Assembly: GCA_000309945.1 (NCBI GenBank)
Contig: CM001633.1
Coordinates: forward strand, 1,386,723-1,450,722
Direction of reading: 5' to 3'
DNA from: Leptolyngbyaceae cyanobacterium JSC-12
GTDB taxonomy: Bacteria > Cyanobacteriota > Cyanobacteriia > Leptolyngbyales > Leptolyngbyaceae
DNA: 64,000 bases
A program made the position numbers and the translations under genes. Position 1 is the first letter of the stretch; each line of letters begins with the position of its first letter. Below are positions 1 to 64,000 of this stretch, piece by piece. The notes under the pieces are model-generated. The model had not been told where the DNA came from, made no database searches, and worked only from the letters and a program-made list of their open reading frames with translations.

Positions 1-1179
1 GGCAGCTTTTGCTAAACCCTTGAGAGAAGCACCAGTGCGCCCCACCCCTGCTAAATTTCGCAGCATATTCAAACTCAGACGCTTACCCCAATATTGGGCA
101 ACCATTGCCAGACACGTTGCACCACAATCGGCACTACTCTGTTGCTGGAGAAAGGGATAGCCCTGCCAGAACCAGCGCCGTCGCCATTGCTTGGAGCGGG
201 GTTTGGCAAAGGCGATCGCAGGAGCCTCTGCCTGAATTGATAAGGCTTTTAGGGAGGAAGGTGAGGGAATTGGTTGATTAGCAGCGGGGCGCAGAGCAGA
301 ACGAGAGGAGGATAGTTGAGCCGAAATGACAGATGCCGACGATGGGCGATTTTCCCGTGGCGACAATGGATTGGCTGATAAATTTCCCAGAGTCGGAATG
401 ATTCCCTGCGCCATTTCCCAATAGTCGTTGGACAGTTGGTAAACTTGGAGGTCAGTCGCTGCAACCCAGTCAGCGGGAATGACGGCAGGATAACCCCAAG
501 CATCGCCAATAGCTGGAGGTGAGGTTCCCTGACTACGAATTTGACCAGTGCGTAGCCAATAGCGCCCGCTGGCAGTAGGAGTTGCCTCGGTTAAAACAGT
601 TCCAGCGGCAATATCAACCTCACGCAGGTAGGGAAGCAGACGCTTGAGTGTATGGCTAGTTTGCGATCGCAGTTCAGTGGCGGTTCTGAAAAAGATGAGT
701 TGCTGTCGAGCTGTGGTGGCATGACGCAAATACTCATCCAGTTGCGGTACCTGTTGCAACCAACGTTGCAGTTTGGCTCCTGGCATAACAGCCACCAGCC
801 CAGAACTCGCCGCGATCGCGCGATATGGGCGAGGGCAAGCACAAAATTGCTCATCCGCACCCCAACTTTCTCCAGCTTCTAGTAAAGCAGTGGAGACATC
901 CTGTTGGAGCAGGAGATCATGGCTCAGTAAACGAACCCGTCCCTGGCAAACGATGTAGAGATCCTGGTTGGGTACTGCCTGGTTCGCCTCACGATCGCAT
1001 GAATTCGACTCAATCAGTTCATCTCCTAGTTGAATAGCTTGAAATGTGCAGGCTTGGCTAAACTGAGTCACCCAATCGTGCTCTTTTGGAAATCCATTCA
1101 AAAGCAGTTCAACGAGAAGTTCATAAGCATTAGATAATGCCGGAAGATCACCTCTTCCAGTTTCTGAAGCCGATTTCAT
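1..1179 (-). CDS. Peptidase-C39 ABC exporter with N-terminal cNMP-binding-like region (partial, N-terminal part)
   Basis: An open frame of 393 codons runs from an ATG at 1177-1179 off the left edge, so only the N-terminal portion is visible. About residues 70-150 resemble a cyclic-nucleotide-binding-like domain (YIVCQGRVRLLS, then a GESWGAD stretch), and a second similar stretch follows near 190-230. From about residue 340 a peptidase C39 domain begins: SSADCGATCLAMVAQYWG, with the expected catalytic Cys at residue 352. In this family the C39 domain cleaves double-glycine leader peptides, and the missing C-terminal part would carry the membrane and ATPase domains of a type I exporter. That missing part is inferred from the family. 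The start lacks a clear Shine-Dalgarno sequence, so it is approximate. The substrate is unknown. Confidence 0.85.
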   Translation of the reverse strand, partial: MKSASETGRGDLPALSNAYELLVELLLNGFPKEHDWVTQFSQACTFQAIQLGDELIESNSCDREANQAVPNQDLYIVCQGRVRLLSHDLLLQQDVSTALLEAGESWGADEQFCACPRPYRAIAASSGLVAVMPGAKLQRWLQQVPQLDEYLRHATTARQQLIFFRTATELRSQTSHTLKRLLPYLREVDIAAGTVLTEATPTASGRYWLRTGQIRSQGTSPPAIGDAWGYPAVIPADWVAATDLQVYQLSNDYWEMAQGIIPTLGNLSANPLSPRENRPSSASVISAQLSSSRSALRPAANQPIPSPSSLKALSIQAEAPAIAFAKPRSKQWRRRWFWQGYPFLQQQSSADCGATCLAMVAQYWGKRLSLNMLRNLAGVGRTGASLKGLAKAA

Positions 1180-1330
1180 GATGGATCACAGGGAACTTAA
1201 GCCAGTATGAAGCGAGAAAGAATCACCCTGAGAAAGAGCATTATTTCAGCAGGAAACAGTTGAAAATACTGCACTCAATCATTAATATCAAGTTCAACAG
1301 TTTACAGCTTACTGAGTAGCTGAATGTGGC

Positions 1331-1366
1331 TAAACTAAGACAATTGTATAAACTAAGACAATTGTA
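1331..1366. repeat. Perfect 18-bp tandem duplication
   Basis: The unit TAAACTAAGACAATTGTA occurs twice head to tail (1331-1348 and 1349-1366) in the AT-rich spacer between the C39 exporter and the small 75-residue frame. I see no gene or clear promoter in 1180-1446. Confidence 0.9.
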
Positions 1367-1446
1367 AGTTAAGCAACTCTGGGAAACCCATCACCCAAAG
1401 AGGGTACATTGTTTTTTGCTACTAACTTTGCTACTAAATACTGTAA

Positions 1447-1674
1447 TTAAACCTCGTCCATGTCCAAATCAGTAATTTCTGTTAGAGAAACCTCTAGCTT
1501 TTGAGTCGAACCTGGTTTAATAATTGGTAGATGTGCCTTCATAGAACAACTTGCGTACCAAATTAGAGACGCATATTTGAAGGGTTTATCGTGATTTTCT
1601 CTGAATGTAGATCTTACTTTGATTCTATTCTCTGCTGTCACTAGTAACAACTTTATAATTAGAAGTTCCGCCAT
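1447..1674 (-). CDS. Candidate small hypothetical protein (75 aa)
   Basis: I do not recognise this protein. It begins MAELLIIKLLLV and ends in an acidic tail, ITDLDMDEV, with two Cys/Ser-containing central segments. It lies upstream of the C39 exporter on the same strand, which raises the possibility of an exported peptide. However, there is no obvious GG leader-cleavage motif, and the C39 gene starts 268 bp further on. Codon use is more AT-rich than in the surrounding housekeeping genes. No strong ribosome-binding site precedes the ATG. It may be a real accessory gene or a chance frame. Confidence 0.35.
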   Translation of the reverse strand: MAELLIIKLLLVTAENRIKVRSTFRENHDKPFKYASLIWYASCSMKAHLPIIKPGSTQKLEVSLTEITDLDMDEV

Positions 1675-1902
1675 AAATTAACAGATCTTTATTTCTGTTT
1701 CGAATTCGCCTAGAAACCTAGAAACGTTTCTAAGTTGTTACGTGAACCACGTTTAGGCAAGTGCTTTAGACTGGTTAAGGGTTATAGCCTGGCTTTGGTT
1801 AACGAAAATTAGGTTTGAATACTATTAAGACTAAAATAGGACTAAAAATTATCATGGATTTAAGATTAATCGGTAGTGTGCTAGACATGGGGATCGATAA
1901 GG

Positions 1903-2349
1903 TCAAACTACCCGTCCAAATTCATAGCGATTGATGAACAACCCAATCACAATGTCATGTAGCCGTTCGGACTTGGAGAAGCAGATCGTCTTGCGAGCTA
2001 ATCGCTTAATTCGGGTTCGTAACGTCAAATGCTTGCGCTCAATTTTCTGTGTATTCTGTTTACCAACCACATGCTGGTCTTCATCGAACAAGCGAGCATA
2101 GGCTCCCCATCCATCGGTATAAAAGGTTTGAACCCCAAACGGTGCTAACAATGCTTTTAACTCGACCAACGCTTGGTCTTGATGGTCTGCCAGCACATAC
2201 GCCAATACCTGCCCCGTCTGATGGTCAATGGCATGCCACAGCCAACGTTCCTGTTTTTTACACCGGACAAAGCTCCACATCTCGTCTGCTTCGGCTTCTT
2301 CGATGTGTTTGGCAATGGTCACAGCTGTTGGCTCCAGTTGTTCCAACAA
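1903..2349 (-). CDS. insB: IS1-family transposase, InsB catalytic part
   Basis: This is the catalytic DDE domain of an IS1 transposase. The visible acidic triad is Asp in DEMWSF, Asp in FYTDGWGAY and Glu in IERKHLTLRTR, followed by the family ending LFINRYEFG. The listed start is a TTG at 2347-2349, but the frame stays open upstream to the stop at 2386-2388. The protein is therefore probably made as a fusion with InsA through a frame change in the A8 run (minus strand, 2380-2387). From the sequence, joining the frames needs a +1 (or -2) shift, not the -1 shift described for classical IS1. This copy may therefore be a broken single-frame transposase. Confidence 0.85.
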   Translation of the reverse strand: MLEQLEPTAVTIAKHIEEAEADEMWSFVRCKKQERWLWHAIDHQTGQVLAYVLADHQDQALVELKALLAPFGVQTFYTDGWGAYARLFDEDQHVVGKQNTQKIERKHLTLRTRIKRLARKTICFSKSERLHDIVIGLFINRYEFGRVV

Positions 2350-2365
2350 TGATCGATTGATCTGT

Positions 2366-2644
2366 TCAAGATGACGATCTTTTTTTTAATTCTTCAATGA
2401 CAGTAGTCGGACTAATTCTGAGTACTCGTGCAGTATCGCGAATTCCGCTGCCATTGAGTGCCATCTCACAAATCTGTTGTTTCACATCAGGTAAGTAACC
2501 TCGGTAGGAATACTCCAGAACAAAGCTATGGCGAGTGCATTCGGAATTCCGACATTTATATCGTTGTTTGCCTTCAGCCGTCTTGCCATGTTTGACGATG
2601 TTAGTGCTGTTGCAAGTGGGACAGTGTACAGGTTCGAGTACCAT
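2366..2644 (-). CDS. insA: IS1-family InsA, DNA-binding part
   Basis: A 92-residue protein with an N-terminal zinc-ribbon-like CPTCNSTNIVKHG followed by YKCRNSEC, then a helix-turn-helix region (MALNGSGIRDTARVLRIS). This is the usual N-terminal DNA-binding part of IS1 transposases, which recognises the terminal repeats. It ends in KKRSSS just after the A8 slippery run, where the InsB frame takes over. On its own it would act as a repressor and competitor of transposition, by analogy with IS1 of Escherichia coli. Confidence 0.85.
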   Translation of the reverse strand: MVLEPVHCPTCNSTNIVKHGKTAEGKQRYKCRNSECTRHSFVLEYSYRGYLPDVKQQICEMALNGSGIRDTARVLRISPTTVIEELKKRSSS

Positions 2645-2806
2645 CGTAGTCGTTTTGAACTACCCTAACTGATTTGGTAATTCTATTTACCCTGATCCTT
2701 AGCCCCATGTCTAGAACATTACCTTAATCTTCATTAATGCTGATGGTTCCCCAGGTTTTCTGTCTTAGCCTTCTAGAATCAAGACATATTCCTTCACGTT
2801 TCAACT

Positions 2807-5299
2807 GTGGCTAACCTTTATTGGCTGAATCAAATTCGCCCCGAATACCGTGCATCAGTGGGATTGAAGGCATTTTATTTGAGCCATTTGCAACAAAAGG
2901 GCTACCCTGTTGTGCCAGGCTTTGTTGTGTCAGCCCTGACTCTGCAGACATTTTTGGAGTCCATGGACTGGACAGAGCCGTTGTTTGCTGACTTGCCAGG
3001 GTCTTCCCTCCATATTGATATTGATAACTCCCAACAATTGCAGGCGATCGCTCGTCAATTGCGCCAGGCGATCGCGGCAGCCCCTCTGCCCAATTCCTTG
3101 CTACAAGAATTAGAGGTTGCAACGGCACATTTTCAGCTAGCAACGTTGATTTTGCGTCCGTCCCTCAGTCTGGACCCGTTAGCGCAACGCAGTGAAGATT
3201 CTCAACTCACCACTCTTGCATTGAAAAGTGCTGGGTTGTTGACCAGTCAGGTTTGTCGATCAGATCTGGAGTCTCTGGCGCAGGGATTAAAGCAGGTGTG
3301 GGGAGAATTGTTTAGCGCAAAAAGCTTATTTTACTGGCAGCGTCACAGCATTCCGCTCCAGCAGTTGAGGCTGGCAGTCCTGGTGCAACCAATGCAACCA
3401 GCGATCGCATCCGGTACTATCTGTGCTACTGAGACTCGGCTTGACATTTATTCAACCATTGGATTGGGAATCGCTCTTGCTCGAGGCGAAGTGGTTCCAG
3501 ATTACGATTTGGTTGATAGCGTCACGGGTAGCATTCAAAGCCGCAAACTGGGGCAGAAAAGTATTGCCTACCGCCTGACTAACCCCTCCCACCTGCAATC
3601 AGAAATTGCACCTCCATCCTCGGAGCCTGCGATCTCGCATTCTGCTGCATCCTGGCTCCCCCCGCTGAACCGGGCAGCCGCGCTTCAGAACCCTCTCCAC
3701 TTAACTGAGGTGCCAAGCTTGGTGGAAACCTATCTTTTGACCGATCAACAACGAACCGAGTTCACCCTGGCTGAATCTGACATTCAAGCCCTGGTTGGAT
3801 TGGCGCAAATGGCTTTGGCAGATGGTCACACCCTGTTCGAACTGGAATGGATCCTTTTACCAGAGTTGGTTGATCATTCCAGGTTGTATCTCACCCAGTT
3901 CATCCCGCAAACTACGCCAATTTCCCCAGTTTCCAAAAGTCACTCTTTGCCTCCGAGCAAACGTTCTTCTAAAACAGTGGAAATTTTCCCTGGAGCAACT
4001 TTAATTGCCACGGGATTATCTGTCGCATCTGGGCAAGCGATCGCTCGTGCCAGCGTGATTACAGATACTCACACGTTCCCCAACGAGTTTGCTCCGCATA
4101 CGATCTTAGTGGCTCCCACCCTACCCCTGGATTGGCTGCCTTTAATTGAGCAATCGGCAGCGCTGATTTCGGAACAGGGTGGCATGACTAGCCACAGTGC
4201 CATTATCGCCAGAGAGCTTGGGGTTCCAGCCGTAACAGGGGTTCCAGCAATTACGCAACAAATACGCTCAGGGGAGTTGCTCTGGGTAGATGGCGATCGC
4301 GGCAAAATCTATCGGCTAAATCAGCTGTCTGCTGATATTGCAAATGTTGGACATGATGCACATTCAGAAACCCGTCCTTCCACTTCACGCCAGCAGCCTA
4401 GGCTGACAACAACATTAATGGTAAATGTGAGTCAACCAAACCAGGTGCTAAAAGCTGCTAATTTACCTGTTAGTGGCGTTGGTTTATTGCGAGCAGAACT
4501 GCTGGCATTGTCGGTGTTGGATAATCAGCATCCTTTTCGATGGCTAGAACAACAGCGCAAGAATGAATTGGTAGAACGAATGACAGAGGCGATCGCCCGA
4601 TTTGCAGAAGCCTTCGATCCGCGCCCGGTGTTCTATCGTTCTTTTGACTTTCGGTTCCATGAATTTCAGGATTTCCATTGCACCTCGCCTTCTCCCACAA
4701 CGCATTCTGTCCTTGGCATGAGAGGCGCATTTAGCTACAGGGTAGATCCGACTTTATTCAAGTTGGAGTTAGCATGTCTGGCAATCCTTCAGCAGGCGGG
4801 GCACACTAACGTGCACTTGCTTTTGCCATTCGTCCGCACTGTTGAAGAATTTGTGTTTTGTCGCCATCTGGTTGAACAAGCTGGATTAACCCGCACGTCA
4901 AATTTCCAACTCTGGATCATGGCGGAAGTGCCTTCAGTGTTACTGCTATTGCCCGATTATGTGGAAGCTGGGGTGCAGGGAATTTCCATCGGCACCAACG
5001 ATCTGACTCAATTGTTGTTAGGAGTGGATCGGGATAATGCGGATCTGGCATCAGTGTTTGAAGAACGGCACCCAGTGGTGAAACGGGCGATCGCTCGGTT
5101 GATTCAAGAAGCGCGGCAACTGGGTATTCCTTGTTCAATTTGTGGGGAGGCACCAGTCCGTTATCCAGATCTGATTGCTGATTTGGTGCATTGGGGGATT
5201 CAGTCCATTTCGGTTGCACCAGATGCGGTGGAATCTACTTACTGGGAATTGGTTCGGGTTGAGCAAGCTTTAGGTTTGGCATCTCTGCGAGCGCCTTAG
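2807..5299 (+). CDS. PEP-utilising enzyme, PEP-synthase/PPDK-like, divergent
   Basis: The 830-residue protein has the three-part PEP synthase layout. The N-terminal region corresponds to the ATP/pyruvate-binding domain but is divergent: the usual arginine- and acid-rich ATP motif is replaced by LILRPSLSLDPLAQ. Near residue 457 comes the phosphohistidine swivel domain, GGMTSHSAIIARELG, with the phospho-accepting His near 463. The C-terminal TIM barrel has FRSFDFRFHEFQ, GTNDLTQLLLGVDRDN and the CSICGEAP active-site cysteine. The start is a GTG at 2807, 83 bp past the IS1 end. Because the ATP-binding part is degenerate, conversion of pyruvate to PEP cannot be assumed; it could be a regulatory or altered-substrate phosphotransferase. 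Confidence 0.8.
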   Translation: MANLYWLNQIRPEYRASVGLKAFYLSHLQQKGYPVVPGFVVSALTLQTFLESMDWTEPLFADLPGSSLHIDIDNSQQLQAIARQLRQAIAAAPLPNSLLQELEVATAHFQLATLILRPSLSLDPLAQRSEDSQLTTLALKSAGLLTSQVCRSDLESLAQGLKQVWGELFSAKSLFYWQRHSIPLQQLRLAVLVQPMQPAIASGTICATETRLDIYSTIGLGIALARGEVVPDYDLVDSVTGSIQSRKLGQKSIAYRLTNPSHLQSEIAPPSSEPAISHSAASWLPPLNRAAALQNPLHLTEVPSLVETYLLTDQQRTEFTLAESDIQALVGLAQMALADGHTLFELEWILLPELVDHSRLYLTQFIPQTTPISPVSKSHSLPPSKRSSKTVEIFPGATLIATGLSVASGQAIARASVITDTHTFPNEFAPHTILVAPTLPLDWLPLIEQSAALISEQGGMTSHSAIIARELGVPAVTGVPAITQQIRSGELLWVDGDRGKIYRLNQLSADIANVGHDAHSETRPSTSRQQPRLTTTLMVNVSQPNQVLKAANLPVSGVGLLRAELLALSVLDNQHPFRWLEQQRKNELVERMTEAIARFAEAFDPRPVFYRSFDFRFHEFQDFHCTSPSPTTHSVLGMRGAFSYRVDPTLFKLELACLAILQQAGHTNVHLLLPFVRTVEEFVFCRHLVEQAGLTRTSNFQLWIMAEVPSVLLLLPDYVEAGVQGISIGTNDLTQLLLGVDRDNADLASVFEERHPVVKRAIARLIQEARQLGIPCSICGEAPVRYPDLIADLVHWGIQSISVAPDAVESTYWELVRVEQALGLASLRAP

Positions 5300-5309
5300 C
5301 CAGGAGGTA

Positions 5310-5350
5310 AAAAAAAGGGCAACGAAACGGTAAAAACCAATCCGTTGCCC
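5310..5350 (-). terminator. Rho-independent terminator (strong on minus strand)
   Basis: An 8-bp stem, GGGCAACG (5317-5324) with CGTTGCCC (5343-5350), is followed on the minus strand by a run of eight T. It would end transcription of the small minus-strand frame at 5388-5636. On the plus strand the stem is followed only by CAATTTT, so it may also weakly stop the PEP-synthase-like gene. Confidence 0.75.
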
Positions 5351-5387
5351 CAATTTTGCGGTGCTATCTTAGACTAAAAATTGGGCG

Positions 5388-5636
5388 TTAACGTGGGATA
5401 AAGCATTTCCATCCCTTAAGAGACCAATAGCTGGGATAGCTTTCCTGTTTTTCAGTCAATTGGGGTGCCCAGTTGCTCACATCCTTCAGCTTGGAATCAA
5501 CGCTTTCTTCCAAACGAACATTCACATCATCTATAGACTTTACTGCCTTATACATTTGCGGTTTTGCCCTCCACTGACTGAGGCATGAATTAGTGATCTG
5601 CCTAAGCTCTAGACATACTTGCCCAACAGTAACCAA
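5388..5636 (-). CDS. Candidate small hypothetical protein (82 aa)
   Basis: I do not recognise this protein. It is a soluble, mixed-charge sequence starting MVTVGQVCLELRQ and ending WSLKGWKCFIPR, with no membrane segment or signal peptide. Support comes from the strong minus-strand terminator 38 bp downstream. Against it, no good ribosome-binding site is visible before the ATG. The spacer up to chlD (5637-5859) is AT-rich and shows nothing else. Confidence 0.4.
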   Translation of the reverse strand: MVTVGQVCLELRQITNSCLSQWRAKPQMYKAVKSIDDVNVRLEESVDSKLKDVSNWAPQLTEKQESYPSYWSLKGWKCFIPR

Positions 5637-5859
5637 TGATTGATTTGCAACTCGCCAAAGAAAACTAATAGTAACCCTATCAGGTTTGAGAAGGATTTGC
5701 TAATTCAAGAAAATTAATCAATGCATCACTACATTACACCTCTATTCTATGAAATTTTCATAAAGTAGCTAGGCAATTTCACGGAATAAAGCCTTTACTA
5801 GGCGAAACATGTCCTGATTAAGATTAATCATCTTAAGATGAACTATCTGCTTGCTGGAT

Positions 5860-8016
5860 TTAACGATTTTTGATGTCAGAGATGGCGGAACGAGCCATTG
5901 ATGCGATCGCCTGATCCGTTGCTTTCGGCAAATGATAATACTTACCACCTGCGTGTTTGGCTAGTTCTTTGGCGAATCCGGTGGAAATAAATTTGTTCTC
6001 AGTGTCAATCACCAGGAGTTGAAAGCCAATCGCCCGAATCTTACCAGCAATGTCCAGCAGTTCGGCTTTAATGTCTGGTTTTTCCCCGTCGGGTATTGGT
6101 TCGCCTAATGACTTCGCCAGGGGTACATTACCGCGACCATCAGTAATTGCCACAATCACCACTTGCCCAATATCCCCAGATTGTTGGGCATTCATTCCCA
6201 CTCTCACTGCTTGAGTTAAACCATGTGCCAGAGGAGAACCTCCCCCGCAAGGCATTCGGTCTAACCGGCGTTTTGCTGCTTCAATCGAGCGAGTCGGTGG
6301 CAATAACACTTCTGCCTGTTCGCCCCGGAATGGAATCAGCGACACCTGATCTCGATTCTGGTATGCCTCGGTTAACAAGCGCAGCACCGCTCCCTTTGCT
6401 GAATTCATCCGATTCAAGGCCATTGAACCCGATGCATCCACCACGAACACAACCAATGCTCCAGCTTTGCGGGCAAGGCGCTTGGCACGAATATCAGATT
6501 GCTCCACGAATACCCGCTTCCGAGAGGAACTAGGAGTTGGGGAGGGAATTGAAGATTGGTAATTGGTGATTGGTGATCGAGAAGCATCAGGCGGCTTCCA
6601 TCTGGAATCTGCGATCGGCAATTTCAAATCCTTCTGGCTTCTAACTCCTGACTCCTGATTCCTCGCCCGTCTCGCTTTTTGATAAGGGGCAGCGGCTCGG
6701 AGGGTGGCATCCACAGCAATGCGACGAACTCCACCACGGGGCAGAACAGGCTTGATATAGCGTCCGCGATCTTCAGAGAAAATCATCGTGCGGCTACCAG
6801 ATTTGCCGCGGCGAGTTGCCATCTGCGCAAAGTACAACACATCAGGGTCGAGAATCACGCCTTCGGGATCAAAAACAAACTCTTCAGGAATTGTATTTGG
6901 TTCTTGATCTGGCTCATTGTCGTCCTCGTCTTCTTTTTCCTCCTCATCCTCCTGTTCCTGCTCCAATTGGTCTTGGGGTGGGGGTGGCGGCGGTGGGGGT
7001 GGCGGTGGTTGTTCGTCGGGTGGGGGCTGCAAAATTGTTGATCGCGGAATAATGACTAATTCCACCGCACGGCGCAAATCGTCAGCATTAACTTCAGTTC
7101 GCCCTTCTAGCGCGGCATTGGCTTTGGCAACTCGCACAGCAAACAATTCGGCTCGATGCCCCTGTACCCCGCCCCGAATTGCTTCTGTTACCAGATACTG
7201 AATCTGGTCATGGGTAATGCGTACATCTTTGAGCCATTCCCGCGCCAGGATGATTTGAGTTCTTAAGTTGTCGATGTCTTCGGTGTATTGTTGCAAGAAC
7301 TCCTGGGGCGAGTTAGCGTACTGAGTTGCCTGCTCTACTGCCTGCACGCGATCGTCCAAGCCCAAAACGCTATCAGCAGAAAGGGCGATCGCAATCCGGT
7401 CGAGTAAATGATCCCGTAAATCCCCTTCATCCGGATTGTAAGTCGCAATGAGCAACGGCTTGCAGGGATGCCGAAAACTAATTCCTTCCCGTTCAATCTG
7501 GTTCCAGCCATCTGTTAACACTGTCAGCAACAGGTTGGCGCTCTGGTCATCCAGCAAATTGATTTCATCCACATACAGCACACCGCGATGCGCTTCTGCC
7601 AACAATCCTGGTTGAAAGACTGTCTCCCCTTTTTTAATCGACAGACTTACATCTACCGATCCCAGTAGCCGATCTTCCGTCACTCCCAATGGCACTTGCA
7701 CAAACGGAGCCGGAATCACCTCTGTCTCAACGACGAATTCTCCCTTCTCCTCGAACCGTTTGACTGTCTCGTCATCCCACTCTTCTGGCAGGTTGGGGTC
7801 GCAGTTGAGGGAACCTTTGACAATTTCAATGGGTGGCAACAGTGCATGAATTGCCCGCGCCATGACAGATTTTGCAGTGCCGCGTCGTCCAGCAATGACC
7901 ACGCCTCCCAAACCCGGATCGATCGCTGCTAGCAGCAATGCCAGTTTGATGGCTTCTTGCCCTACCACAGCAGCAAGGGGAAAGGCGAGCGGGGTCGTGG
8001 CGGTGAGGGATGGCAT
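5860..8016 (-). CDS. chlD: Magnesium chelatase subunit D
   Basis: ChlD works with ChlI and ChlH to insert magnesium into protoporphyrin IX, the first committed step to chlorophyll. The N-terminal AAA+ module shows [20 protein letters not shown] and [13 protein letters not shown] hinge near residues 335-385 contains an 11-proline run followed by an acidic stretch. The C-terminal von Willebrand A domain has the MIDAS motif DASGSM near residue 527. At 718 residues it is longer than usual, partly because of an insertion at about 447-495 encoded by STRR-like DNA (6530-6675). polA lies 85 bp upstream on the same strand. Recognition is confident. Confidence 0.97.
6530..6675. repeat. STRR-like repeat tract inside chlD
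   Basis: On the plus strand the tract includes GATTGGTAATTGGTGATTGG and CTAACTCCTGACTCCTGATTCC-like heptamer repeats, which are typical of intergenic short tandem repeats of filamentous cyanobacteria. Here they are read through in the chlD frame, giving a low-complexity insert between the acidic hinge and the metal-binding domain. Confidence 0.7.
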
Positions 8017-8101
8017 GGGACAGTTTCAATATGAAGATCTAACTGCAACTGGTCTAACAATATTCCGAATCTCAGCATATCAATAGAGGCGGCAAATCAG
8101 C

Positions 8102-11032
8102 CTACTTTGCTTCCATCCAGTTGTCGCCTATACGAATTTCTACGCCAAGTGGAACGGTGAGTTTAACGGCTGTTTCCATTGCAGTTTGAATCTTAGGTTT
8201 GAGGTTCTGCCATTCATCAGGAGCCATTTCAAAAACTAGCTCATCGTGTACCTGCAGCAACAGATGGGCTTCATGCTCCTGCAACAGTTTGTGCAGTTTA
8301 ATCATGGCGATTTTAATAATGTCGGCACTAGAACCTTGAATTGGTGCGTTGGCAGCCGCCCGCAATAACTGAGCATCAAACTGATCTCGAACTTTGACCT
8401 GCTTTAAATCGATGTCGTCAGGATTAGTATCGCGCAGTCGTTTGAGGTTATCGCTGGCAAAGTTGAAGTAGCGTCGCCGCCCCAGAATAGTTTCGACATA
8501 GCCACGGGCGATCGCTTCTTTTTGCATCCGTTGTAAGTACTCAAACACCTTGGAGTAGCGGGTGTTGAAGCGATCGATAAATTCCTGAGCCGTTTTGCGA
8601 TCGACTTTGGCTTCACGGGCAAATCGCTGGGCACCCATGCCGTAAATCACTCCAAAGTTAATCACTTTCCCCAGGCGACGCTCCTCAGAAGTGATTTTGT
8701 CTTTCTCAAACAACAGTTGAGCCGTGAGGGTATGGATGTCTTGATTGTTCTGGTAGGTTTCCAGCAGCACGGGTTCCTGGCTTAGATGTGCCAAAATTCG
8801 CAGTTCAATTTGAGAATAATCTGCTGCCACCATGCACCAGCCCGGTTCAGGAACAAAGGCTTTGCGGATCTGACGGCTGAAGGCAGTGCGAATTGGAATA
8901 TTTTGTAGGTTGGGGTCAGACGAAGAGAGCCGACCCGTGGCGGTAATTGCCTGGTTGAAATCAGTATGCACTCGTCCAGTATCCTTACGGACAAGGTTAG
9001 GTAATGCATCCACGTAAGTCGATTTCAGCTTAGTGAGGGTACGATATTCAATAATTGCTTCGACGACGGGATGGTCATCTTGCAGCTTTTCCAGGGTTGC
9101 TGCGTCAGTGGAATACCCTGTTTTGATCTTGCGAGATTTGCGCTTGTCTAACCCCAGCGTGTTAAACAGCAGATCGCTCAACTGTTTAGTGGAACCAAGG
9201 TTGAAGGTTTGTCCTGCAGCTTCGTAGGCGCGTTTTTCAATTCCGGCTAAATCTGCTTCAATCTCTTTGGACAGTTCGCCTAAGTATTTCTGATCAATCC
9301 GCACACCGTGCCATTCCATCTCAGCCAGGATGGGTTCTAAGGGTTGTTCTACGTCGATAAGCAGGTGATACAGGGCGGGGGTTTCTTCCAGGCGCGATCG
9401 CAAAATCGGCACCAGTCGATAGACCGTGTAAACATCCATGCCGCAGTATTGGGCTACATCTGCGATCGCTATGTCTGCGATAGTTTTACCCTTAGGCACC
9501 AGTTGGGCATAGCTGGTAGTTATCATGTTCAGCAGGCTGAGGCTGAGATCGCTCAGGTTGTGGCTGGCTTCAGGATTGAGTACATAGCTCATTAACATGG
9601 TGTCAAATATTACACCATTCAAGGTGATACCATGGTGCCGCAATGCCAAGCGATCAAACTTGGCGTTTTGTAGGACTTTGGGGTAGTTTGTACCTTCCAG
9701 AATGGGACGTAATGCATCCAATACCAGGGCTTTGTCCAGATTGTTGCCCTGCGTGTGATGGAGAGGAATATAAGCAACATCTGACACATTCTCCCCCCAG
9801 CAACAGCCGATCCCTACCAGTTCCGCATCGCGGGGCTCGAGCGCTGTAGTTTCGGTGTCCCAAGCAGTGAGTGTATCAGGTTGGTTGCGTGTTTTCAGAA
9901 TGCTAATCAGTTCATGTAGCGATTCGGGTGTGTCGATAATGCGAGGCTTGAGGGTTAGAGCCTGAACAGGCTTGGCGGCTTCCGTTTCCTCGGCGGTGAA
10001 AAAGTCCAGATCATCGTCTTCAAAGTTGGGCTGAGCTGGTTGTTCTTCTGCAGCGATCGCGGTTCCTTTCGCTTCAGACACATTGGTTTGAGACTCTCCA
10101 TTAAAATGACGATGCAGCGTTTGAATTTTGCTAATGAAGGAGCGAAATTCCAGTTTTTCCAGCAGAGGAACAACCGCATTGTCGTCAAACCCATGCAGTT
10201 TGCAATTTTCCAGGTCTGCCTCTAGTGGCACATCTAGATGAATTTGGGCAAGGTACTGCGATCTCTGTGCATTATCCCGCCCTTCTTCGAGTTTTTTGCG
10301 AGTCGCTCCTTTAATACTGTCGATAGAAGCATAAATCTGGTCAAGAGAACCGTATTGGGTCAATAGTTGCACAGCCGTTTTTTCGCCAATGCCCCGCACA
10401 CCAGGAATATTGTCGGATGAGTCACCACATAGAGCCTTGAAATCTACCACTTGAGATGGGAGGATGCCCATCTTGGCTTTTACTTCTGCACTGCCGTATT
10501 CCTTAAGAGACTGCAAACCTTTGCCATACACGGTGCTCATGTAAAGGACAGTAGTGTTGTTGTCCTCGTCCACTAGTTGAAACAGGTCGCGATCGCCACT
10601 GAGAATCTTGACCCGCATTCCGGCAGCACTAGCACGACGAGCCAGCGTCCCAATTACATCGTCTGCTTCGTATCCAGGTACCACGAAAAGCGGAAGTTTG
10701 AGAGCAGACAGTAACTCCTGCAGATTCTCTAAATCAGGCATGAAGTCTTCTGGTGCATCAGGTCTGCCCTCTTTATAAGTCGCGTCATGATCATGGCGAT
10801 AAGTTTTTTCACCAGGATCAAATGCGATCGCCACATATTGAGGCTTCTCCGTTTCTATCACTTCCAGCAAGGATTTGAGAAACCCGTAAGAAACGCTAGT
10901 GGGAATCCCAGTTTTGGTTCGCAGCCCGCCATCGCGTCCTTTAGAAAAAGCAAAATAGGAGCGAAATGCCAGAGAATGCCCATCGACTAGGATTAAGGTG
11001 GGTTTGGTTGAAGTAGACACGGTTGCTGCCAA
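8102..11032 (-). CDS. polA: DNA polymerase I
   Basis: A full-length 976-residue polymerase I. The N-terminal 300 residues form the 5'-3' exonuclease (LVDGHSLAFRSYFAF, GYEADDVIGTLA, SGDRDLFQLV). The middle carries an apparently active 3'-5' proofreading domain: DTETTAL, QNAKFDRLAL and YCGMDVYTVYRL keep the metal-binding acids. The polymerase domain has motif A DYSQIELRILAH, motif B RRLGKVINFGVIYGMG and motif C QVHDELVFE. It fills gaps and removes RNA primers. It is upstream of chlD on the same strand. A linker rich in E, Q and A near residues 320-370 joins the exonuclease domains. Confidence 0.98.
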   Translation of the reverse strand: MAATVSTSTKPTLILVDGHSLAFRSYFAFSKGRDGGLRTKTGIPTSVSYGFLKSLLEVIETEKPQYVAIAFDPGEKTYRHDHDATYKEGRPDAPEDFMPDLENLQELLSALKLPLFVVPGYEADDVIGTLARRASAAGMRVKILSGDRDLFQLVDEDNNTTVLYMSTVYGKGLQSLKEYGSAEVKAKMGILPSQVVDFKALCGDSSDNIPGVRGIGEKTAVQLLTQYGSLDQIYASIDSIKGATRKKLEEGRDNAQRSQYLAQIHLDVPLEADLENCKLHGFDDNAVVPLLEKLEFRSFISKIQTLHRHFNGESQTNVSEAKGTAIAAEEQPAQPNFEDDDLDFFTAEETEAAKPVQALTLKPRIIDTPESLHELISILKTRNQPDTLTAWDTETTALEPRDAELVGIGCCWGENVSDVAYIPLHHTQGNNLDKALVLDALRPILEGTNYPKVLQNAKFDRLALRHHGITLNGVIFDTMLMSYVLNPEASHNLSDLSLSLLNMITTSYAQLVPKGKTIADIAIADVAQYCGMDVYTVYRLVPILRSRLEETPALYHLLIDVEQPLEPILAEMEWHGVRIDQKYLGELSKEIEADLAGIEKRAYEAAGQTFNLGSTKQLSDLLFNTLGLDKRKSRKIKTGYSTDAATLEKLQDDHPVVEAIIEYRTLTKLKSTYVDALPNLVRKDTGRVHTDFNQAITATGRLSSSDPNLQNIPIRTAFSRQIRKAFVPEPGWCMVAADYSQIELRILAHLSQEPVLLETYQNNQDIHTLTAQLLFEKDKITSEERRLGKVINFGVIYGMGAQRFAREAKVDRKTAQEFIDRFNTRYSKVFEYLQRMQKEAIARGYVETILGRRRYFNFASDNLKRLRDTNPDDIDLKQVKVRDQFDAQLLRAAANAPIQGSSADIIKIAMIKLHKLLQEHEAHLLLQVHDELVFEMAPDEWQNLKPKIQTAMETAVKLTVPLGVEIRIGDNWMEAK

Positions 11033-11082
11033 CGTCCCGCTGCGTGAGAAGATACGCCCTATTGTAACGAGTTAAATCTATA

Positions 11083-11102
11083 GAGCAGGGCAATTCCTGC
11101 TC
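11083..11102 (-). terminator. Possible terminator after infB
   Basis: A perfect 7-bp stem, GAGCAGG / CCTGCTC, with a 6-base loop lies 36 bp after the infB stop. On the minus strand it is followed by an AT-rich stretch with no clean T run, so termination is plausible but unproven. Confidence 0.4.
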
Positions 11103-11138
11103 ATTCTGCAAACTCGAAACACCGAATTGGTCGTTGAA

Positions 11139-14100
11139 CTACTTAGAAAGAGTGCGACGCTTAGAGATCATACGATAGGCTTCGATAATGTCGCCAATTT
11201 CCCAGGAGTTGAAACTATCAACCCCAATTCCACACTCATATCCAGCGTTCACTTCCCGTACATCTTCCTTCATCCGTTTCAGGGAATCCAGATTATCTTC
11301 ATGGATGACGTTACTACCCCGATGGATGCGAATCTTGCAGTTACGGATAACTTTCCCAGATTGGACGTAACATCCAGCAACCTGACCACGCCCCACTGGG
11401 AAAACTGCCCGCACTTCTGCCTGACCCAAAGCTTCCTCAACGAGTTCGGGTTCCAACAACCCTTCCATCGCTGCCTGAATGTCATCCAGCAATTTGTAGA
11501 TGATATTGTAATCCCTTACATCTACACCCAACCGATCAGCCGCTTGCCGAGCACCTGGAGCTAGTGTTGTATTGAAGCCGATGATCACTGCCGAACTTGC
11601 AGCTGCCAGGTCAACATCAGTTTCAGTAATCTCGCCAGGAGCAGCATACAGCACCCGGACTTGAACTTCATTCTGAGGGAGTTGTTTAAAGGCTCCCAGA
11701 ATGGCTTCAACTGAACCCTGAACGTCTGCTTTCAGTACCAGGTTGAGTTCTTTTAGTTCGCCCTCTTGAGCACGAGCAGAAAGGGTATTCAAGCTAACCC
11801 GGCGCGAAGACATCGCTGCCAAAAGGCGAGATTGCCGCTGCTCATCAGTTCGATTAGACGCTGTAGATCGGGCTTCTTTTTCATCCAGGAAGACATCAAA
11901 TTCATCTCCAGCAGCAGGAACATCAGTTAGACCAAGCACCTCGACTGCAAAGGATGGGCTAGCTTCCTTCACGCGCTGACCGCGATCGTCTACCATTGCC
12001 CGCACCTTGCCGAACACAGAACCTGCAACCAGTACATCGCCTACTCGCAATGTCCCATTTTGCACTAGCAAGGTTGCCACAGGTCCTTTCGCTTTATCCA
12101 GGTGAGCTTCAATCACAGTCCCCTTCGCAGGACGATCCGGGTTGGCATAGAGATCTTCAACCTCAGCGACCAGTAGAATCATCTCCAGCAAGGTATCAAG
12201 ATTTTCACCTGTCAGCGCACTCACAGGCACCATAATAGTTTCACCGCCCCATTCTTCAGGAACTAGCTGGTATTCAGTGAGTTCTTGCTTGACGCGATCG
12301 GGCTGTGCCCCTTCTTTATCAATCTTATTGATTGCTACCACAATCGGAACTTCAGCCGCTTTAGCATGACTAATTGCTTCAACAGTTTGGGGTTGAACTC
12401 CATCATCTGCAGCGACAACCAGGATAGCAATATCGGTGACTCTTGCTCCACGAGCACGCATCGCAGTAAAGGCTTCGTGACCAGGTGTATCTAAAAAGAC
12501 CACCTGTTGCATCTCGCCGTCATGCTCAACGTCCACATGATAAGCTCCAATATGCTGGGTAATGCCTCCCGCTTCACCTTGAGCCACCTTTGTTTTACGG
12601 ATGGCATCAAGCAGTGAGGTTTTACCATGGTCAACATGTCCCATGATGGTGACCACGGGTGGACGACGATGGAGATTTTCTAGATCTGCTGCATCAAGCA
12701 TTTCAGTGATTTTGCGAGCTTTAGACTCTTGCTCGCCGGTTTCCACTGCTACGCCCAGATCTTCAGCTACCATCTTAGCGGTCTCGATATCCAGGGTCTG
12801 GGTAACTGTTGCCATGATGCCTTTCATGAAAAGTGTCCTGATAATATCGGTTTCAGGCACAACCATGATTGCAGCTAATTCTTGAACTGTTAGGCTGCCC
12901 TTGAGCGTAATTTTGTCTGGTTTCTCAACTTTTGTTTCTTGATCGCGGCGATCGCGGCGATCGCGGGGAGCCGACTTTCTAGCTTTTGGAGCAGTTGCAG
13001 CCACAGGTTTTGCCGCTGGCTGCCGCATAGATTTAGGCTTTGCTGGACGGACTAACGACAAACTGACTTGGTCAGCAGTTTCTTCCTCCTCATCTTCTTC
13101 TGCCAGTAAAAGCTCCAGATCTTCATCCTCATCCAGATCTGGTTGAGCACGTCGCTTTGTCTTAGTCCCAACCTTAGATGCTTTACCAGCAAACTCTTTT
13201 CCTTCTTCCTCTTCTTCCCAATCCTTAGCCTTTTTAGAGGTCCGGGGAAGCGTTGGTCTAGGTTGGAGTTGTTGTAAATCGTCCCCTGGCAAGACTGCAG
13301 GAATGCTAGAATCGGCTTCTCGCTTAGGACGCAGCTTTAATCCACCCTCCTCTCCGCCCGCGAGATTGGGCAACTTTGAAGAAGCACCATCCTCTACATC
13401 AGAACGAACGGGTTTGGGACGCCTTAGCTCAACAATAGTTTGTTGCTGAGGACGAACAGGCTTCTCAGCACCTTTGCCAACCGGTTGCTTTCCTTGAGAT
13501 GGTTTCGTTGGTGCAGGAACAGACCGAATTGATGGCTTAGACGGTCTTGGTGTAGAACTTTCGGGCTTCGAGGCATTAGCGGAAGCGGATGCAGCCAATT
13601 GCTCTGCCTTTTCACGCTTAAGAATAGGACGATTTGATAAATTTGACTTTGTTACAACAGGCGGCGGAGAGTCAGCACGCTGAGGCGGAGAAACTAATTC
13701 TGGTGAAGCCTGGGGTGGAGGATTTAGAGAAGGGGCGCTTGATGGCTGTTCAGGCTTCATATCAACTACAGAAGCAGTTGGAGCCGTATCCTCGACATTG
13801 CAGGGAGTTTCAGAAGCAGCGGGCAGTTCTGGCAGTTGAACCTCATCTTCAGCAATCTCTGCTTCCTCTGCATCTACAGCAGGGGCTGGTTTACTCAAAG
13901 GAATCGCTTTAGCTGGCGCTTGAGGTTGAACCGTACTAGATGATTGCCCCGTATAGTTTGGTGGAGTTGGTGGCTCCAAGCTTGGCTGCCGAGTTACCGA
14001 CTTAATTGCCACAATTTGCTGTTTTTTCTGAACAGGAACGGACGAGCGCGATTTACCTTCCTGAGCAGAGGTGTTGCTTCCTTGTCGATTGGGTATTGGC

Positions 14101-14294
14101 TTCATAGAAGAACTAGCGGCGTACTTTTCGGCAGCAGAGCGAATACGTTCAGCTTCAGAGTCACTGATGGTACTGCTATGACTCTTTACAGAAATATTTA
14201 ACTGTTCACAGACTGCCAATATATCTTTATTATCCAAGTTTAATTCCCGCGATAACTCGTAAATTCTGACTTTGCCGCTATTCATCCAGTCCAT
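11139..14294 (-). CDS. infB: Translation initiation factor IF-2
   Basis: IF-2 is the GTPase that places initiator tRNA on the 30S ribosome. The 1051-residue protein has an N-terminal IF2N domain ([20 protein letters not shown]). A long Pro/Ser/Lys-rich, then acidic linker (about residues 60-440) follows, as is common in cyanobacteria. The GTPase domain begins near residue 540: [30 protein letters not shown]. Domains II-IV end at the C terminus. Two methionines (residues 1 and 4) are possible starts. It is the last gene of the rimP-nusA-ylxR-infB cluster, but a 667-bp spacer separates it from ylxR. Confidence 0.97.
12941..12967. repeat. Three tandem 9-bp HIP1-derived units inside infB
   Basis: GATCGCGGC occurs three times in a row (the last ends in GGG), containing two overlapping HIP1 octamers. 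On the coding strand it encodes the repeat RDRRDRRD in the basic part of the IF-2 linker, near residues 443-451. Confidence 0.85.
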
Positions 14295-14961
14295 TCCTCT
14301 TCGTATTTATCCAGGTTTCACATAGTTGCCTACCGTTTCGCCTAAAACGACATCAGATCAAAACTCAGACCCTTTGATTTTAGAACTCCAATACCTTGCT
14401 CACTATACAGCGATAGGATGATTCGTCATCATCATGCCACCAAAAGTGTGCAGGGGTGACTTCAGAGAAGCTTTGCTTTCTTGGTCAGTAGCTATTTTCT
14501 AATTTTGCACAAAACTCCAATGGATAAGCTTTTTTCCTAAGCTAATCAGCTAAGAGCATCCCTGTGCCGACATTGTTTCTCTCTTTTTTAGCGTTGGTTG
14601 AAGCATTATTGGGGGTGTTGCTGTTGCCAATCAATTCCTTCTTCCAACTAGAACACTAAACTCCTTCGAAAGTACTGAACATCAGGGTTGCCTTTACAAG
14701 ATATCCAGGGTAGCGCCTGAACAAAAATTTTGCAAAGTTTAAGTATACCCAGCAAGGTAAAAAGTGACTATACCTGACACGGCTGTGATGCGTGATTCTA
14801 GCCACTATCATTATCTGCCCCAAAATCGTTACGATTTTAAGCACCGCTGATAAGCGTACTCCCAAGATGGATTGAATTTGACCTGGACGCTAGAAGCTAG
14901 ATTGGTTGAACTCTTGCAATCATTACTAGCAAGAGATGAAGAACGAAGAATTCAATCGGAT
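14295..14961. other. 667-bp spacer between ylxR and infB
   Basis: No convincing gene is visible. In related cyanobacteria this cluster is usually compact. The stretch is AT-rich and has only short frames, the longest about 69 codons and not recognised. It probably holds an infB promoter and a long 5' untranslated leader, but I see no unambiguous promoter. Confidence 0.5.
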
Positions 14962-15225
14962 TCAGACCTTACTGGGGAGGTGATGTAGACGTGTCTCTAA
15001 TTCATGATAGATCGATTCTGGAACTGGCGCTTTTAATGCTTTGCCTAGTCTATTTTTCTTTTGAGCGATTTTCAGGCAGCTTTCGTGAGGGCACAGGTAG
15101 GCTGAGCGCCCTATGCCTTTATCCAGTACGATCGCATGAGAAGGGTGAAGCCTCACAATTCGCCAGAATTCAGATTTGGGTGCCGCTTTTCTGCAGGCAA
15201 CACAGCGACGAATATTCGGTTCCAT
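14962..15225 (-). CDS. ylxR: YlxR/RnpM-family RNA-binding protein
   Basis: An 87-residue basic protein with the family signature RRCVACRKAAPKSEFWRIVR near the N terminus and GRSAYLCPHESCLKIAQKK in the middle. YlxR (DUF448) proteins bind RNA, and in Bacillus the homologue RnpM modulates RNase P. The gene lies between nusA (16 bp upstream) and infB, its conserved position in bacteria. The family assignment is confident; the precise role in cyanobacteria is not known to me. Confidence 0.9.
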   Translation of the reverse strand: MEPNIRRCVACRKAAPKSEFWRIVRLHPSHAIVLDKGIGRSAYLCPHESCLKIAQKKNRLGKALKAPVPESIYHELETRLHHLPSKV

Positions 15226-15242
15226 GAAGAACTTTTTACCCT

Positions 15243-16514
15243 TTACTCTTGATCAAGGGGTTCGTTGAGTTCTTCTGCTTCCATCTCGTCTTGTTCATCG
15301 TAAGGCTCCTCTTCCTCAAAGTCTTCTTCGGCATGTTGTTTCTCAGCCGCGATCGCTGCCATTTTGCGATCTTCTGCTTCGTAGTCGTATTTCGCAGAAT
15401 CTTTGATGTCAATTTTCCAATTGGTTAGGCGGGCTGCCAGCCGAACGTTTTGCCCCTCTTTCCCGATCGCTAGGCTGAGTTGGTCTTCTCCAACCAGCAC
15501 GTGGGCTTGTCGTCCTTCAGGATCGACGAGACGAACCTCATCCACGCGGGCAGGGCTAAGCGCATTGGCAATGTAAGTAGCTGGATCGGGGGACCAGCGA
15601 ATCACATCAATTTTTTCGCCGCGCAGTTCGTTTACCACAACTTGAATTCGCGATCCCCTGGCTCCAATGCAAGCACCCACCGGGTCTACATCTCGTTCCA
15701 GGGTATCAACTGCAATTTTGGTGCGAGGTCCAACTGAGCGAGACGGGGGATTAGCTTCGCGAGCGATCGCCACCACCCGCACAATTTCATCTTCAATCTC
15801 CGGCACTTCATTGGCGAATAGATACACCACCAAGCCTGCGTCTGCACGCGACACCAGCAATTGTGCACCACGATGAGACCCTTCTGAAACCCGCTTCAAA
15901 TAAACCTTAAAGGTAGCATTGGCGCGGTAGTTATCATTGGGTAACTGCTCCCGTTTTGGCAATTCAGCCTCCACTTCTGGCTGCCCAAAACCACTACTCA
16001 CTGCCATAATCACAGATTGACGCTCAAACCGCAGCACTCGCGCTTGGAGAACCGTCCCTTCTAAATCCTGGAACTCTTCTTGAACTAGTTTGCGCTGTTG
16101 ATCTCGCAGTTTTTGAGACAGGACTTGCTTCGTTTGAATAGCTGCCATGCGTCCAAATTCCCCCTGATCGGGGGTGACATCCAGCACCACCGTATCGCCC
16201 GGTTGAGCTTCTGCCGCAACTTCTTGCACTTCTTGCAAAGCAATTTGATGGTCAGGGTTATCGACTTCTTCAACAATTGTTTTAGTCGCCAATACCCGAA
16301 AGCCTTCTTCTTCAATATCCAGTTCAACTTCAAAATTCAAGAAATAGTCTTCGTCAAAGCTGCCACCGTCTAATCGTTGTGTCCGGCGATATCGCTCGTA
16401 GCCTTTCAGCAGGGCTTCTCGTAGGGCAGCCTGAACTGCATTCTTAGGTAAATTTCGCTCTCGACTGATATTGTCAATCATGTCTCTGAGTCCGGGGAGG
16501 GCAACCATTGACAT
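15243..16514 (-). CDS. nusA: Transcription termination/antitermination factor NusA
   Basis: The 423-residue NusA binds RNA polymerase and nascent RNA, and affects pausing, termination and antitermination. The N-terminal polymerase-binding domain (residues 1-130) is followed by an S1 domain ([20 protein letters not shown]) and two KH domains, with [20 protein letters not shown] and [19 protein letters not shown]. The acidic tail ([18 protein letters not shown]) replaces the longer C-terminal acidic repeats of Escherichia coli NusA, which is normal for cyanobacteria. It lies between rimP and ylxR. Confidence 0.97.
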
Positions 16515-16652
16515 AACTGAATTCTCCGTAGTGTGAGGATGACAAGAAACTAAAAATTAAAAGCTAAAAAGCGATCCATACAGAACAGGTAAACGCTTTT
16601 AGGAATTTAGCAAGAGTTTGCCAAGCAAGATGATGACATTAGCTTCCATGCT

Positions 16653-17114
16653 TTATGGTTGCTCTGTAAGTTGAACCCGGTTTACCAAGTGCCTCGGAAT
16701 AGCGATCGCACGCCCCTTCACATTCACATGAACAGCCGCATCATCGCGTCGAATAAGTTGCCCAACCCATTCTCGCTGTCCAGAGTAAGGCTCAGACGCC
16801 GTCACAATAACTGGAAACCCCTTGAACGAGACAAACTCACGATCCGTACTCAGCACACCCGAAATGCCAGGACTGGACACTTCTAAAACATAAGCATCTG
16901 GGATGATTCCTGATTCATCCAATGCTGCTTCTAAGGCTCGGCTCATTTGCTCACAGTCATCCAAACCTGTATCCGTACTAAGACTGCGAATATCAATCCG
17001 TAGCACAGGGGGACGCTGATTTGTATGAAAAACAGCCCCCACCAACTCCAAACCCAACGATTCTGCCACAGGAGTAGCAAGATCGATAATTTGTGGAATG
17101 AGCGGATGAGTCAT
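16653..17114 (-). CDS. rimP: Ribosome maturation factor RimP
   Basis: RimP assists assembly of the 30S subunit. The chosen start, ATG at 17112-17114, gives [21 protein letters not shown], the usual RimP N terminus. A longer frame to 17153 adds an unconserved Cys/Trp-rich stretch and is not preferred. Family features are [33 protein letters not shown] and [20 protein letters not shown], followed by the C-terminal SH3-like domain. It is the first gene of the rimP-nusA-ylxR-infB cluster and is transcribed away from rpmI. Confidence 0.95.
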
Positions 17115-17283
17115 AGAGCGCCATCTAAAACAAAAAAGTGGGCACAAACCCACCTTCCAAGAAAGTAATCGTTTTCCTTAAAACCTGGAAGTCCCGCGAA
17201 ACAATCGCAGTACACCCCATAGTGTAGCCTAATCATCTTTGAAGTTGCAGATAATTTTCTGGGAAAACCTTGGAACTATATGC

Positions 17284-17311
17284 TTGCACATATCGTAAAA
17301 CTTATTATAGG
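17284..17311 (+). promoter_or_regulatory. Candidate sigma-70-type promoter for rpmI-rplT
   Basis: TTGCAC (17284-17289) and TATAGG (17306-17311) are separated by 16 bp. The start of rpmI is 34 bp downstream. The call rests on resemblance to the consensus only. Confidence 0.4.
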
Positions 17312-17345
17312 ATAATAGACTGTGTTATTTAGTGGTCTTCCTTCC

Positions 17346-17543
17346 ATGCCTAAGCTAAAAACCCGGAAAGCTGCTGCTAAGCGATTAAGAGCAAGCGGTT
17401 CCGGTAAGATTATGCGTCGCCAAACTTATCGAAGTCACTTGCTGGAACATAAGAGTGCATCCCGTAAACGCCGTCTTGCAGGGATGGTGGCTGTAAACGA
17501 ACGTGATGTGGCTAACGTTCATCTTATGCTTCCATACCTATAG
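17346..17543 (+). CDS. rpmI: 50S ribosomal protein L35
   Basis: A 65-residue basic protein, [20 protein letters not shown]..., with the typical [23 protein letters not shown] core. The start at 17346 was chosen over an in-frame upstream codon because the [14 protein letters not shown] terminus is universal. L35 binds the large ribosomal subunit. rplT follows 50 bp later, the usual rpmI-rplT pair. infC is not next to it here. Confidence 0.97.
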
Positions 17544-17593
17544 GCTTAATATTCTGCAGATAAATATTCTACGAGTTCAAAGGGAATGTCATC

Positions 17594-17947
17594 ATGGCAC
17601 GGGTGAAACGGGGTAACGTGGCGCGGAAACGCCGCAAAAAGATTTTGAAGCTGGCAAAAGGCTTTCGGGGGTCACATTCCAAGCTTTTCCGTACAGCGAA
17701 TCAGCAGGTGATGAAAGCGTTGCGCTACGCTTATGCTGATCGCCGAAAACGCAAGCGGGATTTTCGTCGTTTGTGGATTACTCGCATCAACGCGGCTGCA
17801 CGTTTGCATGGCATGAGTTACAGCCAACTGATTGGCAATTTGAAGAAGGCAAAGGTTGAAATTAATCGTAAGATGCTGGCGCAAATGGCAGTTCTTGACC
17901 CCGTTGGTTTTAGCAAACTGTTAGAACTGGCTCACGCCACAAAGTAA
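17594..17947 (+). CDS. rplT: 50S ribosomal protein L20
   Basis: A 117-residue L20: [20 protein letters not shown] at the N terminus, [20 protein letters not shown] next, and the C-terminal globular domain ending [10 protein letters not shown]20 is needed early in large-subunit assembly and in many bacteria represses its own operon. An AGGGAATG-type ribosome-binding site lies just upstream. Confidence 0.98.
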
Positions 17948-17988
17948 TTGGCTATCCAGTGAGTAGTTGACTATCCAGTGACAGTTAA

Positions 17989-18807
17989 GTGACAGTTATT
18001 AGAATGCTCAAACGGCTGTCGATTTTGACGAGTCTGCTTCTTAGCATTACCACAACGGGGTTTTTAGTAACAGCACCCTCGCGGATTGATGCGGCTGATC
18101 TTCAAGCTATCAAACGGCGAGGGCGTTTAATTGTGGCTGTGAAAGATAATTTACGACCATTGGGATTTCGAGATGCCAGTGGACAAATGCAGGGCTTTGA
18201 GATTGATTTGGCGCGGCAACTGGCTCAGGAACTGTTAGGGCGGAGGGATGCCCTGGAACTACGCCCTGTGTTGAATCAAGATCGATTTGGCGCAGTTATG
18301 AATGGCGAAGTTGATTTGGCGATCGCGAAAGTTACCCTGACCCCTTCTCGCTTGCGAATTTTGAATTTTAGCCAGCCCTATTATCGAGATGGAGCAGGCA
18401 TTGCAACTCGTGATCCAGCAATCCAGACTCTGGCAAATTTGGCGGGGCAACCGATCGCTGTTTTGAATCATTCCAGCACGATTGAAGCAGTTCGCAAACA
18501 TTTACCTAGCGCAGTATTGATTCCAGTTTCATCCTACGAAGCTGCAAAAGTTGCGATCGAAAGTGGACGGGCGATCGCTGTTGCGGCAGATGTCTCGGTG
18601 CTAACAGGCTGGGTGCAGGAATTTCCCCAATATCGCTTACTTACACCACTCTTATCCACTCAAGAGCTAGCAGTAGCCCTGCCTAAGGGGCAACAGTACG
18701 AAGAGTTACGGCAAACAATCGACCAAATTTTGCGCCGCTTGTATGCCACTGGCTGGTTAGAGCAGCGAGCAAATTATTGGGGATTACCGCGCAACTTCTC
18801 ATTTTGA
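17989..18807 (+). CDS. Extracellular solute-binding protein, family 3 (amino-acid type)
   Basis: A periplasmic binding protein of the SBP_bac_3 fold. A hydrophobic signal peptide (MLKRLSILTSLLLSITTTGFL) precedes RRGRLIVAVKDNLRPLGF, the usual start of the ligand domain, and GFEIDLARQLAQELLG. Later GEVDLAIAKVTLTPSRLRIL and FSQPYYRDGAG match the family hinge region. The listed start is a GTG at 17989; the ATG at 18004 would give a better signal peptide. No permease or ATPase is adjacent, so it is an orphan binding protein. The ligand is not predictable. Confidence 0.85.
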   Translation: MTVIRMLKRLSILTSLLLSITTTGFLVTAPSRIDAADLQAIKRRGRLIVAVKDNLRPLGFRDASGQMQGFEIDLARQLAQELLGRRDALELRPVLNQDRFGAVMNGEVDLAIAKVTLTPSRLRILNFSQPYYRDGAGIATRDPAIQTLANLAGQPIAVLNHSSTIEAVRKHLPSAVLIPVSSYEAAKVAIESGRAIAVAADVSVLTGWVQEFPQYRLLTPLLSTQELAVALPKGQQYEELRQTIDQILRRLYATGWLEQRANYWGLPRNFSF

Positions 18808-18860
18808 GATAAGTTGAGTGTGGATGTAATTTTTATCCCACCTGATTCAATCTTGTTGAT

Positions 18861-19388
18861 ATGGATACTGGATTCCCTGTTTTGTATTTATCACTGTTGT
18901 TGGGGTTGCTCGCGATCGCCAGCTACTTTTTAATCCGCCAAATTATCAAGACTCGTAAGGTTGAAAATACACTGAGTCGGTTGCAAAAGAAGTTATCGAA
19001 AGAAAAAGGCTCTGCTCAAGATTATTTTGAGTTAGGCAGCATCTACCTCAACAAGCGGGTTTACGCACAAGCAATCAACCAGTTTCAAAAAGCTCTGAAA
19101 TCAGATGACCTCCCCGAAGTTGAGAGCGCTTTGGTTTACAATGCCCTGGGTTATGCCTACTTTGCGCAAGAACAGTACGATATGGCAATCCGGCAGTACA
19201 AAGAAGCCCTTAAGATTGATCCAGGTTACATCACAGCGCTCAACAATCTAGGACATGCTTATGAACGCAAACAACTGATCAATCCAGCATTAGAAGCCTA
19301 TGAACAGGTGCTGGCGATCGAGCCAAACAATGCAACTGCTACGCGCCGTGCTAATTCTCTCCGCAAGCGACTGGTTCCATCTGCCTGA
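18861..19388 (+). CDS. Membrane-anchored TPR protein
   Basis: The 175-residue protein starts with one membrane segment (VLYLSLLLGLLAIASYFLI), followed by a charged stretch. Three tetratricopeptide repeats come next (about residues 50-160), with hallmarks such as LGSIYLNKRVYAQAINQFQK, ALGYAYFAQEQYDMAIRQYK and LGHAYERKQLINPALEAYEQ. TPRs mediate protein-protein contact; the partner is unknown. The gene lies between a solute-binding protein and proS on the same strand. Confidence 0.85.
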   Translation: MDTGFPVLYLSLLLGLLAIASYFLIRQIIKTRKVENTLSRLQKKLSKEKGSAQDYFELGSIYLNKRVYAQAINQFQKALKSDDLPEVESALVYNALGYAYFAQEQYDMAIRQYKEALKIDPGYITALNNLGHAYERKQLINPALEAYEQVLAIEPNNATATRRANSLRKRLVPSA

Positions 19389-19521
19389 GTGACTTTCTAA
19401 GATCGTGACATCACCTGGTGAAAACCTGGTCAGGGCAATCAGGTTTTCGAGATGGGACAGGGGGTGGGATGGTCTAGACTGAGAGGATGAGAATTGACTG
19501 AAGCAGAAAAGGAATCTGGCA

Positions 19522-21357
19522 ATGCGAGTGTCTCAGATGTTGTTTGTAACTCTGCGTGAAGATCCAGCAGAGGCAGAAATTCCCAGTCATAAGTTGATGT
19601 TGCGGGCAGGCTACATTCGGCGCATTGCTAGTGGAGTATATGCTTATTTACCGTTGATGTGGCGCGTGCTGCAAAAAATCTCCCAGATTGTGCGCGAGGA
19701 GATGAATAAAGCTGGTGCCCAGGAGTGCTTGTTACCTCAGTTACAGCCTTCTGAACTATGGAAAGAATCAGGACGATGGAATACTTATACCAAAGCAGAA
19801 GGCATCATGTTTGCTCTGGTTGATCGCCAGGATCGTGAGATGGGGTTAGGTCCAACCCACGAAGAAGTGATCACCGCGATCGCCCGCGACATGATCCGCT
19901 CCTATCGTCAATTGCCAGTAAATTTGTATCAGATTCAGACAAAATTTCGAGATGAAATTCGTCCTCGGTTTGGGTTAATGCGCGGCCGGGAATTCATTAT
20001 GAAAGATGCTTACTCCTTCGATGCCGATGAAGCCGGAATGAAGGAGACTTACCAGAAAATGAACCAGGCATATCACAACATTTTGCAACGTGCGGGGTTG
20101 AAGTTTCGAGCTGTTGATGCAGATTCAGGCGCAATTGGAGGTTCCGGTTCCCAAGAATTTATGGTACTAGCAGATGCAGGCGAAGACGAAATTCTATACA
20201 CCGAAGACGGTAAATATGCTGCCAATGTTGAAAAAGCAGTGTCCCTGCCTGCCGATGCCGAAGTTTCTCCGTTTACAACCTACGAAAAACGCGAAACTCC
20301 TGGAACTGAAACCATTGAGAAAATGTGTAAATTTCTCAAATGTTCCCCTACCTGCGTCGTTAAAAACGTTCTGTACCAGGCAATTTATGACAATGGTACA
20401 ACCCTTCTCGTACTCATCAGTATTCGCGGCGATCAGGATGTCAACGAGGTGAAACTGCAAAATGAGTTGGTGAAGCTTGCCAGTCAGTATGGAGCCAGCA
20501 CAATCTTATCGCTGACTGTTCCTGATGAAGCGGCGCAGGCAAAATGGGCAGCAAAGCCTCTACCATTAGGCTACATAGCACCAGATTTGGCTGACAGCTA
20601 TATTAAACCGCCTAAACCTGCTCCCGTGGAAATGAAGGCGGCAGGCGCCGTAGTACCTAAATTCTTACGAATGGTAGACAAAACAGCCGTTGATTTGAAG
20701 AATTTTGCTACAGGTGCAGATGAAGCAGGCTATCACGTGGTCGGGGCAAACTGGGGAAGTGAGTTTAAGTTGCCTGATTTAGTGGTTGATGTGCGAAAAG
20801 CTATAGCGGGCGATCGCGCCCTGCATGATCCCACTCAAACCTTACAAACCGCACGCGGCATCGAAATCGGTCACATCTTCCAACTAGGGACAAAATATTC
20901 CAGAGCAATGGGGGCTACTTACACAAATGAGCAAGGGGAAGAGATGCCACTTGTGATGGGTTGCTATGGAATTGGAGTTTCTCGCTTAGCACAGGCAGCC
21001 GTTGAACAAGCTCACGATCAAGACGGAATTGTATGGTCTGTGGCGATCGCGCCCTACCACGCGATCATTGTCATTCCTAACATAAACGATGAGACGCAAG
21101 TGCAGGCAGCCGAAACCCTTTACGCTGATCTAAATCAGGCTGGGATTGAAACCTTGTTGGACGATCGTAACGAGCGAGCCGGAGTCAAATTTAAAGATGC
21201 AGATCTGATCGGCATTCCCTACCGCATCGTCACTGGAAAGTCGCTCAAAGATGGCAAAGTCGAAGTAGTCAACCGTGCCACTCGTGAGGCTCAAGAATTG
21301 CTGCTGCAAGATGTAGTTCCCACACTCAAACAGTGGGTAACAGATGCTCTGAAATAA
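19522..21357 (+). CDS. proS: Prolyl-tRNA synthetase (bacterial type)
   Basis: The 611-residue class II synthetase charges tRNA-Pro. It has the class II core ([48 protein letters not shown]) and the insertion (editing) domain near residues 230-400, typical of the bacterial form. Motif 3 is [17 protein letters not shown], and a C-terminal anticodon-binding domain ends the protein. The ATG at 19522 is preceded by an AAAGGAATC ribosome-binding site. Confidence 0.97.
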
Positions 21358-21482
21358 GCAAGCTCTCAAGAGCGATCGCGAAGAAATAATCTTTAGCCAT
21401 TCAAAAATCAGGCATGGAATGGTACGTTGGTCACACATCCCTCAAAACTAGATGGATGACTGTTGCCAGTTAAATCTATCCC

Positions 21483-22328
21483 ATGGAACTCTTTATCCTC
21501 ATCCTCTCCAGCCTGATTAGCGCAATATCCCCCGCAAATTTTGCAGGAGACAAAGTGGCAGAAAACGCCATTCGTTCTCAGTTCAAGCAAGTTGAACAAA
21601 TCCAGGTACGGATAGACAACGCCCCTTTGCACAACCTCGCAGCCGGGAAAGTTGATCGCATCCGCGTGGCAGGGCGAGGGTTCTTCCCACTCGAAGATGT
21701 CCGCATTGATACCTTAGAACTCGAAACCGATCCCATTAACGTCAGCCGTTCTCGTTTGGTTAAGGGCAAAATATTGCTCGAAGAACCGTTTGGGGTAGGC
21801 GTGCGAACAGTGATCCGGCAAGAAGATGTGATACGAGCACTCCAATCTAGATGGGTCACCCAACGGATTCAGCGATTGCTGCGTGGCTTAAATCGGAACA
21901 AGCAACTTGACTTCTCCTACCTTGCTCAAAGCAGATTGCGAGAAAACCTCCAGGATCTACGACAAACCCTGGATGAATATCGTTTCCTCAATCCCAGAGT
22001 ACAAATTTTAGAGAATGCCAGAATACAGATTGAGGCAGAGATTGAGGAAGTACAAACTGGCGAGAAGTTACAACTGGCGGTAGAGACTGGAATTGAAATT
22101 CGCGAGGGACGACAGATTAAGTTGATCAAGCCTACTGCGAGTCTGAACAATCAGCCCATCCCGGATGAACTACTCAAAGGACTGGCAGAAAATCTTGAAA
22201 AACAACTTGGTCTTGAGCGTCTAGAAAAATTGCTTCAGGTTAGAGCAAGAATATTTAAAGTCCGCTTTTATAAAGGATCTCTGGAAATTGCAGCATTTGT
22301 AGGATTCCCCGCTGGATTTAAAGTCTGA
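21483..22328 (+). CDS. DUF2993 (LmeA-like) protein
   Basis: A 281-residue protein whose N-terminal part, FAGDKVAENAIRSQFKQVEQ and VRIDNAPLHNLAAGKVDRI, matches DUF2993, found widely in cyanobacteria and actinobacteria. The N terminus is hydrophobic (MELFILILSSLISAISP), suggesting export or membrane attachment. The family is thought to bind lipids. It is 125 bp after proS. The exact role is unknown. Confidence 0.8.
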   Translation: MELFILILSSLISAISPANFAGDKVAENAIRSQFKQVEQIQVRIDNAPLHNLAAGKVDRIRVAGRGFFPLEDVRIDTLELETDPINVSRSRLVKGKILLEEPFGVGVRTVIRQEDVIRALQSRWVTQRIQRLLRGLNRNKQLDFSYLAQSRLRENLQDLRQTLDEYRFLNPRVQILENARIQIEAEIEEVQTGEKLQLAVETGIEIREGRQIKLIKPTASLNNQPIPDELLKGLAENLEKQLGLERLEKLLQVRARIFKVRFYKGSLEIAAFVGFPAGFKV

Positions 22329-22472
22329 AGAGTCTTAACTATTTTGCTGAAACTTCCGAAACTGGGTGTAAATCTATAGCACTGTGGCAATATCAAGTGT
22401 TGCCTCATTAGACTACAAATATCACTGCTACGTTTGTCAATGTGATGTACCCACCCTGTAAGGAGTTTCCCT

Positions 22473-23138
22473 ATGCAAGACCAACAGCCACATCGTTCCA
22501 TTCCTCTGGGTATCATCATCGCAGGCTTCTCAGCGCTTGTTCTCGCAACTGGCGGTGGAGTTGCTTGGTGGACCTGGAAGTCTCATTCTGAAACAGTTGT
22601 TCCCAAAGCATCTGAACACGCACAGCCTTTGGACAATAGCAATTCTGCTTTATCCACTGATCCATCTAAAACTCAAAAGGCTCAAACAACTCCACTTCCA
22701 GCCGCGGCTGAAAAAACTCTCCAGGTTTACTGGCTGAAAGCATCAGATAGCAAAATTCAACTTGCGCCCAGCCCAGTTAAACTCACATCCAGTACAAATC
22801 CTGAAGCCTTACTGGAAACAGCAATGAAACAACTGCTAGCAGGTCCACCAAGTAGTGATTTATCTTCAACCATTCCGAATGGGACGAAACTACTTGATTT
22901 CTCGGTAAAAAATGACGGCATTCATGTTGATTTGTCTCGTGAATTTACCACCGGAGGAGGAAGTATTTCGATGGAAGGACGATTGGCTCAGGTACTCTAC
23001 ACAGTAACGAGCCTGAATCCGGATGCTCCAGTCTGGTTATCTGTTGAAGGAAAACAATTGGAAACCTTGGGTGGCGAGGGACTTGTGCTAGAGCAACCTG
23101 TTACTCGTAAACAGTTTGAGCGGGATTTTCCATTGTAG
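22473..23138 (+). CDS. GerMN-domain protein, membrane-anchored
   Basis: The 221-residue protein has an N-terminal membrane segment (GIIIAGFSALVLATGGGVAWW), a Ser/Thr/Pro-rich linker and a C-terminal GerMN domain: VYWLKASDSKIQLAP, AMKQLLAGPP and GIHVDLSREFTTGGGS. In cyanobacteria GerMN proteins are small envelope proteins of unknown function. A good ribosome-binding site (AAGGAG) lies 10 bp before the ATG. Confidence 0.85.
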   Translation: MQDQQPHRSIPLGIIIAGFSALVLATGGGVAWWTWKSHSETVVPKASEHAQPLDNSNSALSTDPSKTQKAQTTPLPAAAEKTLQVYWLKASDSKIQLAPSPVKLTSSTNPEALLETAMKQLLAGPPSSDLSSTIPNGTKLLDFSVKNDGIHVDLSREFTTGGGSISMEGRLAQVLYTVTSLNPDAPVWLSVEGKQLETLGGEGLVLEQPVTRKQFERDFPL

Positions 23139-23252
23139 ATTTTCCACTGTAATGACTGTAATTGTAGTTATCGATTACTCAGTCGGTTTATAAGTAAAGG
23201 AAAGGCGTTTTGCGATGTGAATTAATTCAATCTGACTAATTGGATGTGAACA

Positions 23253-23645
23253 ATGGGTAATAGCAACCGTCCTTATCAAGCTCATTTGCAACCTCTAGAA
23301 GCTGATGTTACTCGCATTCGTCCATGGGGAACTGTCACGCTTTTAGAGGAAGGAAAGCATTATCGAATTAACCGAATTGAAGTTGCTCCTGGTCAACATA
23401 TCAGCACCCAGATGCACTTTCATCGCAGTGAGCATTGGGTTGTTGTATCTGGCACTGCTAGAGTCATTTGTGCAGAGCAAGAGACGATTTTGGTACAAAA
23501 ACAATCAACCTATGTACCTATGGGCACGCCGCATCGAGTGGAGAACCCTGGGGTTATTCCTCTGGTAATGATTGAGGTTCAAAATGGGGAATATTTGGGA
23601 GAGGATGATATTACTCGACTGGAAGATGCACCCTCTACTTGCTGA
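23253..23645 (+). CDS. Cupin: mannose-6-phosphate isomerase-type domain protein
   Basis: A 130-residue single-domain cupin similar to the C-terminal domain of bifunctional mannose-1-phosphate guanylyltransferase/mannose-6-phosphate isomerase. The metal-binding motifs are QMHFHRSEHWVVVSGTARV and PMGTPHRVENPG, followed by the family ending EVQNGEYLGEDDITRLED. It may interconvert fructose- and mannose-6-phosphate for sugar-nucleotide supply. Stand-alone copies are common in cyanobacteria and their activity is seldom proven. Confidence 0.85.
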   Translation: MGNSNRPYQAHLQPLEADVTRIRPWGTVTLLEEGKHYRINRIEVAPGQHISTQMHFHRSEHWVVVSGTARVICAEQETILVQKQSTYVPMGTPHRVENPGVIPLVMIEVQNGEYLGEDDITRLEDAPSTC

Positions 23646-23655
23646 ATGCTGTAGG

Positions 23656-23823
23656 TTAAGCAGGACGCATAAGCACTTCTAACTCAATCAATCTGCCAGA
23701 ATCTTGGCTGAAATTGGCTTGAGTGTCGGAACTAACTTCTAGCTGGCAACGGTTAGATGAGGACAAAAGCTGAATAAACACCTTGTTGAACTGATTAGCA
23801 TCAAGTTGGATCTGAATTTTCAT
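23656..23823 (-). CDS. Candidate 55-residue small protein
   Basis: A short frame, MKIQIQLDANQFNKVFIQLL... to LMRPA, with codon use like its neighbours and an even hydrophilic-hydrophobic pattern. I do not recognise it. It sits head-to-head in the spacer after the cupin gene, and no convincing ribosome-binding site is seen. It is included because the composition looks coding. Confidence 0.35.
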   Translation of the reverse strand: MKIQIQLDANQFNKVFIQLLSSSNRCQLEVSSDTQANFSQDSGRLIELEVLMRPA

Positions 23824-24167
23824 TCTGACACGTAGAGTATTGACCCCTTAAATATGGCTTGATTTAGAGGTTCACAAAGTGATAACCAACTTGGTCAATT
23901 TGTGAGATTTATCATTGAGTTGATTGAGCGAAATCATACGTTTTTGCGATGAGTATCACAGGATTAGTATGAAAAACAATCAAAATAATCAATTTGCAAA
24001 GCTGAGAGACTCAGCAATACAAAACTCTAGATAATCTATTATCCAGAGCAACAACTAAAAAAAGACAACCACTAAACCCGCCCTAGGTCTAAATCTATAG
24101 CTTTTCCTTAGAGAAACTTCCAGTTTCCAAATTGGACGTGGTTTAGGTTTTAGCATAGAACTATGCG
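23824..24167. other. AT-rich spacer without a recognised gene
   Basis: I see no gene. The stretch holds several short inverted repeats, for example GCATAG/ACTATGC near 24151-24161, next to the end of the secreted protein gene at 24168. Confidence 0.4.
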
Positions 24168-24701
24168 CTAGAAACGTAAGCCTGCTCCTCCCTGGATTGA
24201 AACCGCTGTGCCGTTATTAGACCGATAACCATCAAACGAGATGATGGCATTGGTAAATAGGGAAAGACTGGTGTTAGGTAAGGCATAGTCAACGCCAGGT
24301 TGAATTACAAAACTTCCTTTGTTTCCAATAGGTGTTTTGTCACCTCTTACAATGGATGCACCTGCGCCAATGTACGCGTCAGCTTGCCAGTTAATTGGAA
24401 TGTCATAAGAAACAGTCGGCACTATTGCGGCCCCATTTCCACCCACGAGAACTTGCGTTCTCAAGGAAATGGGTGCTCTTAAAAACTTGTAGCGAACTGC
24501 AAAGAACCCGGATGTATTGCTATCCTCGTTGACAGCAGATTGACTGGTGACGCCAAATGCAGCACCTGCACCGAGATAACTGCCATAAGCAGCCTGAGAA
24601 TTGGCTGGTGCTGAGGTGCCTAGAGTGAAACCTGTGGCAAGGGCAACGCTGCCAAACGCAAAGATTCCACTACCCCAGAGGTATGAGATTCGTTTTTTCA
24701 T
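24168..24701 (-). CDS. Small secreted, probably outer-membrane beta-barrel-like protein
   Basis: The start at 24701 (MKKRISYLWGSGIFAFG) is preferred because GAGGGC lies just upstream; the frame extends 8 codons further. A signal peptide of about 40 residues ends near APANSQA. The mature part is rich in Gly, Ser and aromatic residues in alternating strands (GAGAAFGVTSQS, RAPISLRTQVLVGG, SIQGGAGLRF) and ends in Phe, as outer-membrane barrel proteins do. The function is unknown. Confidence 0.65.
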   Translation of the reverse strand: MKKRISYLWGSGIFAFGSVALATGFTLGTSAPANSQAAYGSYLGAGAAFGVTSQSAVNEDSNTSGFFAVRYKFLRAPISLRTQVLVGGNGAAIVPTVSYDIPINWQADAYIGAGASIVRGDKTPIGNKGSFVIQPGVDYALPNTSLSLFTNAIISFDGYRSNNGTAVSIQGGAGLRF

Positions 24702-24905
24702 ACGAAAGCCCTCGAAATGGTGCATATTTCACTCATTAAAATCCCTGCGTGGCAGAGTTCTTTATTATTTAAGCCCATTTCTCAAAAACTGAACCAAGTT
24801 TTTTCATAAGTGACACTTTGCGAACAGGATCAAATGTCCTGAGAAGGATAGATGGGTTTGGGATACTGAAAATAGACGGACTGTTTAGGCGGTGGAGGTA
24901 GTGAG

Positions 24906-25328
24906 ATGAGCTTTTTAATTCGATGCCTGACTATTCCTTTGGGGGTCGCGATCGCGACGACAGGGATTGAACCAGCTCTTAGTCAATCAATTACAATGTC
25001 ACCAGGGGCACAACCTGTTCAGGTGAGCGGTCGGTCTGGAGGTAGCCAGAAGGATAATAGTTGCGCTGGGTTTATTGCTCCAGTACCAAACCACGTTGTT
25101 CAAGTAACAGAAGACACTGACTTACGATTTGTTTTGCAGGGAGCGAACAGTTCTACATTACTGATTCGCAGTGCAACAGGGCAAAGTTTTTGTGTTCTGG
25201 CTGACAGCTATTCTCAGGGGAAGATTGAGATTCCTGGACGCTGGCGAAAAGGCACGTATTCCGTATTTGTGGGCGATCGCGCTAATGAAAACCATGCCTA
25301 TACCCTATTAATTTCTAGCAGCCAGTAA
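24906..25328 (+). CDS. Secreted hypothetical protein, pre-peptidase-C-terminal-like
   Basis: A 140-residue protein with a signal peptide (FLIRCLTIPLGVAIATTGIEPALS). The mature domain has two cysteines (NSCAGFI and SFCVLAD) and a beta-rich pattern ending in GTYSVFVGDRANENHAYTLL, which resembles PPC-type beta-sandwich domains. It is a cyanobacterial periplasmic protein of unknown function. Confidence 0.65.
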   Translation: MSFLIRCLTIPLGVAIATTGIEPALSQSITMSPGAQPVQVSGRSGGSQKDNSCAGFIAPVPNHVVQVTEDTDLRFVLQGANSSTLLIRSATGQSFCVLADSYSQGKIEIPGRWRKGTYSVFVGDRANENHAYTLLISSSQ

Positions 25329-25409
25329 TCCAAATTCCAGGGGTCTTCCAACCGGAGTAAGTTGATAGACAACAAGGCCAAGATGCCAAGTTGCTGTTTC
25401 AGGCTATAA

Positions 25410-25433
25410 AGGGACGTTGTTACTAACGTCCCT
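25410..25433. terminator. Perfect 9-bp hairpin between convergent genes
   Basis: AGGGACGTT / AACGTCCCT with a 6-base loop lies between the stops of the plus-strand secreted gene and the minus-strand zinc-ribbon gene. Neither side has a T run, so bidirectional termination is only inferred. Confidence 0.4.
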
Positions 25434-25455
25434 ACAAATTGCTCAGGATTAATGC

Positions 25456-25836
25456 TCAGTCTTCAACTTGTTGAACAGGGACTTCAACAGCATTAACATC
25501 AATTGTTCCGGCAGGGACTAAACGGCTGAAATGACCGTTTTCTGCTTTGAGTGGTTCACTACAATTAGGACAGCGAAATTCCGATTGGTTGAGGCTCACA
25601 AATTCATAACTGCAAACGGGGCATTGACTTTGAATCAAGTTTCGTTTGAGCCACCATCGCAAACCAATAAATGCCAAAATTGGAGCAATTAAAAGTAGAC
25701 CAAACAAAATGAGTAAGGACTTGACTAGCCATCCAAGCCCGATCGCACCCAATAGCCAGATGATCAAAAAGGGAAGCAGTAAACGACTGACTTCTGTTAT
25801 GCCAAGTTGAAAGGTTTTAAAGTTATCTTGATTCAC
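25456..25836 (-). CDS. Membrane protein with C-terminal zinc ribbon
   Basis: The 126-residue protein has two membrane helices (LLLPFLIIWLLGAIGLGWLV and a following LLILFGLLLIAPILAFIGL). A cytoplasmic-type zinc ribbon follows, with cysteine pairs CPVC and CPNC about 17 residues apart. The acidic tail ends QQVED. I do not recognise a named family. Confidence 0.7.
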   Translation of the reverse strand: MNQDNFKTFQLGITEVSRLLLPFLIIWLLGAIGLGWLVKSLLILFGLLLIAPILAFIGLRWWLKRNLIQSQCPVCSYEFVSLNQSEFRCPNCSEPLKAENGHFSRLVPAGTIDVNAVEVPVQQVED

Positions 25837-25941
25837 CGCAATCTCCTGTATGCAGTGCTTTTTAATTCTTCTATCCTAAACAGCGATCGCACTTATCGTC
25901 CGATAACCATTTATTATCAATCAAACTTCAAAAATAGAATA

Positions 25942-25986
25942 CCTACCCATTGCCCAGTCACCCTTGAGTAACCCAGCATGGGTAGG
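25942..25986 (-). terminator. Candidate terminator of petB-petD
   Basis: A 9-bp stem, CCTACCCAT / ATGGGTAGG, is followed on the minus strand by TATTCTATTTTT. It lies 27 bp past the petD stop. The loop is long (27 bases) and contains further pairing potential. Confidence 0.5.
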
Positions 25987-26012
25987 CGTGTCTAAGAATT
26001 GAAACTCGAAAC

Positions 26013-26495
26013 CTAGAACAAACCTAGAGTCAACGCTTTGCTAATAGGGAAGGTTGCTCCAATACCCAGATAAAGGGTCACTACTGTACCAAAGAGAAAC
26101 ACGGTGGTAGCAACCGGACGGCGAAAGGGGTTCTGAAACTTGTTGACGCTCTCAATGAAAGGAACTGTAATCAAGCCCAAAGGAACTGATGCCATCAACA
26201 CAACCCCCAACAACTTGTTGGGAACAAGGCGCAAAATGTTAAAAACAGGATAGAGATACCACTCAGGAAGAATTTCGAGCGGAGTTGCGAATGGATCTGC
26301 TGGCTCTCCCACCATAGCTGGGTCGAGTACAGCAAGACCGACGCAGAGAGCGATCGTCCCCAAAATTACAATCGGGAACGTATACAGTAGGTCGTTGGGC
26401 CAGGCAGGTTCACCATAATAGTTGTGCCCCATACCCTTTGCGAGCTTAGCGCGAAGTTGTGGATCAGCAAGATCCGGCTTCTTAAGAGTTGGCAT
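26013..26495 (-). CDS. petD: Cytochrome b6-f complex subunit IV
   Basis: PetD is a 160-residue thylakoid membrane protein and, with PetB, forms the quinol-oxidising core of the b6-f complex. The start at 26495 gives [20 protein letters not shown], the standard N terminus; four extra upstream codons are not conserved. It has three membrane helices, with the [13 protein letters not shown] motif at the Qp quinol site. It lies 110 bp after petB on the same strand. Confidence 0.98.
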
Positions 26496-26605
26496 AGCTA
26501 GGAACATACTCCTTAGACTGTAGGGTCGGCAAATCAGGATATGCTAACAGGAATCCATCTATGTCACTGTGATAGATGTTGCAGGCAACGTCTAAGCAAA
26601 GCAAC

Positions 26606-27274
26606 TTAGAGAGGACCAGAAATTCCCTGCTTGCGAATCATCAAAAAGTGCAGCAGCATGAAGACTGCAATCAACCAAGGGAGAACGAACGTATGCGCAC
26701 TGTAGTAGCGCGTTAATGTTGCCTGACCAACGCTAGAACCACCCCGTAGCAGGTCAGCAATCAACGTTCCAACCACAGGAATTGCTTCAGGCACACCAGA
26801 TACAATCTTGACCGCCCAGTAGCCAACCTGATCCCAAGGCAATGAATATCCAGTAACACCAAATGAAACGGTAATGACCGCCAGAACAACTCCAGTTACC
26901 CAAGTCAACTCACGAGGCTTTTTGAAGCCACCCGTTAGATAAACTCGGAAAACGTGGAGAATCATCATCAGCACCATCATGCTGGCAGACCAGCGATGGA
27001 TGGAGCGAATCAGCCATCCAAAGTTCACTTCAGTCATAATGTACTGAACGGATTGAAAGGCTTCAGCAACAGTAGGTCTGTAATAAAAGGTCATTGCAAA
27101 CCCAGTGGCAAACTGGATTAGGAAGCAAACAAGTGTGATTCCGCCCAAGCAATAAAAGATGTTTACATGGGGAGGAACGTACTTGCTACTGATATCATCA
27201 GCGATCCCCTGGATTTCCAGTCTTTCTTCGAACCACTGGTAAGCCTTTGATTCGGTTACCTGCTTAGTGAACAT
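26606..27274 (-). CDS. petB: Cytochrome b6
   Basis: The 222-residue cytochrome b6 carries four membrane helices with the haem-ligating histidines ([47 protein letters not shown]). Cys near residue 43 (IFYCLGG) is the covalent haem cn site. The start at 27274 gives [19 protein letters not shown], the usual N terminus; the longer frame to 27346 is not conserved. It forms the petB-petD pair and is divergent from ctpA. Confidence 0.98.
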
Positions 27275-27631
27275 GAAGGGAGAATTCCTAAAAATGTATT
27301 GCTGTTCATAAAGAATGTAACACAGACACCACGCGGTTTTCATCAAAACGACAAAGTAGAGGTTTAAGCACGGAGATTATCCATGAACCGCTGCGGTGAA
27401 AATGATAGGTGATTTAAGATCGTTTACAAAAGGCATCAGGTTTTAGGCTTTACAGGGGTTGGGTTGCGTCTCGGTTTGAAAGTTCCTAAGCTAGGACAGA
27501 GTATTCTCTAACAAAACAGCTATTGCTTTCGTCCTTATTTAGCTGAGAACCGCTGGCTAAGAACCATAGTGTTAGATGAAGGTGTGGATTTGAGTTCCTA
27601 GATTATTGATAGCTTTTAGATATTGACATCC
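27275..27631. promoter_or_regulatory. Divergent promoter region of petB and ctpA
   Basis: This 357-bp spacer separates the divergent petB and ctpA genes and must hold both promoters. No single promoter stands out to me, and no other gene is visible. Confidence 0.5.
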
Positions 27632-28894
27632 ATGAGAAGACGGTTTTTCTGGGTTTGGCAACTGCTTGTATTGCTAGTTGTTGTTGTTGTTACAACGTTC
27701 TACTATTCAACAGATTCTGCGATCGCACTTACGGAGGAGCAGCGTCTAGTTACTGAGGTGTGGCGCTTGGTTGATCGGGCCTATGTTGATGATACGTTTA
27801 ACCATCAAAACTGGTGGTTAGTCCGTCAGAAGGCTTTAAAGCAACCATTGAATAATAAAGACCAGGCATATTCTGTAATTCAGGACATGCTTGCCAGTTT
27901 GGACGATCCGTTTACCCGCTTGCTAAAGCCTGACCAGTATCGGAGTTTGCAAACCAATACTTCTGGCGAGTTAACAGGAGTGGGGTTGCAGATCGCTCTT
28001 GATGCTGACACGGGTGAACTCAAGGTGATCGCACCGATCGCAGGTTCTCCGGCTGATCAGGCTGGAATTCGTCCAGCAGATACTATTCTCAAAATTGATG
28101 GCATTCCTACAGTAGGACTCAGCCTTGACGAGGCAGCCGAGCGTATGCGGGGTCCTGTAGGCAGCCGGGTCAAGTTGACAATTCGGCGAGATAGTCAAGA
28201 ACTAGCAGATTTAGATGTGGTGCGCGATCGCATCGAATTGAACCCGGTTTATGCTGATTTGCGATTGCAATCTGGACAGCAGTCCGAAAACATTCAACGG
28301 AAAATTGGATACATTCGGCTTAGCCAGTTCAACGCCAATGCTTCCACGGAGGTTGCCCATGCGATTCAGCGTCTAGAGAAGCAAGGTGCAGAAGCCTATG
28401 TGCTGGATTTGCGGAGTAATCCAGGCGGCTTATTGCAGTCAGGAATTGAGATTGCCCGTCTGTGGTTGGATGAAGGCACTATTGTTTACACTGTGAATCG
28501 GCAGGGAATTGAGGGGAGTTTTGAGGCAACCGGGCCAGCCTTAACCCACGATCCATTGGTAGTGTTAGTGAATCAAGGTACAGCAAGTGCCAGTGAGATT
28601 TTGGCGGGTGCTCTGAAAGATAATGGACGTGCCACAATCGTGGGTGAACGAACGTTTGGCAAGGGGTTAATTCAGTCACTATTTGATCTTTCGGATGGGT
28701 CTGGATTGGCTGTGACAGTTGCGAAGTATGAAACGCCCGGACATATCGATATCAATAAACAAGGAATTAAGCCAGATATCACGGTTCCGCTTGACCCCAT
28801 TGCGATGACTCAACTTGGGACGCAGAGCGATCGCCAATACGAGGCAGCAGTGGAGTTGCTCACCCATCACACAATAGTTGCTGGTGCTGCCTAA
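27632..28894 (+). CDS. ctpA: Carboxyl-terminal processing protease CtpA
   Basis: CtpA removes the C-terminal extension of the photosystem II D1 precursor in the lumen, which is needed for manganese-cluster assembly. A hydrophobic signal segment (FFWVWQLLVLLVVVVVTTFY) is followed by a PDZ domain near residues 100-170 (GELTGVGLQIALD, PADQAGIRPADTI). The protease domain has the Ser-Lys dyad: Ser in GTASASEILAGALKDN and Lys in GERTFGKGLIQ. ATG 27632 is preferred; a TTG lies 3 codons upstream. It is next to petB. Paralogues CtpB and CtpC exist, so the letter is less certain than the family. Confidence 0.9.
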   Translation: MRRRFFWVWQLLVLLVVVVVTTFYYSTDSAIALTEEQRLVTEVWRLVDRAYVDDTFNHQNWWLVRQKALKQPLNNKDQAYSVIQDMLASLDDPFTRLLKPDQYRSLQTNTSGELTGVGLQIALDADTGELKVIAPIAGSPADQAGIRPADTILKIDGIPTVGLSLDEAAERMRGPVGSRVKLTIRRDSQELADLDVVRDRIELNPVYADLRLQSGQQSENIQRKIGYIRLSQFNANASTEVAHAIQRLEKQGAEAYVLDLRSNPGGLLQSGIEIARLWLDEGTIVYTVNRQGIEGSFEATGPALTHDPLVVLVNQGTASASEILAGALKDNGRATIVGERTFGKGLIQSLFDLSDGSGLAVTVAKYETPGHIDINKQGIKPDITVPLDPIAMTQLGTQSDRQYEAAVELLTHHTIVAGAA

Positions 28895-30140
28895 TCCTGG
28901 ACGAACCTATCACGACCCTTTGCATGGGGCAATTGCGCTGGACTGGAACGACCCCACCGAAGCACTATTGATTCGGCTGATCGATACACCTGCGTTCCAA
29001 CGATTACGGCGCATTCGTCAATTGGGACCCGCCAGCATGACCTTTCATGGTGCTGAGTCTTCTCGCTTTACCCATTCCATTGGGGTGATGGCGATCGCGC
29101 GGCGAGCCTTTGACCGGATTTGCAAACACTACCCTCAACTAAAGCCCCATCGCCCGGTTGTGCTCTGTGCTGCAATGCTACACGACATTGGGCATGGACC
29201 ATTTAGCCATACTGCCGAGGAAATCTTTGGTTGCCATCACGAACTCTGGACAGAGCGGATTTTGCGGGAATCAGCACCGATTCGGCAAGCCTTGGAAGCC
29301 TACAGCCCGAATTTGTTAGAACAGGTTATTGAGGTTTATCAGCATACTTATCCAGTGCCGTTAGTGTGGCAATTGGTGTCGAGCCAACTGGACTGCGATC
29401 GCCTCGATTACCTGATGCGCGACAGCTACTTCACAGGAGCATCTTACGGCAAAATTGACCTGGATCGCATCCTCATGGCACTGGGGTATGATCCAGTTTC
29501 CCAACAGTTAGTCGTTGCCCGCAAAGGCATGGCAGCCGTTGAACACTATCTAATTGTGCGCTACTTTATGTATGCTCAGGTGTATAACCATCCTAAAAAC
29601 ATTGCAGCGACCTGGATTTTGGAGCAAGCCTTTAATCGGGCACGGAAGTTATTGAAAAATCAGCAGTTAGCCGCTGATGAAACGGTGCAGGCATGGCTGT
29701 TAGGAGACTGCGATCGCCTCTCACTGGTAGACTACCTGAGTGCGGATGATGGTGTTTTTACATACCATCTGCAACGCTGGCAGCACCATTCCGATCCAGT
29801 TTTGTCCGACCTGTGCAGACGCTTTGTTAATCGAGATTTGTTCAAGTGCCTGGATGTTACCCATTTAAACCATGAGCAGCGCCAGATCCTTCTTAGTAAA
29901 ACCCATCACTGGCTCAGTGAAGTAGCCTCCAACGCCTCATACTATAGCGGCATTCGCATTTCCTTCAGCCGTGGCTATACGCTTTACCAAAAAGGCATCA
30001 AAATTCAGACATCATCAGGGTTAGAACAAATCAGCGAACTATCTCCCCTCGTCCAAACTCTCACCCAACCTTATGAGCGTGCTTGGTTGATTTACCCCCG
30101 CGAAATCGAGTCACTCCTGCTATCTGTTCAGTTCAAATAA
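28878..30140 (+). CDS. HD-domain phosphohydrolase
   Basis: A 420-residue HD-superfamily protein of the YwfO/SAMHD1-like group. Key motifs are FQRLRRIRQLG, RFTHSIGVMAIA, the metal-binding MLHDIGHGPFSH (near residue 101) and SSQLDCDRLDYLMRDSYFTG. The family hydrolyses nucleotides (often dNTPs) or remains uncharacterised. The start is uncertain: a TTG at 28878 or a GTG at 28884, both overlapping the end of ctpA and implying translational coupling. Its 3' end overlaps the convergent GH116 gene by 13 bp. Confidence 0.85.
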   Translation: MLVLPNPGRTYHDPLHGAIALDWNDPTEALLIRLIDTPAFQRLRRIRQLGPASMTFHGAESSRFTHSIGVMAIARRAFDRICKHYPQLKPHRPVVLCAAMLHDIGHGPFSHTAEEIFGCHHELWTERILRESAPIRQALEAYSPNLLEQVIEVYQHTYPVPLVWQLVSSQLDCDRLDYLMRDSYFTGASYGKIDLDRILMALGYDPVSQQLVVARKGMAAVEHYLIVRYFMYAQVYNHPKNIAATWILEQAFNRARKLLKNQQLAADETVQAWLLGDCDRLSLVDYLSADDGVFTYHLQRWQHHSDPVLSDLCRRFVNRDLFKCLDVTHLNHEQRQILLSKTHHWLSEVASNASYYSGIRISFSRGYTLYQKGIKIQTSSGLEQISELSPLVQTLTQPYERAWLIYPREIESLLLSVQFK

Positions 30141-32851
30141 CCACTCCATACTCCATAAATTGCCCAAATTGCCAGTGCCCGTAAATAGTGACAAGCGCGA
30201 AACGTGCCCGATGGCGTAATGGCTTCGGGTGTGCGGAACTGTAAGCCATTGGTGTAAATCTGTTGCACCACCGCCTGGGTCAACTCCATCGCTTCATCTC
30301 GCATTCCCATTTGCACTAAAAACGCCGCCAACCCAAAATTGATCCCTGTCCATACTTCTAAGGGATGGGTGGAATTGGGATTTTCTGGGGAACCGTCAGG
30401 TTTTACGCCGTTTGCCGCACCGATGGGCAGGAGGAATGCGGGTGAGGAAGAGGAGTTAGAGGACAGGGGTTGGGGAATAGGAGAGGGGGCAGAAGCGTGA
30501 TCGGGTAATAATATTGTGTCTTCCTCTACTTTCCGACTTTCCACCACCTTGACTCCCTCACTTCCTGCATTCTCCTCAACTCTTTCCTCTTTTCTCCTGT
30601 CTCCTGCCTCCCGTTCAGCAATTCTGGCTTCCTGAACAGTAGTGAACTGTTGCAGTTTGAGGGCACCAGATTTCAGGTAATTGTTGAATTTGATAAAACA
30701 AGTGTCGTAGATAGTTTTGAGGGCAGTTTGAGCACAATTGAGATCAACCACATCAGGTAGTTTCAACAAACGAGCATAGAACTGTCCACAAAGCTGGTCT
30801 GCCATTACCACCTCGGAGCAACTGTTACTGTCAAGTCGATAGTATTGCCCGTTCCATAATGTATCGTGATAAATTGAGCGCGCCTGTTCCAGCCATACTT
30901 GAAAGTTGCCAATGTCATTAGAAAGAGTGGCGAGTTGGCGCATATTGGTCGTGTATTCTGCCAGGATGCGCCCGATCGCCAGAGCTGCTTCGAGTGCCGC
31001 GATCCATAAACCACCACAGTAGGCGCTAATCCCATCAAGTTTCCAATCATCAAAAGTTTGGTCAGGGGCACCGCTATTTTCGGGGATGCCGTCGAAATCA
31101 TAGTCGAAGGTTTTCAGGTAATGCAGAGTTTGGGCGATCGCACTCCAACACTCTTGCAAAAAGGCGATATCCTTTGAGCCAGTGTAGAGAAAATCTCGGT
31201 AGACTTGCAGCACAAAATCACAGGGTAGGTCTTTCCAGAGGTTGCAGTCTTGATAGCTGGTGTAGTTAGTCTTCTGCCAAACGTGTTCATTGGGAGCACC
31301 AAGATCGTGAGGGGTTGCTCCGGCGACTTTTCTTACTGCTTGAGGACTTTCTGCCCCAATAGTGTAGTAATAGCCAATGATGCGGGTGCGATCGTCGCTG
31401 GCAGGGATGGCTCGTGCAAAAGCTCGAATAACGGCTTTTTCTAGCTCTGGAAACAACATGAGTAGGGCAAAAGACCCATACAGCCTCACATCTAAGCTTT
31501 CGTACCAGCGATAGTCAATGCACTCCAGTACGGCAAACTGTCCTACGGGATCGCGCTCAGTTGCCGCAGTCCATAATGTTCCGCCATCGGTCAAGTTATA
31601 AAGTTCATTAAACAATGCCATCTTGAACCAGTCTGGCAAATCGTTTCGTTCCAGGATGGGCTGTTGCCAGGTGTGAATCTGTTCTTGCCAGGTTTTGTAG
31701 TGGTTAAGTGCAGTTTGGGCGATCGTCCAGGCATTTTGCCCACTCCGATCAAAGAAATCCGTATAGCGCTTGAAATACGTTACACCTTCCGCAAACTCAA
31801 TCACAGGGAAATCCCAACTGAGGCAAAAGGGAATTTGCCAGGTTTCTCCAGGTTGTAACATGAACCGCACTGCGATCGCCCCTCCGATCTGCTCATCCTT
31901 GGCAGCAGGAGTGTTATTGCTCACATTGGTTAGAGAACCATTCTGAGAAAAGGATTGCCAAATATCGGCGCCATCCCCAACTGGATTCCAGTGGGTGTGG
32001 TAAAAGACTTCCGCCTGAGTTGGTAACTTCACCGCGATTGCCCATTGCCCATCGCCTTCTTCCAATTCCTGGTTCCTTGCTCCTGCCATTACAATGGCAA
32101 CGTGTTGCCCCTCCTTAACAATCTGATTCCAATTTCCGGCGCTTTCATATAGTCGTGGCTGATAGTCATAAACAGGGCTGCCATCATCCCGCATCTGTAC
32201 GTCTGGTGATTTAGAAGCGTTGGTGAACCAGCCTGCCATATTTTGCCACGTAAGCATCAGGCTAAGAGTGAGGGGTTGGTTAGTGGGATTGTGAACTGTC
32301 CACTCAAAGATCGCAACTGGATAGCTGGTTTCCTGATAATTGTGTGGCAGGATGGGCGAAAACTGTTCGCAGGTGAGGTCTGCCAAAAACACATTTTGGT
32401 AGGTAAACCAACTGCGTGGATAAAGGGCATGATACGTGCCGGTATGAGGTGACAGTAGCGATCGCGCCTGGTCAAGCGAGGTCTCTCCTAACTCATCCGC
32501 GTCCTCAACAGTGGGATACCAAGACCAAGCGGCTAAACTCCCATCCGTAGGAGCTTCGGTACACAGAGCATAGGCTTGCGCGTCTTGCTCCACTTGTTCA
32601 AAAATGCTGAACTGGCAAGCGGGCATGGGCTGAAATACGTGTTCGCCCCCATCGATGTGCCAGAGGTTAAAGTCTCCCTGGTGTGATCGCCCAATGCAGC
32701 CCGCGCCAAACCCACCCAACGGCATGCCATGAAACGGACCGTCGTCTAAGTTACTGGGATAGCGCACAGTGTAGGGATTTTTCCAGCCCAGACCAATAGT
32801 GCGATTCCAGGTACACGGAGGGATAACAGGGATAAATGGTTGTTTTTGCAT
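30128..32851 (-). CDS. GH116 family glycoside hydrolase (GBA2-like)
   Basis: A 907-residue enzyme of family GH116, which includes bacterial beta-glucosidases and human GBA2. The N-terminal beta-sandwich domain starts with GMPLGGFGAGCIGRSHQGDF. The C-terminal (alpha/alpha)6 domain has YRWYESLDVRLYGSFAL, with the candidate nucleophile Glu near 449. PDQTFDDWKLDGISAYCGG holds the candidate acid/base Asp near 598; these positions agree with those known in TxGH116. Residues 737-810 are a charged, low-complexity insert encoded by purine-rich STRR-like DNA. No signal peptide is seen. The substrate is probably a beta-glucoside or glucosylated lipid. Confidence 0.88.
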   Translation of the reverse strand: MQKQPFIPVIPPCTWNRTIGLGWKNPYTVRYPSNLDDGPFHGMPLGGFGAGCIGRSHQGDFNLWHIDGGEHVFQPMPACQFSIFEQVEQDAQAYALCTEAPTDGSLAAWSWYPTVEDADELGETSLDQARSLLSPHTGTYHALYPRSWFTYQNVFLADLTCEQFSPILPHNYQETSYPVAIFEWTVHNPTNQPLTLSLMLTWQNMAGWFTNASKSPDVQMRDDGSPVYDYQPRLYESAGNWNQIVKEGQHVAIVMAGARNQELEEGDGQWAIAVKLPTQAEVFYHTHWNPVGDGADIWQSFSQNGSLTNVSNNTPAAKDEQIGGAIAVRFMLQPGETWQIPFCLSWDFPVIEFAEGVTYFKRYTDFFDRSGQNAWTIAQTALNHYKTWQEQIHTWQQPILERNDLPDWFKMALFNELYNLTDGGTLWTAATERDPVGQFAVLECIDYRWYESLDVRLYGSFALLMLFPELEKAVIRAFARAIPASDDRTRIIGYYYTIGAESPQAVRKVAGATPHDLGAPNEHVWQKTNYTSYQDCNLWKDLPCDFVLQVYRDFLYTGSKDIAFLQECWSAIAQTLHYLKTFDYDFDGIPENSGAPDQTFDDWKLDGISAYCGGLWIAALEAALAIGRILAEYTTNMRQLATLSNDIGNFQVWLEQARSIYHDTLWNGQYYRLDSNSCSEVVMADQLCGQFYARLLKLPDVVDLNCAQTALKTIYDTCFIKFNNYLKSGALKLQQFTTVQEARIAEREAGDRRKEERVEENAGSEGVKVVESRKVEEDTILLPDHASAPSPIPQPLSSNSSSSPAFLLPIGAANGVKPDGSPENPNSTHPLEVWTGINFGLAAFLVQMGMRDEAMELTQAVVQQIYTNGLQFRTPEAITPSGTFRACHYLRALAIWAIYGVWSGYLN
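30425..30615. repeat. STRR-like purine/pyrimidine tract inside the GH116 gene
   Basis: The plus strand is G/A-rich in the first part (repeated GGAGGA, GAGGAA, GGGGAA) and C/T-rich in the second (repeated CTCCT, TCCTCT). It encodes the low-complexity insert EREAGDRRKEERVEEN and the Ser/Pro-rich stretch that follows, between conserved parts of the glycosidase. Confidence 0.65.
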
Positions 32852-32897
32852 TTCCTGATTTTAAGGGCGATCGCCCCCATTCCATCCGTTCAGTTGC

Positions 32898-34034
32898 TTA
32901 CGAAGCACTCAAAACTTCTCCCCAATTCAAACCCGCCAACTGCAAAACGGCATTGGGCCTGGCTAAACCAAATCCCTGCCCGTAATCTACTCCTTCATCT
33001 CGGCAAAATTGAATATCTGACACATCTTCCAAGCCTTCTGCCAGAATGGGTATTCCCAGCTCATGAGCAGAGCGCACCAGATTTTTCACTAAAATTTGCT
33101 TCAATGGCTGACGGCTGCATCCTGCTGTGAGTAGGCGATCAATCTTGATGACATCTGGGCGAAATTCCATAAAGTAGTGATCGATAGAAACATTACCGTA
33201 TAAATCATCCACTGCGATCCCAAAACCCAATTGGCGAATGTTATCAATCAGTTTAGGCAGGGCATGATGATGGAGTAACGCTTCGACTTCAGTTAACTCA
33301 AACATAATTTGCTGGGGGTGCAATCCCAAATCTTTGACCTGCTGAAGTGTCTGTTCCAGGAATAATGGATTGCTAACGATCGCGTTAGGCAGCAGATTGA
33401 CATAAAACGTTTTGGGATTCCCCGTTTTGGCGATCGCCTGCAAGCAAGTCGCCAACGCTAGTTCATCAAACTCATTCGTCAAGCTTAAAGATACTGCCCC
33501 ATCAATCAGTTGTTGCCCGGTAAAGTAAGCATCATCCTCATCGCTACAAGCCCGCGCCAGACATTCATAAGCCATCACAGTCCCATTGCACAAATCAAAA
33601 ATCGGCTGGTAGTCAAAAAAGAGTCTTTGCTGCGCTAAAACTCGTAAAAACCAGGCATGTTTCACTGAAGCAGTAATCGTACTCAGGGGTTGAGCATCTA
33701 GAAAATCAATCAATAGAGTTTGAGAACTTAATGATGAGCGAGTAATGCAATACCGCGACTGCGTTTGACTAAATTCTGAAAGTGCTTGACTAATCTGCGT
33801 AAATATGTTAGAGAGTTGATGCTGACAGATCGCTTGATATAAAAGCTGCGGAACTTGAGGAACAGAGTAGAAGCCCAAGTTGTTCAGGATGTGACGTGTC
33901 TCCGGGGTGTCCGGCTGAATAATCAGTTTGAGTGGTTCAGTCAATGAAGTTGCTGTACGCACGATGTTATCTTCCGTCTTCTCCAAGTTTTGCTTGGTAA
34001 GATTCACCCTAACTTTATAAATGAAGTTAGACAA
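32898..34034 (-). CDS. EAL-domain protein (c-di-GMP phosphodiesterase-like)
   Basis: A 378-residue protein. About residues 1-130 form an unrecognised N-terminal region; the remainder is an EAL domain. Motifs are FFDYQPIFDL, AYECLARA (in place of EALLR), FYVNLLPNAI, FELTEVEAL, VDDLYGNVS, IKIDRLL, LAEGLEDV and GVDYGQGFGLARP. Most metal ligands remain, but the usual DDFGTG loop is altered to DDLYGN, so activity is uncertain. It could be a c-di-GMP hydrolase or a binding-only receptor. No GGDEF domain is present. Confidence 0.85.
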   Translation of the reverse strand: MSNFIYKVRVNLTKQNLEKTEDNIVRTATSLTEPLKLIIQPDTPETRHILNNLGFYSVPQVPQLLYQAICQHQLSNIFTQISQALSEFSQTQSRYCITRSSLSSQTLLIDFLDAQPLSTITASVKHAWFLRVLAQQRLFFDYQPIFDLCNGTVMAYECLARACSDEDDAYFTGQQLIDGAVSLSLTNEFDELALATCLQAIAKTGNPKTFYVNLLPNAIVSNPLFLEQTLQQVKDLGLHPQQIMFELTEVEALLHHHALPKLIDNIRQLGFGIAVDDLYGNVSIDHYFMEFRPDVIKIDRLLTAGCSRQPLKQILVKNLVRSAHELGIPILAEGLEDVSDIQFCRDEGVDYGQGFGLARPNAVLQLAGLNWGEVLSAS

Positions 34035-34503
34035 ACCGCATTCCCTTTACATTCTTGCAAGTTATCACGGTTTATCATCGTTAGTGCCTTAATATTCCTG
34101 AAAGCTTGTCTATTGTTTCTATGGCAATGTACGTAGACTAGCTGTATCCAGCAATTTTGCCAATCCTTTAAGAGACAGATTCGCAATTGTCTGAGCATGA
34201 AGTGTTGGTATAAATCTGTGCATTCTGGTAATAGTTTTGACACCCGTGAGGGGAACACTAGAGTACAAGCAAACCATCAGTTAGATTGAACGCTGTCTGA
34301 GCGGCTTAAGGGGTTGCATAAAACGTTGTCATCATCCTGATTGTGATATTAAGACAGTCCACAACTGCACAGGAAACATCCGTTTCCAGAATGGTCTCAA
34401 AATTCACCTTGATACAGTTCGTATTCTCTGCTGCCCGGAAATAGTTAACTTTCACCCGTAGTTGTAGACATGTCGGCTCCCCCTTGCGATTGGTAGGTAT
34501 CTG
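34035..34503. other. 469-bp intergenic region
   Basis: This region lies between the divergent EAL gene and the 198-residue secreted protein gene. I see no gene; it presumably holds both promoters. AT-rich with no clear repeat. Confidence 0.4.
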
Positions 34504-35100
34504 ATGAGACTGAAAGCTGTTTGGCTAACCACAGTGAGTTTATCAACGCTGACCCTATTGGCAGTTATCTCGTTAGGTGAATCAGCGATGCAACTCTGGA
34601 CTCCGGAAGTAGCTCAAGCTGCGAAGGTGACGGCTAACCTGTTCAAGCGCAAATCGTTGCATCCTGTTCTCCTGAGCCGCCGTGACTATTCCCAATCGCC
34701 CCTGAAACAGCCATTAGCACTCAATCCTGTTTACTCAGAGGATTTACTGAGTTACACGCTTACTCAACGGTTATCTTTAGACTATCCAATCCGCGATCGC
34801 CGTTCTCAATCATCCCTAACTGGTCATAAAAGTCAGGCAGCTATCAATGAGAATCAAGTTTCTGCTGGTGAGATTTTTGGGTCTGGCTATGACATGGAAT
34901 TACGAGTTCGCCAGGGAGCATTAGAGGAAACGTTAAAGCGGCAGAAATACGAAATCAAAAAACTAGAGCTTGACCTGGCGAAAGAACAATATCGTGATGG
35001 CAAAATTTCTCAAGCTGAGTTCAACCAAAAAGCTAAACTCTATCAAATGGCGTTAGAAGAATACAAAGCGTTCGCTCATTCCTCTAAAATGGCTGATTAG
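34504..35100 (+). CDS. Hypothetical exported protein with coiled coil
   Basis: A 198-residue protein I do not recognise. An N-terminal hydrophobic segment (LTTVSLSTLTLLAVISLG) suggests a signal peptide or anchor. The C-terminal 60 residues, ALEETLKRQKYEIKKLELDL through YQMALEEYKAFAHS, are strongly helical and charged and probably form a coiled coil. It lies 17 bp before the ROK kinase gene and may share a transcript with it. Confidence 0.65.
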   Translation: MRLKAVWLTTVSLSTLTLLAVISLGESAMQLWTPEVAQAAKVTANLFKRKSLHPVLLSRRDYSQSPLKQPLALNPVYSEDLLSYTLTQRLSLDYPIRDRRSQSSLTGHKSQAAINENQVSAGEIFGSGYDMELRVRQGALEETLKRQKYEIKKLELDLAKEQYRDGKISQAEFNQKAKLYQMALEEYKAFAHSSKMAD

Positions 35101-35117
35101 CCATTAGCCATTTTGCC

Positions 35118-36059
35118 GTGATGGGGGTGTTTCCCATTTTGCCAGCCAACCATTCATCGCATCCAGCTCAAGTAATAGGAATTGATTTGGGTGGCACTGC
35201 GCTCAAGTTCGGGTGCTTTGGTCCAGAGGGCACCTGTCTGAAGTCGTTGAGTATTCCCACTCCCCAACCAGCGACTCCAGAAACGGTGGTCGCAACAATG
35301 TCAGATGCGATCGCGCAACTCGATTCAGAGCAACACGCGATCGCGATCGGGGTAGGAACTCCAGGTCCAGCTGACGCGGCTGGACGGATTGCTCGAGTTG
35401 CAATCAACCTGAGCGGTTGGCATGATGTCCCCCTGGCTGACTGGTTAGAAGCTAAAACCGGACGTCCTACTATCATTGCGAATGATGCTAACTGTGCTGG
35501 GTTAGGAGAAGCGTGGCTGGGGGCTGGACGCTGGTATCGCAACTTGATTTTGCTGACCCTGGGAACGGGTGTGGGGGGAGCGGTGATTTTAGACGGCAAG
35601 TTATTTGTCGGGCATCATGGCACGGCCGCCGAATTAGGATTGATCACGCTGAATCCTAATGGACCACCTTGTAACAGTGGCAATCAGGGATCGCTGGAGC
35701 AATATGTTTCAGTTCAGGCAATTCGCCGACGAACCGGGCTGGAGCCAAAGGAACTGGGTGAGATGGCGTTAGCAGGTGATCCAAAAGCGCTGGCGTTCTG
35801 GCAGGACTATGGCAAAGATTTAGGAGCGGGGCTAGCCAGTTTAATCTACGTGCTCACGCCGGAAGCAGTTGTGATTGGGGGCGGGGTTAGTGCCAGCGCA
35901 GATTTCTTTTTGCCAGCGGTGCAAGCTGAAATTGAGCGGCGTGTGTTACCTAGTTCACGGGCAGGATTGCAGTTGTTAAAAGCGGAACTAGGCAATCAAG
36001 CAGGCATTGTTGGTGCTGCCAAACTAGCCTGGCAACTTGTTGACGATTGCGTAACCTAA
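35118..36059 (+). CDS. ROK-family glucokinase
   Basis: A 313-residue sugar kinase. It shows the ROK phosphate-binding motif IGIDLGGTALKFG near the N terminus, ANDANCAGLGEAWLGAG with the catalytic Asp, and LGTGVGGAVILDGKL. The usual zinc-binding CxCGxxGC motif is reduced to PPCNSGNQGSLEQYVS, as in other cyanobacterial ROK glucokinases. There is no helix-turn-helix, so it is an enzyme, not a repressor. It likely phosphorylates glucose with ATP. The start is a GTG at 35118 or the ATG three bases later. Confidence 0.88.
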   Translation: MMGVFPILPANHSSHPAQVIGIDLGGTALKFGCFGPEGTCLKSLSIPTPQPATPETVVATMSDAIAQLDSEQHAIAIGVGTPGPADAAGRIARVAINLSGWHDVPLADWLEAKTGRPTIIANDANCAGLGEAWLGAGRWYRNLILLTLGTGVGGAVILDGKLFVGHHGTAAELGLITLNPNGPPCNSGNQGSLEQYVSVQAIRRRTGLEPKELGEMALAGDPKALAFWQDYGKDLGAGLASLIYVLTPEAVVIGGGVSASADFFLPAVQAEIERRVLPSSRAGLQLLKAELGNQAGIVGAAKLAWQLVDDCVT

Positions 36060-36188
36060 GCTTTAATTCTCAGACAGCGCTGGTACGCGATCGCCTTCTA
36101 CTAAAATGACGTAAGTTCTAACGGGGTTAGAAGACAGCCAAAGGTTCTTCTGTCAATTTCTGTTCACTGAACTCACGTTACGATGACT

Positions 36189-36401
36189 CTAATTCAGGGA
36201 CATGCCTGTTTTGTTCTTAACGTAGTCTAAAACTGCCTGATAAGACGTTGGGTCACTTTGCTGATTAATCACAATGGTAGTATTGCCGTCCATTACAACA
36301 AATGAGATTCGACCGTTAGGGGTGTGACAAAACGCACCCACTTGATCCAGGTCAATAATATAGGTGTTGCGATCGTAGATCAGCTTGAGCCAATAGGTCA
36401 C
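36189..36401 (-). CDS. Conserved small hypothetical protein (70 aa)
   Basis: A 70-residue protein, MTYWLKLIYDRNTYIIDLDQ... ending NKTGMSLN. It has a compact alpha/beta pattern, no signal peptide and neighbour-like codon use. I recall similar short proteins in cyanobacteria but no function. It lies between the convergent ROK kinase and the pyrG gene. Confidence 0.65.
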   Translation of the reverse strand: MTYWLKLIYDRNTYIIDLDQVGAFCHTPNGRISFVVMDGNTTIVINQQSDPTSYQAVLDYVKNKTGMSLN

Positions 36402-36564
36402 GAAGTTTCCTCACATCCCGCGTCTCAACAGTACAAGTCTAAATAGATACTTCACACGCAAGACTTTGATTCGGGAAATTAAGCATTGTCTGCGTCTAAA
36501 CCTTCATTCTTTTGGGAAAAACCTCTTTCTTGGAAGAACTTCTAAACTTCGAGATGAGCATGGT

Positions 36565-38295
<1,731 letters not shown>

Positions 38296-38372
38296 TCATT
38301 TTGGCATAGTTGAACTTCTAATGACTGAACTATCTTTGGTGTAATTTCGGATGGCAGAAACTGTTCACTGCA

Positions 38373-38985
38373 CTACTCCCATACTGAATTGCAAAATAGC
38401 CTTTTACCTTCTGGAATATTAGATTCAAACACAAATTTTCATCCATCAAATCGCTTACCAAGCACATCGTCCACAGTCCATCCAAAAATTCGCTCCGCCT
38501 CAGCAGACAACTGCGAAACACAAAACTTAGAATTCCATTCAATGATTCCTAACAGAGAGTTTTCGATATGAAATGCCAATCATCGTGGAGCATCTTCTAA
38601 AGCTTGTTCGGCTTGTTTGCGATGAGTTATATCAATAATGCTGACTAAGACACAACTAGATGATTTGGTGGGGGCTAGAAATGTGATTGTACACAGGGTA
38701 TTAATATGGGTTCTTTGAAGAGTTTGTAAAACGGTAATACTTTGCGACTTCAATCGATCAATCGCAACCTTGATAGATGAAAAGTCTTCTTCCCATAAAG
38801 AAATACCTACTGCTTCAAAAATGTAGCGATCATGCTTTTCCTATCGCCTGAAATGTTGCCTGAGAGCAGTTTCTACTGCAGTACTATACCGGCTAACTTG
38901 CTTACATTCTCCGTTCCACATGACAAATGTGCCGTTTGTGATCCTTTCTCAGGCAAATAGTACACCTCCGAGTAAATCCATAACC
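38373..38985 (-). pseudogene. Decayed PAS-domain sensor (histidine kinase type) fragment
   Basis: Read in one minus-strand frame, the DNA encodes sensor fragments broken by several stops. In order they are: TFVMWNGECKQVSRYSTAVE; then stop; RYIFEAVGISLWEEDFSSIK; SITVLQTLQRTHINTLCTIT; VLVSIIDITHRKQAEQALED; then stop; and LAFHIENSLLGIIEWNSKF with EAERIFGWTVDDVLGKRF, then stop and KFVFESNIPEGKRL. These match the PAS repeats typical of large cyanobacterial sensor kinases. Compared with intact relatives, the stretch between IDRLKSQ and SITVLQTL also lacks most of one PAS domain (an internal deletion, from memory of the family). At least four in-frame stops make it non-functional. Confidence 0.8.
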
Positions 38986-39013
38986 CATGAAAATTTGACA
39001 AAGAGGGAATTTA

Positions 39014-39056
39014 GTAACGCCTGATACTATTTGGCTATGGGTTAGCCTGTTATTCA
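39014..39056 (+). promoter_or_regulatory. Candidate NtcA-activated promoter of the guanidine operon
   Basis: GTA-ACGCCTGA-TAC (39014-39027) fits the NtcA box GTAN8TAC exactly. It is followed after 23 bases by TATTCA (39051-39056), the spacing known for NtcA-activated promoters (22-24 bases to the -10 box). Transcription would start near 39063, just before the riboswitch. A six-base match alone occurs by chance, so the position is the main argument. Confidence 0.45.
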
Positions 39057-39082
39057 TTTACACATTGAACTGAATTACATTA

Positions 39083-39200
39083 AGCTTCTAGGGTTCCGGC
39101 AGACCATCGTTTGTGTCTGGTCCAAGAGAGGCTGGCTGTCAGAAGATTTTACTGCTGCAGTTACACGGCGGGAAAAAAGCCCGGGAGAGCTAAGAAAGCT
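39083..39200 (+). promoter_or_regulatory. Guanidine-I (ykkC) riboswitch
   Basis: All the conserved elements of the ykkC/guanidine-I aptamer are present in order: CTAGGGTTCCG (39088-39098), CTGGTCCAAGAGA (39117-39129), and ACACGGCGGG followed by AAAAAAGCCCGGGAGA (39163-39188). An AAGCTTCT / AGAAAGCTT pair at the ends can close the outer stem. Guanidine-I aptamers bind guanidinium and turn on the genes downstream. It lies 71 bp upstream of the guanidine hydrolase gene. This is a direct motif match. Confidence 0.95.
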
Positions 39201-39232
39201 TTGGAAGATTGCTTTCTTTACTTCCGGGCTTT
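39176..39232 (+). terminator. Expression-platform hairpin of the riboswitch
   Basis: AAAGCCCGG(GAG) at 39176-39187 can pair with (CTT)CCGGGCTTT at 39221-39232, and AAGAAAGC (39192-39199) with GCTTTCTT (39211-39218). This long hairpin uses the conserved 3' segment of the aptamer, so the two folds exclude each other, as expected of a switch. The stem is followed only by CGCATATC after three T, so it is a weak intrinsic terminator at best. On the opposite strand the same hairpin is followed by six T. Confidence 0.6.
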
Positions 39233-39270
39233 CGCATATCAGGAAATAGATTGTCTAGTAACTAAGCATC

Positions 39271-40458
39271 ATGACCGATAATCCCCTGTTTCAAAACCTG
39301 GCAAGTTCCTCTTCATCGGAAGCGAATCGTGCGTTGGAAAAAGAGACTCAGCTTCCCCTGACTGGATGGCAACAGGAAGTCAGTAAAGGGTTGGAGTATG
39401 GATTGGAAGCAGCCGCCAGTATCCGCGATCGCTCTATTCCTACCTTTTCTCGCGGTGAACTGCCCCATTATGCTGGTATCAACACCTTCCTGAAAGCACC
39501 CTACCTGGAAGATGTGCGTAAAGTGGGCGAATACGATGTGGCGATCGTCGGCATTCCCCACGACTCCGGCACTACCTACCGTCCCGGTACCCGCTTTGGA
39601 CCTCAAGGAATTCGCCGGATTTCTGCCCTCTACACACCTTACAACTTTGAACTAGGGGTAGATCTACGCGAGCAAATCACGCTATGTGATATAGGCGATG
39701 TCTTCACAATCCCTGGCAACAACGAAAAATCCTTCGATCAGATCTCCAAAGGCGTTGCCCATGTGTTTGAGTCAGGTGCATTTCCGATTCTACTGGGTGG
39801 TGATCATTCCATTGGCTTTCCTACTGTGCGCGGCGTGTGTCGGCATTTAGGCGATAAGAAAGTGGGGATTATTCACTTCGATCGCCACGTTGATACTCAG
39901 GAAACCGACCTGGATGAACGGATGCACACCTGCCCCTGGTTTCACGCTACCAATATGGCAAACGCCCCCGCCAAAAACCTTGTGCAACTGGGCATTGGCG
40001 GTTGGCAGGTACCCCGTCAGGGCGTAAAAGTATGCCGGGAGCGAGCTACCAACATTCTCACCGTCACCGACATTGTGGAACGGGGAATCGATGCCGCGGC
40101 TGACTTTGCCCTGGAACGCGCCCTTGATGGCACTGACTGCGTCTGGATCAGTTTTGATATTGATTGCATTGATGCAGGTTTTGTTCCTGGCACTGGCTGG
40201 CCCGAACCTGGCGGATTGTTACCTCGCGAAGCCCTTGCCCTGCTCGGCAAAATTATTCAACGGGCACCAGTGTGCGGCTTAGAAGTGGTAGAAGTTTCCC
40301 CACCTTATGATGTCAGCGATATGACTGCCCTCATGGCAACTCGTGTTATCTGCGACTCAATGGCGCATCTCGTGGTGTCGGGACAACTTCCCCGCCAACA
40401 AAAACCCGCTTATATCCATGCGGAAGCCAATATGCAAGTTGACCAAGCATGGACGTAA
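39271..40458 (+). CDS. gdmH: Nickel-dependent guanidine hydrolase GdmH (annotated often as agmatinase)
   Basis: A 395-residue ureohydrolase-fold enzyme. The dinuclear metal ligands are His179 in GGDHS, Asp204/His206/Asp208 in FDRHVD, and Asp296/Asp298 in SFDIDCIDAGFVPG. Two features differ from agmatinase or arginase: DRHVD in place of DAHxD, and GTGWPEPGG (Trp310) in place of GTGTPEPGG. It also has an N-terminal extension of about 85 residues. These fit the GdmH group (Sll1077 of Synechocystis), which hydrolyses guanidine to urea and ammonia with nickel. Context is decisive: a guanidine riboswitch upstream and HypA/HypB-like nickel chaperones downstream. The ATG lacks a strong ribosome-binding site. 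Confidence 0.92.
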   Translation: MTDNPLFQNLASSSSSEANRALEKETQLPLTGWQQEVSKGLEYGLEAAASIRDRSIPTFSRGELPHYAGINTFLKAPYLEDVRKVGEYDVAIVGIPHDSGTTYRPGTRFGPQGIRRISALYTPYNFELGVDLREQITLCDIGDVFTIPGNNEKSFDQISKGVAHVFESGAFPILLGGDHSIGFPTVRGVCRHLGDKKVGIIHFDRHVDTQETDLDERMHTCPWFHATNMANAPAKNLVQLGIGGWQVPRQGVKVCRERATNILTVTDIVERGIDAAADFALERALDGTDCVWISFDIDCIDAGFVPGTGWPEPGGLLPREALALLGKIIQRAPVCGLEVVEVSPPYDVSDMTALMATRVICDSMAHLVVSGQLPRQQKPAYIHAEANMQVDQAWT

Positions 40459-40461
40459 CCT

Positions 40462-40842
40462 ATGCATGAAACCGACATGACAAAGGCATTAATTCTCACC
40501 ATTCATGATTGGTGGGAGTCGCAGCCAGAAAGAATCCGGATTTCTAAAGTGCATTTGATTGTGGGTGAATTTACCTGTGTAGAACCTGTTAGTTTGCAAT
40601 TTGCTTTTGATGTGCAAACCCGCGGCACATTTCTAGAGGGAGCCACCCTAGAAATTCAGGAAACACCGCTGATTGCCTTCTGCCATCAATGCCAGCAGGA
40701 GTATTGCCCGGAAGTGGGAATTCACTACGCCTGCCCCACGTGCCGATCGCCCATGGATGATATTCGCTCTGGACGGGAACTGAAAATTGATCGCCTGGAA
40801 TTTGCTAGTCCCAAAACTGAGGAACCCAAACTATGCATATGA
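40462..40842 (+). CDS. ghaA: HypA-like nickel chaperone (GhaA)
   Basis: A 126-residue HypA/HybF-family protein. The N-terminal MHE carries the nickel-binding His2. The zinc domain has CHQC and CPTC pairs, plus one more Cys in EYCPEVG. It starts 3 bp after the gdmH stop and overlaps the HypB-like gene by 10 bp, so the three are translationally linked. No hydrogenase genes are in the window, which fits a role in loading nickel into GdmH, as shown for the Synechocystis GhaA/GhaB pair. Confidence 0.9.
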
Positions 40843-41540
40843 CTCACGATGCCGCCCTAGGCATTAACCTGCTACATGCCAATCAAGCAGGAGCTGACTA
40901 CAACCGTGCCCATTTTGATCAGTGGGGGGTCACCTGCTTCAACCTAATGAGCAGCCCCGGAGCCGGAAAAACCGCGTTATTGGAAAAAACCCTGGTAGCT
41001 TTGAGCACCGATCTCAAAATTGCCGTGATTGAAGGTGACATGACCACTGAACTGGATGCTGCTCGTCTGCGTCAGTATGGTGTTCCCGTGATTGCTATTA
41101 ACACTGGGCGATCGTGCCATCTGGACTCGCGCATGGTAGCTGGGGGAATTCACCGTTTGCAGCACGACTATGACCCCCACCAGTTCGACCTTGTTCTGGT
41201 GGAAAATGTCGGCAATCTGGTATGTCCGGCAGAGTTTGAGGTGGGCGAACATGCGAAAGTCGCCCTGCTGAGCATCACCGAAGGGGAAGATAAGCCGCTC
41301 AAGTATCCGGTAATGTTCCGTGAAGCCGATTGTTTGCTGATCACTAAAACTGATCTGGCTCCTTACTTGGATGTTAACCTCAGCCGGATTGAGGCAAACG
41401 TTCGCCAAATTAATCCTTACGTCACCATTATTCCCGTCTCTGCCAAAACTGGCGATGGATTAGCTGACTGGTTTACCTGGGTACGATCAACAATTCAGAA
41501 TCATCAACCCTTTCCCAGAGAGCGAAGTCAACAGGAGTGA
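40833..41540 (+). CDS. ghaB: HypB-like nickel-delivery GTPase (GhaB)
   Basis: A 235-residue SIMIBI-class GTPase. The P loop [15 protein letters not shown] is followed by [34 protein letters not shown] (metal-site Cys-His), [20 protein letters not shown] and the guanine-specificity motif [11 protein letters not shown]. There is no His-rich N-terminal nickel-storage stretch. With GhaA it should insert nickel into GdmH at the cost of GTP. It overlaps ghaA by 10 bp. Confidence 0.92.
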
Positions 41541-41791
41541 CTGCCACCTCTTAACTTTTCGTTTTTACTAAAGAATCTGTGTAGCAGGCGTTACAGATTA
41601 GCCAGCAAGCTATACGGTAAACCCGTTACACGGATGAGAAAAAGTTCAGCAGTGCGCGAACATAGCCTGGCAATACGAACATAACAACGTTAGCAATTCT
41701 ATCCCCACAGATACAGTAGACCGATTGGATACCCTTCCGCAGATAAGGTGCGATCGCCCTTAATTTTGCTCTTTTTTCACTCTAAGCCGTC

Positions 41792-42850
41792 ATGAAACTT
41801 CGCTTACCCCTGGCATCTCTATTCCTGTTTCTCATTACCTTGTCCCTGACGACGAGCTGTGTCAATCCAGCGGTTTATATCAAAACTACGACTGAAACTG
41901 AAGCCGCTGAAGCTGCCTCTGTTGGGATGGAAGTGGTTGACCTTGGATTTAGTGCATGGCCAGGTTGGTTTCCCTGGCAGGTTGCAAAAGAGCAAGGGAT
42001 TTTTCAAAAAACGAATGCACCCGTTGAACTGAAGTGGTTTGACGGATATCTGGAATCCATCAGTACGCTGACTGCTGGGCAAATTGATGCGAATAGTCAA
42101 ACATTGGGAGATACAGTTAGCTCTGTTGCTGGTGGTGCCGATCAGGTGGTGGTACTGGTGAACGATAATTCCACTGGCAACGACAAAATTATTGTGCGCG
42201 AAGGTATCAAAACTGTCGTGGATTTGAAGGGCAAAAAAGTAGCGGCAGAAGAAGGGACAGTCGATCACTTTCTGTTACTTCTAGGGCTGAAAAAAGCAGG
42301 TTTGAAGCCGGAAGATATTCAATTTGTGCCGCTAGAAACTGGAAAAGCTGCCTCTGCATTCGCAGCCGGGCAAGTAGATGCCTGTGCAGTGTTTGCACCT
42401 TTTACTACGCAAGCTTTGAAGCGATCGGGCAGTAGAGAACTCTTCAGTTCCAAAGACTTTCCGGGTGCCATTTCAGATCATCTAGTTGTGACACGCGATT
42501 TTGTTTATAAGCATCCCGAACAGGTGCAGGCACTTGTGGATGCCTGGTTTGCCACGCTGGAGTATTTGAAGCGGAACCAGGCCAGCGCTTACGAGATTAT
42601 GGCGAAGCGGGCAGGTGTCTCCGTAGCAGAGTACAAAGAATATGCCGACGGCACTCGGCTTTTTACCCTGGAAGAGAATTTAAAAGCCTTCCAACCTGGC
42701 AATGATATGACCTCGTTACTTTACGCCGCAGATGAGATGAGCAAGTTCCTGATGGATGTGGGGCTAGCAAAAACAAAACCCAACACCACTCTTCTATTTG
42801 ACGATCGCTTCGTCAAAGCCTACGCCCAAAAGCAAGCCAAACTTAGCTAA
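41792..42850 (+). CDS. ABC transporter lipoprotein, nitrate/taurine/guanidine type
   Basis: A 352-residue solute-binding lipoprotein. The signal peptide (ASLFLFLITLSLTTSC) ends in a lipobox with Cys23. The mature domain is of the NMT1/SsuA type: VDLGFSAWPGWFPWQVAKEQ, LKGKKVAAEEGTVDHFLL, and AAGQVDACAVFAPFTTQAL. It heads the transporter half of the guanidine locus, 251 bp after ghaB, and corresponds to the sll1080 position in Synechocystis. The likely substrate is guanidine or a related guanidinium compound, inferred from context. Confidence 0.88.
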   Translation: MKLRLPLASLFLFLITLSLTTSCVNPAVYIKTTTETEAAEAASVGMEVVDLGFSAWPGWFPWQVAKEQGIFQKTNAPVELKWFDGYLESISTLTAGQIDANSQTLGDTVSSVAGGADQVVVLVNDNSTGNDKIIVREGIKTVVDLKGKKVAAEEGTVDHFLLLLGLKKAGLKPEDIQFVPLETGKAASAFAAGQVDACAVFAPFTTQALKRSGSRELFSSKDFPGAISDHLVVTRDFVYKHPEQVQALVDAWFATLEYLKRNQASAYEIMAKRAGVSVAEYKEYADGTRLFTLEENLKAFQPGNDMTSLLYAADEMSKFLMDVGLAKTKPNTTLLFDDRFVKAYAQKQAKLS

Positions 42851-42905
42851 CTCTACATCCTCAGTCCTCTCCGTTCACCCGTCCACTTTTCATCTCTGCA
42901 ATTCT

Positions 42906-43757
42906 ATGAGCGACAGCACAGCACCCCGATCCATTCAGCTTTACATGAAGCCAAAGCAAATGCACCCTACTGTATTTTGGCGGTTGGCTGAAGATATTCC
43001 CAAACCCCTTTATACGGCTCTAACAATCACCTCAATTGCTTTGCCATTAGTGGTTTGGTGGGCAGTCACTGCCTTCGGCAATATCGACCCCAAATTCCTG
43101 CCGTCTCCTGGCGATGTGATTGCCGCATTTGGGCGGCTGTGGAGTACTCGAGAACTGTTGAAAGACACAGTTGCAAGTTTATGGCGGGTTGGTGTTGGTT
43201 TTTTGCTGGCTGCCGCATTTTCCATTCCCATTGGGATTCTAATGGGCAGTTTTCCCAGTATCCGCGCCTTACTGGAACCGCTGTTTGGTTTGATGCGGTA
43301 TATGCCTGCTCCAGCATTCATCCCGCTGTTAATTCTCTACCTGGGGATTGGGGAAGCACCCAAAATCATGTTGATTTTCATTGGAGTGTTCTTTTTCAAC
43401 TCGTTGATGGTAATGGATACGGTGAAATTTGTACCGAAGGATTTGATTGAAGCTACATACATCTTGGGAGGTAACCGGGTCGCTGTCCTGACACAAGTGA
43501 TTATGCCGCACGTTTTACCAGGAATTCTTGACTCCTGCCGAATCAACCTCGCTGCTGCCTGGCAGTTGGTCATTGTCTCGGAACTGATTGCTGCTACCGA
43601 AGGCTTGGGGCGTCGCATCAGCGTTGCCGGACGCTTCTTGAAAACTGATGAGATTTTCGTAGGGCTGATTGTAATTGGTGTGATTGGACTATGCTTTGAC
43701 CTGTTGTTCCAGTATCTGCTGCAAGTTACTTGCAAGTGGGCAAGTCAGAAACGATAG
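42906..43757 (+). CDS. ABC transporter permease, nitrate/taurine/guanidine type
   Basis: A 283-residue permease of the SsuC/TauC type with about six membrane helices. The start at 42906 (MSDSTAPRSIQLYMK) is preferred over an upstream codon that would overlap the binding-protein gene. The EAA-type loop EATYILGGNRVAVLTQVIMP meets the ATPase. Other conserved parts are LWRVGVGFLLAAAFSIPIGI and LIAATEGLGRRISVAGRF. It forms the channel of the transporter in the guanidine locus. Confidence 0.9.
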   Translation: MSDSTAPRSIQLYMKPKQMHPTVFWRLAEDIPKPLYTALTITSIALPLVVWWAVTAFGNIDPKFLPSPGDVIAAFGRLWSTRELLKDTVASLWRVGVGFLLAAAFSIPIGILMGSFPSIRALLEPLFGLMRYMPAPAFIPLLILYLGIGEAPKIMLIFIGVFFFNSLMVMDTVKFVPKDLIEATYILGGNRVAVLTQVIMPHVLPGILDSCRINLAAAWQLVIVSELIAATEGLGRRISVAGRFLKTDEIFVGLIVIGVIGLCFDLLFQYLLQVTCKWASQKR

Positions 43758-43895
43758 AGAGGTGAACTTTGAAGAAGCCAGAAGGCTGGAACATTGATTT
43801 CCAGCGCTTTCCTATCCCAGAACTTCCATCCTCAATTCCCTATTCCCCATTCCCCTCTTTCCTGTCCCACCTTCCCCATTACTAAAGGGCATCTT

Positions 43896-44675
43896 ATGTA
43901 TTTACAGATCAATAATCTAAACAAAAACTTTGAAACGAAGAACGGGACGCTGGTGGTGTTAAAGGACATCAATATGGCGATCGCGGAGGGTGAGTTTATC
44001 TGTGCGGTCGGGGCATCGGGTTCGGGTAAATCAACGCTGCTACGACAAATTGCGGGGTTAGATTCACCGTCTTCAGGAGAAGTGCTGATTGACGGCAAGC
44101 GAGTAACCGGACCTGGACCGGATCGTGGCATGGTGTTTCAGCACTACACGCTGTATCCCTGGATGACAGTGCAGGATAACACCGAATTTGGGCTGAAATT
44201 GCAGGGGGTACCCAAAAAAGAACGGCGAGAACAGGCAAGTTACTACCTCAGCGTGGTGGGATTGTCTAAGTTTGCTAAGTCTTTGCCAAAGGAATTATCG
44301 GGTGGGATGAAGCAGCGGGTGGCGATCGCTCGTGCACTGGCATCTGAACCGAAAGTGCTGCTGATGGATGAACCCTTTGGTGCGTTGGATATTCACACCA
44401 AAGAATCGATGCATGAATTCATGTTGGATTTATGGCAGCGTACCAACATCACTGTGTTTATGATTACCCACGATGTGGAGGAAGCGGTGTTCTTATCTAA
44501 CCGGATTTATGCCCTGGGTGCTCGTCCTGGAACTGTTCGGAAAGAAATGGTGATTAAACTCCCCGAACGCACGCACCACGTTAAGCGCCATTCTGTTTTC
44601 CACGATTATCGCGATGAATTGATGGATCTGTTACGGCGACATGGGCAGGAAGCCGTCATGGCAACAGCCGCATAG
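43896..44675 (+). CDS. ABC transporter ATP-binding protein, nitrate/taurine/guanidine type
   Basis: A 259-residue ATPase. Walker A is GASGSGKSTLLRQIAGL, the signature LSGGMKQRVAIARALA and Walker B VLLMDEPFGALD, followed by the switch His in MITHDVEEAV. The start ATG at 43896 is preceded by AAAGGGC; the longer frame to 43794 reads through an STRR-like C/T-rich tract. It powers the transporter formed with the preceding two genes and is followed by the Nudix gene after 7 bp. Confidence 0.92.
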   Translation: MYLQINNLNKNFETKNGTLVVLKDINMAIAEGEFICAVGASGSGKSTLLRQIAGLDSPSSGEVLIDGKRVTGPGPDRGMVFQHYTLYPWMTVQDNTEFGLKLQGVPKKERREQASYYLSVVGLSKFAKSLPKELSGGMKQRVAIARALASEPKVLLMDEPFGALDIHTKESMHEFMLDLWQRTNITVFMITHDVEEAVFLSNRIYALGARPGTVRKEMVIKLPERTHHVKRHSVFHDYRDELMDLLRRHGQEAVMATAA

Positions 44676-44682
44676 GTGATGT

Positions 44683-45165
44683 ATGAGTGTATCATGCAAG
44701 GATTCCTTTTCGGGATTGAGCATGATTGACTCAACGAATACGAAAGACGAAGCATTCGGGATTGTTCCCATTTGGCAGCACGATGGCACCTACGAGTTTT
44801 TGCTAATTCAGCATCATGCAGGGCACTGGGGGTTTCCCAAAGGACACGCTGACCCTGGCGAAGATGCGCTACAAACTGCCTGCCGTGAGTTTGTAGAAGA
44901 AACGGGCATTGCTGACTACGTAGTGCTAGACAATGTAGCGTTTTCTGAGCAGTATGTTTTTACCCGTGATGGGCAGCGGTTTGACAAAACCGTAGTCTAC
45001 TATCCAGCCTTGGTGAGATCATCAGTGGTTTCTTGCCAGGCAGATGAGATTCAAAACTATGCCTGGCTGGAGTTTGAAGCGGCGATCGCCCGCTTAACGT
45101 TTGAGGGAGCTAAACGAGTCTTGACCGAGGTGCATCAGTATTTGCTGGACTGTCAACCCAGTTGA
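44683..45165 (+). CDS. Nudix hydrolase (diadenosine-tetraphosphatase-like)
   Basis: A 160-residue Nudix protein. The Nudix box is intact: GHADPGEDALQTAC followed by REFVEETGI (GX5EX7REUXEEXGU). HWGFPKGH resembles the bis(5'-nucleosyl)-tetraphosphatase group. The start is either the ATG at 44683, 7 bp after the transporter ATPase, or MIDSTN at 44722. It is tightly linked to the guanidine transport genes, which suggests co-transcription. Whether it functions with guanidine use is unknown. Confidence 0.85.
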   Translation: MSVSCKDSFSGLSMIDSTNTKDEAFGIVPIWQHDGTYEFLLIQHHAGHWGFPKGHADPGEDALQTACREFVEETGIADYVVLDNVAFSEQYVFTRDGQRFDKTVVYYPALVRSSVVSCQADEIQNYAWLEFEAAIARLTFEGAKRVLTEVHQYLLDCQPS

Positions 45166-45223
45166 GCCAGGATACAGAATTTACCAGAATCACTGAAGTC
45201 AGGAAATCCCTGTCATCGTTAAT

Positions 45224-45243
45224 GATAGTTATTAATAACTATC
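45224..45243. repeat. 20-bp perfect palindrome in a convergent spacer
   Basis: GATAGTTATT / AATAACTATC forms a perfect AT-rich palindrome between the Nudix gene and the convergent fetB-like gene. It could be a transcription stop-type hairpin or a protein-binding site. It resembles Fur-box spacing only loosely, and it is at gene ends, not at a promoter. Confidence 0.55.
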
Positions 45244-45262
45244 GTGAGATTGTGCTGGCTTC

Positions 45263-46033
45263 TTACCACGTTGTCAACTGTCCTGCAACATTGAAGTATT
45301 GCCGACAAATTCCAGTGGTGACCAACAGGGTAGTCACAAGCGTTGCAAATGCCAGCATGAACATGATCACCATTTGATAGGAAGTTGCAACCAGGGGTGG
45401 CATTCCGCTTAGTAGTTGTCCAGTCATAATGCCAGGGAGGGTCACCAGTCCCACTACCATCATGGTGTTGATTGTTGGAATCAGCCCTGCTTTGATCGCA
45501 TCTTTGCGATATTGAGCGATCGCTTGTTGCGGCGTAGCTCCCAAACTGAGGTGTGTTTCAATTTCCAGTTGGCTAGAGTTCAACGTGCTGACAAGACGTT
45601 CTCCACTGATAGCGGCTCCATTCATGGCATTGCCCACTACAATTCCTGCCAACGGAATCAAAAATTGCGGCTCATACCAGGTGGGCGGCTGGATGACAAA
45701 TAGCATCGTATAAACCAGCGTCAATACGGTTCCCATTGTCATTGCCCCTCCAACGATCGCCAGTAAATTCGGAACCTTCTTGCTGATCCGGTTCCGCGCG
45801 ACAATCGCTGCGATCGCTAACATAACTGCCAGCAATCCCATCACAAGTAAAGGGGTTTTGAAGGCAAATACCGCCGCCAGTACATAGCCTACTACCAACA
45901 ATTGCAGCACTGTTCGCCCTGTTGCCAGCGCCAGACTCCACTCCAATGCCAGTCGTTGCCATGCCGACAGCCCAATCGCGATCGCCATCAGCCCCAATGC
46001 CCACAGGATTTGTAGGGGAGAGTCCACAGTCAA
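45263..46033 (-). CDS. fetB: FetB/UPF0014-family permease
   Basis: A 256-residue membrane protein of UPF0014, whose E. coli member FetB (YbbM) acts with FetA in iron export. About seven membrane helices are visible. Conserved stretches are GRTVLQLLVVGYVLAAVF, IPLAGIVVGNAMNGAAISGE, ETHLSLGATPQQAI and NTMMVVGLVTLPGIMTGQLL. No FetA-like ATPase is adjacent. The iron role is inferred from the family. Confidence 0.88.
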   Translation of the reverse strand: MTVDSPLQILWALGLMAIAIGLSAWQRLALEWSLALATGRTVLQLLVVGYVLAAVFAFKTPLLVMGLLAVMLAIAAIVARNRISKKVPNLLAIVGGAMTMGTVLTLVYTMLFVIQPPTWYEPQFLIPLAGIVVGNAMNGAAISGERLVSTLNSSQLEIETHLSLGATPQQAIAQYRKDAIKAGLIPTINTMMVVGLVTLPGIMTGQLLSGMPPLVATSYQMVIMFMLAFATLVTTLLVTTGICRQYFNVAGQLTTW

Positions 46034-46346
46034 TCTCCTTTGTTGATAATCCTCTGTTGGTAATTCTCTATATCATTAGTAATTCTCTACATCATAGGTA
46101 AAGAAAGAGACCCTGCGCCCTTCCTGCGCCTTCCTAACTTCTTTACCCCCATCTTCTTTACCTTTTTCCACCTCCAACCTCCCTCTCTATTTCTCCTCTT
46201 CCTCTAGCTCCAGTGCCTATCCTATGCTTGAATCATCTTGGTGAATGAATTTGGGTTGAAACAATCCTGGTATTTGTCGAGTCCAGACATCTCAGCCATC
46301 GAAACAATTTCATCTTCTAGTGATTAATCCTTACGGTGTAGGTTGA
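46034..46346. repeat. Intergenic region with degenerate repeats and STRR-like tract
   Basis: Two near-repeats sit at the start: TGTTGATAATCCTC (46041-46054) with TGTTGGTAATTCTC, and GTAATTCTCTATATCATTA (46060-46078) with GTAATTCTCTACATCATAG. A strongly C/T-rich STRR-like tract follows at about 46110-46210. I see no gene. The divergent promoters of fetB and the DegT aminotransferase must lie here. Confidence 0.6.
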
Positions 46347-47480
46347 GTGAACAAGATTCCTCCATTTGATTTATCTGAGCAATTCAAACTTATCGGCGAT
46401 GCAATTAACTCAGCCGTTCTGGAAGTGCTTGCCTCTGGTCGTTATATTGGTGGTCCATTAGTTGAGCAGTTTGAACAACAATTTGCGAGTTACGTTGGCA
46501 CCTCAGATTGTGTGGCGTGCAATTCTGGGACTGACGCACTCTATCTGGCTCTCAGAGCTTACGACATTAAACCTGGCGATGAAGTTATCACCACACCGTT
46601 TACGTTTGTAGCCACGGCAGAAGCCATCAGTGCAGTGGGGGCAAAACCTGTTTTTGTAGATATTGAACCCCATACCTTTAACTTGAATTTGGAACAGGTG
46701 GAAGCGGCAATTACAGAGCATACCCGCGCTGTGATTCCAGTGCATCTGTTTGGTTTACCAGTGGATATGACCCAACTGATGGCAATCGCTCAGGCGCATA
46801 ATCTTTTGATTGTGGAAGACTGCGCTCAGGCAACTGGAGCCGAATGGGCAGGGAAAAAAGTGGGTAGCATTGGACAGATTGGTTGCTTTAGCTTTTACCC
46901 TACGAAAAACTTAGGAGCCTGTGGGGATGGTGGTGCGATTACAACTAACGATCCAGCCATTCGCGATCGCCTGCGTCGGTTGCGCGATCATGGGCGGCAA
47001 GGAGTTTACCATTACGAAGAGCTAGGGGTAAACAGTCGCTTGGATGCGGTACAAGCGTCCATTCTCCAAATCAAGCTTCGATATTTGGAAACCTGGAACC
47101 AGCAACGGCGCGAAGTTGCGAACCGTTACCAGCAATTATTAAGTCCGCTTCCAGGATTAGTGTTGCCACAAGAAATTCCAGGCAGCAAAAGCGTTTGGAA
47201 CCAGTACACAATTCGGGTGAGTAATCGCGACCGATCGGCTTCTGAACCTTTGAGAAATACCCTACGAAGCAAACTCCAGGAATACGGGATTCTCTCGATG
47301 GTTTACTACCCCTTGCCACTGCATCTTCAGCCTGCTTATCAAAAATTGGGATACAAACCAGGGCAATTGCCGGAGGCAGAACGGGCATCCCAGGAAGTGC
47401 TCTCGCTGCCTATGTTCCCAGAACTCACCCTAGAACAACAGGAGCAGGTCGTTTACAGACTCAAAGATTGTTTAGGCTAA
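46347..47480 (+). CDS. DegT/DnrJ/EryC1/StrS-family aminotransferase
   Basis: A 377-residue PLP-dependent sugar aminotransferase. Hallmarks are SGTDALYLALRAYDIKPGDE, TPFTFVATAEAI, HLFGLPVDM, EDCAQATGAEW and the PLP lysine in FYPTKNLGACGDGGAI, then NSRLDAVQASIL. Members make amino-sugar nucleotides for surface polysaccharide or glycosylation. The start is a GTG at 46347. No other sugar-nucleotide genes are adjacent, so the product is not predictable. Confidence 0.9.
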   Translation: MNKIPPFDLSEQFKLIGDAINSAVLEVLASGRYIGGPLVEQFEQQFASYVGTSDCVACNSGTDALYLALRAYDIKPGDEVITTPFTFVATAEAISAVGAKPVFVDIEPHTFNLNLEQVEAAITEHTRAVIPVHLFGLPVDMTQLMAIAQAHNLLIVEDCAQATGAEWAGKKVGSIGQIGCFSFYPTKNLGACGDGGAITTNDPAIRDRLRRLRDHGRQGVYHYEELGVNSRLDAVQASILQIKLRYLETWNQQRREVANRYQQLLSPLPGLVLPQEIPGSKSVWNQYTIRVSNRDRSASEPLRNTLRSKLQEYGILSMVYYPLPLHLQPAYQKLGYKPGQLPEAERASQEVLSLPMFPELTLEQQEQVVYRLKDCLG

Positions 47481-47925
47481 AGTCTCTTGAAAATGGCTCT
47501 TGGGGTTAGCAGCGCCTTGGTTGATAAAACCCAATCGAAGCAGCTAAACAATGTAAATTTCATGTATTTAATTGAAAGAAATTATTTAGATATGCTAATT
47601 CTTTGGGACTGATTTTTGATGCGAGAGGAATTGCAAAAGCTCCATTTAACATGGGTTTCATCCAGCAAAACAACCTGCAATCATTACAGACGATTAAAAA
47701 CGTCGAGACTAGTTTGTAGTTTTCTATACTAGAATTAATGAAAATACAATAAGTTCCTGTCAAGAATTGACGGATCTGGTTCCACCATACGTGTGGTTAC
47801 GGTCAGAGGATTGGTTGAGTGATTCTGCGCGACCGATTGAGTTCAGTCGATTACATATGTCTTGCGTCGAGTTACTCCCGAGCCTCGTTTGATGACTTGG
47901 TTGTCGTTGAGAGGTTGATGAAACG
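47481..47925. other. 445-bp intergenic region
   Basis: No gene, repeat or clear promoter is visible between the aminotransferase and the ABC1-kinase genes; the first half is AT-rich. Confidence 0.4.
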
Positions 47926-49644
47926 GTGGATCAACACCCCCTTGCTCGGTTGAGACGCTACGACGCTGATGCGATCGCTCGATATTATCGGTTTCGCCCC
48001 TGGCTATTAATTTGGCGTTTTCTACGGATTGCAGTCTTGTTTTTAGGCTTGCTCCTTGGTCTAAAACTAGATCAGTGGCAAAACCAGGAAGCCAAAAACA
48101 AGATGAAGCGGGCTGAACAACTCCGCGAAATCCTGATTGCACTTGGTCCTACTTACATTAAGGTGGGGCAGGCTCTTTCAACTCGCCCTGATCTGGTTCG
48201 CAAAGACTTTTTAGAAGAACTCACGAAATTACAGGATAAACTTCCGCCTTTTCCTAATGCGATCGCCTTTAGCATTATTGAATCCCAGTTAGAACGCTCT
48301 GTTGATGAACTCTACCAAGAGATTTCACCCAATCCAGTCGCGGCTGCTAGTCTGGGACAAGTTTACCGGGCACGTCTCTACAGCGGCGAAGAAGTTGCTG
48401 TTAAAGTGCAACGTCCAAACCTAATGCCTATTCTTACACTCGATTTATGCTTAATGCGGTGGGCAGCAGGTTGGTTATCCCCATTTTTACCACTCAACCT
48501 GGGACACGACTTGACCTTGATTGTGGATGAGTTTGGAACCAAGTTGTTTGAGGAAATCGATTACCTCAACGAGGGGCGCAATGCTGAAAAATTTGCCACG
48601 AATTTTCGCAACAATCCGCAGGTTAAAGTTCCGGCCATTTACTGGCGCTACAGCAGCCATCGTGTGTTGACCTTGGAATGGATTCATGGCTACAAGCTCA
48701 CTGATACTGATCGCATTCGTGAAGCGGGGCTGGCGAGCGATGAACTGATCGAAATTGGGGTGACAAGCGGCTTACAGCAGCTTTTGGAACATGGTTTTTT
48801 TCATGCCGATCCGCACCCTGGTAACTTGTTTGCGATGGCGCCGCAGTGTGAGATCAATGGCAAAGCACCGCTGGAGCCGATCAAAGCCCAGATGGCATAC
48901 ATCGACTTTGGCATGATGGATCAGTTGGATGAGTCAACTAAAGAAACCCTTGTCGATGCTGTCGTGCATCTGATCAACAAAGATTATGACGAGCTTGCCA
49001 ACGATTTCGTGAAGCTAGGATTTCTCACGCCGGATACTGATATTTGCCCAATTGTGCCTGCTTTAGAAGCAGTGTTTTCCCAAGCAATGGGAGAAAGCGT
49101 GCGGGATTTCAACTTCAAAACTATTACCGATAGTTTTTCAGAGTTGATGTACGAGTATCCGTTCCGAGTGCCTGCCAAGTTTGCGCTGATTATCCGATCG
49201 CTGATTACGCAAGAAGGGTTAGCACTCACCATTAACCCAAACTTCAAGATTGTAGAAGTGGCGTATCCTTACGTTGCCAGACGCTTGCTTACCGGGGAAT
49301 CACCTCAAATTCGGCGACGACTGCTGGAAATCTTGTTAAAAGATGGTAAGTTCCAGTGGCACCGGCTGGAAAATCTAATCGCGATCGCTCGCACCAACCG
49401 CAATTTCGATCTGCTACCCTCTGCTCAGTTAGGACTACAATTTTTGTTATCAGAGGAAGGTAAGTTTCTCCGCCGTCAATTGTTAATTGCCCTGACTGAA
49501 AACGATCGCCTGCATACAGAAGAAGTTCAACGGCTCTGGAACCTGGTCAAAGATGATTTACAACCTGCGAAGTTGCTGAATGCAGCGATCGGCGCACTAG
49601 CAGAGTTTGCCCCACTAGCAGGAACGGCGATCTTAAAGGGCTGA
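47926..49644 (+). CDS. ABC1/UbiB-family atypical kinase
   Basis: A 572-residue protein with a membrane segment near the N terminus (LRIAVLFLGLLLGL). The UbiB signatures are present: the family KxGQ motif in TYIKVGQALSTRPDLV, the Ala-rich nucleotide loop in VAAASLGQVYRAR, the Lys in VAVKVQRP, FHADPHPGNLF and IDFGMMDQ. ABC1 kinases support quinone synthesis or plastoglobule-type lipid metabolism. Cyanobacteria carry several paralogues, so no specific symbol is given. The start is a GTG. Confidence 0.9.
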   Translation: MDQHPLARLRRYDADAIARYYRFRPWLLIWRFLRIAVLFLGLLLGLKLDQWQNQEAKNKMKRAEQLREILIALGPTYIKVGQALSTRPDLVRKDFLEELTKLQDKLPPFPNAIAFSIIESQLERSVDELYQEISPNPVAAASLGQVYRARLYSGEEVAVKVQRPNLMPILTLDLCLMRWAAGWLSPFLPLNLGHDLTLIVDEFGTKLFEEIDYLNEGRNAEKFATNFRNNPQVKVPAIYWRYSSHRVLTLEWIHGYKLTDTDRIREAGLASDELIEIGVTSGLQQLLEHGFFHADPHPGNLFAMAPQCEINGKAPLEPIKAQMAYIDFGMMDQLDESTKETLVDAVVHLINKDYDELANDFVKLGFLTPDTDICPIVPALEAVFSQAMGESVRDFNFKTITDSFSELMYEYPFRVPAKFALIIRSLITQEGLALTINPNFKIVEVAYPYVARRLLTGESPQIRRRLLEILLKDGKFQWHRLENLIAIARTNRNFDLLPSAQLGLQFLLSEEGKFLRRQLLIALTENDRLHTEEVQRLWNLVKDDLQPAKLLNAAIGALAEFAPLAGTAILKG

Positions 49645-49832
49645 TAAGACGTGAGTTTAGGGTATGGGGTATTGAGGATAGGGTGAGAAGTTTGCTGAGT
49701 TCACAGAAATAGGCGCTAGACAGAGCAGGTGAAACCAGATAACAGGGGAGAGGAAAGAGTATCTATAAGGAATACCACCTTGATTCTAGAAGATGAACAT
49801 TCCTTCCTTGAGGCTGGACAACCTTTATGGAT

Positions 49833-50993
49833 TTATGGATTGACAGGGGTTAGAGGAATTCGATAATCAGTTTCACGAAACTGGTTGGTAGGTAGGGTAG
49901 AGTTTTGCTGAGAGTACTGCTGGTCATGAATCTGACGAGCTTGATTCGTCCACTGGTCGATTTTGCTTTGGGCTTCCTGATAAAGAGCACGTCCGAAGTA
50001 AATGTTGTTGGCTTCGCTGATGGCAGCTTGCAGCGAGGTCAAATCGCCTTTGCTGGCAAGTTTAGTAGCACGATCAAGGTAAGGGCGATCTTCAATCGTT
50101 TCAATCTGGCGAGTCCATTGAGCAATTGCCTGCTGTGCTTGAGGATATTGGGGGGTTCCAGAGAAAACAAGTTCTGCTGCAGAGATAGCTTTTCGCAAGC
50201 TATTGACGTCACCTGGTGCTGCTAACTCTCTGGCTCGCGCCAACTGGATGCTAGCTTCGACTGCCTGCTCTTTCTGCCAATTACTCAATAAATCAGCCGC
50301 TGTGAGGGGTTGCTGTGAGATCGCCTCTTTGGGTGTTTTCTGCTGTTGAGATGCAGCTTTCTTGCGGTTTTCACGAGTTGCTTGAATTTCAATTGCTAAC
50401 TCTTGAAACCGGGTGGTTCGCCAATACTGATTTGGCACCCGTAAGAGTTTTCGGGCTTCTGCCAGCGCAACCGTTGGTTTATCGTCTTGCAGAGCAGTTT
50501 GGGCATCATCGTAAATGGTTGCAGCTTCTTGCCAGGTTGCCTGCCATTCCTGAATTCGGGGACGAATAAACTCATACACTGGAGTCCCCACTGGGATTTT
50601 TTCTAGCAAGGCGATCGCTTCGTTCAGTTTGCCGTCTTGAAACAGAGTTTCTGCCAATTCCAGCACCTGGTTAGACCAGCGTTCAATTAGGCGATCGCCA
50701 TCCGTGCGAAGGGGATGCTCATAAGAAATGGCATTTGCCAGTTGGATTGCTTCCAACAAATCATCAGCAGTCTGGCGATCTGCACTCATCTGAGCGCAAT
50801 ACAAGCGAGTCGAGTCAGAAATGTCAGGCGATGTCTTAGCAGTTTCGCACTCCCCTACATTTTTCTGATGCAATAGCCACACGCCAAATGTACCTGTCGT
50901 AAGCGGTAGGGTAATTATCAACGCAACCCAAAATGGCAGGGGAATCGTCTGGGCTTTCTCAAAAACTCGCATCACAATCAGGTGAATTTTCAT
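49833..50993 (-). CDS. Membrane-anchored protein with internal repeats
   Basis: One membrane helix (LPFWVALIITLPLTTGTFGVW) is followed by a long helical region. Two tandem repeats of about 65 residues lie near the C terminus: one contains ARELAAPGDVNSLRKAISAA and the other ATKLASKGDLTSLQAAISEA. Each ends in a YxQAQxxIxQWTRQ-like stretch, suggesting a TPR-like solenoid. The start at 50993 (MKIHLIVMRVFEK) was chosen over an upstream in-frame ATG. I do not recognise a named family. Confidence 0.7.
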   Translation of the reverse strand: MKIHLIVMRVFEKAQTIPLPFWVALIITLPLTTGTFGVWLLHQKNVGECETAKTSPDISDSTRLYCAQMSADRQTADDLLEAIQLANAISYEHPLRTDGDRLIERWSNQVLELAETLFQDGKLNEAIALLEKIPVGTPVYEFIRPRIQEWQATWQEAATIYDDAQTALQDDKPTVALAEARKLLRVPNQYWRTTRFQELAIEIQATRENRKKAASQQQKTPKEAISQQPLTAADLLSNWQKEQAVEASIQLARARELAAPGDVNSLRKAISAAELVFSGTPQYPQAQQAIAQWTRQIETIEDRPYLDRATKLASKGDLTSLQAAISEANNIYFGRALYQEAQSKIDQWTNQARQIHDQQYSQQNSTLPTNQFRETDYRIPLTPVNP

Positions 50994-51191
50994 TGTGCAT
51001 CCTTGCTGCGATCGCCTCATTTCAGTCAATGTAACCCGATACGCAAGGGGTCATTAGATTCGGTCACCTTATCCGAACATACCGCAATTTATATTCTTTT
51101 AATAAAGTAAAGCTCCATTCTGTATGATAGGGGAACTGTTGAGTCCCCTCAATCGATAAACTTATTTTTGATACATCTGGGAGATCTGGAT

Positions 51192-51308
51192 ATGGAAACT
51201 CTAAAGGTTGTCGTTTACATTGTTGTGTCGTTCTTTGTCTTGCTGTTTGTGTTTGGCTTCCTATCGAACGATCCGGCACGCAACCCCGGTCGTCGGGATT
51301 TGGACTAA
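51192..51308 (+). CDS. psbI: Photosystem II reaction-centre protein I
   Basis: A 38-residue protein with one membrane helix: [20 protein letters not shown] then [18 protein letters not shown]. The C-terminal NDPARNPGR is the PsbI hallmark. PsbI is one of the small subunits around D1 and helps assembly and stability of photosystem II. GGGAG about 8 bp before the ATG is a good ribosome-binding site. It is too short for usual frame-length cut-offs. A strong hairpin terminator follows. Confidence 0.96.
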
Positions 51309-51342
51309 GTTAAGGAAACAAACTTTATCTTGTAGGTGTCGT

Positions 51343-51371
51343 AGGGGCAGTGTCCGCTGCCCCTATTCTTT
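51343..51371 (+). terminator. Terminator after psbI
   Basis: AGGGGCAG / CTGCCCCT is a perfect 8-bp stem with a 6-base loop, followed by ATTCTTT. It lies 34 bp past the psbI stop and should end a monocistronic transcript. Confidence 0.7.
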
Positions 51372-51487
51372 AAATCCTCACACGTGCCGAGTCTGTTCAT
51401 ACTTTGGCAATTTAAGTTGCAAATCAGCCTATTTCTAAGAGGTCGCCTAGAATAAGGACTGCCTGCGGGCTGCTTATTCATATTGCT

Positions 51488-54352
51488 TTGCTGACTATGC
51501 CCTATCCGGCGCTGCCACCCGACTTACCACCCATTGTCTCTGTTGCTCCTACTGAGACAATTCATTGTTCAGGACTGCCCCATTCACAACCGATTGAGTC
51601 CCCTCACAAGAAGGATAAGATCGCGGGCAAATCTGCTACTCACCCAGAGTCACCTGATCCTCAGAACAGCCGTTCTTCTGGATCCACTTCCTCCAGCATT
51701 GCTGAGCCAGACACGCTATCTAAAGACCAGTCGCTTCCTTCGTGTGCTGCCTTACTAGGAGATCGAGCAGAGGTCGGCAAACCCAGGCTAGAAGCCCCCT
51801 TATTTCGACCTAGCGCTATTTTTTCTCCTGGGAACCTAGCAGCATTTATGCAAGAACCTGCGATCATCCGCTCTGCTGCAAATCGACCGATTTCCAAGCC
51901 CGAAACGTTAGAGCGATTTCCCCAACAATCTGCCCCTCAAAAGCCCCAACCGCAAAGACGCCAGGCGCAAAAGAGTCCAAAGCAGAAAACCTCAGTTCCC
52001 AGAAACCAGAGTCCCAAGAGTCCAGATCAGAAACCTCAAAACCAGAAGAATCCGTCCCAAAAAGAAACAGCAAAATCAGCGTCTATCCAGCGTGTTCCTG
52101 CGCTCGCGTGGTCTAATCAACTAGCGTCAAATTCTGTAAAATATAGCGTCTCAAGAGCTTCTGGTTCGCTTTCGGCAACACCTCCAGATGCTTTGGTCAA
52201 GAGTTTGAATCAAGCCTTGCTGTATGACGCACTAGCCGATAGCTATCAAGCATTAAATTCTCTTTCTGCCGCAGATCTGGCAAGACTCGCAGCCACTAAA
52301 TCAACCTACGTGGGGCAGATTCCACCGGGGTCTCCGAATAATCCATCTACGTCTACCTTGTTTCCACCGGGTGGACAGTTTCCAACCCCCTCTGCCCCCC
52401 TGCCATCGCCTCAACCAGAAACCTCCGCACCTGCTACTGGAGAACAACAACCAGCTCCGGGCGTAGAAACTCCCCCTGTAATTAATCCTGCTAATGTGGT
52501 TGAGGTAACTGCAGATCGGCAGGAATATGATGAGCGACGGCAGATCTTCACCGCGGAAGGCAAGGTGATGATGCGCTTTCGTGGAGGCTTGTTGGAAGCA
52601 GATCGGTTGCAGGTGAATTTGCCTAATCGCATCGCAGTGGCAGAAGGCAACGTTGCTTTAACCCGAGGCAACCAAGTCTTGCGGGGGCAACGGTTTGATT
52701 ATAATTTTGTGCAGGGCACAGGAACTGTTCAAAATGCGCGGGGGGACATTTTCCTGCCCACAGCCGGAACGGATACAGCCTTTGCACAAGAAGAAGGGGC
52801 AATTGATCAGACAATTCTGGCACGTCCATTGAGCGATCGCATCACGTCTCAACAACCCATCGAAAACGTCACCTCTCCAGGTGGGATCAATATCTCTGTT
52901 GGGGCAGGACGAGATATTTCGCGGGTTCCTGGGGCGTTACCACGGGGTGGGCGACTCAGACGCCTGCGGTTTGAAGCAGAGCAGTTTGACTTTACTCCAG
53001 AAGGTTGGGAAGCCAAAAACATTCAAATCACAAACGATCCATTTTCGCCGCCCGAACTGGTGCTAAAAGCGGAGAAAGCAACCCTAACTCGGCTTTCACC
53101 CCTGCGTGATGAGCTAGTCGCAACCCGTCCGCGTTTAGTATTTGATCAAAAAGTATCAGTTCCCATCTTGCAGCGACGGTTGGTGTTTGACCGCTCAGAG
53201 CAAGAACCTGCCATCTTTCGCTTTGGGATTGATGGACAGGATCGGGGGGGGTTGTTTGTAGAAGGGATTTTCAATGTCCTCCGCACCAAGCGACTGAGCT
53301 TTTCCATCTATCCGCAGATTTTCCTACAACGAATGATTCTGGATAGTGAAAGTGAGGGCTTAGGCGACCCAGACAACTATGGGGTGCGAGCCACACTGGA
53401 TGCTAGCCTGACTGACCGTACCTTTTTACGAGGACGGGCATCACTCTTGTCATTTGATACAGACAAGGTTTCTGAGAAATTGCGGGCGAGTGTGCGGCTG
53501 CAACACTTGTTATTGCCTACCCCCTACGGACCTCATCGGCTGGCGGTTGAGTATAGTTTCCGCGATCGCCTGTTCAACGGGTCACTCGGCTTCCAAACGG
53601 TGCAAACCAGTATCGGCGCACTTTTGCTCTCACCCAATATTGTGCTGGGCAACACGGGCTTGATTCTGAACTACCAGCTTGGCTACCAGGGAATCACAGC
53701 TGACACAGATCGTCTGGATTTGCTAGATCCCTTTCCCGAAAACAGTCGGGTCACGCTGGGGCGATTCCAAACAACTGCCTCACTGACTCGTGGATTTGCA
53801 CTCTGGCAAGGGAAACCTCTTCCTGCCACACGCAACGAAGGGTTGAACTATACTCCCACTCCTGTCATTCCCTATCTCAGTGTGGTTGCCAGCCTGAGAG
53901 GAGTTTTTAGCAGCTACACCAGCGGCGACACCCAACAAGACTTGATTGGTACAGTTGGGCTGTATGGGCAGTTTGGACATTTTTCCAGACGCTTTTTTGA
54001 TTACACCTCGTTTGGCGTGTCTTATACCCAGTTGGTGGGCAGTGGTCAGTCACCCTTTTTATTTGACCGTTCAGTGGATAATCGAGTTTTGACTTTATCC
54101 TTCTTTCAGCAAGTTTATGGTCCAGTGCGGTTTGGCGTGCAAACATCAATCAACGTTGACACTAGAGAAGCCTTCAGCACCGACTATTTTCTGGAATATA
54201 GCCGCCGTACTCACGGAATCATCTTCCGCTACAATCCCATATTAGAAATTGGCTCCATCAGCCTCCGGATTAGTGATTTTAACTGGACTGGAACTGCAGA
54301 ACCATTTGAGGGGGCAGGGGTCAGATCTGTAGAAGGCGGTGTAACACGCTAG
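51488..54352 (+). CDS. DUF3769 protein with LptA/OstA-like domain (outer-membrane lipid transport)
   Basis: A 954-residue cyanobacterial protein. The first 330 residues are Pro/Ser/Gln/Lys-rich and disordered. An OstA/LptA-type domain follows (about 330-430), with VVEVTADRQEYDERRQIFTA and GGLLEADRLQVNLPNRIAVA. The long C-terminal half has beta-strand alternation typical of a beta barrel, as in LptD, ending in GGVTR. It probably works in outer-membrane lipopolysaccharide or lipid assembly. The start is a TTG at 51488 or the ATG at 51497. Domain identity is fairly sure; the exact role is inferred. Confidence 0.8.
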   Translation: MLTMPYPALPPDLPPIVSVAPTETIHCSGLPHSQPIESPHKKDKIAGKSATHPESPDPQNSRSSGSTSSSIAEPDTLSKDQSLPSCAALLGDRAEVGKPRLEAPLFRPSAIFSPGNLAAFMQEPAIIRSAANRPISKPETLERFPQQSAPQKPQPQRRQAQKSPKQKTSVPRNQSPKSPDQKPQNQKNPSQKETAKSASIQRVPALAWSNQLASNSVKYSVSRASGSLSATPPDALVKSLNQALLYDALADSYQALNSLSAADLARLAATKSTYVGQIPPGSPNNPSTSTLFPPGGQFPTPSAPLPSPQPETSAPATGEQQPAPGVETPPVINPANVVEVTADRQEYDERRQIFTAEGKVMMRFRGGLLEADRLQVNLPNRIAVAEGNVALTRGNQVLRGQRFDYNFVQGTGTVQNARGDIFLPTAGTDTAFAQEEGAIDQTILARPLSDRITSQQPIENVTSPGGINISVGAGRDISRVPGALPRGGRLRRLRFEAEQFDFTPEGWEAKNIQITNDPFSPPELVLKAEKATLTRLSPLRDELVATRPRLVFDQKVSVPILQRRLVFDRSEQEPAIFRFGIDGQDRGGLFVEGIFNVLRTKRLSFSIYPQIFLQRMILDSESEGLGDPDNYGVRATLDASLTDRTFLRGRASLLSFDTDKVSEKLRASVRLQHLLLPTPYGPHRLAVEYSFRDRLFNGSLGFQTVQTSIGALLLSPNIVLGNTGLILNYQLGYQGITADTDRLDLLDPFPENSRVTLGRFQTTASLTRGFALWQGKPLPATRNEGLNYTPTPVIPYLSVVASLRGVFSSYTSGDTQQDLIGTVGLYGQFGHFSRRFFDYTSFGVSYTQLVGSGQSPFLFDRSVDNRVLTLSFFQQVYGPVRFGVQTSINVDTREAFSTDYFLEYSRRTHGIIFRYNPILEIGSISLRISDFNWTGTAEPFEGAGVRSVEGGVTR

Positions 54353-54389
54353 GGTTGATGGATATCCCAATTTTTGGTTTGCGAGGGCG

Positions 54390-55244
54390 ATGGTGGCTTC
54401 GGTTGAGCGGATTGAACAAGAGATAGCAGAACTCCATAAAGCCGTTACCGTATTGGCTGAGGAGTTTTATCAGGCGTATTCTGAATATCTCACTGCTTTA
54501 GGACAAGCGCTACGTCAGCAAGTTGTGATGTCCAGCTATCATATTTGCACTCAGGGATACCCGATGCAGTTTTTGGCGTTATCGTTGGGGCAGCGTCAAA
54601 CCTTACAGCAAAATTTTCGGGCTTTGGCAAAACAAGCTCAAGCAAACTTGATAGCACTGTTGTGCAAACCTGGTAGTCAAAAAACTCAAGTAACAGAATC
54701 TGAGACAGGCGTTTCGGCTGATTATCCTGAAACTGAACCTACCCAAGCGGAAAGCCCGGTGTCCCAATCGCTCACCCCAACGGCTCTGGCAGAATGGCAA
54801 AATGCTCTTGAAACTGCGATCGCACAGGAATTTAGCTCAGTTTCAGCCAAAGCCAATCGACTCTTGCAACAGGCTGGCGTGCTTCCCAAGAAACTACCAG
54901 AGTTTCTGCAAGCCTCCACAAACTCGCAGATTGCAGAAATAACCCATTCCTCAGATATGTTGAGTTTGCTCCTAGAGGCTCAGGCAAATAGCGCTAGTGC
55001 TGATGAGGAAGAGGGGGAAGGAGAAAGTGAGGAAAAACCTCGCCTGGTGGTACAAATTGTGGCATTTCATTTGCAATTGTCGGATGTGGAGTTTGGTGAT
55101 GCAACAGCTACTCTATTACGCAATCGGCTCCGTAACCTGTCAGCCCGGTTAAAGAAAATCGGACAATTGTTTCAGAAAAAAGAGCGCGAGTTGGCGATCG
55201 CCCAAGCGCAAGATGCCTGGCGAGCTGCCTGGTTTGAAGATTAG
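54390..55244 (+). CDS. Hypothetical helical protein
   Basis: A 284-residue soluble protein, starting MVASVERIEQEIAELHKAVT. Mostly helical, with an acidic stretch ADEEEGEGESEEKP near residue 215 and a basic C-terminal half with RLRNLSARLKKIGQLFQ that may form a coiled coil. I do not recognise a family. It is 37 bp after the DUF3769 gene. Confidence 0.7.
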   Translation: MVASVERIEQEIAELHKAVTVLAEEFYQAYSEYLTALGQALRQQVVMSSYHICTQGYPMQFLALSLGQRQTLQQNFRALAKQAQANLIALLCKPGSQKTQVTESETGVSADYPETEPTQAESPVSQSLTPTALAEWQNALETAIAQEFSSVSAKANRLLQQAGVLPKKLPEFLQASTNSQIAEITHSSDMLSLLLEAQANSASADEEEGEGESEEKPRLVVQIVAFHLQLSDVEFGDATATLLRNRLRNLSARLKKIGQLFQKKERELAIAQAQDAWRAAWFED

Positions 55245-55254
55245 GCTTGAAGAT

Positions 55255-55296
55255 TAGAAGGGGTGTTGGGGATGGGGTGTAGGGTGTAGGGTAGAA
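55255..55296. repeat. STRR-like G-rich tract before recG
   Basis: GGGGTGTAGGGTGTAGGGTAG-like repeats lie between the helical protein gene and recG. Similar G/A-rich repeats recur near 49670 and inside genes at about 55640-55690. Confidence 0.6.
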
Positions 55297-55338
55297 GCCA
55301 ATGGTTCCCAATCCTGATATTGCAGTTGTCTGGTCCCC

Positions 55339-57837
55339 ATGCATTCTGATGCTGATTCAACCGCTAATTTCCCTGGCAGCCCCGATTGGGTGCGCCTGCA
55401 AAATGCCTTGTCAATTGAGGCACAGCGGGGGTTTAACGATTTGCAGGGAAAACAATATCGGTTTAGCGAATTTTTGAGCCTGATGCTGGCTGAACCGCCC
55501 TCGCGTTTTATGCCAGAGGAGCAGAACCGCTGGCGATCGCTGAGCCAGCAATACACCCGCTATTCCGACATGACCTTTGCCCAGCGACAACATCTAGTTG
55601 CTGAAACTCGCCGTCATCTGTATCAAGCACGCCAAGTGTGGGAGCAGAAGGACAGAGGAGGTGAGGGAGATACGGAGACTGGGAGAGGTAGGGTCAAAGC
55701 ACCCAAAACAGCGCCTTTGGTAGATAGCAGGCGTGTAGTCAGCCTGGATCAACCGCTGACCTACTTGCCAGGAGTGGGACCGAAGAATGCAGAAAAGTTA
55801 GCAAAGTTAAGGCTGCAAACTGTGCGGGATTTGCTTTATTACTATCCCCGTGACCACATCGACTATGCCCGTCAGGTGAACATTCGGCAGATGCAGGAGG
55901 GGGAAGCGGTGACATTAGTTGCATTTGTGAAACGCTGCAATTGCTTTACCAGCCCTAAAAACAGCAAGCTAACAATTCTGGAATTAGTCGTGCGGGATAA
56001 CACGGGGCAGATTCGGTTAAGCCGCTTCTATGCTGGCAGCCGATTTAATAATCGCGGTTGGCAGGAGCAACAAAAACGGTTATATCCGCCAGGAGCGGCG
56101 ATCGCAGCCTCCGGCTTGGTGAAACGCAGTAAATACGGCATGACGTTGGAAGATCCAGAAATTGAAGTGCTGTCCCATTCGGGTGATGAAATTGATTCGC
56201 TTAAGGTGGGGCGTTTAGTCCCAATTTATCGATTAACTGAAGGAGTGGAGGCAGACTTGGTGCGCCGGACGGTGGTGGCGGCGTTACCAGCAGTGCAGCA
56301 AATCCAGGAAGCTCTGCCAGACGAAATGCGACACCAATATAATCTGGTGGGGATTCAAGACGCGATCGCCCACATTCACTTTCCACCCGATGCCCAAGCC
56401 CTGACAGCCGCTCGTCATCGCCTTGTGTTTGATGAATTCTTCTACCTGCAACTGGGCTTACTCAAACGGCGCAAAATCCTCCAGCAAAATCAGGCAGGTG
56501 CAATTCTTGCTCCTACTGGGCAACTCATCGACAATTTCTATAATATTCTTCCCTTCAAACTCACGAGTGCACAGCAGCGCGTTATCAACGATATCCTCAA
56601 TGATCTGCAAAAGCCTGCCCCCATGAATCGACTAGTGCAGGGGGATGTAGGTTCTGGCAAAACAGTAGTTGCCGTAGTGGCAATGCTAGCAGCAATCCAG
56701 GCTGGGTATCAAGCAGCGATGATGGCTCCCACGGAAGTCCTTGCTGAACAGCATTATCGCAAACTGGTTAGCTGGTTCAATCTGTTACACCTTCCTGTCG
56801 AACTATTAACAGGTTCTACTAAAGCAGCAAAACGGCGAGAAATTCATTCCCAGCTCCAAACGGGAGAATTGTCTGTGCTGGTAGGTACACATGCACTGAT
56901 TCAAAATCCTGTGAACTTTCATCGGCTGGGTTTAGTCGTGATTGATGAACAACATCGGTTCGGTGTGGAGCAACGAGCAAAGTTGCAGCAAAAAGGGGCA
57001 CATCCCCATGTGTTAACCATGACGGCAACTCCCATTCCACGCACACTAGCACTGACCCTACATGGTGATTTGGACGTGAGCCAGATTGATGAACTCCCTC
57101 CTGGACGTAAACCAATCCAAACAACCGTCTTGGCTGGTAGAGACCGAATGCAGGCATATGACTTAATGCGGCGCGAGCTTGCCCAAGGGCGGCAGGCATA
57201 TGTAGTACTGCCACTCGTGGAAGAGTCGGAAAAGCTGGATTTGAAATCTGCGATCGAGGAGTATCAGGAACTCCAGCACAGCGTCTTTCCCGAATTCAAC
57301 GTTGGATTATTGCATGGACGCATGACCTCAGCCGAAAAAGATGAGGCTATCAATCAATTTCGCAACAACCAAACCCAAATTCTCGTTTCCACGACCGTTG
57401 TTGAGGTAGGGGTAGATGTACCAAATGCGTCAGTAATGTTGATTGAACATGCTGAACGGTTTGGGTTATCCCAACTGCATCAGTTGCGGGGGCGAGTAGG
57501 GCGCGGTGCCGCACAATCGTTTTGCTTGCTGATGAGTAGTTCTCGCAGCGAACCAGCACGACAGCGGTTGAAAGTGTTGGAGCAATCACAAGATGGATTC
57601 TTTATCTCAGAAATGGATATGCGCTTTCGTGGCCCCGGTGAGGTATTGGGCACTCGCCAATCTGGACTCCCTGATTTTGCCCTGGCAAGTTTAGTAGATG
57701 ACCAGTCCGTGCTGGAACAAGCGCGGGAAGCAGCAGAAACCGTGATTGCCAAAGACGGCACTTTAAACCGTTGGACGACAATGCAGAGGGAATTAGACTA
57801 TCGCTACCAACGCTTGATGGGGTATGACCTAAACTAA
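55339..57837 (+). CDS. recG: ATP-dependent DNA helicase RecG
   Basis: RecG reverses stalled replication forks and branch-migrates Holliday junctions. A cyanobacterial N-terminal extension (residues 1-130) contains a low-complexity stretch, EQKDRGGEGDTETGRGR, before the wedge domain: LPGVGPKNAEKLAKLRLQ, DLLYYYPRDHIDY. The helicase part has VQGDVGSGKTVVAVVAML (Walker A), DEQHRFGVEQRAKL, TATPIPRTLALT and QLHQLRGRVGRG. The end is MGYDLN. It is 832 residues, longer than E. coli RecG (693) because of the N-terminal extension. Confidence 0.97.
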   Translation: MHSDADSTANFPGSPDWVRLQNALSIEAQRGFNDLQGKQYRFSEFLSLMLAEPPSRFMPEEQNRWRSLSQQYTRYSDMTFAQRQHLVAETRRHLYQARQVWEQKDRGGEGDTETGRGRVKAPKTAPLVDSRRVVSLDQPLTYLPGVGPKNAEKLAKLRLQTVRDLLYYYPRDHIDYARQVNIRQMQEGEAVTLVAFVKRCNCFTSPKNSKLTILELVVRDNTGQIRLSRFYAGSRFNNRGWQEQQKRLYPPGAAIAASGLVKRSKYGMTLEDPEIEVLSHSGDEIDSLKVGRLVPIYRLTEGVEADLVRRTVVAALPAVQQIQEALPDEMRHQYNLVGIQDAIAHIHFPPDAQALTAARHRLVFDEFFYLQLGLLKRRKILQQNQAGAILAPTGQLIDNFYNILPFKLTSAQQRVINDILNDLQKPAPMNRLVQGDVGSGKTVVAVVAMLAAIQAGYQAAMMAPTEVLAEQHYRKLVSWFNLLHLPVELLTGSTKAAKRREIHSQLQTGELSVLVGTHALIQNPVNFHRLGLVVIDEQHRFGVEQRAKLQQKGAHPHVLTMTATPIPRTLALTLHGDLDVSQIDELPPGRKPIQTTVLAGRDRMQAYDLMRRELAQGRQAYVVLPLVEESEKLDLKSAIEEYQELQHSVFPEFNVGLLHGRMTSAEKDEAINQFRNNQTQILVSTTVVEVGVDVPNASVMLIEHAERFGLSQLHQLRGRVGRGAAQSFCLLMSSSRSEPARQRLKVLEQSQDGFFISEMDMRFRGPGEVLGTRQSGLPDFALASLVDDQSVLEQAREAAETVIAKDGTLNRWTTMQRELDYRYQRLMGYDLN

Positions 57838-57877
57838 ATACCGCAGATAAAGCCCTATGCTTTCCCCATACTTTTTC

Positions 57878-57899
57878 AAATGAATACAAAATGAATACA
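57878..57899. repeat. Perfect 11-bp tandem duplication
   Basis: AAATGAATACA occurs twice in a row (57878-57888, 57889-57899) between recG and the metK terminator. Confidence 0.85.
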
Positions 57900-57902
57900 A
57901 AA

Positions 57903-57928
57903 AAGCGACAGACAAATATCTGCCGCTT
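57903..57928 (-). terminator. Terminator of metK
   Basis: AAGCGACAGA / TCTGCCGCTT forms a stem with one mismatch, followed on the minus strand by TTTT. It lies 33 bp past the metK stop. Confidence 0.65.
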
Positions 57929-57960
57929 GGGGTTAATCAGAGTCTTACTCAAACAAGAAG

Positions 57961-59220
57961 TTAAGCAACCGAGAAAACCTTGGAAGCTTCTGTTTTTAGA
58001 AGTTCCGCTTTATCAGTTTGTTCCCAGGGTAAATCGAGATCCAGTCGTCCCAGATGACCATAAGCCGCCACATCTTGATAGAAGCGTCCGCCCCGTTCTG
58101 CCGGAAGATTTTGCAAGTTGAAGGTTTGGATAATACCAGCCGGACGCAATTCAAAATGTTGAGTGACAAGTTCTAGCAAGCGTTCATCGTCGATTTTGCC
58201 AGTTCCAAAGGTTTCAACCATAATGCTGACCGGGCGTGCAACCCCGATCGCATAACTGAGTTGGACTTCACACTTATCTGCCAGCCCTGCTGCCACAATG
58301 TTCTTTGCCACATAACGGCAGGCATAGGCAGCGCTACGGTCTACTTTCGTAGGGTCTTTGCCGGAGAATGCACCCCCACCATGACGGGAGTAGCCACCGT
58401 AAGTATCCACAATGATTTTGCGTCCTGTGAGACCTGCATCGCCCTGGGGACCACCAATCACAAACTTACCTGTTGGGTTGACCAGATAGCGAGTGTTGCT
58501 GTCAGGTTTCACATCTAAGTCTGAGAACACTGGCAATACGACCCAAGACCACAAATCCTCTTTAATCTTGGCTTGGACCGCTGCTTCGTCGGTAATATCA
58601 CCGATGGTAGGTGCGTGCTGAGTAGAAATCAAAATCGTGTCGATGCCAACTGGGCGATTGTTCTCATAGACAACTGAAACTTGCGTTTTTCCATCCGGAC
58701 GCAAATAAGGAAGTTGCCCAGTTTTGCGAACCGCAGCCAACTTGCGAGAAATCCGATGAGCCAAGCAAATTGGCAATGGCATTAGTTCAGGCGTTTCGTT
58801 GCAAGCAAACCCAAACATAATTCCCTGGTCACCCGCACCAATTTTGTCCAGTTCATCATTGGAGAGGTGGCGAGCTTCATGGGCAGTGTTAACACCTTGA
58901 GCAATATCAGGAGATTGAGCGTCTAGCGCAATCAAGACAGAGCAACTGTTGGCAGAAAAACCGCTATCAACGCCAGTGTACCCAATTTCAGCAATTTTTT
59001 GGCGGGCGAGGTCGATGTAGTTAACCAGGGCTTTGGAGGTAATTTCGCCTGTAATCAGAACTAGTCCAGTATTGACCACAACTTCGGCTGCTACCCGACT
59101 TTTCGGATCCTGAGATAATAATGCATCCAAAATCGTATCTGAAATCTGGTCACAGATTTTGTCCGGATGACCTTCAGTCACGGATTCAGAAGTAAAGAGA
59201 TAACGACGAGACAAGGGCAA
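57961..59220 (-). CDS. metK: S-adenosylmethionine synthetase
   Basis: MetK makes S-adenosylmethionine from methionine and ATP. The 419-residue protein has the family start [20 protein letters not shown], the [13 protein letters not shown] motif, [19 protein letters not shown] and the conserved [14 protein letters not shown]. Length and motifs are standard. Upstream lies a 16-bp tandem duplication (59274-59305). Confidence 0.98.
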
Positions 59221-59273
59221 ACTCCTATCTTTTAGCTAAGGTTAGGGAACTACAGTGCACAACATCCGATGAT

Positions 59274-59305
59274 TTAGATTTATCTATTATTAGATTTATC
59301 TATTA
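59274..59305. repeat. Perfect 16-bp tandem duplication upstream of metK
   Basis: TTAGATTTATCTATTA occurs twice head to tail (59274-59289 and 59290-59305) in the AT-rich spacer 54-85 bp upstream of metK. It is AT-rich and could affect promoter spacing. Confidence 0.85.
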
Positions 59306-59461
59306 CTTTATTAACTGACCTGGCATTAAAATGAATAGAACTTCAGCGGATCATAGCACTAGTGTGTAATCTTGATAAAGCGTGGATTAAGGTCAGGTTA
59401 GGAGGGAATCCACAATAATCAGCTATCGCACTGCACATCAAAGACGTTTCAATTGTTTGGG

Positions 59462-60202
59462 TCAACCTAGAACTTTTATCTCTGCAAAGGATTGAACAAC
59501 AACGTTTGCATCTTTTAGATGATTCATTCCGCTCTGCCCCCAGGCTATTCCCAAGCAACCTGCAGTGTTCGCAGCTTGTGCCATCTCAATATCGGCTATG
59601 GAGTCCCCAATCACCAGAGTTGCTGCTGGTGGCACATTCATATCCTGACACAACTTGAGTACCAGTCTGGGATCTGGCTTACTCAAGTCCGGGGTTGAGC
59701 CAAGTGCAAAGGGAATCAAAGAATTTAGGTGGTAACGTTCTATAAAATCTTGCACGTGGTTGGGTGAATCAGAGGAGGCGATTGCAACCTTAATCTCCCT
59801 TTCTGCCAGCACTTCTAGCAATTTCAACCCGCCTTCAAAGGGAGGGGTGTGATCTGCCTTACGCTTAAACACCTGATCTGCCTCGATGAAGGCTGAGCGT
59901 GCAATCTCTAGAGATTCGATCCAATCCCGTCCAGTTTCAGCGACGTAAGCGGCGGCAGCAATTTCATTTTCGATGCGGGTACCCACGGCAAGCAGCCCCC
60001 CTGGATGTAGGCGATCGCCTTCCATGCCAAACGCCAATAACAAGGGTTCCTGCACACCTGGAATCTGAGCATCTAACAACCGAGCACGTTTTTGCCCCAG
60101 GCTTCGCAAAAAATCCTGAGAGTCTGCTAGCGTGCCGTCCTTGTCGAAAATAACCGCCTGGATTTGTTCAAACCGAACCGAACCTGCTTGAATAGTAACC
60201 AA
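59462..60202 (-). CDS. HAD-family phosphatase
   Basis: A 246-residue haloacid-dehalogenase phosphatase. Motif I is VIFDKDGTLADSQDF, motif II VAIASSDSPNHV, motif III around GSTPDLSKPDPRLVLKL and motif IV LVIGDSIADIEMAQAA. A helical cap lies between motifs I and II, as in phosphoglycolate-phosphatase-like members. The substrate is unknown. It is downstream of the rpsA terminator on the same strand. Confidence 0.9.
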   Translation of the reverse strand: MVTIQAGSVRFEQIQAVIFDKDGTLADSQDFLRSLGQKRARLLDAQIPGVQEPLLLAFGMEGDRLHPGGLLAVGTRIENEIAAAAYVAETGRDWIESLEIARSAFIEADQVFKRKADHTPPFEGGLKLLEVLAEREIKVAIASSDSPNHVQDFIERYHLNSLIPFALGSTPDLSKPDPRLVLKLCQDMNVPPAATLVIGDSIADIEMAQAANTAGCLGIAWGQSGMNHLKDANVVVQSFAEIKVLG

Positions 60203-60242
60203 CCTTAACTCCCCTTGAACTTCATCATCGAAGCTTCCTCAT

Positions 60243-60266
60243 AAAAAAAGAGGGAAACCCCTCTCA
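60243..60266 (-). terminator. Terminator of rpsA
   Basis: GAGAGGGGTTTCCCTC on the minus strand followed by seven T forms a classic intrinsic terminator about 70 bp past the rpsA stop. Confidence 0.8.
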
Positions 60267-60282
60267 ATCAGCAATTATCAGC

Positions 60283-60316
60283 TATGAGATAAATGAAATT
60301 ATGAGATAAATGAAAT
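60283..60316. repeat. Perfect 17-bp tandem duplication
   Basis: TATGAGATAAATGAAAT occurs twice (60283-60299 and 60300-60316) between the rpsA stop and its terminator. Confidence 0.9.
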
Positions 60317-60337
60317 CCACTCCATCCAGCACTCAAA

Positions 60338-61333
60338 TTACTCTTCAATTGCGGGTGGCAATTCTTCAATCTCTTCTTCCACTAAAGCTGGAGGCACTTC
60401 ATAGCCGTTGCCATTTGCATCCTGTGACTGTTGCTGCTTCGCCATCACCTGCTCACGGTAGCGGGCTGCCATTTCTTCAGCTTTGTCATAAACCACTTGA
60501 GGATTCTTGACCATATCACCTGGCTCTGGCTCCAGTTGCTTAGTAGACAAGGAGATACGACCTCGTTCAGCATCCAGATCAATAATCATTACCTTCAATT
60601 CATCGTTGACATTGAAGACACTGTGAGGGGTATCGATATGATCGTGAGAAATTTCGGAAATGTGCAACAAGCCGCTGACACCACCAATATCGATAAAAGC
60701 ACCGTAGGGCTTGATACCACGAACAGTCCCAATCACAACTTCGCCCACTTCCAGACGGTTCATCTTGCGTTCAACCAGTGCCCGACGATGACTGAGCACC
60801 AGACGATTACGCTCTTCGTCTACTTCTAAGAACTTCAGGGGTAACTCTTCGCCAACTAATTCTTCCTTAGGCTTCCGAGTGCTGATGTGTGAGCCAGGAA
60901 TAAACCCACGCAACCCTTCAATTCTGACCAGGGCACCACCCCGGTTGGTTGCAAACACCAGCGATCGCACAGTAGCGTCTTCTGCCTGAAGTTGACGAAC
61001 CCGCTCCCATGCCCGCATGTATTCAATCCGGCGGATGGATAGGGTCAATTGCCCATCTTCATTTTCATCCGCAAGGATAAAAAATTCACGCGTCTCGTCT
61101 GCTTGCAACACCTCATCAGGGCTATCGATGCGGTTAATCGACATTTCCTGAATGGGAATGTAGGCAGCCGTTTTCGCCCCAATGTCAATCAGAGCACCGC
61201 GTGGCTCAAGACTAAACACGGTGCCAGCCACAACATCGCCTGGGCTGAAGTGATAGTCATACTTGTCCAGTCGAGCAGCAAATTCTTCGTAAGTAAAGCC
61301 AACATCTAAAGTTGTTGTGTCCTGATTGACCAT
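60338..61333 (-). CDS. rpsA: 30S ribosomal protein S1
   Basis: The cyanobacterial S1 has three S1 (OB-fold) domains and is shorter than E. coli S1. The start at 61333 (MVNQDTTTLDVGFTYEEFAA) was chosen because AGGA lies about 10 bp upstream and the extra 20 codons of the longer frame are not conserved. The domains are near residues 30-100 (GDVVAGTVFSLEPRGALIDI), 110-180 and 195-265 (GEVVIGTVRGIKPYGAFIDI). The tail is acidic. S1 unfolds mRNA on the 30S subunit. It lies downstream of nrdR. Confidence 0.95.
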   Translation of the reverse strand: MVNQDTTTLDVGFTYEEFAARLDKYDYHFSPGDVVAGTVFSLEPRGALIDIGAKTAAYIPIQEMSINRIDSPDEVLQADETREFFILADENEDGQLTLSIRRIEYMRAWERVRQLQAEDATVRSLVFATNRGGALVRIEGLRGFIPGSHISTRKPKEELVGEELPLKFLEVDEERNRLVLSHRRALVERKMNRLEVGEVVIGTVRGIKPYGAFIDIGGVSGLLHISEISHDHIDTPHSVFNVNDELKVMIIDLDAERGRISLSTKQLEPEPGDMVKNPQVVYDKAEEMAARYREQVMAKQQQSQDANGNGYEVPPALVEEEIEELPPAIEE

Positions 61334-61587
61334 GCGAATCGTTTCCTGAAAGTTTTCTCCGTGAAAATGTGCCTCCTGCAGATGTATACGCACTCCAAAT
61401 TTGTGCTGCTACACGCTGGGATAACCCTCCATACAATTGTAGGAGATTTTTTTGAAAATATAGGCTCGGAAGAACTATCATACCCCAACAGGAGGGGAAC
61501 AACGCAACCCTTTTATCAAGACCAGGCATACCCGGTTGGAACGACAACAAAGATGCTGGGGAAAGAGGGTTGACCCAATGTTTGCGC

Positions 61588-62136
61588 TTAATTTGCAGAG
61601 ATCGCGACAGAACTTCCGTCTGAGCTGAGAGTATCAGTTGCTGACTCACACGATCGCACTTCGGGGGTTTTCTGTCCCTCGGTGTGATGATTTTGTAAGT
61701 GCTCTAATGTTTCGACGAAATCTCGAATACCTTGAAACTTGCGATAGACCGAAGCAAACCGAATGTAAGCCACTTCACTTAATCGGCTGAGGTGGTTTAA
61801 TACAAGTTCACCAATTTCGCTACTTGACACTTCTCGAACCACCCGTTGTTGAAGTTCTGACTCAATTTCGTCTACCACATTTTCCATTTGGGCAGCAGTA
61901 ACACCAGTTTTTTCACAGGCACGAGCAATACCTTTCAAGAGCTTGTATCGATCAAAAGATTCGCGATCGCCCGTTCGTTTAATCACCGTTATCGGAACAA
62001 ATTCAATCCGCTCATAAGTTGTAAAACGACGACCACACTTCAAGCACTCTCGCCGTCTCCGAACGCTTTGTCCTGCTTCCGCCGAGCGCGATTCAAGGAC
62101 TCGGTTATCGCTGTGCTGACAAAAGGGGCAGCGCAT
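61588..62136 (-). CDS. nrdR: Transcriptional repressor NrdR
   Basis: NrdR represses ribonucleotide reductase genes in response to ATP/dATP. The start at 62136 gives [17 protein letters not shown], the usual zinc finger (CPFC plus CLKCGRRF). An ATP-cone domain follows ([20 protein letters not shown] to [20 protein letters not shown]). A 40-residue Ser/Thr-rich tail is unusual but not conserved. The longer frame to 62169 is not preferred. Confidence 0.96.
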
Positions 62137-62936
62137 GTTGCAAAGCTCCAGGCGAATGAGTGAGTACAATCGAGTTGCATTAATTCAACTTTACAAGTAT
62201 CAAAGAACTTGGTAAGTATTGCTCCCATCAAATATAAACACGTTTTTCTTGTTTATATTCATTTTGATTCCCAACCATGATTATGACCGATTTACTTAAA
62301 TCGCTTTCAGTCAATTTTTCTAGAAACTGATATTTGCTCAGAACATTTCAGCTAGAGATTGGTTAAACAGACGAATGATACAAATTGAACCGTTGAACTC
62401 ACCAAAAATTTTCTGGAGATAAATAGACAGTTGCGTTAAGCAGGCAAAAGGGGGGACTCCCTAATTTGTTAAATTCTCATAAAGGCGGAAACGCTACCCA
62501 GTTCACACATTTGTCGCAAGAAAAACGAAGGAGTGTAGCATTGAGAGTTACAAACGGAGTGACTGAGGGCAACCTAAAGTGAGAAAACAGCGAACAGGTT
62601 GTCGTTTGAGGAGCTAAGTGGTGGAATTTCAGGACTTAAACGTTTCAAGCAAAGGCAAGAACAAGAAAGGATTTTGCTTAAACTGCCCTAGCGGCGGTGT
62701 TGTTTCTGATTAAAGCCAGATTGAATAGTGAAGAGTAGCGTAGAACTCAATGAGTTTGTCTAAGTGCGCTGAAAATACCCAATACGCTCGTGAGAGTGTG
62801 ATAGTGGTAAACAAGAAATCATCAGGGTGCTCTCACGGAATTGGCGTCGAACAATTCCTCTCACGTCTTCTAGATAGAGACTTTCTGTTAATCCTAAGGA
62901 TAGTTAATCCACTGCCAGGTCGCAGGAGATCGGTTC
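62137..62936. other. 800-bp intergenic region
   Basis: This lies between the divergent nrdR and response-regulator genes. Only short unrecognised frames are visible. It should hold both promoters and a long leader for the response-regulator gene; no clear promoter or RNA motif was recognised. Confidence 0.4.
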
Positions 62937-64000
62937 ATGAAGGTCCAGCCGAATAGCAAACCTAAAATTCTGGTAGTGGATGATGAACCAGATAATTTAG
63001 ATTTGCTGTATCGAACATTTTATCGAGAATTTAAGGTTTTGCGGGCAGAAAATGGGCCCGCAGCACTGGATATCCTGGCAAACGAAGGGGATATCGCTGT
63101 CATTATTTCGGATCAGCGTATGCCCTACATGAGTGGTACTGAGTTTTTAAGCCTGACCGCAACTCAGTACCCAGATATTATTCGGATTATTTTGACAGGC
63201 TATACCGATGTTGAAGATCTAGTAGAAGCGATCAACTCCGGGAAAGTATTTAAGTATGTGACCAAGCCCTGGAATGATAGTGAATTGAAAGCCGTCGTCC
63301 ATCAAGCGGTGGATACTCACAATGTTCTCAAGGCACGGACCCGAGAACTTCAGCGATCGCTGCGGCAAGAGTCTTTGCTCAATGCTGTTACCAGTACCAT
63401 TCGTAGCGCTCTTAGTTATCGTCAAATTTTGCAGACCATTGGGCAAACTGTGGGGCATATTTTCGAAGCCAGTTATTGCCTGGTTTGCCCGGTTCAGGAT
63501 GGATGCGTGGATGATGACTGCTTTATTTACTTCAGCCATCCTAACCATCAACCTACACCGCAGGTGGCTTCAGAAGCAGCTACGACTTCGCTCAACACCA
63601 GCATCAATGAAAAAGAAACCCTGATTGAATACGCGATCGACCTATCTGATCGGGCAGCAATGACTCCTGAAAGTGACCATTTCAGTTCTTACAAAGAGAT
63701 GCTTGCCCAAACAGTTTGGGTTGCCCAAGACATTCAAATTATTGAAGATGTCGAAACTGACCCTCGGTTCCAAGGGGATGATCTCGCTATTGAAGATCGC
63801 CGCCACGTCTACGCCAGCTTGGGAATTCGCTCCAGTCTGATTGTGCCGTTATGGTATCAGCAAGAGCTAATCACAATCCTGGCACTTCACCAAGCGGGGC
63901 AGGTTCGGAGTTGGCAAGACGACGAAGTGCAATTGTTGGCAATGGTGGCGGATCAAGCTGCACTTGCCCTTTCTCAAGCCCGTGCCTATGAGCAACTTCA
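62937..64000 (+). CDS. Response regulator with REC and GAF domains (partial)
   Basis: The frame opens at ATG 62937, with AGGAG 8 bp upstream, and runs off the right edge after about 354 residues. The receiver domain (residues 9-130) has the acidic pocket VVDDEPDN, the phospho-acceptor Asp in IISDQRMPYMSG, the Thr in ILTGYTD and the Lys in KYVTKPWND. A coiled-coil linker and a GAF domain follow (about 160-350, ending LLAMVADQAALALSQARAYE). Such proteins in cyanobacteria usually continue into a histidine kinase or another output domain, which is not visible here. Confidence 0.9.
   Translation, partial: MKVQPNSKPKILVVDDEPDNLDLLYRTFYREFKVLRAENGPAALDILANEGDIAVIISDQRMPYMSGTEFLSLTATQYPDIIRIILTGYTDVEDLVEAINSGKVFKYVTKPWNDSELKAVVHQAVDTHNVLKARTRELQRSLRQESLLNAVTSTIRSALSYRQILQTIGQTVGHIFEASYCLVCPVQDGCVDDDCFIYFSHPNHQPTPQVASEAATTSLNTSINEKETLIEYAIDLSDRAAMTPESDHFSSYKEMLAQTVWVAQDIQIIEDVETDPRFQGDDLAIEDRRHVYASLGIRSSLIVPLWYQQELITILALHQAGQVRSWQDDEVQLLAMVADQAALALSQARAYEQL

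Follow-up and report, generated by a model that had tools for sequence, protein, structure and literature searches.

Does an arginase-family gene followed by HypA- and HypB-like genes and an ABC transporter set, all downstream of a structured RNA leader, serve the use of guanidine, or do the family-model labels at this locus (agmatinase, hydrogenase maturation and sulfonate transport) describe it correctly? We addressed this question in the window, meaning the whole 64-kb stretch of DNA analysed, from a Leptolyngbyaceae-like cyanobacterium; a sequence-only reading had proposed a complete guanidine sensing, import and hydrolysis locus at 39083-44675. Our analysis assigns this locus, with a probability of roughly 0.92, to the guanidine-assimilation operons of the Synechocystis sll1077-sll1082 kind, acting by the mechanism proposed below. 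Gene sets that let a cell detect guanidine, take it up and degrade it for its nitrogen are already known, and the window adds one member to them.

Layout of the locus

The features identified are the following:

39014..39027, + strand: putative NtcA-type box GTAACGCCTGATAC, from a pattern search
39077..39189, + strand: guanidine-I riboswitch aptamer (RF00442, 83.1 bits, gathering cut-off 63)
39177..39231, + strand: competing hairpin from fold prediction, a probable transcription attenuator; GCCCGGGAG is common to the hairpin and the last aptamer helix
39271..40458, + strand: gdmH, probable Ni-dependent guanidine hydrolase of the arginase family (PF00491; identity to 7esr_A)
40462..40842, + strand: ghaA, HypA-type nickel chaperone (PF01155; TIGR00100, 119.9 bits)
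40833..41540, + strand: ghaB, HypB-type GTPase (TIGR00073, 302.4 bits)
41581..41594, + strand: second GTA-N8-TAC, 5' of the ABC genes, from a pattern search; may be chance
41792..42850, + strand: substrate-binding lipoprotein of an ABC importer, probably for guanidinium (TIGR01728 SsuA_fam, PF13379)
42906..43757, + strand: ABC permease (PF00528; relatives in the same position); reading frame open from TTG 42798, ATG 42906 preferred
43896..44675, + strand: ABC ATPase (PF00005; relatives in the same position); reading frame open from TTG 43794, ATG 43896 preferred

The elements named in the sequence-only reading are all present: the HypA- and HypB-like genes overlap by 10 bases, the open reading frames 41792-42850, 42798-43757 and 43794-44675 match the families of a binding protein, a permease and an ATPase, and the proposed agreement with the gene order of sll1077-sll1082 is borne out by the descriptions in PMC10094980 and PMC8400943. 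The TTG starts listed for the permease and the ATPase are probably too far 5', and the in-frame ATGs at 42906 and 43896 look real; with queries beginning there, 810 and 774 bases were matched in locus L057, compared with 849 and 777 in the window.

Among the genomes of the phylum, gdmH is patchily distributed (59 of 386, the window's own genome included), and where it occurs the order gdmH-hypA-hypB is found at 115 of 125 loci. Of 574 relatives, the best 80 supplied the named loci, and the 139 loci collected reduce to 129 distinct gdmH genes, from which 116 entered the box test described below; in the other 13, the pattern located no aptamer core or the sequence 5' of it was too short. It is important to bear in mind that these loci are related, and their counts are therefore not independent.

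The leader RNA as a guanidine-I riboswitch

The leader at 39077-39189 on the + strand is a guanidine-I riboswitch, for which guanidine binding is predicted. The match to RF00442 spans model positions 1-107 with an E value of 2.5e-13; nothing else in the window reaches an Rfam gathering score, and the 5.53 Mb genome contains no second RF00442 match. The aptamer claimed from sequence is placed above its cut-off, and the claim of sensing gains from a predicted expression platform: the last aptamer helix can give up its 3' strand, which then re-pairs within the downstream hairpin (-32.4 kcal/mol, z -4.09). The same re-pairing is found at about 98 of the 116 loci, a figure that is approximate since the aptamer strand was located by a simple rule. 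The U run 3' of the window's attenuator is short, with three U only. Scans for sigma-70 promoter consensus sequences (7, shuffle mean 7.7) and for terminators (10, shuffle mean 6.8, sd 2.7) gave counts not clearly above those of shuffles and were not used.

In three batches of relatives' loci, Rfam identified a riboswitch at 16 of 20, 19 of 19 and 14 of 17, loci L093 and L094 having been left out of these runs; 7 of the 56 loci had no riboswitch above the cut-off, nor did 5 of 6 loci picked for being odd.

The arginase-family enzyme

The product of 39271-40458 is identical to 7esr_A at 334 of 380 residues (88% over 380 aa). This entry has the same sequence as 7oi1, which is named as Synechocystis GdmH in PMC11410670, and the second-best PDB match is 9fek. 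The motifs read from the sequence (DRHVD and GTGWPEPGG) are present as HFDRHVD and VPGTGWPEPGG, and across 128 homologues the positions of GGDHS, HFDRHVD (except V207), FDIDCID and GTGWPEPGG are conserved at a level of 97% or more. The Trp of GTGWPEPGG would correspond to the Trp305 discussed in PMC11410670. According to Wang 2021 (PMC8390497), extract containing the Synechocystis enzyme breaks down guanidine but does not act on agmatine.

Automatic annotation would label this gene an agmatinase for polyamine synthesis, and the protein does just pass the TIGR01230 agmatinase equivalog (174.5 bits, cut-off 174.3), a result that is outweighed by the identity to GdmH. The gene is preceded by a guanidine aptamer, and the genome encodes a second arginase-family protein (C1:5469414), shorter and 28% identical, that is agmatinase-like and a better fit to that function. 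This second protein carries GVGTPEPGG, in keeping with the GxGTPEPGG loop that we take to be a mark of agmatinases and in whose place the window's protein has GTGWPEPGG. We rejected the agmatinase reading on the GdmH identity and this separate paralogue, and regard it as scarcely credible; the warning that such a label would be wrong was well placed, as the label would mislead. The proposal of guanidine hydrolysis is likewise strengthened by the identity to the Synechocystis enzyme, by the agmatinase-like paralogue and by a urease in the genome, and the gene is probably a guanidine hydrolase.

Nickel chaperones and their probable client

HypA and HypB serve urease in some bacteria, and the models TIGR00100 and TIGR00073 are named for hydrogenase. 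The pair could then mature a NiFe hydrogenase, or mainly the urease that this genome also has, and adjoin gdmH by chance. No match to a NiFe hydrogenase large subunit was found in the window's genome, where ghaA is the only HypA match, and hydrogenase maturation was rejected as their role there. Across genomes, the HypA count is the sum of hydrogenase and gdmH in 76 of 79, which makes the "hydrogenase" label misleading, and none of the 6 genomes that lack both hydrogenase and gdmH has a HypA above the cut-off. The exceptions are G005 and G070, with an extra HypA, and G080, with a hydrogenase and no HypA match. In this table, G177 and G332, whose hydrogenase matches fell short of the cut-off, are entered as genomes without hydrogenase, and the 20 genomes without gdmH are those listed of 327 and not a random draw. 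We regard a pair that matures hydrogenase or mainly urease and adjoins gdmH by chance as highly improbable; the pair probably delivers nickel to GdmH, and urease may be a second client. In addition, the P-loop, C95-H96 and C131 of HypB are kept in 97% or more of the 115 HypB proteins from gdmH loci.

The ABC set as a probable guanidine importer

From its sequence and position, the ABC set is predicted to bind and import guanidine. The AlphaFold2 model of the binding protein (pLDDT 89.4) has TauA and SsuA as its nearest folds, and the fold search points to this general family only, naming no ligand. Acidic and aromatic residues are conserved in the binding proteins linked to gdmH, in alignments of 46 proteins (45 of the 53 from the named loci plus the window's) and of 90; E182 is invariant in the set of 46 and falls below the 95% level in the set of 90.

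It is important to consider that the set could import a different substrate (a sulfonate, nitrate, urea or a substituted guanidine) and be a neighbour of gdmH and not its partner. Among named families, the nearest are those that bind sulfonate, taurine and, putatively, urea, a gap of 251 bases separates hypB from the binding-protein gene, and the six-gene order is missing at 29 of the 108 comparable loci, mostly because the ABC genes are absent. Against this, the full order, with the ABC set in the same position, is found at the other 79, and 33 of 49 conserved positions that could be aligned to E. coli SsuA have another residue in that protein (for example D84>P, D107>P, D125>P, E153>Q and D229>F), although SsuA has E at D131 and D at D175. 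At locus L110, a separate ABC set has its own guanidine-I aptamer (82.1 bits) in addition to a second aptamer (62.5 bits) 5' of gdmH, and 8 loci without a binding-protein gene have a sodium/solute symporter gene. We therefore consider another substrate unlikely and guanidine the expected one.

An NtcA-type box 5' of the aptamer

The sequence-only reading did not include an NtcA-type box. A GTA-N8-TAC box within 200 bases 5' of the aptamer core was found at 82 of the 116 loci, compared with a shuffle mean of 3.4. This enrichment is specific to the spacing, since other spacings gave 2-6. An NtcA-activated promoter was defined as GTA-N8-TAC about 22 bases 5' of a TAN3T -10 element; such an element lies 21-23 bases past the box at 33 of the 82 loci on the gdmH strand and at 1 of 82 on the opposite strand. 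In the window, a weak -10-like TATTCA, off the TAN3T consensus, is located 23 bases 3' of the box at 39014-39027. In family f19 all 13 loci lack the box, as do 21 of the 103 loci outside this family.

Because GTA-N8-TAC occurs 6 times in the whole window, with 5.0 expected, a lone box is uninformative and the weight lies solely on the comparison with relatives. The copy at 41581 may be chance: the gaps between hypB and the binding-protein gene hold the pattern at 5 of 82 loci, the window included, compared with 2.1 on average and at most 8 in shuffles, so that an NtcA promoter of their own is at most weakly suggested for the ABC genes. For the box 5' of the aptamer, conservation points to nitrogen shortage and guanidine probably acting as an AND gate, and the comparison with relatives suggests that lack of nitrogen and presence of guanidine would both be required for the operon to be switched on. 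The functional unit probably extends 5' to this box, beyond 39083-44675.

The sll1077-1082 operon of Synechocystis has been described as repressed by excess ammonium, in dependence on the protease Slr1821, in an account that does not name NtcA as the cause (PMC10094980). Among the literature matches listed, from which Itzenhauser et al. 2025 (PNAS), Funck 2022 and Giner-Lamia 2017 fell outside the scope, we found no published statement linking NtcA to the guanidine operon.

Comparison with known systems

The closest system is sll1077-sll1082 of Synechocystis sp. PCC 6803, which is reported to have the same kinds of genes in the same order (gdmH-ghaA-ghaB-ABC importer; PMC10094980) and likewise a guanidine-I leader (PMC8390497, PMC12186494). 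The single HypA with no NiFe hydrogenase match, the second GTA-N8-TAC 5' of the ABC genes and a Nudix gene directly 3' of the set were recorded for the window and its genome only. In Limnospira indica PCC 8005, cassette 40486-40491 is described as having a ykkC leader and six genes in synteny with sll1077-1082; its first gene is termed an agmatinase in that description, which leaves the role of the cassette open (PMC8400943). A marine picocyanobacterial cluster (Pro-eCAG_004, Syn-eCAG_001) likewise contains a guanidinase, hypA, hypB, a TauABC-like transporter and a ykkC leader, and a Rieske protein gene is reported downstream in most Synechococcus/Cyanobium having it (PMC10119275), whereas no Rieske protein gene was found in the window's cluster among open reading frames and family matches.

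More distant systems retain parts of this arrangement. The guanidinase of Nitrospira inopinata belongs to the same enzyme family (9fek) and also has a guanidine-I riboswitch, but an APC permease takes the place of the ABC importer, and the nickel chaperone genes are described as not nearby (PMC11410670). Metformin hydrolase operons also encode arginase-family Ni enzymes with adjoining hypA and hypB (PMC11399263); these enzymes are described as heteromeric and act on another substrate, and they are far less similar to the window's GdmH (E about 1e-42 to 1e-41).

Proposed mechanism and its meaning

Under nitrogen shortage, NtcA would bind the box at 39014-39027 and start transcription, and the nascent leader would fold into the guanidine-I aptamer. 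Bound guanidine, as is known for the class and as the local sequence and folding suggest, would keep the last aptamer helix and block the competing hairpin, so that transcription could continue. The ABC set would bring in guanidine, the HypA/HypB-type chaperones would load nickel into GdmH, and GdmH would split guanidine into urea and ammonia; the resulting urea would be degraded by the genome's urease, and guanidine would thereby serve the organism as a nitrogen source.

The locus might mainly detoxify guanidine formed inside the cell, as guanidine is reported to be toxic to cyanobacteria and expression of Sll1077 to relieve this toxicity (PMC8390497). The importer genes, the nitrogen-type promoter box and the presence of urease in 59 of 59 gdmH genomes, the window's included, argue for nutrition, and a mainly detoxifying role seems decidedly improbable; it should be noted that nutrition and detoxification can both hold.

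Taken together, we lean towards the reading that most cyanobacteria using guanidine, except one small-genome family, run an AND gate in which an NtcA-type promoter reports nitrogen shortage and a riboswitch directly 3' of it reports the substrate. On the same reading, HypA/HypB would be a nickel-delivery module whose copy number tracks its client enzymes and which persists without hydrogenase, the transporter would be exchangeable (an ABC set or a sodium/solute symporter), and a type III glutamine synthetase would have been recruited to the cluster in some lineages, perhaps for capture of the released ammonia. Three labels assigned here by family models, namely agmatinase, hydrogenase maturation and sulfonate transport, are misleading. 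Since no NiFe hydrogenase was found in this genome, the role of HypA/HypB can be tested here without that competing client, and the conserved NtcA-type box 5' of the riboswitch offers a simple, testable logic by which cyanobacteria may decide to use guanidine.

Composition and conservation of the locus

A guanidine sensing, import and hydrolysis locus at 39083-44675 had been proposed in the sequence-only reading, and its parts were borne out: the aptamer by a full-length cmscan match to RF00442 (83.1 bits against a gathering score of 63), and the coordinates of the arginase-family gene, the overlapping HypA/HypB-family genes and the binding protein, permease and ATPase by our gene analysis.

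Features of the locus (window coordinates)
38439-38840 (-): pair of short open stretches, with pyrG on one side and the guanidine operon on the other
39014-39027: GTA-N8-TAC (NtcA-type box), 49 bases before the aptamer
39077-39189: guanidine-I aptamer
39271-40458: arginase-family gene (gdmH), behind the aptamer
behind gdmH: HypA- and HypB-family genes (hypA, hypB), overlapping by ten bases
behind hypB: ABC set of binding protein, permease and ATPase
44683-45165 (+): Nudix hydrolase gene, starting 7 bases past the ATPase stop

Besides this aptamer, the organism's 5.53 Mb single-contig genome has no RF00442 match, and the window no further Rfam match at gathering level. The parts of the locus, their order and their conservation were observed, and the locus is a further case of an already known system.

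Our study identified gdmH in 59 of the 386 genomes of the phylum, the organism's own included; their loci, together with 80 named loci (the best 80 of 574 relatives), make up 139 loci with 129 distinct gdmH genes. Where 1.5 kb or more of sequence follows gdmH, the order gdmH-hypA-hypB is kept in 115 of 125 loci; where 6 kb or more follows, the complete six-gene order is present in 79 of 108. Of the 58 relatives, 56 were searched with Rfam, which detected the riboswitch in 16 of 20, 19 of 19 and 14 of 17 of their loci; it was also detected in all seven close named loci searched, and in one of six loci selected for an apparent rearrangement or for lack of the core.

Several loci depart from this arrangement. 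In Picosynechococcus sp. PCC 7117 (locus L118) the order is hypA-hypB-ABC with gdmH last, and no guanidine-I match above the cut-off was found within 21 kb. A methyltransferase-like gene, named from its sequence, separates gdmH from hypA in L064, L168 and L172. A contig filed as a Candidatus Gracilibacteria MAG (L131) carries the six-gene cluster with a GdmH of 87% identity; this assignment is probably a binning error. The Nudix hydrolase gene may be cotranscribed with the genes before it; L095 and L098 have a homologue downstream of the cluster, and L120 has one separating the permease and ATPase genes. The two short open stretches upstream, one of which terminates in ...SIIDITHRKQAEQALEDAPR, seem to resemble pieces of a PAS sensor protein and are a probable remnant.

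The enzyme

The product of the arginase-family gene shares 334 of 380 residues with chain 7esr_A, whose sequence is that of 7oi1, described in PMC11410670 as Synechocystis GdmH; the second-best solved match is the Nitrospira inopinata guanidinase, 9fek. Among 128 homologues, the motifs GGDHS, HFDRHVD (except V207), FDIDCID and GTGWPEPGG are at least 97% conserved, and the nearest named relative by enzyme among the matches listed is Leptolyngbyaceae cyanobacterium C42_A2020_001 (97% identical). The product scores 0.2 bits above the cut-off of the agmatinase equivalog model, and automatic annotation could therefore give it the agmatinase name that the sequence-only reading had called wrong. Judged by sequence, a better agmatinase candidate is the one other arginase-family gene of the genome, 28% identical over 275 aligned positions and with the loop GVGTPEPGG. 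As reported by Wang et al. 2021 (PMC8390497), cell extract with the Synechocystis enzyme degraded guanidine but not agmatine. The urease alpha subunit is present in the organism's own genome and in all 59 gdmH genomes, itself included, which would make further breakdown of the urea formed possible.

The HypA/HypB pair

Family models name the window's pair hydrogenase maturation factors; nevertheless, no match to a NiFe hydrogenase large subunit was found in the genome, whose only HypA is the window's. HypA copies were counted in 79 genomes from the phylum, of which 59 carry gdmH and 20 were listed as lacking it. Genomes with gdmH and hydrogenase have two copies (34 of 34); those with gdmH but without a hydrogenase above the cut-off have one above it (23 of 25; genomes G005 and G070 have two); those with hydrogenase and no gdmH have one (13 of 14; G080 has none); and those with neither have none over the cut-off (6 of 6). 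In 76 of 79 genomes, the number of HypA copies is thus the sum of hydrogenase and gdmH, which agrees with a dedicated pair GhaA and GhaB. In G080, which has a NiFe hydrogenase match, the missing HypA may reflect either an assembly gap or a true loss; its gdmH-bearing genus-mates G014, G076 and G093 have two HypA each. In 115 HypB proteins from gdmH loci, the P-loop, C95-H96 and C131 are at least 97% conserved, the C and H residues having a role in nickel binding. PMC10094980 describes a dedicated GhaA/GhaB pair for Synechocystis.

Probable import and the exchange of transporters

Both its sequence and its predicted fold place the binding protein in the TauA/SsuA group. Among 46 gdmH-linked proteins (the window's and 45 of the 53 from named loci), many positions with acidic or aromatic residues are invariant, and most of these are also at least 95% conserved among 90 proteins. 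An alignment with E. coli SsuA covers 49 such positions (48 invariant and the nearly invariant D107), and SsuA differs at 33 of them, including D84, D107, D125, E153 and D229; however, it has E for D131, retains D175 and has E for N124, which runs counter to a cation reading. These residues suit, without proving, a cation rather than a sulfonate ligand.

The ABC set of locus L110 is separated from gdmH and has a guanidine-I aptamer of its own (82.1 bits), and a second one, slightly below the cut-off (62.5 bits), precedes gdmH. Eight of the 129 distinct loci (L037, L051, L064, L105, L117, L119, L168 and L169) carry a sodium/solute symporter gene at the cluster, six behind hypB and two divergent before gdmH, and no binding-protein or permease match was found in any of them. 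The symporter family was assigned from L037 alone (best match TIGR00813, 122.8 bits, under the cut-off of 184). The separate aptamer before the ABC set in L110, and the symporter where the ABC set is missing, support an import role.

Glutamine synthetase at the cluster

In 11 loci a gene for type III glutamine synthetase lies in or next to the cluster: between hypA and hypB (L136, L052, L151, L148, L112), between hypB and the binding protein (L077, L078, L080, L081, L082), or behind the cluster (L097). The family, TIGR03105, was assigned from L136 alone, the other ten proteins being 66-92% identical to it. The enzyme could capture released ammonia or act on a guanidino compound.

Proposed nitrogen control and mechanism

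The canonical NtcA site is GTA-N8-TAC (PMC3898017). In 116 loci, the window included, the aptamer core could be recognised and was preceded by 120 bases or more of sequence; 82 of them have this box within 200 bases upstream of the core, against a mean of 3.4 in 200 shuffles (standard deviation 1.7, maximum 10) and 2 to 6 loci for other spacings (N4-N7 and N9-N12); since the loci are related, the 82 boxes are not 82 independent events. On the gdmH strand, the box is followed at 21-23 bases by a TAN3T -10 element in 33 of 82 loci, versus 1 of 82 on the other strand. The box occurs in none of the 13 loci of f19, a family of small genomes, and in 82 of the 103 others. In the window itself the -10 is weak (TATTCA, 23 bases from the box), so the NtcA claim for this locus leans on its relatives. 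In Synechocystis, sll1077-1082 is repressed by excess ammonium, which agrees with nitrogen control, but this repression required Slr1821, and the portion of PMC10094980 available does not name NtcA as the cause.

The cited family papers describe guanidine sensing by the guanidine-I class and nickel-dependent, chaperone-activated hydrolysis by the GdmH family. Under nitrogen shortage, NtcA would start transcription of the operon; without guanidine, the GCCCGGGAG strand would pair with the downstream CTTCCGGGC and transcription would stop, and with guanidine it would continue past the hairpin. In the window only three U follow this hairpin. Equivalent re-pairing is predicted in 98 of 116 loci, 74 of which have at least four consecutive T at the hairpin end.

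In the literature searched, whose coverage leaves out Itzenhauser et al. 2025 (the most relevant), Funck 2022 and Giner-Lamia 2017, the NtcA link is stated nowhere and no report was found of a symporter or glutamine synthetase at a guanidine cluster. What our analysis brings to this system is the conserved NtcA-type box, the book-keeping of HypA copies and the exchange of transporters, parts of which may have been published before.
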